From contig JAETTM010000042.1 in the NCBI GenBank assembly GCA_021769135.1, forward strand, positions 1-35,787: a stretch of 35,787 nucleotides of DNA, given 5' to 3'. Source of the stretch: Lachnospiraceae bacterium (GTDB lineage: Bacteria; Bacillota; Clostridia; Lachnospirales; Lachnospiraceae). This document shows, one piece after another, positions 1-35,787 of this stretch. The notes beneath the pieces are model-generated. The model saw only the letters and a program-made list of their open reading frames with translations, made no database searches and was not told the DNA's origin. The translations under genes were made by a program, and so were the position numbers. Numbering within the stretch: the first letter of the stretch is position 1; each line of letters opens with the position of its first letter.

Positions 1-107
1 ATCTTCCCCTTTTGCCACTGACGGGCTGGCCAACCGCTTTGTCCGCCTGCTCCATCCATCCCTATCTTCCCACTTCTTTCCCTTCCGTCCATCTCTATTC
101 CTTCTCC

Positions 108-293
108 AATCCGTATCTATCAGCGTTATCCATATTCATAATACCATCAGCATTTATCAGCGTCATCAATATTCACAACACCATCAGCATTTATCAGCGT
201 CATCAATATTCACAACACCATCAACATTTATCAACGTCATCAATATTCACAACACCATCAGCATTTATCAGCATTATTAATATCTATCAATAC
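108..293. repeat. 37-bp minisatellite, about five units
   Basis: Near-identical units rich in catcagcattt and catcaatattcac start at 145, 182, 219 and 256, an exact 37-bp period. A more degenerate unit lies before 145 and the array decays after 293. Shorter repeats of roughly 17-18 bp (cataccatgc[ag]tttac) follow at about 333-366. Because 37 is not a multiple of 3, the reading frame shifts at every unit, so the long frame across it is not a gene. No spacers separate the units, so this is not CRISPR. The rest of 1-440 and 593-660 shows nothing else recognisable. Confidence 0.85.
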
Positions 294-440
294 CATTATC
301 ATTTACCAATGTTATCATCCTTTATCCATACCATGCATTTACCCATACCATGCGTTTACCCACATCATCATCTTTCACCGCATCAGCTCCCTACTCCCCC
401 TCACTGCTTTTCATTGATTGCCGCTCCAGCCGACACCCAG

Positions 441-592
441 CTCAAACCGGGCGGATATTCCATAAGGAGCCCCTCGAAAAACGTCAGCGCTTAGCGAGGT
501 CATGAGTTGCGAAGCAGCTCACGAGCTTAGCGTCTGCTACGTTTTTCATGGAGCGAAAGCGAGGCGACGTTGGAATATCCGCCCGGTTTGAG
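441..592. repeat. 152-bp palindromic element with nested hairpins
   Basis: The outer arms at 441-462 and 571-592 (ctcaaaccgggcggatattc plus ca) are perfect 22-bp inverted repeats. Inside them GAAAAACGT (476-484) pairs with ACGTTTTTC (539-547). The centre, TGAGTTGC-GAA-GCAGCTCA at 503-521, is an 8-bp stem with one G-U pair and a GAA loop. The whole can fold as one long interrupted hairpin or cruciform. It carries no coding frame. It could be a dispersed palindromic element or a non-autonomous mobile unit; no flanking target duplication was obvious. Confidence 0.8.
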
Positions 593-641
593 CGTCCTCC
601 CTCCCCACTCGCCCCAATGAAAACCACCCACCATTTTATTA

Positions 642-670
642 TACAAAAAAAAATGAAATTATGCTATAAT
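642..670 (+). promoter_or_regulatory. extended -10 promoter of the 712 gene
   Basis: TATAAT at 665-670 is preceded by TGC, giving an extended -10. The matching -35 position (642-647, tacaaa) is weak. The ribosome site aaagg at 693-697 is rather far from the ATG at 712. Confidence 0.6.
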
Positions 671-711
671 ACCTTTGCAAAACTATTCAAAGAAAGGCTA
701 CACCCAATATC

Positions 712-2259
712 ATGAATTCAAAAGAAAAAAACATCCAGCCCTTTATCTTAATTACCATCCTCCTCTGCTTCCTCACAGTCCTTATGCAGGGAATCCCCTC
801 ATTGGCTGCCACTCCCAGGGAAGCGATATGGAACGGATGTATTTTTGTACTGGTTTTTCTTTTATTCATCTTTCTATTTCTTTATAAAAAGGGAAAACTG
901 ACCGAAGAGCGAATTGTATTCCTAATCATTGCCGCAGGCATGGTCCTGCACTGCTGTTACGTGCTTTTATCGGGCCTGTATGACAGGCAGCATGACGAAG
1001 GGGTTTATACCGGAATCGCCACCAGCCAGGTAAATCCCGGACATATCGGTTATATCGAATATATTTATAAATTCCGCAAGCTGCCGGACATCAACCCTTA
1101 CCAGCTTTTTTCCTATTACCACCCGCCGCTCCACTATGCCCTGTCCGGCATCTGGCTGATTTTCCTTACTTCCCTTGGCATGCCCGAAGACCTGGCCTTT
1201 GAAAATCTCCAGGCATTGCCGCTGCTTTATTCCGGCCTGCTTATGCTGATTACATACCAGATTTTGAAAAAAACAGGGGCTTGCGGCAAACCTCTGTTCG
1301 CAGGAGTGCTTCTGGTCGCCCTGCATCCGGCGCTGACCATCATGTCGGGCAGCATCAATAATGACATGCTTTCCACCCTGTTGTTAGCCTGCTGCATCTA
1401 TGCCGTTTTATGCTGGATTCGAGAAAAGACGATGAAAAACCTGATTTTCATCGCCCTCTCCATCGGTTTCGGCATGCTTTGCAAAATCAACACGGCCATT
1501 ATAGCCCTTCCCACAGGGCTGCTTTTTCTGTTGGATTTTATAGGCACCATGCACCGCCTGGAAGGGAACATCTTCCGCAGGGCCTGGCTGGCCATGAAAA
1601 ACTACCTGATATTCGCCCTCGTTGCGGGCTCCATCGGCCTTTCCTGGATTGTGCGAAACCTTATACGTTTTCACGTAAAGCCAGGGATTTCTTCCGCTAC
1701 CGAGGCTTCTGTAATGTATACGGGGGATTACGGCATCTGGGCGCGAATCGGAATCCCGGCCTTTTCCCACTGGCATTTTTCCTTCCCCTTTCATCCATTG
1801 AGCGGGGATGTAATTCACAATACATGGGTCATCATGTTCCAGACTTCCCTGTTTGCAGAAGTATACCCTACCGAATTGTCCGGCCTTCCGCTTCTGCTAT
1901 GCCGGTTCGTATATCCTTTGGCCATCATAACCGCCCTGGCCAGCGCCATTCTCTTCCTGGCCGCCCAGTATAGGAAGTCAACCGCCGTCCAAAAACAGGA
2001 AGCCCTCTTCCTCTCCACCGGTTATCTGGCCTTTTTGCTCAGTTTTGCTGCTTTTTCCATCAAATATCCCTATACTTGCAGCAGCGACTTTCGGTATATT
2101 GTAATTTGCCTCGTATACATCGCCGTGGGGCTCTCCGACAGCGGCAGGCTGTACCCTGAAAAATCCCGGGGCGCCATGCTTAGCCGCATCATTCGCATTG
2201 CGGTTTGGATTACCCTCGTTCTGACCGCCATTATTTATATGGTCTGGAAGCAGTGGTAA
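712..2259 (+). CDS. polytopic membrane protein, GT-C / PMT-like glycosyltransferase
   Basis: A 515-residue protein made almost entirely of hydrophobic helices (about 10-12). A first short helix at about 11-30 is followed by a luminal-type loop holding an Asp-Glu pair (D95-E96 in HDEGVYTG) and then YYHPPLHY near residue 135. The acidic pair early in the chain plus an H-P-P-L-H loop is the pattern of GT-C fold enzymes (GT39/ArnT-like), which move sugars from polyprenyl-phosphate carriers onto cell-surface acceptors outside the membrane. Substrate and acceptor cannot be read from the sequence. It is a monocistronic gene converging on the regulator at 2267 with only 7 bp between stops, so transcripts may interfere. 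The family call is motif-based. Confidence 0.65.
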   Translation: MNSKEKNIQPFILITILLCFLTVLMQGIPSLAATPREAIWNGCIFVLVFLLFIFLFLYKKGKLTEERIVFLIIAAGMVLHCCYVLLSGLYDRQHDEGVYTGIATSQVNPGHIGYIEYIYKFRKLPDINPYQLFSYYHPPLHYALSGIWLIFLTSLGMPEDLAFENLQALPLLYSGLLMLITYQILKKTGACGKPLFAGVLLVALHPALTIMSGSINNDMLSTLLLACCIYAVLCWIREKTMKNLIFIALSIGFGMLCKINTAIIALPTGLLFLLDFIGTMHRLEGNIFRRAWLAMKNYLIFALVAGSIGLSWIVRNLIRFHVKPGISSATEASVMYTGDYGIWARIGIPAFSHWHFSFPFHPLSGDVIHNTWVIMFQTSLFAEVYPTELSGLPLLLCRFVYPLAIITALASAILFLAAQYRKSTAVQKQEALFLSTGYLAFLLSFAAFSIKYPYTCSSDFRYIVICLVYIAVGLSDSGRLYPEKSRGAMLSRIIRIAVWITLVLTAIIYMVWKQW

Positions 2260-2266
2260 TACATTT

Positions 2267-3241
2267 CTATTTGGCAATTTCCATCATGCCTTCCGCGCTG
2301 AATTCATCCACAATTAACGTATTGACTACCCCGCTGCGCACTGCCCCCACAGCGGCTGCCGACTTCTTTTTATTGCAGACGATGCAGACCGTCTGCCCGC
2401 AGCCTTTTATCTCCTGAAAGCTTAATCCTATAATCCTGCTGTTAATCGACAAGCCCAGTTCCTTCCCTTCAATATCGAAAAAATGGCCGCCGATATGCCC
2501 TACCGCTCCTATACTCTCCAACCCTTGCAGCGTTTCTTCATTCAAAAAACCTTTCCAAGATTTATACGAAACAGAGCCTACGCTGGTTAAAATAACATCC
2601 GCCCTTCTGGATAATTCCAGACAATCCTTGATGCTCTCCTCCTGCAAAAGTTCATCTTTCAGCTCCTTGCTCCTGACAAAAAGCGGCGCAAAAATATACC
2701 GGTATTCCCCGCCATATGCCATCGCCAGTTCTTTTGCCAAATCTATGGCATCGTGCGCCGGGATTGGGGTATTGGCCGCCCCCATAATCGGCACAACCGT
2801 AATGGGAATATTTTTCTTGTTGTTAGCGCTGATATATTTCACCACATGATACAAAGTATTCCCCCAGGAGATTCCCACAATAATATCCTTTTTTATAATG
2901 GAGTCCAGATAATAAGCGGCAACCTGTCCGATGCTTCTTTCAATATTTTCCGTTTCCGTACTCTTTACCTTAACCACACGGATGTTATCCAGCTGAAAAA
3001 GCGCTTTCATTTCCGCCTCATAATCCAGATTCCTCTCCCATGGCTCTTTGATATCAATCCGTACAATTCCCAGTTCCCTGGCTTCTTTCAGCATTCTGGA
3101 AATCTTTGACCTGGATGTATAAAGCCGCTCCGCAATCTGGTTCTGGGTGAGGTTGGAATTATAATACATATTGGCAACCATCGCAAGAATATTCCATTTT
3201 TGCTGTACGCTCATATCATCATAGTTTTCTAATTCTGCCAT
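2267..3241 (-). CDS. SorC/DeoR-family sugar-responsive transcriptional regulator
   Basis: About 324 residues. An N-terminal HTH (residues about 31-53, LTQNQIAERLYTSRSKISRM) is followed by a NagB-like sugar-phosphate-binding domain with GISWGNTL and the late GHIGGHFFD region typical of SorC regulators, which bind a phosphorylated sugar and release or remodel DNA binding. I chose the ATG at 3241 (MAELENYDD). The frame remains open to 3346, but the extension starts with TTG and crosses a palindrome. The gene lies downstream of the FGGY kinase and FG-GAP-like genes on the same strand, so the kinase product or substrate is a plausible effector (inference). Confidence 0.85.
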   Translation of the reverse strand: MAELENYDDMSVQQKWNILAMVANMYYNSNLTQNQIAERLYTSRSKISRMLKEARELGIVRIDIKEPWERNLDYEAEMKALFQLDNIRVVKVKSTETENIERSIGQVAAYYLDSIIKKDIIVGISWGNTLYHVVKYISANNKKNIPITVVPIMGAANTPIPAHDAIDLAKELAMAYGGEYRYIFAPLFVRSKELKDELLQEESIKDCLELSRRADVILTSVGSVSYKSWKGFLNEETLQGLESIGAVGHIGGHFFDIEGKELGLSINSRIIGLSFQEIKGCGQTVCIVCNKKKSAAAVGAVRSGVVNTLIVDEFSAEGMMEIAK

Positions 3242-3278
3242 ATAGGGAAATATCCATACCTTTCTATGCTGCAAAGTA

Positions 3279-3296
3279 GGACTTTTAAAAAAGTCC
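3279..3296. promoter_or_regulatory. 18-bp palindrome upstream of the SorC-type gene
   Basis: GGACTTTTAAAAAAGTCC has perfect 8-bp arms around AA and lies 38 bp before the chosen start of the regulator. It could be an operator or a weak hairpin; nothing decides between them. Confidence 0.4.
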
Positions 3297-3367
3297 GTAC
3301 CAATGTGCAGATGTGGCAAAGAATCCGGCCCTTTTGCCGCAGGCAAAACTCAAAATGGTCGGATTCC

Positions 3368-3399
3368 GTAACAGGGCAGCCGAAAGGCTGAACTGTTGC
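3368..3399. repeat. REP-like palindrome, diverged copy
   Basis: gtaacagggcagcc-gaaa-ggctgaactgttgc is an imperfect 14-bp-arm hairpin. It is a diverged copy, in the opposite orientation, of the perfect palindrome at 31681-31712. It sits just downstream of the stop of the FG-GAP-like gene, where it may act as a terminator-like hairpin. No flanking duplication is visible here. Confidence 0.7.
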
Positions 3400-3405
3400 C
3401 ATCTA

Positions 3406-4530
3406 TTAAAAAATATACATCGCAATCTCATTCGTCTCCCGGTTGGCGCAAACCAGCCTGTCCTTCCCATGGTAAGAATAACCGTATACATTGGCCGGTC
3501 CGCAGCCATCATCCAATGTGCGAAACATATAGTCCTGCTTTTTCTCATTCCATGTAAAAGCCATCAGCCTTCCTGCCCCTCTCCTGTATCCGGCTACCAC
3601 CGTCGCTTTCCCATTTATCGTTCCGCCCCAAATCGCATGGAGGAAATCCGCCTGTTCCGGGTAAACGTACACCTTCCGGTAGCCTTCTTCCGATTTCCTG
3701 TAAATGGATATTTCCGAGCCATGGAAAGGGGATAATACGAACAGCTCATCCTCCCCATCCCCGTCCAAATCCACCAGCACCGCATCGCTGGCCGGCGTAT
3801 CCAAAAGCTGACGGATTTTCCATTGGCCATCCTGCATTGAATGGCCAGGCTTTAAGTCATCCGGCGTTGAATGGCCAAGCTTTGAGCCATCCGATGCCAA
3901 ATGGCCGGCCGGCTTAGGAGGATAAAAAAGAAACACCCCGTTTTCGCTGCAAATCAAAGCGGCCTCATCCCCCTCTTTTCCCACCCGGCAATAGCCGTGG
4001 TTCTTCAACATGCCTTCTTTGATTACCTCCATCTGCAAAGGGTTCCCTTCATGAAATACGGAAATATCCTCCGGCAGCCTGGCGGCATAAACCTTCCCCG
4101 GCATGGACCAGTCATCCTTATACCGATGGCCCGATTTTATCGTGCATGCAATTAAATATTTCTCCTTGCCGCTGCTTAAAATATCAAACCGGTGTACAAA
4201 TGGCAAAGGAGCGAGGGAACGGATTTCCCATCCCCCTTTTCCGTCGGGAACCGCGCTGACAATCCCGGCCTCTTTCCCGTCATTGGGGGAATAAAATCGA
4301 TGGGTTGCCAGGAATTGCCCGTCCTTCCCCGGAATCTGCACCATTGTCATTACGCCGCCCGGCCCTTCCCAGACTGTAGCTTTCTCATTCCCATCCCCAT
4401 CAAAAAGAATGCAGCGGTCTTTCTTTTCCGCCGCAACCAAAATATGCAGGCTGCCTTCATAATACAGCGGAGCAACCGCATAACATTTTTCCAACTGTGC
4501 CAACACCTTTTTTTCCATACCGATAACCAT
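3406..4530 (-). CDS. FG-GAP/VCBS-like beta-propeller protein of unknown function
   Basis: A 374-residue protein without signal peptide or membrane segment, so probably cytoplasmic. It is rich in beta-strand-like blades with a clear calcium-loop-like motif DLDGDGEDEL at 254-263, followed by LFVLSPFHGSEISIYR, typical of FG-GAP/VCBS blades. Residues about 210-236 are three 10-residue repeats encoded by 30-bp DNA repeats (3841, 3871, 3901). The start lies 6 bp after the kinase stop, implying translational coupling. Two ATGs are possible (4530 and 4518); a GAAAGG at 4532-4537 is too close to the first, so 4518 (MEKKVL) may be used. I do not know its reaction; the context suggests a role with the sugar-kinase substrate. 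Confidence 0.6.
   Translation of the reverse strand: MVIGMEKKVLAQLEKCYAVAPLYYEGSLHILVAAEKKDRCILFDGDGNEKATVWEGPGGVMTMVQIPGKDGQFLATHRFYSPNDGKEAGIVSAVPDGKGGWEIRSLAPLPFVHRFDILSSGKEKYLIACTIKSGHRYKDDWSMPGKVYAARLPEDISVFHEGNPLQMEVIKEGMLKNHGYCRVGKEGDEAALICSENGVFLFYPPKPAGHLASDGSKLGHSTPDDLKPGHSMQDGQWKIRQLLDTPASDAVLVDLDGDGEDELFVLSPFHGSEISIYRKSEEGYRKVYVYPEQADFLHAIWGGTINGKATVVAGYRRGAGRLMAFTWNEKKQDYMFRTLDDGCGPANVYGYSYHGKDRLVCANRETNEIAMYIF
3841..3912. repeat. 30-bp in-frame tandem repeat within the FG-GAP-like gene
   Basis: atggcc starts recur at 3841, 3871 and 3901 with an otherwise similar 30-bp unit. They encode H-(S/L)-x-x-D type decapeptides. The period is divisible by three, so copy-number change would preserve the frame. 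Confidence 0.75.
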
Positions 4531-4536
4531 GCCTTT

Positions 4537-6006
4537 CTATGCGCCGTATAGCCTTTTATAAATCAAATTCATTTTTTTCCTGTATTCCTGATACAGTTTC
4601 ACTTCTCTCCCCGAAGGAAAATATTCCCGCGCATCCTTGTTTCCGTCGATTTTATCGAAAGCCTCCTCCACGGAACCGTACAGCCCCAACGCGGCGGCGG
4701 CCACCATAAGGGCACCCCGCACTGTGGCATCCGTTTTTCCCTTCCGGATAAGCCTGCTGTCATAAACTTTCGCCTGCATTTCATTAAACGCATCGCTGTT
4801 GGTAAGCCCTCCGTTAATATAAATGCGGTCAACATCCGTATAATCCCGCATTGCCTCTATCCCGTTCCCAATTTCATAGCAAATCCCCTCCAACAGGCTT
4901 CTTAACATATCGCACCTTTTCGTATTCAGCGTAATAAATGCAAAATGCCCTGTGGCTTTTGTGTTGAAATCCGGCGTTCCCCTCCCCTGAAAGTAAGGAA
5001 GGCAAATGCAGCCATTTGCCCCTGCGGAAGATTTTTCTATCTCATCATTAATCGCTTCCAGAGAAGCCTTGTCGGGATAAAATTCATGGCGGAACCAGTC
5101 AAAGGCCGAACAGCACGTCAAAACATTGGATTCCAGCACATATTGTCCTTTCACGGAAGAACAGTTGCAAATCACATCCGGCTTTAAATTTTCCGGTATC
5201 CTTTCCACCGCGGAAATCAGAAAACCTCCGGTGCCCGCCGTCACGGAGAGAATCCCTTCCCTGACCACGCCCTGGCCGATGGCCCCGCACTGCTGGTCTC
5301 CGCCTGCCGTAATAACCGGTATGCTTTCCGGGCATCCCGTAATTTTGGCCGCCCCTTTTGTCAAATGCCCGCTGACGCTGCCCACTTCCGTCAGTTCGCA
5401 AAGCTTTTCTTTTTCCACATGGAACATTTCCAGCAATTCCTCATCCCATTTTTTCGTCCTCACGTTCATCAGATGGGAACGGCTGCCATAGGAATAATCC
5501 GTACAAATATTTCCTGTCAAAAGATAAATCAAATAATCCGGAACCGTCATAAATTTATATGTTTTCCGGTAAATGTCCTCCCGATTTTCCCTTATCCATG
5601 CCATTTTCCCTGCCGAAAATACCGGGTTGGCCCTGGAGCCGCTCAGCTCAAATATCCTGTCATTATATTTTTCCAGCCGGCTGCATATTTCCTGGCTCCT
5701 TTTATCCTGCCACATAATGGCGTTGCCCATGGGCTCCATCTGAAAATCCATGGCCAAAATGGAAGACCTCTGGGCCGTCAGCGCGATAGCGTCGATGCTC
5801 CGCTTCCCCGCCTTCGCCTTCTCCGATACATCTTTTAAAATATGATATAATGCGTTTTTCCAATCCTCCGGATTCTGCTCCGCCCTGCCGCCTTCCATAT
5901 AGATGACATGATAGAAAATCTGTTTTCCAGTAAATTCCACCCCCTCATGGTCTAGCAATATGCCTCTCATACTGGATGTTCCTACGTCAATCACTAAAAT
6001 GTTCAC
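4537..6006 (-). CDS. FGGY-family carbohydrate kinase
   Basis: 489 residues, the usual size for xylulokinase/gluconokinase/glycerol-kinase-type enzymes, which phosphorylate a sugar or polyol with ATP in the cytosol. Visible family motifs are the N-terminal phosphate-binding strand IDVGTSSMR, WQDKRS near 100, TAGGDQQCGAIGQG near 235, TAGTGGF, and a C-terminal INGGLTNSDAFNEMQAK nucleotide-binding segment. I chose the GTG at 6006 because AAGGAG at 6014-6019 lies 7 bases before it; a TTG at 6012 is too close to that site. The substrate is not decidable from sequence. It heads the probable kinase / FG-GAP / SorC-regulator unit. Confidence 0.9.
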   Translation of the reverse strand: MNILVIDVGTSSMRGILLDHEGVEFTGKQIFYHVIYMEGGRAEQNPEDWKNALYHILKDVSEKAKAGKRSIDAIALTAQRSSILAMDFQMEPMGNAIMWQDKRSQEICSRLEKYNDRIFELSGSRANPVFSAGKMAWIRENREDIYRKTYKFMTVPDYLIYLLTGNICTDYSYGSRSHLMNVRTKKWDEELLEMFHVEKEKLCELTEVGSVSGHLTKGAAKITGCPESIPVITAGGDQQCGAIGQGVVREGILSVTAGTGGFLISAVERIPENLKPDVICNCSSVKGQYVLESNVLTCCSAFDWFRHEFYPDKASLEAINDEIEKSSAGANGCICLPYFQGRGTPDFNTKATGHFAFITLNTKRCDMLRSLLEGICYEIGNGIEAMRDYTDVDRIYINGGLTNSDAFNEMQAKVYDSRLIRKGKTDATVRGALMVAAAALGLYGSVEEAFDKIDGNKDAREYFPSGREVKLYQEYRKKMNLIYKRLYGA

Positions 6007-6124
6007 ACCCAATCTCCTTTTTCAGCCCCGGCCCCTGTACCAATACACTGCTTCAGGAATTTCCGATACAGAATACCAATACATATTCATTCACATTTCG
6101 CCAAATGCCTTACCTGATATAATT

Positions 6125-6182
6125 ACCTTATCATGTGCATTTTTTCATGTAAATATTTTTGCAAATTCTGCACAGATGTGCA
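6125..6182 (-). promoter_or_regulatory. promoter and palindromic operator of the kinase unit
   Basis: On the minus strand TTTACA (6148-6153) is followed after 17 bp by TAAGGT (6125-6130), a moderate promoter. Just upstream, TGCACAGATGTGCA (6169-6182) is a palindrome with perfect 6-bp arms. A SorC-type regulator encoded in the same unit would be the obvious candidate to bind it (inference). Confidence 0.45.
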
Positions 6183-6272
6183 CAGATATGGTGTGAAAAC
6201 ATTTTTCCATTGAAAAACCCAAAACCCTGCTATGAGCAATGGGTATCCAGTTTACAGCGCTATGGCTATTTG

Positions 6273-6854
6273 CTACTGCGCTTTAAATATAATCTTCCCC
6301 GTAGCCGCGTCCATAGCCTCTATAATGGCAAGGGATTCCAAACGGTATCCAAGGTTCCTGATTACTTTTCCTCCCATCTGGAAGCCTTTTTCTATGGCGA
6401 TTCCAATCCCGGCCACTGTCGCCCCAGCCTCTTTCACAATGGAAATCAGCCCCTGCAAGGCGCATCCATTGGCCAGGAAATCATCGATAATTAAAATATG
6501 CTCCCCTTCCGACAGATACTTCCTGGATACTATCACCTGGTTTTTGCATTTATGGGTAAAGGATTCCACTTCCGCTATGTACATTTCCCCTTCCAGGTTC
6601 ACGCTCTTTGCCTTTTTCGCAAATACCACCGGCACATTGAAATACCTGGCCGCTATACAGGCAATCCCGATTCCCGAAGCTTCGATGGTCAGTATTTTGT
6701 CAACCTTAACATCCCGAAACCGCCGGGCAAATTCCTCCCCCATCTGCTCAAATAATGCGATATCCATTTGATGGTTCAGGAAACTGTCCACCTTTAATAC
6801 GTTGCCTTCTTTTACAATTCCATCCTTTTGTATACGTTCTTCTAAGAAATTCAT
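6273..6854 (-). CDS. xpt: xanthine phosphoribosyltransferase
   Basis: 193 residues, full length for Xpt, the cytosolic salvage enzyme that joins xanthine to PRPP to give XMP. The start MNFLEERI and the PRPP-binding loop [16 protein letters not shown] (about 121-136) are diagnostic. The ATG at 6854 has GGAG 6 bases before it. Only 9 bp separate it from the stop of a truncated nucleotidyltransferase gene (6864-7034), and no purine riboswitch, the usual leader of this gene in Firmicutes, is seen in the space. Transcription probably comes from the promoter at 8002-8030. The gene itself is intact, with base composition closer to the rest of the chromosome than to the AT-rich block upstream. Confidence 0.93.
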
Positions 6855-6863
6855 ATGTACTCC

Positions 6864-7034
6864 TCATAAATTGAAAGTTTGTTTTAAAATATTGACAATA
6901 TCCATATCTTTTGTTGCCCTAAACTCCAAACCACTATCGCGAAATGATATATCGCAGGCAGAACCTCCAATTAAAACATATTGGTCTGAAAATTCTTCGA
7001 AATACTTACGAAACACCTCTATCCCCTTTACCAT
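6864..7034 (-). pseudogene. truncated nucleotidyltransferase (AbiEii-like N-terminus)
   Basis: A 56-residue frame starts at an ATG overlapping the stop of the HTH gene (7028-7034). It reads QYVLIGGSACDISF then FRATKDMDIV, i.e. the Gly-Gly-Ser and Asp-x-Asp motifs of minimal nucleotidyltransferases of the AbiEii type. After DMDIV it runs into NILKQTFNL and stops; full family members continue for well over a hundred residues. The break lies near 6890-6900 beside a small palindrome (ATATTGACAATAT, 6889-6901), and xpt follows at once. I read this as a deletion that joined a toxin-like gene remnant to xpt. The catalytic fold cannot be complete. Confidence 0.75.
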
Positions 7035-7975
7035 ACGTACTCCTCCAACATTTCATCTATAGCTATTTCAATCCTTGGCTCTTCTGTTTCATTTTTTAAC
7101 AATAAATAAATGGATAAAGGGTCAATCACTTTACCGTTTTTAAATGGAATACAATATCCCAGTTCCTGAATAATGCAGCCCGGAACCTCTTCTTTCGGCA
7201 CTTGCTTTTTCCAGGCAATTCGTTTTTCCCTAATCTCATATTTTGTTACTGCATAGGTTTGATATCCGTTATCTTCCAACATTGACATTTCCGATAATCC
7301 TGAAATGCCACTTTTCATCAAATTCTCATCCACACTTTTTTCCAGATAGTACTCCTTTAATAATGGACTTCTCATAAACGGTTCGATAACTTTCCATATA
7401 TCCTTTTTTGTTCCATATTGAATATATCTTCGTGACCTGCCATTTTTATCTAATATCGGAATCTGCATACTCTCTATTTCATCAAAAACTCTGGTAATGG
7501 ACATTTTGGAAACACACATATGCTCAGCAGCCATCGTTACATTCATATTATTCCATTTTTCATAAAGTGCTGTCAGTAAAAATTTCTGCGTAAGAAAAGA
7601 AATCTCGGAACAATCCGGCAGCTTTCTGGCATCATTTTTTTTGAGCAGTATTCCCAAAAAAGGCATATAAATCTGCTTATTCTCCCATATAAAGGGAATC
7701 CCTTCTTCCAGCATCTTATCTCTTGAATAATAATTCATATTTTTGAGATACAACACGCAATACTGCCCTGTAATCTGTTCTATTCGCTTTTGATGTTTAC
7801 GGAATTCCGAGAGTCTGGCTTGCTCTTTTGGCACGGCCAAAATACATTGCTGCCCTGTAATAAGCATCCGATAAAAATTATAATTTCCATTCAAATATAA
7901 AGGCAATCCCTCTAATCCTTCACATGGAATCAATTCGATTTTTTGATGCAACACACTTTCAATATATTTTTCCAT
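7028..7975 (-). CDS. HTH protein paired with a nucleotidyltransferase, antitoxin/regulator-like
   Basis: 315 residues, AT-rich codons. The middle (about 128-170: LTQKFLLTALYEKW then MAAEHMCVSKMSITRVFDEIE) is a MarR-like winged HTH. A later stretch GISGLSEMSMLEDNGYQTYAV resembles the segment in AbiEi-type proteins that precedes their C-terminal domain. No signal peptide or membrane span. Its stop overlaps the start of the truncated nucleotidyltransferase, the arrangement of AbiE-type antitoxin-toxin pairs, so it was probably the regulator/antitoxin of that pair. Its own reading frame is intact, so DNA binding and autoregulation may survive although the toxin is gone. The family assignment is by motif and context only. 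Confidence 0.6.
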   Translation of the reverse strand: MEKYIESVLHQKIELIPCEGLEGLPLYLNGNYNFYRMLITGQQCILAVPKEQARLSEFRKHQKRIEQITGQYCVLYLKNMNYYSRDKMLEEGIPFIWENKQIYMPFLGILLKKNDARKLPDCSEISFLTQKFLLTALYEKWNNMNVTMAAEHMCVSKMSITRVFDEIESMQIPILDKNGRSRRYIQYGTKKDIWKVIEPFMRSPLLKEYYLEKSVDENLMKSGISGLSEMSMLEDNGYQTYAVTKYEIREKRIAWKKQVPKEEVPGCIIQELGYCIPFKNGKVIDPLSIYLLLKNETEEPRIEIAIDEMLEEYVW

Positions 7976-8001
7976 ATTTTCTCCCGTAACATATTTTTAT
8001 A

Positions 8002-8044
8002 ATTGTAACTCTTTTTATGTTATAAGTCAAATTTTCATGTTATA
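8002..8044 (-). promoter_or_regulatory. promoter with paired direct-repeat operators of the HTH gene
   Basis: Minus strand TTGACT (8025-8030), 17-bp spacer, TACAAT (8002-8007): a good sigma-A promoter 27 bp before the start. On the plus strand TTTTTATGTTATA (8012-8024) and TTTTCATGTTATA (8032-8044) are direct repeats exactly 20 bp apart that flank and cover the -35. An inverted partial copy (TAACATA) lies at about 7987-7993. This fits cooperative autoregulation by the HTH protein. Confidence 0.65.
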
Positions 8045-8050
8045 TTATAG

Positions 8051-8612
8051 TGCAAAAGACATCACGTGGCACTGAAAACAGATATCTGCCCTTTTTAAAG
8101 AACCGTTGGTGGAGTTTTTGGTGGTGTATGGTTCATCTTTATATAAAGGTTTTCCCATTTTTTAAGTTCTCATGTTCCACAGTCAGGCAGAAGCGATTGA
8201 CTGACAGCAAAGCTGTGCTGTATATAAATCTGATAATTGTGTAGCTACTTGGCTACATTCCCTTTTCCCTTTTCTAATCATAATAACACTAGCACTCAAG
8301 GCTAATACAATTCCTCACAACCCTATTTCTTTTTAGGATTCTATTGGTTTCTTATTCTGATTTTATAATAGCAAATAAAATATTAATTATTTTATAAAAT
8401 TAAATTTTCTTTTAAAAAATATTGTAAAAAAAAGAGATATTTTGTATAATAAATGAGAAAAGGGGAATATCATTATAATTCTTGTTATTATATAATATCT
8501 TTATTGATATTTATTCTAATATCAAATATATTTCTTATCACAAAAATATCATTGAAAATCCCCTGAACACAGAAAAAATATAGCCTTTAAATGCGGTTAA
8601 CAAGGAGGAACT
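8051..8612. other. AT-rich intergenic region
   Basis: No convincing gene. It contains small hairpins (CAGATATCTG at 8079-8088; cagtca...tgactg near 8175-8200) and a promoter-like pair TTGTAA (8422-8427), 17 bp, TATAAT (8445-8450) on the plus strand that could serve the 8613 gene with a leader of roughly 150 bases. The composition is much more AT-rich than the flanking chromosome. Confidence 0.5.
8422..8450 (+). promoter_or_regulatory. probable promoter of the 8613-9446 pair
   Basis: TTGTAA, 17-bp spacer, TATAAT. In such AT-rich DNA chance matches are common, so this is tentative. Confidence 0.45.
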
Positions 8613-9107
8613 ATGGATTTACCAAAAATTAACATTGGAAATAGCCAAAAAGAAAAAATAGTTACCAAAGAATTAAAAATCAACCAAAATGTATTTATCT
8701 ATAATGAATCTGTGATACCATTATGCAATATATCCAGAGCTAGTATCGCAATCGAGGACGAAAAACCGTATAATAAAAATTTATTTATTATGATTATTAT
8801 TGGGATAGCTTTGACTTGTACCGGTGTAGGGGCAGTAGTAGGGTTACTTTTAATTGTAGTTGCTGCATGGTTTCTTTACAAAACATATCAGTATAATCAG
8901 GAATTAGGGGAATATTTGAAGTTAAGTTTAAATTCGGGCGAAGATATTTATTTATACAGCAGTGACCACGATTTTACGATTGAGATTATGGATATTATTA
9001 TAAATTGTATCAATTCAGGGGGTGGTTATTCAGTAAATATGGCCAACTGTGATATAAAGGCTTTGCAACTAGGCGAAAATAACCAAATGAACATTACGAG
9101 GGAATAA
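8613..9107 (+). CDS. small membrane protein, DUF6232-like, with shared C-terminal motif
   Basis: 164 residues. The N-terminal 50 residues form short strands (VTKELKINQNVFIY, IPLCNISRASIAIED) like the PH-like fold of DUF6232-type proteins. A hydrophobic hairpin at about 57-90 follows, then a cytosolic C-terminal segment (YLKLSLNSGEDIYLYSS). The last 16 residues, LQLGENNQMNIT, closely match the N-terminus of the next protein. AAGGAGG lies 5 bases before the ATG. The neighbour starts 3 bases after its stop. Function unknown; the composition points to horizontal acquisition. Confidence 0.7.
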   Translation: MDLPKINIGNSQKEKIVTKELKINQNVFIYNESVIPLCNISRASIAIEDEKPYNKNLFIMIIIGIALTCTGVGAVVGLLLIVVAAWFLYKTYQYNQELGEYLKLSLNSGEDIYLYSSDHDFTIEIMDIIINCINSGGGYSVNMANCDIKALQLGENNQMNITRE

Positions 9108-9110
9108 AAA

Positions 9111-9446
9111 ATGGAGCTGAAATTAAATGGGGATATCAATGCTGGAAATATACAGATAGGTGAAACCAATACAATGACAATTACATATGAAGAAAAAAAA
9201 GAGCTTTTACAGGAAAAAGATTGGGAAGAACTGGAAAAGTTCTTAAGTATACGCCTTACAGAACTTACAGAAAATAGAAATCTATATATGCTGACTAAAA
9301 AAGGGCTTGATTACGCAGAAAAGAGAGATGAGAAAGGCTTTAAAGGTTTTTTAGTAAAGAATAAGGATAATTTTTTCTGTAATGTACTGAGCGAGATTGC
9401 ATCGTCTGGATTGGTGCTATTGCTATCTAGGTTGAGTTTAGGTTGA
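9111..9446 (+). CDS. small hypothetical protein sharing a motif with its partner
   Basis: 111 residues. The N-terminal segment GDINAGNIQIGETNTMTIT matches the C-terminal tail of the preceding protein (DIKA-LQLGENNQMNIT). The rest is charged and helical (about 27-95), ending in a short hydrophobic stretch SEIASSGLVLLLSRLS. Glycine-asparagine motifs of this sort occur as short adaptor-like segments at the ends of bacterial conflict-system proteins (general family knowledge, not a search). It is translationally coupled to the 8613 gene. I do not recognise a catalytic domain. Confidence 0.65.
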   Translation: MELKLNGDINAGNIQIGETNTMTITYEEKKELLQEKDWEELEKFLSIRLTELTENRNLYMLTKKGLDYAEKRDEKGFKGFLVKNKDNFFCNVLSEIASSGLVLLLSRLSLG

Positions 9447-9538
9447 GTTTTTAATAGTTTATACCAAACTCACTTGACAGCTATAATCGCATATTTTATG
9501 CTATAGAAAAAGAGATGGGTTTTTTGCCAAGTAAAACC

Positions 9539-9688
9539 TTATGGTTCGAAAGGGTTGCTCGTTTCTTTTTTTATGTTCATAATGTCATAAAGATACATTT
9601 TTCCATTAGCATTGTGCCGTATTAACATAGACGCATAAAACACATTATACCGTTTTATCTCCCCATAGTCATCATAAACTAATTTGGA
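9539..9688 (-). pseudogene. C-terminal remnant of a phage/ICE polyvalent protein
   Basis: An open stretch of about 49 codons without a proper start ends at the TAA at 9539. It reads KLVYDDYGEIKRYNVFYASM, then KMYLYDIMNIKKETSNP. Tails of the form (Y/F)YD-(I/V)-x-x-IKKETSNP close large phage and conjugative-element proteins in Lachnospiraceae, as I recall them. Upstream the frame stops at 9689-9691, so only the tail is left. Its upstream edge abuts the broken DUF4258 gene on the opposite strand. Confidence 0.55.
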
Positions 9689-9756
9689 TTATAACAGCAT
9701 ATTATCCGGATTTAAATAAGTGGGAACAGAATTTTAGAACGAGAAAGGAGAACTAG
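9676..9756 (+). pseudogene. 3' remnant of a DUF4258-family toxin gene
   Basis: The plus strand just before the zinc-finger gene reads KLIWIITAYYPDLNKWEQNF then RTRKEN and stop at 9754. This is the conserved C-terminus of DUF4258 proteins, the toxin partners normally encoded immediately upstream of YgiT-type antitoxins. Only about 26 residues of a roughly 100-residue protein remain. The frame upstream of about 9676 has no family resemblance and is closed at 9628. The toxin is therefore destroyed while its antitoxin survives. Confidence 0.75.
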
Positions 9757-9761
9757 TAGAT

Positions 9762-9989
9762 ATGACTTGCTTCATTTGCAAAGGCGATATGAAAGAATCT
9801 ATAACAACTTATATGACAGAGTGCAATGGCTGTTTCCTCATTATTAAGAATGTACCTTGCACAAAATGTGCCCAATGTGGAGAAGAATATTTAAATGGCG
9901 TAACCCTCCAAAAGATTGAGACAATTCTCGAAAAATTTAAAACATTGATTACGGAAATTGCCATTGTAGATTATAACAAGGCGGCTTGA
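9762..9989 (+). CDS. YgiT-type zinc-finger antitoxin (orphan)
   Basis: 75 residues. Cys pairs C3-x2-C6 and C36-x2-C39 (CAQCGEEY) form the MqsA/YgiT-type zinc ribbon, with extra cysteines at 21, 24 and 33. A helical tail (LQKIETILEKFKTLI) follows. Such proteins neutralise DUF4258- or MqsR-like RNases and often repress their own operon. AAAGGAG (9744-9750) precedes the ATG at 9762. The toxin gene upstream is only a fragment, so this is an antitoxin without its toxin. Confidence 0.85.
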   Translation: MTCFICKGDMKESITTYMTECNGCFLIIKNVPCTKCAQCGEEYLNGVTLQKIETILEKFKTLITEIAIVDYNKAA

Positions 9990-10021
9990 AATGAAAATAT
10001 CAATGCACTATCTAATATCAA

Positions 10022-10061
10022 AGCCTGTAGAAGTCAAATCCGCCCTTGACTTCTGCAGGCT
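10022..10061. terminator. bidirectional hairpin between convergent genes
   Basis: AGCCTGTAGAAGTCAA (10022-10037) pairs with TTGACTTCTGCAGGCT (10046-10061), 16 bp with one G-U, and an 8-base loop. It lies between the convergent zinc-finger gene and the 10091 gene remnant. The flanking T-runs are weak on both strands. Confidence 0.7.
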
Positions 10062-10090
10062 CTGCATTTATATAATCGTATAAAAATCCA

Positions 10091-10438
10091 TCAGCCCTTC
10101 CGCGCTTCCTTCTTCGCCGCCTTAACATCGGTGATGCCGTTAGCCTCATTGATTTCCCGGGCAAAGGCCTGGGCGAACTGACCGAAGGCTTCGGCCTCTT
10201 CCTTCTGTTGGATGTTCACCGGATGGTACTTATCCTCCTTCGTGTTGCTGGCCACCACAAAAAGGTTCATCAACTCTTTCCTGTCCTTGCCATACAAGGT
10301 CAGCAGGCCGTTCTTCGCCTCCGCCATGCCAAGGTCTCCTTTTTCAAAATGAAGCGGCTCGCTATAGGTGATGTCCCCGCCTTCAAATGACAATAGCACC
10401 AGATACAAATCCCCCGGCTTGAAGGCCACCCCATAGTA
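10091..10438 (-). pseudogene. downstream half of a gene interrupted by an in-frame TGA
   Basis: The frame continues the 10439-10675 gene without any shift: ...TSTTKY, TGA, then YYGVAFKPGDLYLVLL. It is about 115 codons long and shows normal protein-like composition (strands followed by a C-terminal amphipathic helix EAEAFGQFAQAFAREI). The only local start, a GTG at 10429, has no ribosome site. It was probably part of one protein of about 194 residues with the upstream half. The family is not recognised. It could still be produced by readthrough. Confidence 0.65.
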
Positions 10439-10675
10439 TCAATATTTGGTAGTGGAAGTTACGGTCCTCCCTCCCCCTCCGAAAAAATATTCTTCCCTGG
10501 TGCCGTAAGCTACCGTATAAGCTTCGCTGCCCGGCACTGCCTTTTTCACGATATCCTTCACTTTCTGCTTTTCTTCGCTGTTTGCTCCCTTCTTTTCGTC
10601 AATTGTCATTTTCACATATACAATCACAAAAAGGATTACAACTGCCGCAACCCCGATAATAATATAATTTGTCAT
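10439..10675 (-). CDS. N-terminal membrane-anchored part of the interrupted gene
   Basis: 78 residues. One membrane helix at 4-22 (YIIIGVAAVVILFVIVYV), then a charged soluble part ending in a glycine patch and TSTTKY before the TGA at 10439-10441. GGGGAGAGGAAC precedes the ATG at 10675. The codons after the TGA remain in frame with the 10091-10438 half, so this is either a recent nonsense mutation (TGG to TGA would restore YWYY-like sequence), a base-call error or a readthrough site. Function unknown. Confidence 0.65.
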   Translation of the reverse strand: MTNYIIIGVAAVVILFVIVYVKMTIDEKKGANSEEKQKVKDIVKKAVPGSEAYTVAYGTREEYFFGGGGRTVTSTTKY

Positions 10676-10714
10676 ATAGTTCCTCTCCCCTTTTTCTAGC
10701 CTTCGGTACTTTAT

Positions 10715-11563
10715 TTATTGATTTCCTATCTGCCGGCCTTTCCCGTTCAAATGGTATTTTTCTTTATAAATCAACTGGGAAACCGGCACGATTTCGTACC
10801 CCTGCTTTTCCAATCCGTCAACCAGCTTTTCAAGGGCCTCCGCAGTGTATTTCGCCCCGCTGTGGCAGCGGATAATAGAACCGTTTTGCAGATTTTCGCT
10901 CTTTAGCACATTATTGAGGATGGATTCCGTTCCATAATCTTTCCAATCCAGAGAATCCACATCCCAAAGAATGGAATAGTAGCCGCATTTGGCCGCGCTG
11001 CTTACCACCTGATTATCGTAATCCCCATAAGGCGGACGGAACAGGAACATATCATAGCCGGTCAGTTCCTGTACTTTTGTATGAACCTGCTCGATTTCTG
11101 CCATGCACTGCTCCCCGGTCAGCTGGGGCATGCTCTTGTAGCTTTCACTTCCGTTCCCCAGGTCATGCCCTGCGCCCAAAAGCGCTTTTACATCCTCCGG
11201 ATATGCTTCCACCCATCCACCGGATAGAAAAAACGTGGCACGGACATCATGCTTTTTCAGCGTTTCCAGTATTTTCGCTGTATCCCCATTCCCTTCCACC
11301 GCATCAAAAGTAAGCGCCACCTGTTTTTTCCCCGTTTCCACGCTGCTGATGGGAAGCAACTGCCCGTTCACGCTGCTGCTTACAGTAATGGAGCCGGGCA
11401 CCCTCAGCATCACTCCCCGCAAAATGGCCAGGGCAGCCAGAAGGAACACAAAAGCGCTTGCCAGCTTTACTATCCGTTCGCCCTCTTGCTGTTCGACCTT
11501 TTGCCCCTCGACCTTCTGCCCTTCTTTCCTCTTTGACACTAACCCTTTCTTATATTGCTTCAT
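10715..11563 (-). CDS. polysaccharide-deacetylase-fold protein with lost metal site (PdaB/NodB-like)
   Basis: 282 residues. A basic N-terminus and a single helix at about 32-50 anchor it in the membrane with the catalytic fold outside. The NodB fold is clear: VALTFDAV (83-89), ATFFLSGG, FRPPYGDYD (175-183), DVDSLDW and a final RCHSG (H234). However, the usual TFDD is TFDA (metal Asp replaced by A88), and NHTxxH is NGSESY (both metal His replaced by G138 and Y142). The catalytic Asp 87, RPPYG and H234 remain. Known CE4 enzymes deacetylate cell-wall sugars through Asp-His-His; Bacillus PdaB, a sporulation protein, also departs from it. This one may be non-catalytic or use another mechanism. Confidence 0.82.
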   Translation of the reverse strand: MKQYKKGLVSKRKEGQKVEGQKVEQQEGERIVKLASAFVFLLAALAILRGVMLRVPGSITVSSSVNGQLLPISSVETGKKQVALTFDAVEGNGDTAKILETLKKHDVRATFFLSGGWVEAYPEDVKALLGAGHDLGNGSESYKSMPQLTGEQCMAEIEQVHTKVQELTGYDMFLFRPPYGDYDNQVVSSAAKCGYYSILWDVDSLDWKDYGTESILNNVLKSENLQNGSIIRCHSGAKYTAEALEKLVDGLEKQGYEIVPVSQLIYKEKYHLNGKGRQIGNQ

Positions 11564-11633
11564 ATTTCACCGACACCCGTTTTTGCTGTTGTAACTAATA
11601 TATGACGGGCACAGTTTGTCATAGTCGAACTTC

Positions 11634-12881
11634 TTAAAAAACTTTTCCGTACTTCTCCGCCAGCTTCACCAAAAGCTCCACAATCTTTTCCATTTCATCT
11701 GCACAGGCATATTCAAATCTCCCATGGAAATTCTGTCCTCCGGTGCAAAGGTTAGGACAGGGCAGCCCCATATAGGACAGCCTTGCTCCGTCCGTTCCTC
11801 CCCGGATAGGCACTACCATAGGTTTAATCCCCAGTTCTTCCATGGCCTCTTTGGCATTGTCCACAAGATGCATGTGCTCCTCTATAATTTCTTTCATATT
11901 ATAATAGGAATCCTTCATCTCTATTTCAAAGGTTTTCATGCCATATTTGAGATTCAGCAAATCGCCGATACGCAAAAAGTTTTCCTTTTTCTTCTCAAAT
12001 TTCTCCCTGTCATGGTCTCTGATAATATATTCCGCTACCGTTTCTTCTACCGTGCCTTTGATGGAATCCAAATGATAAAAGCCTTCATACCCGCTGGTAT
12101 ACATGGGGCTCTCCGCCGCCGGAATCTGCGACTGGAATTCCTGGGCCATCAGAATCGCATTGCGCATTTTCCCTTTCGCTTCCCCTGGGTGCACGCTCCT
12201 GCCATGGACGGTCACTTTCGCCCCCGCCGCATTGAAATTCTCATATTCCATTTCTCCCAGCTTTCCGCCGTCCACCGTATATGCATAATCCGCTCCAAAA
12301 AGCTTCACGTCGAAATGGTCCGCGCCCGCTCCCACCTCTTCGTCCGGCGTAAAGCCAACACGAATCTTGCCATGGGCTATTTCCTTATGCTGCAGCAGAT
12401 ATTCTGCCATCGCCATAATCTCTGCCACCCCCGCTTTATCATCCGCACCAAGCAAGGTTGTTCCATCGGTGACAATCAGCCTTTTTCCTTGATAGGATGC
12501 CAGTTCAGGGAAATCGGATACTTTCATGACAATCTGCTTTTCCCCGTTTAGCACAATGTCTTTCCCATCATAATTTTCCACTATCCGGGGATTCACCCCT
12601 GCCCCCGTCACCGCCGGAGCCGTATCCATATGGGCGATAAACCCAAGCACCGGGGCCGTCTCATGCCCCGCCGATGCCGGTACGGAAGCATATACGTAAC
12701 AGTGCTCCTTATCATAGGTAATCTCTTCCGCCCCCATTTCCTCCAACTGCTTCACCAGCACTTTTGCCAGATTGTGCTGCTTCTGGGTAGAAGGCGTCGA
12801 GTTGCTGCCTTCCTCCGACTCCGTATCGATTTTCACATACTGCAAAAAATTCTCAATTACTCGTTCCAACGCAATCACCAT
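11634..12881 (-). CDS. pepT: peptidase T (tripeptidase)
   Basis: 415 residues, standard for the M20B tripeptidase that removes N-terminal residues from tripeptides in the cytosol. Zinc-site segments are all present: [34 protein letters not shown] and NFHGRFEY near the C-terminus. The start is uncertain: ATG at 12881 lies directly after AAAAGG, whereas a TTG at 12869 ([15 protein letters not shown]) has better spacing and matches the usual family N-terminus. An extended -10 (TGC TATATT, 12896-12904) is so close that it also favours the later start. Confidence 0.95.
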
Positions 12882-13069
12882 CCTTTTCTATCACCAATAT
12901 AGCATTTTATGGGATTGTTTGGAAGGGGGTTTTTTCTTCGGCCATCAAAAATCGGGCCAAATACCTCACTCTAGCAAAAGTTGGGGGTAAGCAGCCGCTT
13001 GGTTCTCTGTCCGCAGCGCCCCTCAATAATTTTAACAAAAATTTTACACACATCTTTGCCTTTTTGATG

Positions 13070-13075
13070 TATAAT
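13070..13075 (+). promoter_or_regulatory. -10 element of the riboswitch transcript
   Basis: TATAAT about 23 bases before the conserved 5' aptamer strand. No good -35 lies at 17 bp; TTTACA (13043-13048) is too far at 21 bp. Confidence 0.5.
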
Positions 13076-13097
13076 AAGATAAATTGTTGCAGTACCA

Positions 13098-13259
13098 ATG
13101 AAAGGGAGTAGCCGGCATATATATGGATTCCGAAGCGACATACCCGGTTGCGGCGGATAGTTTTTTCACAAAAAGAACTCTCGCTGTAATCCGCTTGGAA
13201 TTGAAATGGCAAGACTTTTATTGCACGTAGTTGTCTATGTGCGGTGAAGGTCTTTTTTT
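13098..13259 (+). promoter_or_regulatory. yybP-ykoY (Mn2+) riboswitch with intrinsic terminator
   Basis: The 5' strand AAAGGGAGTAGC (13101-13112) and the 3' strand GGCAAGACTTTT (13208-13219) are the conserved P1 ends of yybP-ykoY aptamers as I know them. Between them lie CGACATACCCGGTTGCGG (13136-13153) and a helix GCGGAT/ATCCGC (13152-13157 with 13188-13193). The 3' strand AAGACTTTTATTGCAC (13211-13226) can instead pair along 16 bp with GTGCGGTGAAGGTCTT (13239-13254), which is followed by seven T. Metal-stabilised P1 would therefore block the terminator and switch the gene on, the logic known for this class. It directly precedes the decarboxylase beta-subunit gene. Identification is by remembered consensus, not by a covariance search. 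Confidence 0.8.
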
Positions 13260-13354
13260 ATACGAAACCGCATCATAAGATGCATGCATTCTTTTCCGCA
13301 CATAGATGCAAAACGGTATCCATCTAAAACAAGAAAGAAACGAGGTAAAGTATT

Positions 13355-14491
13355 ATGGAATTTATTTTGGAAGGAATCATGTCTGTCACATGGCAGCAAA
13401 TGGTAATGTATTTCATCGGTATCCTGCTTATCTGGCTTGCCATCCACAAAGAATACGAGCCATCCCTGCTGCTTCCCATGGGGTTCGGCGCCATCCTGGT
13501 CAATTTGCCCGCTTCCGGCGTGCTGAACCAGACAATGGAAGGGGTCGGGGAAATAAACGGGATTATCGAATGGCTGTTCCAAGTGGGAATCGAAGCTTCG
13601 GAGGCTCTTCCTATCCTTCTTTTCATAGGAATCGGAGCCATGATTGATTTCGGCCCGCTTCTGTCAAAGCCAATTATGTTCCTTTTCGGAGCGGCCGCCC
13701 AATTCGGTATTTTCGGAGCTATCCTGATAGCTTCCATGCTTGGGTTCGATTTAAAGGATGCGGCTTCCATCGGCATTATCGGCGCTGCCGACGGCCCCAC
13801 CTCCATACTCGTATCCCAGGTGCTCCATTCCAATTATATCGGCGCTATCGCGGTCGCAGCCTATTCCTATATGGCCCTCGTTCCTGTGGTGCAGCCCTTT
13901 GCCATCCGCCTGGTCACCACGAAAAAAGAACGGTGTATCCGCATGGCATACAAACCCACTCAGGTATCCAAACAGCTTCGCATCGCTTTTCCCATCGCCG
14001 TTACTTTTATTGTAGGGTTCATCGCCCCCTCTTCCGTGGCGTTGGTAGGTTTCCTGATGTTCGGCAACCTTATCCGGGAATGCGGCGTCCTCGGCACTTT
14101 GTCGGAAACCGCGCAAAACACCTTGGCGAACTTAATTACATTGCTCCTGGGAATTACTGTTTCCTTCAGCATGAAAGCCGATGCTTTCGTCCGCCCCGAT
14201 ACCCTTTTTATCATGGGAATAGGGCTTGCCGCTTTCGTGCTGGATACCATAGGGGGCGTCCTTTTCGCCAAAGTTCTCAACCTGTTCTTGCGCAATAAAA
14301 TCAACCCCATGGTAGGAGCCGCAGGAATCTCCGCCTTCCCTATGTCTTCCCGGGTTGTGCAGAAAATGGCCATGAAAGAAGACCCCGGCAACGTGCTCAT
14401 TATGCAGGCGGCCGGAGCCAATGTATCAGGGCAAATCGCTTCAGTGATTGCCGGCGGGCTGGTGATTCATTTGGTATCGGGGTATTTGTAA
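13355..14491 (+). CDS. Na+-translocating decarboxylase beta subunit (OadB/GcdB/MmdB type)
   Basis: 378 residues, about 9-11 helices. This is the membrane subunit that couples decarboxylation of oxaloacetate, methylmalonyl-CoA or glutaconyl-CoA to Na+ export. Family signatures: LLLPMGFGAILVNLP, LLFIGIGAMIDFGPLL, the Asp-containing GIIGAADGPTSI and the C-terminal NPMVGAAGISAFPMSSRVVQ and AAGANVSGQIASVIAGG. The start follows a purine-rich ribosome site (gaggt, 13344-13348). A tiny gamma-like subunit follows, but no carboxyltransferase alpha subunit or biotin carrier is encoded here. Control by the upstream riboswitch is unusual for this family. Substrate cannot be assigned. Confidence 0.9.
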   Translation: MEFILEGIMSVTWQQMVMYFIGILLIWLAIHKEYEPSLLLPMGFGAILVNLPASGVLNQTMEGVGEINGIIEWLFQVGIEASEALPILLFIGIGAMIDFGPLLSKPIMFLFGAAAQFGIFGAILIASMLGFDLKDAASIGIIGAADGPTSILVSQVLHSNYIGAIAVAAYSYMALVPVVQPFAIRLVTTKKERCIRMAYKPTQVSKQLRIAFPIAVTFIVGFIAPSSVALVGFLMFGNLIRECGVLGTLSETAQNTLANLITLLLGITVSFSMKADAFVRPDTLFIMGIGLAAFVLDTIGGVLFAKVLNLFLRNKINPMVGAAGISAFPMSSRVVQKMAMKEDPGNVLIMQAAGANVSGQIASVIAGGLVIHLVSGYL

Positions 14492-14527
14492 TTACCTATT
14501 TCTATTATCCAAGAAGGGAGAAATATT

Positions 14528-14662
14528 ATGGGAGAAAATGTAATTATCGCACTTGAAATTATGGGCAAGGGAATGGCAGGTATCTTTGTAGCAACCCTTT
14601 TAATTGTAGGCATGGTATCTTTGCTTTCCCGAATATTTTCCGCACATAAAAAGTCAGAGTAG
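14528..14662 (+). CDS. OadG-like gamma subunit, 44 residues
   Basis: MGENVIIALEIMGKGMAGIF then ATLLIVGMVSLLSRIF and a basic tail AHKKSE: one membrane helix preceded by the G-K-G-M-A-G-I-F motif of the small gamma/OadG subunits that hold decarboxylase pump subunits together. AAGGGAG (14513-14519) lies 8 bases before the ATG. It sits 36 bp after the beta-subunit stop, so it is almost certainly co-transcribed. It is shorter than most OadG proteins, lacking the C-terminal metal-binding tail. Confidence 0.85.
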   Translation: MGENVIIALEIMGKGMAGIFVATLLIVGMVSLLSRIFSAHKKSE

Positions 14663-14663
14663 T

Positions 14664-14715
14664 TGGCCGGACGGCCAGCTATTCCGACCAGAAACCGCCG
14701 GTAAACGGCTTTTTA
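14664..14715 (+). terminator. weak hairpins after the beta/gamma unit
   Basis: TGGCC-ggac-GGCCA (14664-14677) and GCCG-gtaaa-CGGC (14697-14709) followed by TTTTTACTTTTT. The second, with its T-rich tail, is the more likely end of the transcript although its stem is only 4 bp. Confidence 0.5.
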
Positions 14716-14901
14716 CTTTTTAATCATAAAATCCCATTCATCCTCATATTATATATATGTAGTCCGCTTTTTGCCAATGACGCCCCGTAAGCCATCCTCT
14801 CATGCCGGCAGTTTATTTTTACTTTATATTTCCCTCACTTTTTCCTAAGAAAAATAAGCCTTCTTTAAGACTTTAAACACACGCTGTTCATATTTTTGCC
14901 C

Positions 14902-14907
14902 TATACT
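14902..14907 (+). promoter_or_regulatory. -10 element of the small gene at 14932
   Basis: TATACT 24 bp before the start codon. No clear -35 is visible at 17 bp. The space 14716-14901 shows nothing else recognisable. Confidence 0.4.
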
Positions 14908-14931
14908 AAATTTATCCAAAGGAGGTAATAA

Positions 14932-15096
14932 ATGCATAAAGACGTAATACCACGGCGGTTATCCATTTCGGATATTATAACCGCAGATGATAACTGGATG
15001 AAATACTCCGCCTTACATGACTCTTTTCTCGAAGAATTGTCCTATCAGGACAAAAAATCCTTCAACGCCGATATTTGGCTGTTGAATTATATATAG
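14932..15096 (+). CDS. small protein of 54 residues, unknown
   Basis: Starts MHKDVIPRRLSISDII and ends FNADIWLLNYI. An almost ideal ribosome site AAAGGAGGT (14918-14926) lies 5 bases before the ATG. The stop at 15094 is followed by a terminator-like hairpin (15121-15172), so this looks like an independent transcription unit. The protein is acidic and soluble with no Cys pairs, membrane span or signal. I do not recognise a family. Confidence 0.65.
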   Translation: MHKDVIPRRLSISDIITADDNWMKYSALHDSFLEELSYQDKKSFNADIWLLNYI

Positions 15097-15120
15097 ATTT
15101 TTCTTTATACCCCCTTGTTT

Positions 15121-15172
15121 GAGGAAGCGCTGTCGAACCTGGCAAATCGGCGGCGCCGTTCCTCTTTTTTTT
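15121..15172 (+). terminator. terminator of the small gene
   Basis: GAGGAAGCGC (15121-15130) can pair, with a bulge, with GCGCCGTTCCTC (15153-15164), followed by eight T (15165-15172). Confidence 0.7.
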
Positions 15173-15273
15173 ATATAATAGGAAATTACGCCACAGTGTT
15201 GTAAGTCGCCAGGAAAGAATGCGAAGCATTCTTTGAAGTTGGCCGCCGGGCCAACTTTTTTTATATAATAGGA
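15166..15273. repeat. hairpin-rich dispersed-repeat-like element with 90-bp direct repeat
   Basis: TTTTTTTATATAATAGGA occurs at 15166-15183 and again at 15256-15273, exactly 90 bp apart. Between them lie AAAGAATGC-GAA-GCATTCTTT (15214-15234, 9-bp stem) and AAGTTGGCC-GCCG-GGCCAACTT (15236-15257, 9-bp stem) followed by a T-run, a strong plus-strand terminator shape. The GAA loop recalls the centre of the 441-592 element. Its reverse strand gives a short frame that I judge spurious. Confidence 0.7.
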
Positions 15274-15287
15274 TTTGGGTTATCCGT

Positions 15288-15315
15288 TTGACACCCCCCA
15301 TATTTTCATTATAAT
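15288..15315 (+). promoter_or_regulatory. near-consensus sigma-A promoter of the GH2/LRR unit
   Basis: TTGACA (15288-15293), 16-bp spacer, TATAAT (15310-15315), both perfect hexamers. The leader of about 95 bases holds a GC-rich hairpin near 15333-15356 (gctgcgtgg / cccgcgcagc) without a T-run. Confidence 0.85.
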
Positions 15316-15418
15316 AGAATTATAGGGTTCGCTGCGTGGCTTCGACTTGCCCGCGCAGCCGGAAAATACGAACAATAGATGCTCCACATTTCCCCATATT
15401 ATAAGATAAGGATTGACT

Positions 15419-17344
15419 ATGGATATTTTAAACTGCATACGCAATATCAACAAATCGCATGAAAATGATGTTCTCGCCAGGCTTACCACCGTCTGGGGCG
15501 AAAGGCTGAACCCTGAACATGTTTTGGAAGAATACCCCCGCCCTCAGCTAAAGAGGGATAATTATACCATTTTAAATGGATACTGGAATTACGCCATTAC
15601 CCATTCCTCCGCCTTTCCCGCCTCCTATGACGGAAAGATTCTCGTTCCCTTTTCGCCGGAAAGCCTTCTTTCAGGCGTAGAACGGCAGCTGCAGCCGGAG
15701 GAATATTTATGGTATGAACGTAGTATCTTCCTGTCCGCAGAGGAATTTTCCTCCCTTACCGCCACAGGCCAGGAAAGCCATGATGACTGTAGAAGTTATG
15801 ATGATTGCAGAAGCCATGATGACTGCAAAAGCCATAATATCCATGTAGGCCATAATCCTTCTGCAGGAAAACGGCTCCTTCTCCACTTTGGCGCGGTGGA
15901 CCAGTCTGCCCATGTTTACCTTAACGGCCAAAGCGTATGCAGGCACACCGGCGGTTATCTGCCTTTCGAAGCGGATATTACCCCTTTCCTCAAGGAAGGG
16001 GAAAACTCCCTGGCCGTCTGTGTCCGGGATGTAAGCGATACCTCCTATCATACCCGCGGGAAGCAGACCTTAAAGCGGGGCGGCATGTTCTACACTGCCC
16101 AAAGCGGCATATGGCAGACGGTATGGATGGAATGGGTTCCGGAAAATTATATCCAAAAGCTTTATCTGACTCCCGATTTCGACGGCAGCAGCCTTCATAT
16201 CCGCATGCTGACCGCAGGCTCTGAACCGGTAAACATCCAGGTTTTCGCAGGGGAACGCCGTATTTTCCATATTTCCTATGAAGAGCCTCATTTATCCGTC
16301 CGCATCCCCATCCGGGAAATGCACCCGTGGACGCCGGATATCCCATACTTATATACGTTAAAAATCCAGTTCGGCAGCGATATGGTGGAAAGCTATTTCG
16401 CCATGCGCACTTTTACCACAGAGCGGGACCGCAAAGGCATTATGCGTTTCTGCCTGAACCATAAGCCGATTTTCCTTCACGGGGTATTGGACCAGGGCTA
16501 TTGGCCGGACGGCCTTTATACCGCCCCTTCCGACGATGCCCTGATTTACGATATCCGTTCCATGCAGAAGCTGGGCTTCAACATGATGCGCAAACATATT
16601 AAAATAGAATCGGCGCGCTGGTACTACCACTGCGACCGGCTGGGAATGATTGTATGGCAGGATATGGTCAGCGGAGGCTCCACTTATTCCATGCCCCTCG
16701 TCTGCTATTTTCCTACCCTGTTTCCCCATATTTCCAGCCATCTTAAAGATAACCGTTACAGGCTGTTTGGCCGCCTTTCCGAAAAAGGCAGAAAAGAATG
16801 GACCAAGGAATGTCTGGATACCGTCGATTATCTATACAATGTTCCCTCCATTGCCACATGGGTTCCTTTTAACGAGGGCTGGGGGCAGTTCGATGCCAAC
16901 CGCATTGCGCGGCTGATAAAAGCCAAAGACCCCACCCGCTCCGTTGACCATGCGAGCGGATGGTTCGACCAGGGCGGCGGCGATTTTAAAAGCGTCCATA
17001 ACTATTTCCGGAAACTAAGCGTCCTCAAAGGCCCCCGGGCTTATGTCCTCTCCGAATACGGCGGCTATGCCTGCCGCATCCCCAGGCATTCCAGCGTGGA
17101 GCGCATTTATGGCTATCGGCAATATCCCACGAAAGAAGAATTTTCCATAGCCTACCACAAGCTTATTAACCGTTCCTTAAAGCCGTTAATAGAAAAAGGC
17201 CTGTGCGGCGCCGTCTACACGCAAGTATCCGATGTAGAGGAGGAAGTAAACGGCCTGCTCACCTATGACCGGAAAATATGTAAATTAGCGCCAACGGCGC
17301 GGTTTGCCAATGGGCGTAAGTGGAACTTAAATTGCCGAGTATAA
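15419..17344 (+). CDS. glycoside hydrolase family 2 enzyme
   Basis: 641 residues with the GH2 order: N-terminal sugar-binding jelly roll (about 40-235, with GGYLPFEADITPFL), immunoglobulin-like middle, and a TIM barrel. The catalytic acid/base is E486 in WVPFNEGWG and the nucleophile E546 in VLSEYGGY. No signal peptide, so it should act in the cytosol on imported beta-galactosides, glucuronides or similar; specificity is not readable. I chose the ATG at 15419, 8 bases after AAGG, rather than the TTG at 15413. Residues about 120-145 are an 18-bp-period repeat (SHDDCR-like) in a loop of the first domain. Its stop is 19 bp before the LRR gene, so the two are co-transcribed. Confidence 0.92.
   Translation: MDILNCIRNINKSHENDVLARLTTVWGERLNPEHVLEEYPRPQLKRDNYTILNGYWNYAITHSSAFPASYDGKILVPFSPESLLSGVERQLQPEEYLWYERSIFLSAEEFSSLTATGQESHDDCRSYDDCRSHDDCKSHNIHVGHNPSAGKRLLLHFGAVDQSAHVYLNGQSVCRHTGGYLPFEADITPFLKEGENSLAVCVRDVSDTSYHTRGKQTLKRGGMFYTAQSGIWQTVWMEWVPENYIQKLYLTPDFDGSSLHIRMLTAGSEPVNIQVFAGERRIFHISYEEPHLSVRIPIREMHPWTPDIPYLYTLKIQFGSDMVESYFAMRTFTTERDRKGIMRFCLNHKPIFLHGVLDQGYWPDGLYTAPSDDALIYDIRSMQKLGFNMMRKHIKIESARWYYHCDRLGMIVWQDMVSGGSTYSMPLVCYFPTLFPHISSHLKDNRYRLFGRLSEKGRKEWTKECLDTVDYLYNVPSIATWVPFNEGWGQFDANRIARLIKAKDPTRSVDHASGWFDQGGGDFKSVHNYFRKLSVLKGPRAYVLSEYGGYACRIPRHSSVERIYGYRQYPTKEEFSIAYHKLINRSLKPLIEKGLCGAVYTQVSDVEEEVNGLLTYDRKICKLAPTARFANGRKWNLNCRV
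15776..15853. repeat. 18-bp in-frame tandem repeat in the GH2 gene
   Basis: Units begin at 15776, 15794, 15812 and 15830 (agccatgatgactg-like). They encode S-H-D-D-C-(R/K) hexapeptides. The frame is preserved at any copy number. Confidence 0.8.
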
Positions 17345-17363
17345 AGAAAGGACAGGACTTTTT

Positions 17364-19328
17364 ATGAAAATCACTAACTTGGAATGCCCCTCCTGCGGGG
17401 GCAAGCTGAAACCGATGGATGGAAATTCCCACATTATGATTTGCGAATACTGCAACAGCCAGTTTATGGTGGAGGATGATGTGACCGTTAACTACCATAT
17501 CCACCAGTCCCCTCCCAGCCAGGCGCCGAAGCAAACAGAAATCCCCTCCAACAAAGGCCCTATCGCCGTAGGGATTATTGCTGCCGTCGGTTTTCTTTCC
17601 ATCATAATACTAAGTTCCTCCTTTTCGCGGCAGCAATCCGGAACTTCTTCCGGCAGCCCTTCTTTCCAAATAGCGGACAGCGATTACCCTGATTCCTGGA
17701 GCGTTGATGAATATGAGGAAGAGGAACTTCCGGCAGAGCACAGCCCGTTCTATACCGCCATGACGGAAGCTATCTTCGAAAAAGAGTCCGGCAGGATTAC
17801 TGACGAGGACCTGAAGAAAATAAAATATTTAAAAGTCTATACCAGCCTGGACTTCTACACTGTGGAATATAGTTTCCAAAGCCCTTACGAAAACGAAGGC
17901 GCTGCCTTTGAAACCGTTACCCTCCGGTTGGAGCCTTCCGCCTGGAATTGTTGGGATTTGGCTTCTTTTCCCGGATTGGAAAAATTAGATATCAGCAATG
18001 AAAAGGCCGAAAACGTACCTCTTGGGGAGTTTACCCAGTTAAAAGGGCTTGTCTGCCATGGGGCAGCCCCTGATGAAATTGCCCAAATGCTGCCCTCCCC
18101 CGGTCAGCTTCTGGAGCTTTCCCTTGACGGCCCGGAAACCCTGGATGGAATCGCCGCCTTTGACAACCTGGAAAAACTCACCGTGGAAGATATCTATGAG
18201 CCCGACCTGAAACAACTGGTTTCCCTGCAAAACCTGAAGTTTTTATCCCTTCAGGAAGAGGATGACTCGGACCCGTTTTCCGATTCGGAGCCAACCTCCC
18301 TCACCGACTATTCCGCCCTCTCCGTGCTGACAGGGCTGGAAAGCCTGGAACTTTCCTCTCCCTTCATCCGGGATTTCAGTTTTTTAAAGCCTTTAACCGG
18401 CCTTAAAAGCTTATCCCTGGCGGAATCCGAGGCTATCAGCATAGCGCCGCTGGCGGAGCTCCCCCAGCTTACCTATCTAAAATTGGAGGGAAATAACGCT
18501 TTGCAGGATTACAGCCCTGTGGCAAGCCTTGCCAGCTTACATACATTGGTCATAGATAAAGGCACTTCCCAGCCTGACCCCGACTTATCTTCCCTCCAGC
18601 AGCTGGAAGACCTGGACATGAGCGGCTTCATCTCCATCTCCTTCTTAAACCGCATGGGCAGCCTGAAACATCTGTCCATCCATAGCTGCAATATTGATGA
18701 AATCAGCGCCCTTTCCGGACTGACCGGACTGGAAACCCTTACCTGCTACTCCGTCTGGACTTATGCCGTTCCCCTGATGGATGTGAACTTCATCGACGGA
18801 ATGGCCAATTTAAAATCCATTGATTTCAGCGGGGGCAGCGATGACAGCTGGGGCGGCTTTCAAAATTACGTCCAGATTATGGGGGATATTTCCAACGTAT
18901 TTAACCACCCCGGCCTGGAAAAGCTTATCCTCAACAACTGCATGTTCGCCCTGGAATTCGACAGGCTGACGGAAAACCCTGACTTAAAGCATTTGGAAAT
19001 GAAAGAAGTGGATTTAAAAGAGAATTTTTACGTAGAAACTTATAACGGTATGAGCGATATATGGTATGACGACGTATCCCTGGATGAGCACATAAGCTTC
19101 CTCTCCAATTACCCCAACCTGGAGGAGCTCTATCTGGACGGGAACCAGCTGACAAACATCCAGTTTGCATCCGCCTTGCACCAGCTGACTATGTTCAGCA
19201 TCAAGGACAATTACATCACCGACTTATCGCCCCTGCATCAGGCGGAAAACCTGAAATACCTCGATATCCGCACCAACCCAATCACCAGCACCATAGAAAA
19301 TGACGGTTCGATACTTATCCTGAAGTAG
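17364..19328 (+). CDS. zinc-ribbon, membrane-anchored leucine-rich-repeat protein
   Basis: 654 residues. An N-terminal zinc ribbon (C8-x2-C11 ... C27-x2-C30) is followed by a linker, one membrane helix at about 66-86 and an acidic spacer. From about 190 onward there is a long series of SDS22/internalin-like leucine-rich repeats (LTGLESLELSS, LTGLKSLSLAE, LPQLTYLKLEG, LEELYLDGNQLTNI). The ribbon lies in the cytoplasm and the LRR domain outside, by the positive-inside pattern. LRR domains bind proteins or glycans; no catalytic domain is present. It is co-transcribed with the GH2 glycosidase, but I cannot link the functions. Confidence 0.85.
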   Translation: MKITNLECPSCGGKLKPMDGNSHIMICEYCNSQFMVEDDVTVNYHIHQSPPSQAPKQTEIPSNKGPIAVGIIAAVGFLSIIILSSSFSRQQSGTSSGSPSFQIADSDYPDSWSVDEYEEEELPAEHSPFYTAMTEAIFEKESGRITDEDLKKIKYLKVYTSLDFYTVEYSFQSPYENEGAAFETVTLRLEPSAWNCWDLASFPGLEKLDISNEKAENVPLGEFTQLKGLVCHGAAPDEIAQMLPSPGQLLELSLDGPETLDGIAAFDNLEKLTVEDIYEPDLKQLVSLQNLKFLSLQEEDDSDPFSDSEPTSLTDYSALSVLTGLESLELSSPFIRDFSFLKPLTGLKSLSLAESEAISIAPLAELPQLTYLKLEGNNALQDYSPVASLASLHTLVIDKGTSQPDPDLSSLQQLEDLDMSGFISISFLNRMGSLKHLSIHSCNIDEISALSGLTGLETLTCYSVWTYAVPLMDVNFIDGMANLKSIDFSGGSDDSWGGFQNYVQIMGDISNVFNHPGLEKLILNNCMFALEFDRLTENPDLKHLEMKEVDLKENFYVETYNGMSDIWYDDVSLDEHISFLSNYPNLEELYLDGNQLTNIQFASALHQLTMFSIKDNYITDLSPLHQAENLKYLDIRTNPITSTIENDGSILILK

Positions 19329-19332
19329 ACAA

Positions 19333-19360
19333 GGCGGGGTGCGCTGTTGCGCTCCCCGCC
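19333..19360. terminator. GC-rich hairpin between convergent genes
   Basis: GGCGGGG-t-GCGC-tgtt-GCGC-t-CCCCGCC: an 11-bp stem with a single T-T mismatch. It lies between the LRR gene and the MATE gene. No T-run follows, so it may need help or act as an RNA stabiliser. Confidence 0.65.
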
Positions 19361-19376
19361 TCATCCAAGCTATTTC

Positions 19377-20753
19377 TCATCCCAATGCATAACAAGCATC
19401 CTTCTTATCCAGCTTCTTCCTCAAATGAACATAAGCCGGAATCAAAAACGCATCCGCAAATATCCAGGCCAACGGACTTGCAAAGCAAACTCCCACAAAG
19501 CCGTAAACCGGTACGAGAACCAATCCCGCAATCGCTCTGGCCACCATCTCGCAGACCCCGGCCAGAATCGCTACCTTCCCAAAGCCCATGCCCTGAATCA
19601 AAAACCGCACAATATTTATCACCGCCAGCGGTATAAAAAACGTACTGTTCACTACCAAAAGCAGCCGTGCGTTGGCCAGGAGCTGGCTGTCTGCCGTATC
19701 CACGAAAAGGGAAGCCAGCTGTGCGCCGAAAAAGTACAGCACGGCAAACGCCGCCACCGAATACACCGTAGCTATCTTCATGCACGCCTTTATCCCCAGG
19801 CCAAGACGTTCCGGCTTCTTCGCCCCCACATTCTGCCCTCCATAGGTCGCCATGGTAGAGCCCATAGCGTCATAAGGGCAGCAAAAAAACATGCTTACCC
19901 TTCCCGCAGCCGTCACCGATGCCACCGCGGATGCGCCTAAAGTATTCACCGCCGACTGGAGGATTACGCTGCCGATTGCCGTAATGGAATACTGCAGCCC
20001 CATAGGAACCCCCATACCGCATAAAGTTTTCATATAAGGCAGATTCACCCGCCATTCCTCTTTTTCCACCCTTAACAAAGGGAACTTATATACCATATAA
20101 ATCAAACATAATACGCCGGAAACCGCCTGGGAAGCTACCGTCGCCACCGCCGCCCCGGCCACTCCCATATGCAGGACGAGAATGCATACCAAATCCAGGA
20201 CAATATTCAAAAATGAAGATAACGTCAAAAATACGAGGGGCGTCTTGCTGTCGCCCATAGCCCGGATAATCCCGGAAAGCATGTTATACAGATACGTAGC
20301 CGGAATCCCTAAAAATATAATAAAAATATAACTATAGGCATGGGCAAAAATATCCTCCGGCGTCTTCATCGCGGTAAGCATCTGACGGCAGAAAACTGTT
20401 GTAAACACCGTCATCACCGTAGAAAAAAGAACGGACAGCCACACGCCGTTTGCCATAAACCGCCGCAGGCCGGAATAATCCTTTGCGCCGAACATATGCG
20501 CCAACGGAATCGCAAACCCGTTGCATACGCCCATGCAGAATCCGATAATCAGGAAATTCAAGGACCCTGTACTCCCTACTCCTGCCAGCGCATTTACGCC
20601 CAAAAAACGCCCTACAATAACAGTATCCACCATACTGTAAAACTGCTGGAACAGAAAACCGAAAAGCAGCGGCACCGAAAACCCTAATATCAGCTTCATC
20701 GGGGAGCCTTGTGTCATGTCCTTTGTCGTGTCCTTTGTCATTACCTTTGCCAT
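19377..20753 (-). CDS. MATE-family multidrug/cation exporter
   Basis: 458 residues with 12 predicted helices in two halves. The N-terminal half has PLLFGFLFQQFYSMVDTVIVG, a hallmark of the DinF/NorM-like MATE proteins that expel drugs or metabolites in exchange for Na+ or H+. The C-terminal half has the matching GVPMGLQYSITAIGSVILQ. I chose the ATG at 20753 because GTGGAGGTGG lies just upstream; the longer frame to 20846 crosses the promoter. A short 12-bp repeat encodes TKD-TTKD at the N-terminus. Expression is probably controlled by the palindrome at 20788-20821. The substrate is unknown. Confidence 0.92.
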   Translation of the reverse strand: MAKVMTKDTTKDMTQGSPMKLILGFSVPLLFGFLFQQFYSMVDTVIVGRFLGVNALAGVGSTGSLNFLIIGFCMGVCNGFAIPLAHMFGAKDYSGLRRFMANGVWLSVLFSTVMTVFTTVFCRQMLTAMKTPEDIFAHAYSYIFIIFLGIPATYLYNMLSGIIRAMGDSKTPLVFLTLSSFLNIVLDLVCILVLHMGVAGAAVATVASQAVSGVLCLIYMVYKFPLLRVEKEEWRVNLPYMKTLCGMGVPMGLQYSITAIGSVILQSAVNTLGASAVASVTAAGRVSMFFCCPYDAMGSTMATYGGQNVGAKKPERLGLGIKACMKIATVYSVAAFAVLYFFGAQLASLFVDTADSQLLANARLLLVVNSTFFIPLAVINIVRFLIQGMGFGKVAILAGVCEMVARAIAGLVLVPVYGFVGVCFASPLAWIFADAFLIPAYVHLRKKLDKKDACYALG

Positions 20754-20787
20754 AATAATCCACCTCCACTTTAATAAGCAGAAAAAA

Positions 20788-20846
20788 ATGTTATCAGCGT
20801 TATTGCTAACACTGATAACATTATCATTTTCCCTATATCCCGTCAA
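20788..20846 (-). promoter_or_regulatory. promoter overlapped by a 34-bp palindrome upstream of the MATE gene
   Basis: Minus strand TTGACG (20841-20846), 17 bp, TAATGT (20818-20823). The -10 is covered by a palindrome with 15-bp arms, one mismatch and a TTGC centre (20788-20821; ATGTTATCAGCGTTA and TAACACTGATAACAT). This is the size of a TetR- or MarR-type operator, typical for exporters. On the minus strand it is followed by TTTTTTT, so it could alternatively end a transcript entering from upstream. Confidence 0.7.
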
Positions 20847-20947
20847 TAGGCCCTTTTTACTTTTTATTTTTTCTCTCTATTTACAATTTCAGGGGGGCAA
20901 AGAGGCATTTTTTCCGTTATTATTTCCTATACAATTCTATATACCCC

Positions 20948-22561
20948 TTATTCCATCTCACGGACAACCTTCCTTACCGGAAGTACGAAGGTAGGCGTTA
21001 CGGACAGTTCGTCCAGACCCATTCTTACAAACTCTTCCGTAAGGGTCGTATCCGCGCCCAATTCGCCGCAGATTCCGGCCCAAATGCCTTCCTTATGGGC
21101 ATTGTCCACTACCATCTTTATCATCCGAAGCACCGCTTCATGATGGGAATCGTAAATATCGTCCAGTTTCGCATTCTGCCTGTCAATGGCCAGCGTATAC
21201 TGGGTCAAATCATTGGTTCCTATACTGAAGAAGTCCACTTCCTTAGCCAGCAAATCGCTAATCATAACTGCGGCCGGGGTCTCTATCATAATGCCCTGCT
21301 CCACATCCGCATAAGGCAGCCCTTCTTCATCCAGTTCCTTCTTCACTTCTTCCACGATTTCCTTAATCTTGCGCACTTCGTTTACGGAAATAATCATCGG
21401 ATACATAATTGCAATCGTTCCGAAAATGCTGGCACGGAACAGGGCGCGCAGCTGCGTCTTGAAAATATCGGGCTGATTCAGGCAAATACGGATGGCGCGG
21501 TATCCCATCGCCGGATTCTCTTCGTGGTCCAGCCCGAAATAATCCGCCTGCTTATCCGCCCCGATATCCAACGTACGGATGATAACCTTCTTCCCGGCCA
21601 TCGTCTCCGCCACCTGCTTGTAAGCCTGATACTGCTCTTCTTCCGTAGGGAAAATATCCTTTTCCAGATAAAGGAATTCGCTCCGGAATAAACCGATGCC
21701 CCCGGCATCGTTCTGCAGCACATTGGCCACATCGGAAACCTTTCCGATATTCGCATATATATTAATTTTCTTGCCGCTCTTCGTTACATTTTCCTTGCCC
21801 TTCAGTTCCTGGAGCAGCTTGCGTTTCTCTATTTCCTGCTCGTATCTGGCCTTGTATGCTTCCAGCACATCCTCTTCCGGCTCTACCACCAGTTTGCCTT
21901 CAAAACCGTCCACTACGGCCATTTTCCCATCTATGTCTTCTGTATAATCCACGCTGATAAGCGCCGGTATGTTCATAGTCCTTGCCAGAATCGCCGTATG
22001 GGAATTGGAAGAACCGAACCTGGTCACAAAGGCCAATACTTTACTCTTGTCCATCTGTACCGTCTCGCTGGGTGCCAAATCTTCCGCCACCACAATGGTC
22101 GCGCCTTCCGCGTTCAGTTCGTTTCCATCCGCCCCTTGGAGTACGCGAATCAATCGTTCCGAAATATCCTTCACATCGGCTGCCCTTGCTTTCATGTAGT
22201 CATCGTCCATTTCGGCAAACATCTTTGAAAAATTATCCCCGGTAACCGCCACCGCATATTCCGCATTGATATTCTGGGTCTCAATCATATTGGTAATAGA
22301 ATCGAGGTAATCCTGGTCGTCCAACATCATCTGATGAACATCGAAAATCATAGCGCCGGCTTCCCCGACTTCCTTTACCGCCTTTTCATACAAATCTTTC
22401 AGCTGGTCAATCGCTTTTTCCTTCGCCGCATTTACCCTGGCCAGTTCTCCCGCCGTGTCATCCACGTGGGTTCTTTTTACGCTTTGATTGTCCTTTTTTA
22501 AAACAGCTATTTTGCCAATAGCAATGCCGGAAAAGACAGACTTCCCTATAAATTCTTTCAT
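20948..22561 (-). CDS. ptsI: PTS enzyme I (phosphoenolpyruvate-protein phosphotransferase)
   Basis: 537 residues, full length. It passes phosphate from PEP to HPr, the first step for all PTS sugars in the cytosol. The phospho-His is in GSSNSHTAILA. PEP-binding segments GGIGLFRSEFLYL, NPAMGYRAIRI, GTNDLTQYTLAIDR and the closing GICGELG are all there. I chose the ATG at 22561 with AAGGAGG 6 bases before it. It stands alone without ptsH, with its own promoter (TTTACT 22622-22627, 17 bp, TAAAAT 22599-22604). It would energise the beta-glucoside PTS at 29449-34951. Confidence 0.97.
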   Translation of the reverse strand: MKEFIGKSVFSGIAIGKIAVLKKDNQSVKRTHVDDTAGELARVNAAKEKAIDQLKDLYEKAVKEVGEAGAMIFDVHQMMLDDQDYLDSITNMIETQNINAEYAVAVTGDNFSKMFAEMDDDYMKARAADVKDISERLIRVLQGADGNELNAEGATIVVAEDLAPSETVQMDKSKVLAFVTRFGSSNSHTAILARTMNIPALISVDYTEDIDGKMAVVDGFEGKLVVEPEEDVLEAYKARYEQEIEKRKLLQELKGKENVTKSGKKINIYANIGKVSDVANVLQNDAGGIGLFRSEFLYLEKDIFPTEEEQYQAYKQVAETMAGKKVIIRTLDIGADKQADYFGLDHEENPAMGYRAIRICLNQPDIFKTQLRALFRASIFGTIAIMYPMIISVNEVRKIKEIVEEVKKELDEEGLPYADVEQGIMIETPAAVMISDLLAKEVDFFSIGTNDLTQYTLAIDRQNAKLDDIYDSHHEAVLRMIKMVVDNAHKEGIWAGICGELGADTTLTEEFVRMGLDELSVTPTFVLPVRKVVREME

Positions 22562-22598
22562 ACGAATCCTCCTTGCCATGATATTATTCCTGTCCTTT

Positions 22599-22627
22599 AT
22601 TTTAATGCATATTGATGAATAAGTAAA
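22599..22627 (-). promoter_or_regulatory. ptsI promoter
   Basis: Minus strand TTTACT, 17-bp spacer, TAAAAT, about 38 bp before the chosen start. Confidence 0.65.
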
Positions 22628-22738
22628 CCTTAAAATACAAAATATTGGAAAATATCACAAAGATATAGCGGCAATCCCGCCCAGGGCGTTGCATTTTGCC
22701 AATTATTTCCCGCAAACAAGCCTTTAGATGCCCAAATC

Positions 22739-23179
22739 TTATATGGAATAATTCATAGTGCTTTCCTGTTCCATCTGCCTGTTTGCCAAATCCGCTATCG
22801 TCACTCCATCTACCACTTTGTTGATTGCTTCATGCAGTTCTTTCCAGACGGTGAGGGTTTCACAGGTATCGCAGCGGCCGCATTGGTTCACCTCATCCTC
22901 CAGACAGGATACCGGGCAAAGCTTTCCTTCCGTCAGGCGCAGCACCATGCCCACCGTATAATTTTCCGGGTTGCCGGCAATCCGGTAGCCTCCCTGCGCC
23001 CCTCTGGTGCTTTTCACAAAACCCGCTTTATTTAAGACCGATATAATCTGTTCCAGATATTTTTCGGATATTTCCTGGCGCTCCGCTATTTGTTTTACCT
23101 TAATATATTCCCCCGTATTGTGTACAGCCAGGTCCAGCATTACACGAACCGCATAGCGGCCTTTTGTTGAAATTTTCAT
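22739..23179 (-). CDS. Rrf2-family regulator with Fe-S-type cysteines (IscR/CymR-like)
   Basis: 146 residues. MKISTKGRYAVRVMLDLA is the standard Rrf2 N-terminus; the winged HTH spans about 26-65 with GGYRIAG. Five cysteines (88, 92, 100, 103, 106) lie where IscR and NsrR bind an Fe-S cluster, so it may sense Fe-S status, cysteine supply or oxidation. GGAGGAAGGA precedes the ATG at 23179. It is close to cysK and metNIQ, which IscR/CymR relatives often control, but no common operator was found. It follows the SNF transporter gene by about 50 bp on the same strand. Confidence 0.9.
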   Translation of the reverse strand: MKISTKGRYAVRVMLDLAVHNTGEYIKVKQIAERQEISEKYLEQIISVLNKAGFVKSTRGAQGGYRIAGNPENYTVGMVLRLTEGKLCPVSCLEDEVNQCGRCDTCETLTVWKELHEAINKVVDGVTIADLANRQMEQESTMNYSI

Positions 23180-23230
23180 TCCTTCCTCCATACCGGCGGC
23201 CAAACTGCTGCGGCGCCTTCCCTTGTCCTC

Positions 23231-24595
23231 TTAAAATTTATCAATGATTCCTTGAAATAAAATAAACAATATCAATACCGGAAGAATATATTTCAGGTAA
23301 ACCTTCAAGGCTTTTGCCATTTTGATGCCTTTTCCCGTATTCGCTTCCTCCAAATAACTTTCAAACCCCCACCCTTTCTTCGTTACACAGAACAAAAGAT
23401 AGACGAAGGATCCTATTGGGAGAACCAGGTTGCTCACAAAGAAATCTTCCAAATCCAGCACATTGCTCCCTTCCCCGAAAGGCGTAAATCCGGCCCAAAG
23501 ATTAAATCCGAGCACGCACGGAAGGGAAAGAGCCGCCACAAGAAACATATTTATCAGGCAGGCTTTTTTACGGCTCACCTTCCACATATCCATATTGCAG
23601 GAAATGATATTCTCGAACACGGCCAGTACGGTGGAAAATGCGGCAAAAGACATAAAAATGAAAAATAATGCCCCCCATATCCTCCCCCCTGCCATGCTGT
23701 TAAATACATTGGGAAGAGTAACGAATATCAAAGATGGGCCGCTGTCCGGATTAATGCCAAAAGAAAAGCACGCGGGAAAGATAATCAGGCCGGCCATGAT
23801 GGCCACAAATGTATCCAACACTGCAATGTTTACCGATTCCTTCAAAAGGGTGTGTTCCTTGCCGATATAACTTCCGAAGATTGCCATGGCTCCTATTCCA
23901 AGGCTTAAAGTGAAAAATGCCTGGTTCATAGCCCCCACCATAGTTTCACCGATTCCCACTTCCATCATCCTGCCAAAATCCGGTTTCAGATAAAAAGCAA
24001 TACCCTCCGCTCCGTTTTCCATTGTCAGGCTGTGTATGGCCAGCAATACCATAATTCCCAGAAGCGCCACCATCATCCCTTTCGTAATGCGCTCCACGCC
24101 GCTTTGCAGCCCTGCGGAGCAAATGCCAAAGCCAACCGCCACTACGAGGATCATCAGCGCTGCCATTACTCCCGGTTTGACCAGCATATCGCCGAAAATC
24201 TGCCCCACTGCCGCCGCGTCGGCCCCCACAAAACGCCCGCTGAGCATCAAATAGAAATAGTACAGCATCCATCCTGCTACCGTAGTATAAAACATCATCA
24301 GGCAATAATTTCCCGCCATTCCTATATAGCCATACAGGTGCCATTTCGTTCCCGGCTTTTCCAGCTGCTGGAAACTCTTAATAATGCTTTTTTTGCTGGC
24401 ACGCCCTACTGCAAACTCCATCGTCATAACCGGAATTCCCATAATCACCAGGAAGAACAGATAAATCAGCACAAAAGCGCCGCCACCATATCTCCCTGCC
24501 ACGTAGGGAAACCTCCACACATTGCCAATCCCTATGGCGCATCCCGCCGAAAGCAGGATAAACCCCAGCCTTGAACCCAGTTTTTCTCTCTCCAT
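23231..24595 (-). CDS. sodium:neurotransmitter symporter (SNF/LeuT) family transporter
   Basis: 454 residues, 11-12 helices. The N-terminus GSRLGFILLSAGCAIGIGNV with WRFPY next is the unwound helix 1 that binds Na+ and an amino acid in LeuT-type carriers. The remaining helices match in number and order, including FFTLSLGIGAM (helix 6 region) and FSTVLAVFENI (helix 8 region). It imports an amino acid or amine with Na+; the solute is not evident. AGGAGGAAAGAA precedes the ATG at 24595. The HAD phosphatase gene ends 32 bp upstream, so they are probably co-transcribed. Confidence 0.92.
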   Translation of the reverse strand: MEREKLGSRLGFILLSAGCAIGIGNVWRFPYVAGRYGGGAFVLIYLFFLVIMGIPVMTMEFAVGRASKKSIIKSFQQLEKPGTKWHLYGYIGMAGNYCLMMFYTTVAGWMLYYFYLMLSGRFVGADAAAVGQIFGDMLVKPGVMAALMILVVAVGFGICSAGLQSGVERITKGMMVALLGIMVLLAIHSLTMENGAEGIAFYLKPDFGRMMEVGIGETMVGAMNQAFFTLSLGIGAMAIFGSYIGKEHTLLKESVNIAVLDTFVAIMAGLIIFPACFSFGINPDSGPSLIFVTLPNVFNSMAGGRIWGALFFIFMSFAAFSTVLAVFENIISCNMDMWKVSRKKACLINMFLVAALSLPCVLGFNLWAGFTPFGEGSNVLDLEDFFVSNLVLPIGSFVYLLFCVTKKGWGFESYLEEANTGKGIKMAKALKVYLKYILPVLILFILFQGIIDKF

Positions 24596-24627
24596 TTCTT
24601 TCCTCCTCATATAAAAAAGCGTCTTCG

Positions 24628-25473
24628 TCAATCTATGCCCGTCTGATGCCATTCTTTTCCGGGAGCCGTCAGACCATAATGCTCCAGCGCCCGGAAAAGC
24701 CCGTCATCGCCTATATCCGCCGTTATAAAGTCCGCATAAGGCTTTAACCGTTCATCCCCGTTGCCCATCACAATGCCTATGCCGCATTCCTGAATCATTT
24801 CCAAATCATTCAGGCTGTCGCCTATGGCCACGGTGTCCTCCATGCTTCCCCCTAAATAATTCATGATTTTCCGTATGCCCCCCGCTTTATTATTTCTCAT
24901 GGACAAAACTTCCACATTGTGCATCTTTTCCTTGCCGGGTATGCTGCACACGAACTGATATTTATCTTTATAATGTTCCTCTATCTCCTGCAGGCTCTTC
25001 TCATCCTCCGCATACAGACAGAACTTATAAATCACTTCCTTCTCCGGGTCGTAGGCATCCATACCGTGCACTGTCTTCTGCCGGAAAAACTCCCGTCCGG
25101 ACTCCCCATCCTTCCTGCCTGCAAAATAGTCCTGTATATCCCGATGCATATAAACTCCCGTTCTCCCTTCCATCACATAGGAAACCCCTTTGCTAAGGCA
25201 ATATTCCAAAGCCGGCTGCAATTCCTCCTCCGGCATAATATCCTCATAAATAACTTTTTCCCCAACCCGTGCATAAGCGCCCGCAGCCGCTATCACTCCA
25301 TCATACTTTATGTCCTTTACATGGTCCAGAAGGCAGCAGGAACGCCCTGTGCAGATAAAAATTTTATGCCCGGCCTCCCTGGCCAGCTCCACCCCCCGGT
25401 ATGCGCTTTCCGGAATCGCATTTTTACTATGGTCAAACAATGTTCCATCAATATCCAAAAATATATACTTCAT
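24628..25473 (-). CDS. HAD-superfamily phosphatase, Cof type
   Basis: 281 residues. The nucleophile motif IFLDIDGTLFD at the start, CTGRS (motif II) and GDSLNDLEMI plus GNGDERLKPYA (motifs III-IV) mark a class IIb HAD hydrolase, a cytosolic Mg2+-dependent phosphatase of sugar phosphates or FMN-like substrates. I chose MKYIFLDIDG at 25473; an ATG at 25485 is also possible and lies closer to the GGGG. The substrate is unknown. It lies between metQ and the SNF transporter on one strand. Confidence 0.92.
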   Translation of the reverse strand: MKYIFLDIDGTLFDHSKNAIPESAYRGVELAREAGHKIFICTGRSCCLLDHVKDIKYDGVIAAAGAYARVGEKVIYEDIMPEEELQPALEYCLSKGVSYVMEGRTGVYMHRDIQDYFAGRKDGESGREFFRQKTVHGMDAYDPEKEVIYKFCLYAEDEKSLQEIEEHYKDKYQFVCSIPGKEKMHNVEVLSMRNNKAGGIRKIMNYLGGSMEDTVAIGDSLNDLEMIQECGIGIVMGNGDERLKPYADFITADIGDDGLFRALEHYGLTAPGKEWHQTGID

Positions 25474-25599
25474 CTTTATAACCATGCCCCTTTCAAAGTC
25501 CGGAGACTTTAGTGCTACACCAAATGAGGGTGCGTCAAGACATACCTTTCCCGGCATCTCCCGCTTACACCCTCATACTTTTTATCTCTTTATCGAATT

Positions 25600-26409
25600 T
25601 TATTTAAAAGGTACTACAGAACCCTGGTATTTTTCATTGATAAAATTGCTGATTTCATCGGATTTTAACACTTCCACCAAAGCCTTTACTCCTTCGTTCC
25701 CTTCATTTCCTTCTTTCGCTACCACTACATTCACGTAGGTCTTGGCCGCTTCGGAGTCCGAAGTCTCATAAGCAAGCGCATCCGTCTGGGCATTCAGCCC
25801 TGCCTGCAGCGCGTAGTTTCCATTCAGCACTACGAAAGAAGTTTCCTCGATTACCCTTGCTACCTGTGCCGCTTCCAGCTCGATAATCTCCACATTGTGG
25901 GGATTTTCCGCGATATCGTTCTTAGTGGCTTCCATTCCCGCCCCATCTTTTAAGGTGATGATGCCATTATCCTGCAAAAGCAGCAAAGCCCTGGCCTCAT
26001 TAGTGGTATCGTTGGGAACCGCTATCGTCGCCCCATCGGAAATATTCGCCAAATCGGATTCCTTACCCCCATAAATTCCAAGGGGCTCGTAATGGATTTC
26101 CCCTACGCTGACAAGATGCGTTCCTTTTTCTTCATTGAAGCTGTTCAGATAAGGGGTGTGCTGGAAATAATTGCAGTCGAAATCGCCCGCTTCCACCACC
26201 TCATTGGGCTGTATATAATCGTTAAATACGGTAACCTGGAGCTCCCAGCCCTTTTCGGCCAGAAGCGGCTTCGCCGCCTCCAATATTTCAGAATGAGGAA
26301 CTTCCGTAGCCGCAACCGTAATCGTGCCGCCGTCCTTGGAGCCGCATCCTGCCAGTGCCCCTACGGCAAATACTGCCGCGATGAACAATAATCCTGCTTT
26401 CTTTTTCAT
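25600..26409 (-). CDS. metQ: methionine ABC transporter substrate-binding lipoprotein
   Basis: 269 residues of the NlpA/MetQ family. A lipoprotein signal with the lipobox LAGC (C22) anchors it to the outer face of the membrane. It binds methionine and passes it to MetI. Family segments: TEVPHSEIL, FDCNYFQHTPYLNSF, IAVPNDTTNEARALLLL and the closing SVVPFK. The start at 26409 follows GGAGGAAAAGG. A small 9-bp repeat encodes EGNEGNEG. It is the third gene of metNIQ. Confidence 0.96.
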   Translation of the reverse strand: MKKKAGLLFIAAVFAVGALAGCGSKDGGTITVAATEVPHSEILEAAKPLLAEKGWELQVTVFNDYIQPNEVVEAGDFDCNYFQHTPYLNSFNEEKGTHLVSVGEIHYEPLGIYGGKESDLANISDGATIAVPNDTTNEARALLLLQDNGIITLKDGAGMEATKNDIAENPHNVEIIELEAAQVARVIEETSFVVLNGNYALQAGLNAQTDALAYETSDSEAAKTYVNVVVAKEGNEGNEGVKALVEVLKSDEISNFINEKYQGSVVPFK

Positions 26410-26493
26410 AACCTTTTCCTCCTCTTTGCCGAACTGCCCTGTTTGGGTGCATTCCGCCATGTTTTAATATGTATTTGATTTTTTTATTAATTT

Positions 26494-27159
26494 CTACCCG
26501 GTAATCCTCTTGTCCATTTTCTTTGAAATCCTGGTGCCTATCCATTGAAGTATCTGCACCAGTATAATCAGCAATGCCACAGTTACCGCCATGATATCTA
26601 CCTGATACCGGTGATAGCCGTAACGTATGGCCACATCTCCCAGGCCGCCGCCGCCAACGGCCCCCGCCATGGCCGAATACCCAAGGATGGTGCCAAGGGC
26701 GATGGTCGCTCCCACAATCAACGAAGTCCTTGCCTCCATCAAAAGCACTTTCCAGACAATAGTACCAGTTCCTGCCCCCATGCTCTGGGCCGCTTCAACC
26801 ACGCCCCGGTCCACTTCCAGCAGGGAAGATTCCACCAGCCTGGCAATAAAAGGCGCCGCTGCCATGGTAAGGGGAACAATCGTCGCCGTAGCCCCATAGC
26901 TTTTCCCAACCACGAATCTGGTAAAAGGGATGAGCAGCATCAGCAAAATAAGGAACGGAATCGAACGCACCACATTTACCACCACATCTAATATTTTATA
27001 AACAACAGCATTGGGCTTTAATCCATCCTTTGCCGTAATAACCAGAAGAATCCCCATCGGCAGCCCGATAACATAAGCCAGTATCGTGGATACCAATGTC
27101 ATATATAAAGTTATGCCCGTCTCTTTTGCCAGCATCAGAATCATTGCGCTATCCCACAT
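26494..27159 (-). CDS. metI: methionine ABC transporter permease
   Basis: 221 residues, five membrane helices. The helix-loop before the last spans (VEAAQSMGAGTGTIVWKVLL) is the EAA loop that contacts MetN. Its start overlaps the end of metN by 11 bp, giving translational coupling. Confidence 0.96.
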   Translation of the reverse strand: MWDSAMILMLAKETGITLYMTLVSTILAYVIGLPMGILLVITAKDGLKPNAVVYKILDVVVNVVRSIPFLILLMLLIPFTRFVVGKSYGATATIVPLTMAAAPFIARLVESSLLEVDRGVVEAAQSMGAGTGTIVWKVLLMEARTSLIVGATIALGTILGYSAMAGAVGGGGLGDVAIRYGYHRYQVDIMAVTVALLIILVQILQWIGTRISKKMDKRITG

Positions 27160-28159
27160 AATTATCCAGCTCCTCCACTTCCAGTCTCCTATCCTTCAAA
27201 TAGGTAATCATTTTACCGGCTGTAATCTTATCCTCCGGAAGCTGCAAAACCATCTGCCCATGGGCTACCCCGCCGATATCCTTTGTATCCGCCAGCAGGA
27301 TGTTCACCGGCGTCTTGCATTCCAGCACCATATTGGCGATAACCGGCTCGAAGGAGGAATTCTCCTTGAACACGATACGGATACAATGCTTTCCTTTCAT
27401 TTCCTCATAGTTTCCGCCGTTCTGGAAAACCAGCCTCTTGGCAGCGGCTGAACGGGGCCTTGCAAATACCTCTTCCACCGTTCCCGTCTCCGCCAGGCTG
27501 CCCCCATCGATAATCGCCACATGGGTGCATATTTCCTGCACCACCGCCATTTCATGGGTGATAATAACGATTGTAATGCCGTATCTTACATTAATATCCT
27601 TTAAAAGCGCCAGTATGGATTTGGTTGTTGTAGGATCCAGCGCGCTTGTTGCCTCATCGCAAAGAAGAATCTTTGGGTTCGTGGCAAGAGCCCTGGCAAT
27701 GGCCACCCTCTGTTTCTGTCCGCCGGAAAGCTGGGCCGGATATGCGCCCGCTTTTTCGGAAAGCCCTACGATTTCCAACAGTTCTTTCGCCTTTTCTCTG
27801 GCTTCCTTTTTCTTCTTCCCCACTATCTCCAAAGGGAAACAGATATTATCCAGTACAGTCCTTTGCATCAGCAGATTAAAATGCTGGAAAATCATAGCGA
27901 TTTGCGTGCGCATGAGCCGCAGCTCTTTGTCCGGCAAAGAAGAAAGATCCTTCCCTTCCACGATTACCGTTCCTTCCGTAGGTTTTTCCAGAAAGTTCAG
28001 GCAACGCACAAGAGTGCTTTTCCCCGCACCGCTCATTCCGATAATTCCGTAGATTTCGCCCCTGTGAATCTCAAGGTTAATCCCCTTCAGGGCCTCCACC
28101 GTATTCTCTTTTCCAACAAATGTCTTGCTGACATCTTTGACCTGTATCATCGTTTCCAT
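27149..28159 (-). CDS. metN: methionine ABC transporter ATP-binding protein
   Basis: 336 residues. Walker A GMSGAGKST, Q-loop, signature LSGGQKQRVAIARAL, Walker B ILLCDEATSALD and H-loop IITHEMAVV give a full ABC ATPase. The C-terminal 90 residues form the NIL domain that lets methionine inhibit import. The start METMIQVKDVSK follows GGGG at 5 bases; MIQVKDV at 28150 is possible. It heads metNIQ, with its own promoter in the 103-bp space after cysK and no room for an S-box riboswitch. Confidence 0.97.
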   Translation of the reverse strand: METMIQVKDVSKTFVGKENTVEALKGINLEIHRGEIYGIIGMSGAGKSTLVRCLNFLEKPTEGTVIVEGKDLSSLPDKELRLMRTQIAMIFQHFNLLMQRTVLDNICFPLEIVGKKKKEAREKAKELLEIVGLSEKAGAYPAQLSGGQKQRVAIARALATNPKILLCDEATSALDPTTTKSILALLKDINVRYGITIVIITHEMAVVQEICTHVAIIDGGSLAETGTVEEVFARPRSAAAKRLVFQNGGNYEEMKGKHCIRIVFKENSSFEPVIANMVLECKTPVNILLADTKDIGGVAHGQMVLQLPEDKITAGKMITYLKDRRLEVEELDNYVG

Positions 28160-28201
28160 AACTGCCCCGCTCTTTCTATGCTTAGAAACTGTTCGTTAAT
28201 A

Positions 28202-28238
28202 CAGTCCGTATCATACCACAGACTGACAATTTCTGCAA
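28202..28238 (-). promoter_or_regulatory. metN promoter with overlapping inverted repeat
   Basis: Minus strand TTGCAG (28233-28238), 17 bp, TATGAT (28210-28215) preceded by TGG. CAGTCCGT (28202-28209) and ACAGACTG (28218-28225) form an inverted repeat with one mismatch centred on the -10, a plausible repressor site. Confidence 0.7.
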
Positions 28239-28262
28239 GTTTATGTTCGGGATTTCCGCCTA

Positions 28263-29198
28263 TTATTCCGCAAACATCGGGGTAGAAAGATATCTGTCTC
28301 CTGAATCCGGCAATAAGGCCACGATAGTCTTCCCTTTGTTTTCTTCCCTCTTTGCCAGTTCCACAGCCGCCCACAGCGCTGCGCCCGAGGAAATTCCCAC
28401 CAGTATCCCTTCCTTCACCGCGGCCTTTTTCCCTGCCGCGAATGCATCTTCATTTTTTACGCGGATAACTTCGTCATATACATTCGTGTTCAGAACCTTA
28501 GGCACAAAGCCGGCCCCGATTCCCTGTATTTTGTGGGAACCTGGATTCCCCCCTGAAAGCACCGGGGATGAGTCAGGCTCTACGGCCGCTATTTTTACCT
28601 TGGGGTTCTTTGATTTCAAAAACGTTCCTACCCCGGTAATCGTTCCGCCGGTACCCACTCCCGCTACAAAGATATCCACTTTCCCATTGGTATCTTCCCA
28701 TATTTCCGGACCCGTAGTCGCCGCATGTACCGCAGGGTTGGCCGGATTGTCGAACTGGCCTAAGATGACCGCCCCCGGAATGCTCTCTTTCAGTTCTTCC
28801 GCTTTCTCAATGGCTCCTTTCATCCCTTTCGCCCCTTCGGTGAGGACAAGCTCCGCCCCATAAGCTTTCAGCAGATTCCTACGCTCCACGCTCATCGTAT
28901 CAGGCAGAGTGAGGATTGTCCGGTAGCCCCTGGCCGCTGCCACAGCCGCCAGGCCGATGCCCGTATTTCCCGATGTGGGTTCTATAATGGTTGCCCCCTT
29001 CTTCAAAAGCCCTTTTTTCTCCCCGTCTTCAATCATGGCCAAAGCCACCCTGTCCTTGACGCTTCCTGCCGGGTTAAGATATTCCAATTTCGCCAGAATC
29101 ACCGCCCCGTCTATGCCTTCCGCCTCAGAGAAATTCCTTACCTCCAGCAAAGGAGTCTTCCCTATTAATTCCGTTGCGCTTTTTTTTACCTTAGACAT
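28263..29198 (-). CDS. cysK: cysteine synthase (O-acetylserine sulfhydrylase)
   Basis: 311 residues. It makes cysteine from O-acetylserine and sulfide with PLP. The PLP lysine is K48 in NPAGSVKDR, followed by [11 protein letters not shown] (substrate loop), GTGGTITG (phosphate site) and [12 protein letters not shown] near the end. GAGGAGG precedes the ATG at 29198. The neighbouring metNIQ and the Rrf2-type regulator form a sulfur amino-acid neighbourhood. Confidence 0.97.
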
Positions 29199-29241
29199 TT
29201 TATCATCCTCCTCTTGGGTCGAATGCAACAGCCCTTTTTAT

Positions 29242-29304
29242 TTCCCAGTATCTTACTAGGAATATTATGAAATAGATGATATCATTTATTGGAAAAAGTG
29301 TCAA
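29242..29304 (-). promoter_or_regulatory. cysK promoter and downstream operator
   Basis: Minus strand TTGACA (29299-29304), 17 bp, TATCAT (29276-29281). Between the -10 and the gene, TTCCCAGTA-tct-TACTAGGAA (29242-29262) is an inverted repeat with 8 of 9 matches, well placed to block transcription. An Rrf2/CymR-type protein is a candidate binder (inference). Confidence 0.75.
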
Positions 29305-29374
29305 CTTATTTTTTACAGTGATGCCCGGAAAAAAGGCTGCCATTTCACTTGCGAATCGGTTCATAGATATGGGA

Positions 29375-29396
29375 AAACCGCCACGAATGGCGGTTT
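29375..29396 (-). terminator. terminator of the beta-glucoside operon
   Basis: AAACCGCC-acgaat-GGCGGTTT: an 8-bp perfect stem followed on the minus strand by TTCCC after the paired T-run. It lies just beyond the last gene of the operon. Confidence 0.7.
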
Positions 29397-29448
29397 AAAA
29401 AGTATTGGCATGGATATCTATGACTTCTGCCCCATCCAGTTCCCGATT

Positions 29449-30171
29449 CTATCCCTGCCGCAAAAGGCTGGCGGCGTCTTTATCGGCAATTACCGTAAAA
29501 TTAGGGTGCAGACGCAGCAGGGAGCTGGGCACTTCTTCACATACGGGGCCTTCCAATACCTTTTTTAATATTTCGGCCTTTTCCAAGCCGCTGACAATCA
29601 TGACGATGTTCTTGCAGCCCATAACCGTAGCCGGTCCAAATGTGACGTAATAATCGGCCATTTTATCCGTTCCGCCGCTTAAAAATGCCAGCCGTTTTTC
29701 TATTCGTTCATTCAGATAGTTGCTCACTGCACGGCACCCTTCCCCAAAGCCGTTCAGCGTTCCCGACAGGTTTCCGCAAAAATGCCCGTCTAGCCCTAAA
29801 CCAAGCATAATCATATCTATCCCGCCATCTTCTTTCAGCTTTTTATCATAGTCCGCATAATTCTTCTCGCCAAAGATTTCGATTTGGGCCTCATCAATCA
29901 TGCATGGATGAAAGAACAAACGGTTCAGCGTATCCATTGTCAGGCTCGGTCCGCCCTTTACCGGGATTTCATCGAAATTATAGTAATGAACATTTTCAAA
30001 TCTGTTATTCTTCAAAAAATCCCTGATAATTTCATACATTCCAGCAGGGGTCTTCCCTCCCGTGACCGCCAGGTTCACCCGTTTGTTTTTCCCTTTCACA
30101 ATCCATCCCATCAGTTCCATGGCGGCAACACGGCTCATATTTTCATAATCTTCCGTAATGATTAAGTTCAT
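29449..30171 (-). CDS. NagB / 6-phosphogluconolactonase-like sugar-phosphate enzyme
   Basis: 240 residues of the glucosamine-6-phosphate isomerase/6-phosphogluconolactonase superfamily. VTGGKTPAGMYE (phosphate loop, 37-47), the NFDE pair (D67-E68) and GLGLDGHFCGNLSG (D128, H130) are visible. The Asn-Glu-Pro that carries a catalytic acid in true NagB is replaced by NLSG, so classic deaminase activity is doubtful. As last gene of a beta-glucoside PTS operon it probably acts on a 6-phosphosugar or its lactone. It starts 29 bp after the GH1 stop. Confidence 0.85.
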   Translation of the reverse strand: MNLIITEDYENMSRVAAMELMGWIVKGKNKRVNLAVTGGKTPAGMYEIIRDFLKNNRFENVHYYNFDEIPVKGGPSLTMDTLNRLFFHPCMIDEAQIEIFGEKNYADYDKKLKEDGGIDMIMLGLGLDGHFCGNLSGTLNGFGEGCRAVSNYLNERIEKRLAFLSGGTDKMADYYVTFGPATVMGCKNIVMIVSGLEKAEILKKVLEGPVCEEVPSSLLRLHPNFTVIADKDAASLLRQG

Positions 30172-30199
30172 TTTTTACTCCATTTCTGCGCGGCTTAAA

Positions 30200-31720
<1,521 letters not shown>

Positions 31721-31781
31721 TTCTTCTATGGCCTATACATCTTGCATCTTATATGTCCTTTTCCCGTGTCTTTCTATCTAT

Positions 31782-31795
31782 AGGAAACGTTATCA
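31782..31795. promoter_or_regulatory. possible cre (CcpA) site
   Basis: AGGAAACGTTATCA matches 12 of 14 positions of the CcpA consensus TGWAANCGNTNWCA. It lies between the EIIBC and GH1 genes, not at the main promoter, so its role is unclear. Confidence 0.3.
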
Positions 31796-31820
31796 ATTTT
31801 TCTTTTTAACGTTCCCAATC

Positions 31821-33212
31821 CTATATCACATTTTTCTTTTCCGCTTCTATCGCTCTTTCATCTTTCCCAATATTCTCATCGAATCCCAGTATATAAGTCA
31901 GCACTGCCGTCAATACGAAAGAAATCGCCAGGCCAATCAGCATCACCGGTATGGAGCCTGTATAAACCGGCAGGGAGATGATGGACGGCATGGCAAAGCT
32001 AATTGCCTTTGCCCCCATTATAGCTACGAAGGCGCCGGATACCCCTCCGCCGATGCACAGGGCAATCAACGGCCTCTTAAAGCGGAAAGCAACCCCATAC
32101 AACGCGGGCTCCGTTACCCCGATAAATGCAGATATGAAAGAAGAAAATACCGCCGTCTTATTATTTTCCTTCTTCGCCCTCAAGAAAGCGCCGAAGCACA
32201 TCCCTGCCGCTGCCATGGTTGCCACGCAATGCACCGGCCCAAGCATATCATAGCCTAAAGTTTCAATATTATTAATCATAACAGGAGACAGCATCATATG
32301 TGTTCCTGTGAAAACCACAAGCGGACGGGTCGCGCCATCAATCAGGCCGCCCAGCCAAGGCGCTGTTGTAAACAGCCATTTGAAAAATTCGCCCACATAA
32401 ATGCCCGCATTGTATCCAATCGGCCCGATAACTACCAGGTTTAACGGAGCCATTACAAGCAATGTGCCTATAGGAACTACAACCACCCGCAGAAAGCTTG
32501 GCGTATGCTTGCTTAACCACTTATGTAAATAACTCATAATCCAAACCGAAATAATAATCGGCAGTACGCTGGAAGAATATTTTACCAGATAAAAGTTCAG
32601 CCCAAACAGGGATGACTGGGTGCCGGCCCCTTCCAGTACGCTGGGGTACATATAAATACCGGCCAGAATCAACGCCATCACTTCATTTGTCTTAAATTTT
32701 TTGGTGCTGGTAAATGCCAGAATAAAGGGCAGGAAATAAAATACGGAATCGGCTGCGGCATTCAATATCAGATACAGCCCTGTATCGGTGGCTATCCATC
32801 CATAATTTGCCAGCAGGGTCAGCAGCCCCTTTAACACACCGGCACCGGCAAAGGCGGTAACAACCGGCGCAAAAACGCCGCTGATAACCTCGAACAAAAC
32901 GCCGATGCTGAACTTCCCCTTTTTCCCGGTATCCAGGTTTTCGTCAATTGCCGCTTCCTTTTCAATTCCCGCCATTTTACAAATTTCCTCATATACATCA
33001 GGAACCGTTTCCCCTATGATTACCTGAAACTGCCCATTCTGTATCATTGTTCCCAATACGCCGGGAATCGCTTCTACTTCCGACTGCTTCGCCAGGCTCT
33101 GGTCCTTTAAGTTGAAACGCAGACGCGTCATGCAATGTACTAAAAATTCAATGTTGTCTTTTCCTCCCACCTTTTCGAGAATAGCGGAAGCTTTCTTTTT
33201 GTTGTCAGCCAT
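31821..33212 (-). CDS. PTS beta-glucoside-type EIIBC permease
   Basis: 463 residues. The N-terminal EIIB domain has the phospho-Cys C27 in VHCMTRLRF. The following EIIC domain (about 105-440) is polytopic with GAGVLKGLL, a hallmark of the glucose/glucoside superfamily, and a central HMMLSPVM segment. It imports and phosphorylates a beta-glucoside, taking phosphate from the separately encoded EIIA (34281). No EIIA domain is fused, unlike BglP. It precedes the GH1 gene that hydrolyses the product. Confidence 0.95.
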   Translation of the reverse strand: MADNKKKASAILEKVGGKDNIEFLVHCMTRLRFNLKDQSLAKQSEVEAIPGVLGTMIQNGQFQVIIGETVPDVYEEICKMAGIEKEAAIDENLDTGKKGKFSIGVLFEVISGVFAPVVTAFAGAGVLKGLLTLLANYGWIATDTGLYLILNAAADSVFYFLPFILAFTSTKKFKTNEVMALILAGIYMYPSVLEGAGTQSSLFGLNFYLVKYSSSVLPIIISVWIMSYLHKWLSKHTPSFLRVVVVPIGTLLVMAPLNLVVIGPIGYNAGIYVGEFFKWLFTTAPWLGGLIDGATRPLVVFTGTHMMLSPVMINNIETLGYDMLGPVHCVATMAAAGMCFGAFLRAKKENNKTAVFSSFISAFIGVTEPALYGVAFRFKRPLIALCIGGGVSGAFVAIMGAKAISFAMPSIISLPVYTGSIPVMLIGLAISFVLTAVLTYILGFDENIGKDERAIEAEKKNVI

Positions 33213-33251
33213 TTTGATTATCCTTCCTTTCTGTTTTTGATATATTTATTT

Positions 33252-33277
33252 ACAGTATACTGCGCGCCATATACTGT
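33252..33277. repeat. inverted repeat before the EIIBC gene
   Basis: ACAGTATA-ctgcgcgcca-TATACTGT with perfect 8-bp arms, 40 bp before the EIIBC start. It may be an mRNA hairpin that sets expression of the downstream genes or an operator. Confidence 0.5.
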
Positions 33278-33343
33278 CTCTTCCTCGTTATATTGCCGGA
33301 ACTGAACCAATGTCATTTAGTTAACGCCTTAGCCAGCTATCGT

Positions 33344-34180
33344 TTAATTGATTTCCTTTGCATATAACTGATTAACATGTATCATCAAATATAAAAGTTC
33401 CTCGTGGGGGCACCGCTCCCCGAATTCCTGCTCCATATAATCGTCAATCTTTGCCACACACTTCCTGATTTCCGGGTTCTTTTCCTTCATACTCTGGTAA
33501 AGCTCCTCATTGCTGTCATAGAACTCCTCATTTCTTTCCTTGCGCTGGACAAAATACTTCACATGGTTCTTAAAACGGAAGTAATGAAAACTGTTTTTGT
33601 CCACCGCAAGGCCGAAATAATCCTCCACTAACCCTGTTACTTCCCGGATAATCCTTGTTGTGCGGTCAGGGTTCTTTTCAGGCACCTTTTTTTCCCCTTC
33701 CAGCGCATTGAGAAAATGCATGGTAATGCTGGTCACCTCCCCCCGGCCAAGGTGTACTTTCATCTTTTCATTTATTTTACGGACAAACCATTTGGATATC
33801 TCTGTCAGCTCCGGATACTCATATTCCATCTCATAGGAATACGGAAGCGTCACATTCATCCCTTTGCGTTCCCTCTCAATCGAAAAGTTAATATGGTCGG
33901 CCAAGACAAAAACAAGATTGGGATTCATCCTCCCTTTTATCCTTGTTTTGGCAATATCTAAAAGCTTTGTAACCAGAAGAAATATTTTATCCGGGATTTC
34001 TGTCAGCAGCCCGTAATATCTCCTGTCGATATCATAATAGGTTCTGTCTATTTTTGATAAATCTTTCAGCTCATAAGGTATTTCCCCAAATCCGACTCCC
34101 CGGCCGAAAATAACCACTTCCCGGTTATTGCCATCCAGGCCTATCGCCACATTATTGTTTATCTTCTTTATTACCTTCAT
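33344..34180 (-). CDS. licT: LicT/BglG-family transcriptional antiterminator
   Basis: 278 residues. The N-terminal RNA-binding domain (MKVIKKINNNVAIGLDGNNR, 1-55) is followed by PRD1 (phospho-His H96 in DHINFS and H155 in MHFLNA) and PRD2 (H206 in KNHVKYF and H268 in MIHVNQLY). PTS phosphorylation of these sets its dimerisation. It binds the RAT at 34858-34887 to prevent termination. I chose the ATG at 34180, after GGAGAAGG. The protein acts in the cytosol on its own operon. Confidence 0.94.
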   Translation of the reverse strand: MKVIKKINNNVAIGLDGNNREVVIFGRGVGFGEIPYELKDLSKIDRTYYDIDRRYYGLLTEIPDKIFLLVTKLLDIAKTRIKGRMNPNLVFVLADHINFSIERERKGMNVTLPYSYEMEYEYPELTEISKWFVRKINEKMKVHLGRGEVTSITMHFLNALEGEKKVPEKNPDRTTRIIREVTGLVEDYFGLAVDKNSFHYFRFKNHVKYFVQRKERNEEFYDSNEELYQSMKEKNPEIRKCVAKIDDYMEQEFGERCPHEELLYLMIHVNQLYAKEIN

Positions 34181-34280
34181 GAAATCCTTCTCCTGATTCC
34201 TTTCCACCCCTCACTGGCCATCCGATGCCGTATCCCCGCTCTTCCCCAGGGGCTACTTCGCTGGTTCTATCCGCTAGATT

Positions 34281-34751
34281 CTACCCTTCCAGGACAGCGT
34301 CTCCCGCATTTACCTTTTCCCCATATACTTTCAAGTCAATTTCTTTCTCATCCCCGCCGGTAAAAATCACCATAGTGGTCATATCAATCCCCTTTTTTTC
34401 CAGCAGTTCCCTGTCAAAGCGGATGACCGGCTCCCCTGCTCTGACCTTTTTGCCCTGCTTTGCCAGTACGGTAAAGCCTTCCCCCTTCAATTCAACCGTA
34501 TCCAGGCCGATATGTACTAACAGCTCCACACCGGCTTTCGTCTTCATACCGAAAGCATGCTTTGTCGCCGGAATCATAACGATTTCCCCATCCACCGGCG
34601 CTACTGCCGTATCGTTCTCCGGTATCACTGCAAACCCGTCTCCCATCATCTTAGAGGAAAATACTTTATCCGCCACTTCCTCCAAACGGATGCACTTCCC
34701 TGTCACCGGAGCCGCCACCGCACCGCTTTCCTTCCTCAAAAAGCCAAACAT
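34281..34751 (-). CDS. PTS EIIA, glucose family
   Basis: 156 residues, one Crr-like EIIA domain. The phospho-His is H80 in ELLVHIGLDTVEL, with the partner His 65 in KHAFGMKT. It accepts phosphate from HPr and hands it to the EIIB of 31821. AAGGAGG precedes the ATG. It is the first gene of the operon, right after the LicT-controlled terminator. Confidence 0.94.
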   Translation of the reverse strand: MFGFLRKESGAVAAPVTGKCIRLEEVADKVFSSKMMGDGFAVIPENDTAVAPVDGEIVMIPATKHAFGMKTKAGVELLVHIGLDTVELKGEGFTVLAKQGKKVRAGEPVIRFDRELLEKKGIDMTTMVIFTGGDEKEIDLKVYGEKVNAGDAVLEG

Positions 34752-34824
34752 AATCCCTTTCCTCCTTCGGTTTGAAATATTCGTTCATACGTTTATATGC
34801 TATTGTTTCTAAGATATAAATGCA

Positions 34825-34887
34825 TAAAAAAACTCTCCGAACACATACCCTGATACAAAGGTAATGCCTCGAAGAGTTACAATCCTT
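34825..34887 (-). promoter_or_regulatory. LicT RAT site and overlapping terminator
   Basis: On the minus strand AAGGATTGTAACTCTTCGAG and the following gcattacctt (34858-34887) match the ribonucleic antiterminator of LicT/SacY operons (GGATTGT-AC...GGCA..ACC). Its AACTCTTCGA (34869-34878) also pairs with TTCGGAGAGTT (34831-34841), which is followed by seven T (34826-34832 region). Bound LicT stabilises the RAT hairpin and prevents the terminator. Confidence 0.9.
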
Positions 34888-34922
34888 ATCTGTTATAAAT
34901 GCTTTATGTATTAACTGTTTTA

Positions 34923-34951
34923 TTTATATCATAGATGTCATTTAATGTCAA
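34923..34951 (-). promoter_or_regulatory. promoter of the beta-glucoside operon
   Basis: Minus strand TTGACA (34946-34951), 17-bp spacer, TATAAA (34923-34928), followed by the RAT about 35 bp further on. Confidence 0.85.
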
Positions 34952-35109
34952 GTACTTTTTATCATTATTTCATATTGATTGACAACAATTTAACCCGAAG
35001 CGGCGCGGCAAGCCGTATGTTCTGCGGGCAGCCTTCCGCCGATACAGCGTTTGGTTTTACAGTGCTGTGAAAAACGGCAACTTTACTCATGAAATAGTTC
35101 ATCCGGTTT
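34952..35109. other. intergenic stretch after the Rpn-like gene
   Basis: No gene is supported. The minus strand has a short frame that starts inside the nuclease-like gene without a ribosome site; its sequence looks like a non-coding repeat tail. No terminator was evident. Confidence 0.4.
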
Positions 35110-35787
35110 TCACTGTTCCCCTTTATGAAGCCTCGCATAAATTTTATCACAATCATAATCCGGGGCTTCCTTTCCCGCAGCGAGACAGATTCTCTCTACC
35201 AGTTCTAAACTTTCTTCCACCTCATCCGCAATCTCCTCCATCGTTTTCCCTTTACCCAACTTTTTGCAGATGATATGAATCAGCTGCTTTTCAGCGCCTT
35301 GGGCTAGGCCTCGCTCTAAACCTTCTTCCAAGCCTCGCTCTAAGCCCCGGCTATGGCCCTCTTCATAGGCCTCTTCCCGCATATACGCCTTCTCTTCCCA
35401 TAACTGCATATACTTCACCCCTGTCTTTTCCGATATTTTTACTTTCTTCACCGTCTCATGGATTCGCTTTATCTTCCCGCTCTCCGTCCTTGCCGCCGCT
35501 TCGTCCGTTGTATTCGTGATGTACCCCATAAAATCCAGGAATTCCTGGGAAAACCCCTCCCGGTTCCTGCCTTTGGTATTGATGAAGACCCTCGATGCCC
35601 CGTCATCCAGCTTCAAATCCGGGCATTCCCTGCATCTGCCTTCAAACGTATACCGGTACATCTTACACCCGAAGATATCGAAGGGCGCTACCAGTATCAT
35701 GCAGCTGTCATTCAGCAGGTTGAAGTCCTTGCTCCCCGGCTCCAGCAGGGACACATCCAGCTGCGCCTGGTAATACCTGCTCCTCCG
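35110..35787 (-). CDS. PD-(D/E)XK nuclease / Rpn-family transposase-like protein, partial
   Basis: The frame runs off the right edge, so the N-terminus is missing; about 225 residues are visible. RRSRYYQAQLD, CMILVAPFDIFG, YTFEGRCRE and DGASRVFINTKG are the core of the Rpn / PDDEXK-type family common in gut Firmicutes. These proteins carry a DNA-nicking fold linked to recombination. A coiled glycine-glutamate repeat (residues near EEGHSRGLERGLEEGLERGL) and a short C-terminal helical domain follow. A GTG within the window (35754) is not the real start, since the family match continues upstream. It probably duplicates elsewhere in the genome. Confidence 0.85.
   Translation of the reverse strand, partial: RRSRYYQAQLDVSLLEPGSKDFNLLNDSCMILVAPFDIFGCKMYRYTFEGRCRECPDLKLDDGASRVFINTKGRNREGFSQEFLDFMGYITNTTDEAAARTESGKIKRIHETVKKVKISEKTGVKYMQLWEEKAYMREEAYEEGHSRGLERGLEEGLERGLAQGAEKQLIHIICKKLGKGKTMEEIADEVEESLELVERICLAAGKEAPDYDCDKIYARLHKGEQ

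Follow-up and report, generated by a model that had tools for sequence, protein, structure and literature searches.

The window, a stretch of 35,787 nucleotides from a Lachnospiraceae bacterium, carries a leader RNA of the yybP-ykoY (Mn2+-type) riboswitch class in front of an oadB-like gene and a short open reading frame for an OadG-like peptide, here called mini-gamma (Table 1). No alpha or biotin gene was found adjoining this oadB. We cautiously favour, without quite holding it for probable, the reading that OadB and mini-gamma constitute a decarboxylase-free cation exporter induced by Mn2+.

Table 1. Leader RNA elements and genes of the oadB locus, with their positions in the window.
Feature	Position	Strand	Remarks
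yybP-ykoY-type (Mn2+) aptamer	13100..13220	+	three-way-junction form without P4, extended P3 hairpin
L1 core GGGAGUA	13104..13110	+	conserved columns of alignment A4
L3 ACAUACC	13138..13144	+	alignment to known yybP-ykoY L3 loops
Intrinsic terminator stem, 20 pairs, then TTTTT	13211..13254	+	predicted from sequence
Stand-alone OadB-like beta subunit, 378 aa	13355..14491	+	PF03977, TIGR01109, predicted structure
Mini-gamma, 44 aa, one predicted membrane helix	14528..14662	+	weak OadG-like profile matches

The leader RNA and its relatives

Both conserved ends of the aptamer, noticed already in the original prediction, are present: the leader bears GGGAGUA(G) on its 5′ side and GGCAAGACUUUU as its 3′ strand, and the covariance model R1 described below matches it over its full length with 61 bits (E 5.3e-14). 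Among the 101 rows of alignment A4, the GGG and both A's of the L1 core are found in all 101, the fourth G in 100 and the U in 98. The L3 of the window corresponds to the X. oryzae type ACAUACU (ACA48UACU in an excerpt of PMC6754395), and one relative, L050, has an L3 of the L. lactis type, UCAAUUC (type from the same excerpt). A13140 aligns with the invariant Mn2+-ligand adenosine (A41 in L. lactis, A48 in X. oryzae), and its column holds an A in 95 of the 97 non-gap rows of A4. The fold of the leader is far more stable than those of 200 shuffled sequences (z = −4.89).

A terminator of 16 bp drawing on the 3′ aptamer strand had also been predicted. The overlap was borne out and the length was not, the stem having 20 pairs. 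Its 5′ arm contains the 3′ strand of the aptamer closing helix, the strand common to both structures being AAGACUUUU, and the aptamer match ends at 13220. The terminator can thus act as an expression platform in competition with the closing helix, and an ON switch is to be expected from its use of the 3′ aptamer strand. The L. lactis riboswitch is ON because its switch helix, once stabilised by Mn2+, wins over the terminator (section of PMC11087558), and by this example the window leader may act as an ON switch as well. A promoter scan gave no forward match.

The Rfam model of the class, RF00080, to which the original prediction had looked for confirmation, did not detect the leader: at the gathering threshold neither it nor any other Rfam family had a match in the window, and no Rfam family matched within 12880-13360 at E ≤ 10. 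RF00080 was likewise without a match in the whole genome of this organism and, at gathering, in 18 oadB loci; over 150 genomes of the family it found three places in three genomes, all under the cut-off. Since Rfam was silent on the window leader, we made our own models from the leaders of relatives. R1 was built from alignment A3, ten leaders of relatives that were picked from about 30 inspected because they aligned well; the structure was drawn by hand, and before the count any leader with a different type of L3 or a long insert was set aside, including that of the window. In A3, 92.7% of cells are paired and 15 of the 28 pairs show changes on both sides, values that none of 500 shuffles equalled, and pairing falls to 32-45% when the partners are slid. 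The covariation supports the closing (switch) helix, the helix beyond L1, P2 and P3; pair 12-96, immediately past L1, is A-U instead of G-C in three of the ten rows. Both-side changes rise to 26/28 pairs in A4, an alignment that was, however, fitted to the structure. R2, a refined second model whose training set includes the window copy, scores the window leader with 63.7 bits (E 2.8e-12).

Over the same 150 family genomes, which include the one that holds the window, R1 at E ≤ 0.1 found 106 places, spread over 78 genomes. As RF00080 misses nearly all leaders of this family, its failure was counted against the model and not against membership of the leader in the class. Of 35 loci tested, 11 gave a match of the leader to RF02617 (SSRC10) below the cut-off (E 6e-5 to 0.9), and one, L095, gave such a match to RF00080 (E 0.012). 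A strict two-strand pattern was present upstream of 23 of 98 related oadB genes (at least 55% identity). Four leaders of another L3 type (L011, L016, L039, L088), recognised by eye from GGGAGUAG plus CGAGAC or CAAGAC strands, are omitted by R2 at E ≤ 0.1 and stand outside all counts. At the three weakest R1 places (L217, L218 and L219, E 0.015-0.095) the core is absent by eye, and these may be false.

The genes behind the R1 places were read as the longest open reading frame starting within 700 nt. This was done for 106 loci, namely 105 of the 106 family places (the one not read, G013:C6, is the known oadB leader L083) and the mntP place of the window's own genome, and one locus had no open reading frame. 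Gene families were assigned from one representative per cluster, and OadB from its own PF03977 match. The 105 genes comprise 33 P-type cation ATPases, 14 MntP, 12 Na/Ca exchangers, 12 members of an unknown small family, nine OadB, five SPFH, four CNNM, three ABC and two CitMHS proteins as well as 11 singletons, two of which were put to Pfam. The MntP proteins and P-type ATPases agree with the statement in the original prediction that Mn exporters are the usual targets. All nine OadB proteins behind the switch are of the stand-alone type, as judged by their places. In the genome of the window itself R1 has three places: one precedes the window oadB, another mntP and the third an unknown gene of 141 residues.

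The models were also run on E. coli K-12, whose mntP and alx leaders are both Mn switches (portion of PMC9603457). R2, which has neither leader in its training set, ranks the mntP leader first within its stretch (E 5e-4) and gives the alx leader E 0.026. R1 scores both weakly (alx E 0.062, mntP E 0.2), with a chance-like place at E 0.11 between them. Taken together, covariation, the L1/L3 core, the terminator overlap, the set of target genes and the E. coli mntP match strongly support the class that had been called, and we have hardly any doubt that the window leader is a yybP-ykoY (Mn2+-type) riboswitch.

Stand-alone OadB (at least 60% identity) is held by 35 of the 150 family genomes. In 16 of these 35, a model-detected switch lies directly upstream of oadB or one gene upstream (14 genomes from the family-wide R1 search plus G019 and G099, with G046 weak). 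Of 90 stand-alone oadB genes scored on a tree, 36 have a model-detected switch, a few of these being weak or as far as about 2 kb away, and the state has to change 21 times. The scoring omits four rows for want of upstream sequence, and some zero-scored rows have about 1.5 kb upstream or less. From these two numbers, control of stand-alone oadB by Mn2+ is not obligatory: the association of switch and oadB recurs and is not universal. The order switch, CNNM-type gene, oadB is found in L004, L006, G033 and G132 (Pfam on the G033 copy), and a Na/Pi cotransporter gene lies between switch and oadB in L007. Two loci scored as switch-positive, L021 and L067, have a long open reading frame, in L067 that of a leucine-rich-repeat protein, separating a weak match from oadB.

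Stand-alone OadB and its short partner peptide

The OadB-like nature of the larger protein was confirmed (PF03977, E 9.7e-148; TIGR01109, 397.8 bits). Its predicted structure (pLDDT 86.5) matches 6iww_A with a TM score of 0.85 by query length and superposes weakly on NapA and CitS, at most 0.51 by query length. In an unrooted tree from a quick run of IQ-TREE, a single branch (SH-aLRT 100) divides the 64 stand-alone proteins from the 28 canonical ones. The stand-alone group is met in many Bacillota and some spirochaetes.

Residues were counted in 94 distinct stand-alone and 28 distinct canonical OadB proteins. The Na+-site residues Asp203, Ser382 and Asn412 (StOAD numbering) are invariant in all 94 stand-alone proteins and in the canonical ones, and the same is true of Glu40, Tyr229, Asn373, Gly377 and Arg389. 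Residues linked to decarboxylation give a mixed picture, Glu40 being kept in 94/94 and Arg304 in only 7/94 stand-alone proteins; the canonical proteins have R at this position in 12/28 and Q in 16/28. Asn311 is N in 67/94 stand-alone versus 28/28 canonical proteins. In the Salmonella enzyme, E40A is severe for carboxybiotin decarboxylation, for which Glu40 is critical although not for Na+ binding, and R304A and N311A inhibit decarboxylation moderately with no strong effect on Na+ binding (parts of PMC7274780). Other positions are fixed in the stand-alone group: Ile97, Ala144, Ile325, Phe328, Gln360 and Gly367 (94/94 each, canonical 0/28), Glu83 and Met273 (94/94 each, canonical 1/28 each) and Asp297 (93/94, canonical 0/28). 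By predicted secondary structure, Gln360 shares a helix with the Na+ ligand Asn356, which it follows by four residues, and Asp297 is in the middle of helix 281-309. The fixation of two new carboxylates together with one methionine and one amide would suit a changed ion site.

The original prediction had described a lone beta/gamma pair in the window, which turned out to hold far more widely. Homologues of CT, OadG, biotin and OADA were found in the flanks of none of 99 stand-alone loci (at least 55% identity), compared with 10 of 11 canonical loci (below 55% identity); the search was by tblastn at E ≤ 1e-6 with the genome's own canonical proteins as queries in flanks of 0-5 kb a side, and several loci are duplicates. 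The proposal would have been contradicted had all relatives shown the leader ahead of a complete alpha operon; these 99 loci and the stand-alone type of all nine switch-linked OadB proteins exclude this. Contig 80 of the same genome (G000:C80) carries a complete canonical operon (CT, OadG, biotin, OadB, OADA), so the window pair is not the only OadB of this organism, and an alpha subunit could be shared with that operon. A PYC_OADA protein is kept somewhere in nearly all genomes tested (21/22 and 8/9), so that sharing of an alpha partner may occur there too. The exceptions, G156 (a 1.8 Mb metagenome-assembled genome) and G064 (61% complete), were taken as uninformative, and alpha-free genomes were rejected as proof of independence. 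In G065 and G117 the stand-alone OadB is the only OadB, and CT, biotin and OADA genes are kept with no beta gene beside them. On balance, a stand-alone, alpha-independent role of OadB and mini-gamma is likely.

The gamma-like character of the 44-residue peptide was upheld by weak matches to PF04277 (E 0.044) and to NF040909, 'OadG-related small transporter subunit' (E 0.0032, score 17.5, cut-off 25), both below the curated cut-off. The NF040909 cut-off was passed by two of ten mini-gamma peptides of relatives tested (L035, L054). The window peptide covers positions 3-38 of the 76 of the gamma profile, and the canonical gamma of the same genome 2-75. Pattern recognition placed a short OadG-like peptide behind 87 of the 99 stand-alone oadB genes; its median length is 45 aa, and 83 of the 87 have 60 aa or fewer. 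Contig ends and probable wrong start picks are among the 12 loci lacking a recognised peptide. In Salmonella OAD gamma, residues 2-43 make up the helix that lies on beta, and holding alpha requires the tail 61-84 (passages of PMC7274780). By its sequence, mini-gamma keeps of OadG only the helix that binds beta; since the alpha-holding tail is absent at this size, it should bind beta and not alpha.

Proposed function and alternative explanations

According to the favoured reading, the aptamer would dock at high Mn2+, possibly also at high Ca2+, and hold the 3′ strand of the closing helix, so that the overlapping terminator is blocked and oadB and mini-gamma are transcribed. The products would assemble in the membrane into a complex that resembles the beta3-gamma3 core of the oxaloacetate decarboxylase pump but has neither carboxyltransferase nor biotin carrier. 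With its cation:proton antiporter fold, this complex would most likely be a secondary elevator transporter moving cations out independently of decarboxylation; its cargo may be Mn2+ or another divalent ion, coupled to Na+ or H+ through the conserved Asp146/Ser326/Asn356 site. As its function we rank first, if tentatively, the export of Mn2+ or of a related divalent ion, ahead of Na+/H+ handling and then of an auxiliary part in a decarboxylase. More speculatively, stand-alone OadB and mini-gamma might represent a new family of Na+- or H+-coupled exporters of Mn2+ (or Mn2+/Ca2+), an offshoot of the pump that has lost the enzyme, gained a divalent-ion site (Asp146, Asp297, Gln360, Met273, Glu83) and come under a Mn2+ switch in part of the group.

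It is less probable that beta and mini-gamma form an auxiliary Na+/H+ exchanger or Na+-handling unit, moving Na+ and H+ and not Mn2+. Induction by Mn2+ would then arise because Mn stress disturbs pH, as the alkalisation circuit reported to act on the mntP switch may suggest (portion of PMC9603457), or because co-induced exporters load Na+. The latter would agree with the presence of Na/Ca exchanger and CNNM genes among the targets of this switch and with the four loci in which a CNNM-type gene stands between switch and oadB; both kinds of protein are Na+-coupled. The invariant Na+-site residues and the fold near NapA and CitS fit such a unit too, but a plain Na+ carrier has no obvious need for the newly fixed Met273 and Glu83 or for Asp297 and Gln360 on helices by the ion site. 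Rather unlikely, in our estimate, is a pair that serves as a spare membrane part for the canonical decarboxylase of contig 80, hence as a true Na+ pump with borrowed subunits, whose Mn2+ control would reflect metal use by the carboxyltransferase. The complete operon in the same genome, the invariant Glu40 and the gene content of G065 and G117 argue for it, although CT, biotin and 5S-type OADA may also be combined into a transcarboxylase, an enzyme that works without beta. The missing alpha-recruiting tail of mini-gamma, the relaxed Arg304 and Asn311 and the absence of alpha genes from the flanks of the 99 loci argue against it. Of the two interpretations offered originally, a Mn-dependent decarboxylase is the less likely, and a putative Mn2+ exporter without decarboxylase is the one we favour.

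A leader of another ion class such as Na+-I (DUF1646) would suit a Na+ pump, and riboswitches of this kind precede oxaloacetate decarboxylase genes in some bacteria (excerpt of PMC9337991). Here it is very improbable, given the yybP-ykoY L1/L3 core of the leader, the Mn/Ca gene set and the kinship to the E. coli mntP leader; the lack of any Rfam family on the leader at E ≤ 10 is weak evidence alone, as RF00080 failed there too. In the Na+-I motif both P1 and P2 are extended paired parts, and the construct assayed had 66 nt; on this description (same excerpt of PMC9337991) and the Rfam result, Na+-I identity was rejected.

Several observations were counted against the exporter reading: Glu40 is invariant, the canonical proteins also vary at Arg304, PYC_OADA occurs in nearly all tested genomes, only 36/90 oadB genes have the switch and the R1 scores in E. 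coli are weak.

Relation to known systems

Among yybP-ykoY riboswitches (RF00080), the mgtA form of S. pneumoniae, a three-way-junction aptamer that also binds Ca2+ (part of PMC9495176), is nearest in layout. The window leader shares with the class the L1 sequence GGGAGUA, the invariant L3 adenosine, a closing helix opposed to a terminator and, in its relatives, MntP and P-type ATPase targets. It differs in escaping RF00080, in lacking P4, in the long variable insert of P3 and in its OadB/mini-gamma target. The beta-gamma sub-complex of OadB and OadG (PDB 6IWW) has PF03977, the fold, the Na+-site residues and a one-helix gamma partner in common with the window pair. In contrast to 6IWW, the window locus has no alpha or biotin subunit and the gamma tail is missing; in stand-alone OadB, Arg304 and Asn311 are relaxed, and Glu83, Met273, Asp297 and Gln360 are fixed instead. 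NF040909 (NCBIfam) likewise gathers short OadG-like peptides under a name that states no function, with the window peptide under its cut-off. Elevator transporters of the CitS and NapA type (CPA superfamily) have a similar fold and likely a similar motion, whereas their superposition on the window OadB is weak and different partners and a different oligomer are expected. In the open-licence literature we found no paper tying a yybP-ykoY or manganese riboswitch or Mn export to oxaloacetate decarboxylase beta, and none on a manganese riboswitch in Lachnospiraceae or on the 'OadG-related small transporter'; papers that combine such subjects concern Na+ riboswitches or, by title, expression in Salmonella.

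If the proposed function is correct, a textbook Na+ pump driven by an enzyme would have a membrane half that also exists as an independent ion transporter, and manganese homeostasis would gain an exporter family whose OadB is at present matched by models naming it 'decarboxylase subunit'. A large set of such leaders in this family escapes the Rfam model for Mn riboswitches. The genes that follow these leaders can now be regarded as candidates for a part in metal homeostasis, and they include the unknown small family, whose proteins have about 140-180 residues.

Occurrence of the Mn-type leader and its aptamer

Leaders of the Mn-type (yybP-ykoY) were found at 106 places in 78 of the 150 family genomes, and nearly all of them were missed by the Rfam model RF00080. 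A new seed alignment would recover the leaders that this model misses. The consensus of another Rfam family, RF02617 (SSRC10, 'Streptococcus sRNA 10'), resembles a yybP-ykoY leader with a terminator and, because of this resemblance, RF02617 may be misfiled as an sRNA. Within the aptamer, the long insert in the outer P3 hairpin is strongly divergent between the window and its relative L066, the OadB proteins of the two loci being 99% identical. The P3 insert is perhaps a hot spot for change.

Other genes behind the switch

Among the 105 genes read behind switch places found by the covariance model R1, clustering revealed one family of proteins of ~140–180 residues, which accounts for 12 cases. 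Many members share a stretch like SARNWGxxDxxGGG. Searches of two members (L204 and L115) against Pfam and of one (L115) against NCBIfam gave no match. SPFH/Band_7 proteins, as assigned by searching one cluster member against Pfam, make up a further 5 of the 105 (L155, L140, L169, L172 and L183).

Neighbours of oadB, and carboxyltransferase, biotin and OADA genes

Downstream of stand-alone oadB in five spirochaete loci (L055, L056, L057, L058 and L061) come two conserved proteins, one of ~500 residues and the other smaller, that are putatively related to DUF1538 and PII. In locus L067, a leucine-rich-repeat protein separates oadB from a weak match to the switch. The two sets of carboxyltransferase (CT), biotin and OADA genes listed in the table perhaps encode transcarboxylases.

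Coordinates of the features (outside the window, ranges are positions in the fetched locus)
Feature	Window	Elsewhere
Outer P3 hairpin with long insert	13145-13190	L066:4711-4890
~140–180-residue family		L115:1778-2200 (own genome, contig C11); 11 further loci
Leucine-rich-repeat proteins near oadB locus	17364-19328	L067:2905-4980
CT, biotin and OADA genes, no OadB between		Genome G065, contig C44 (L262); genome G117, contig C4 (L263)
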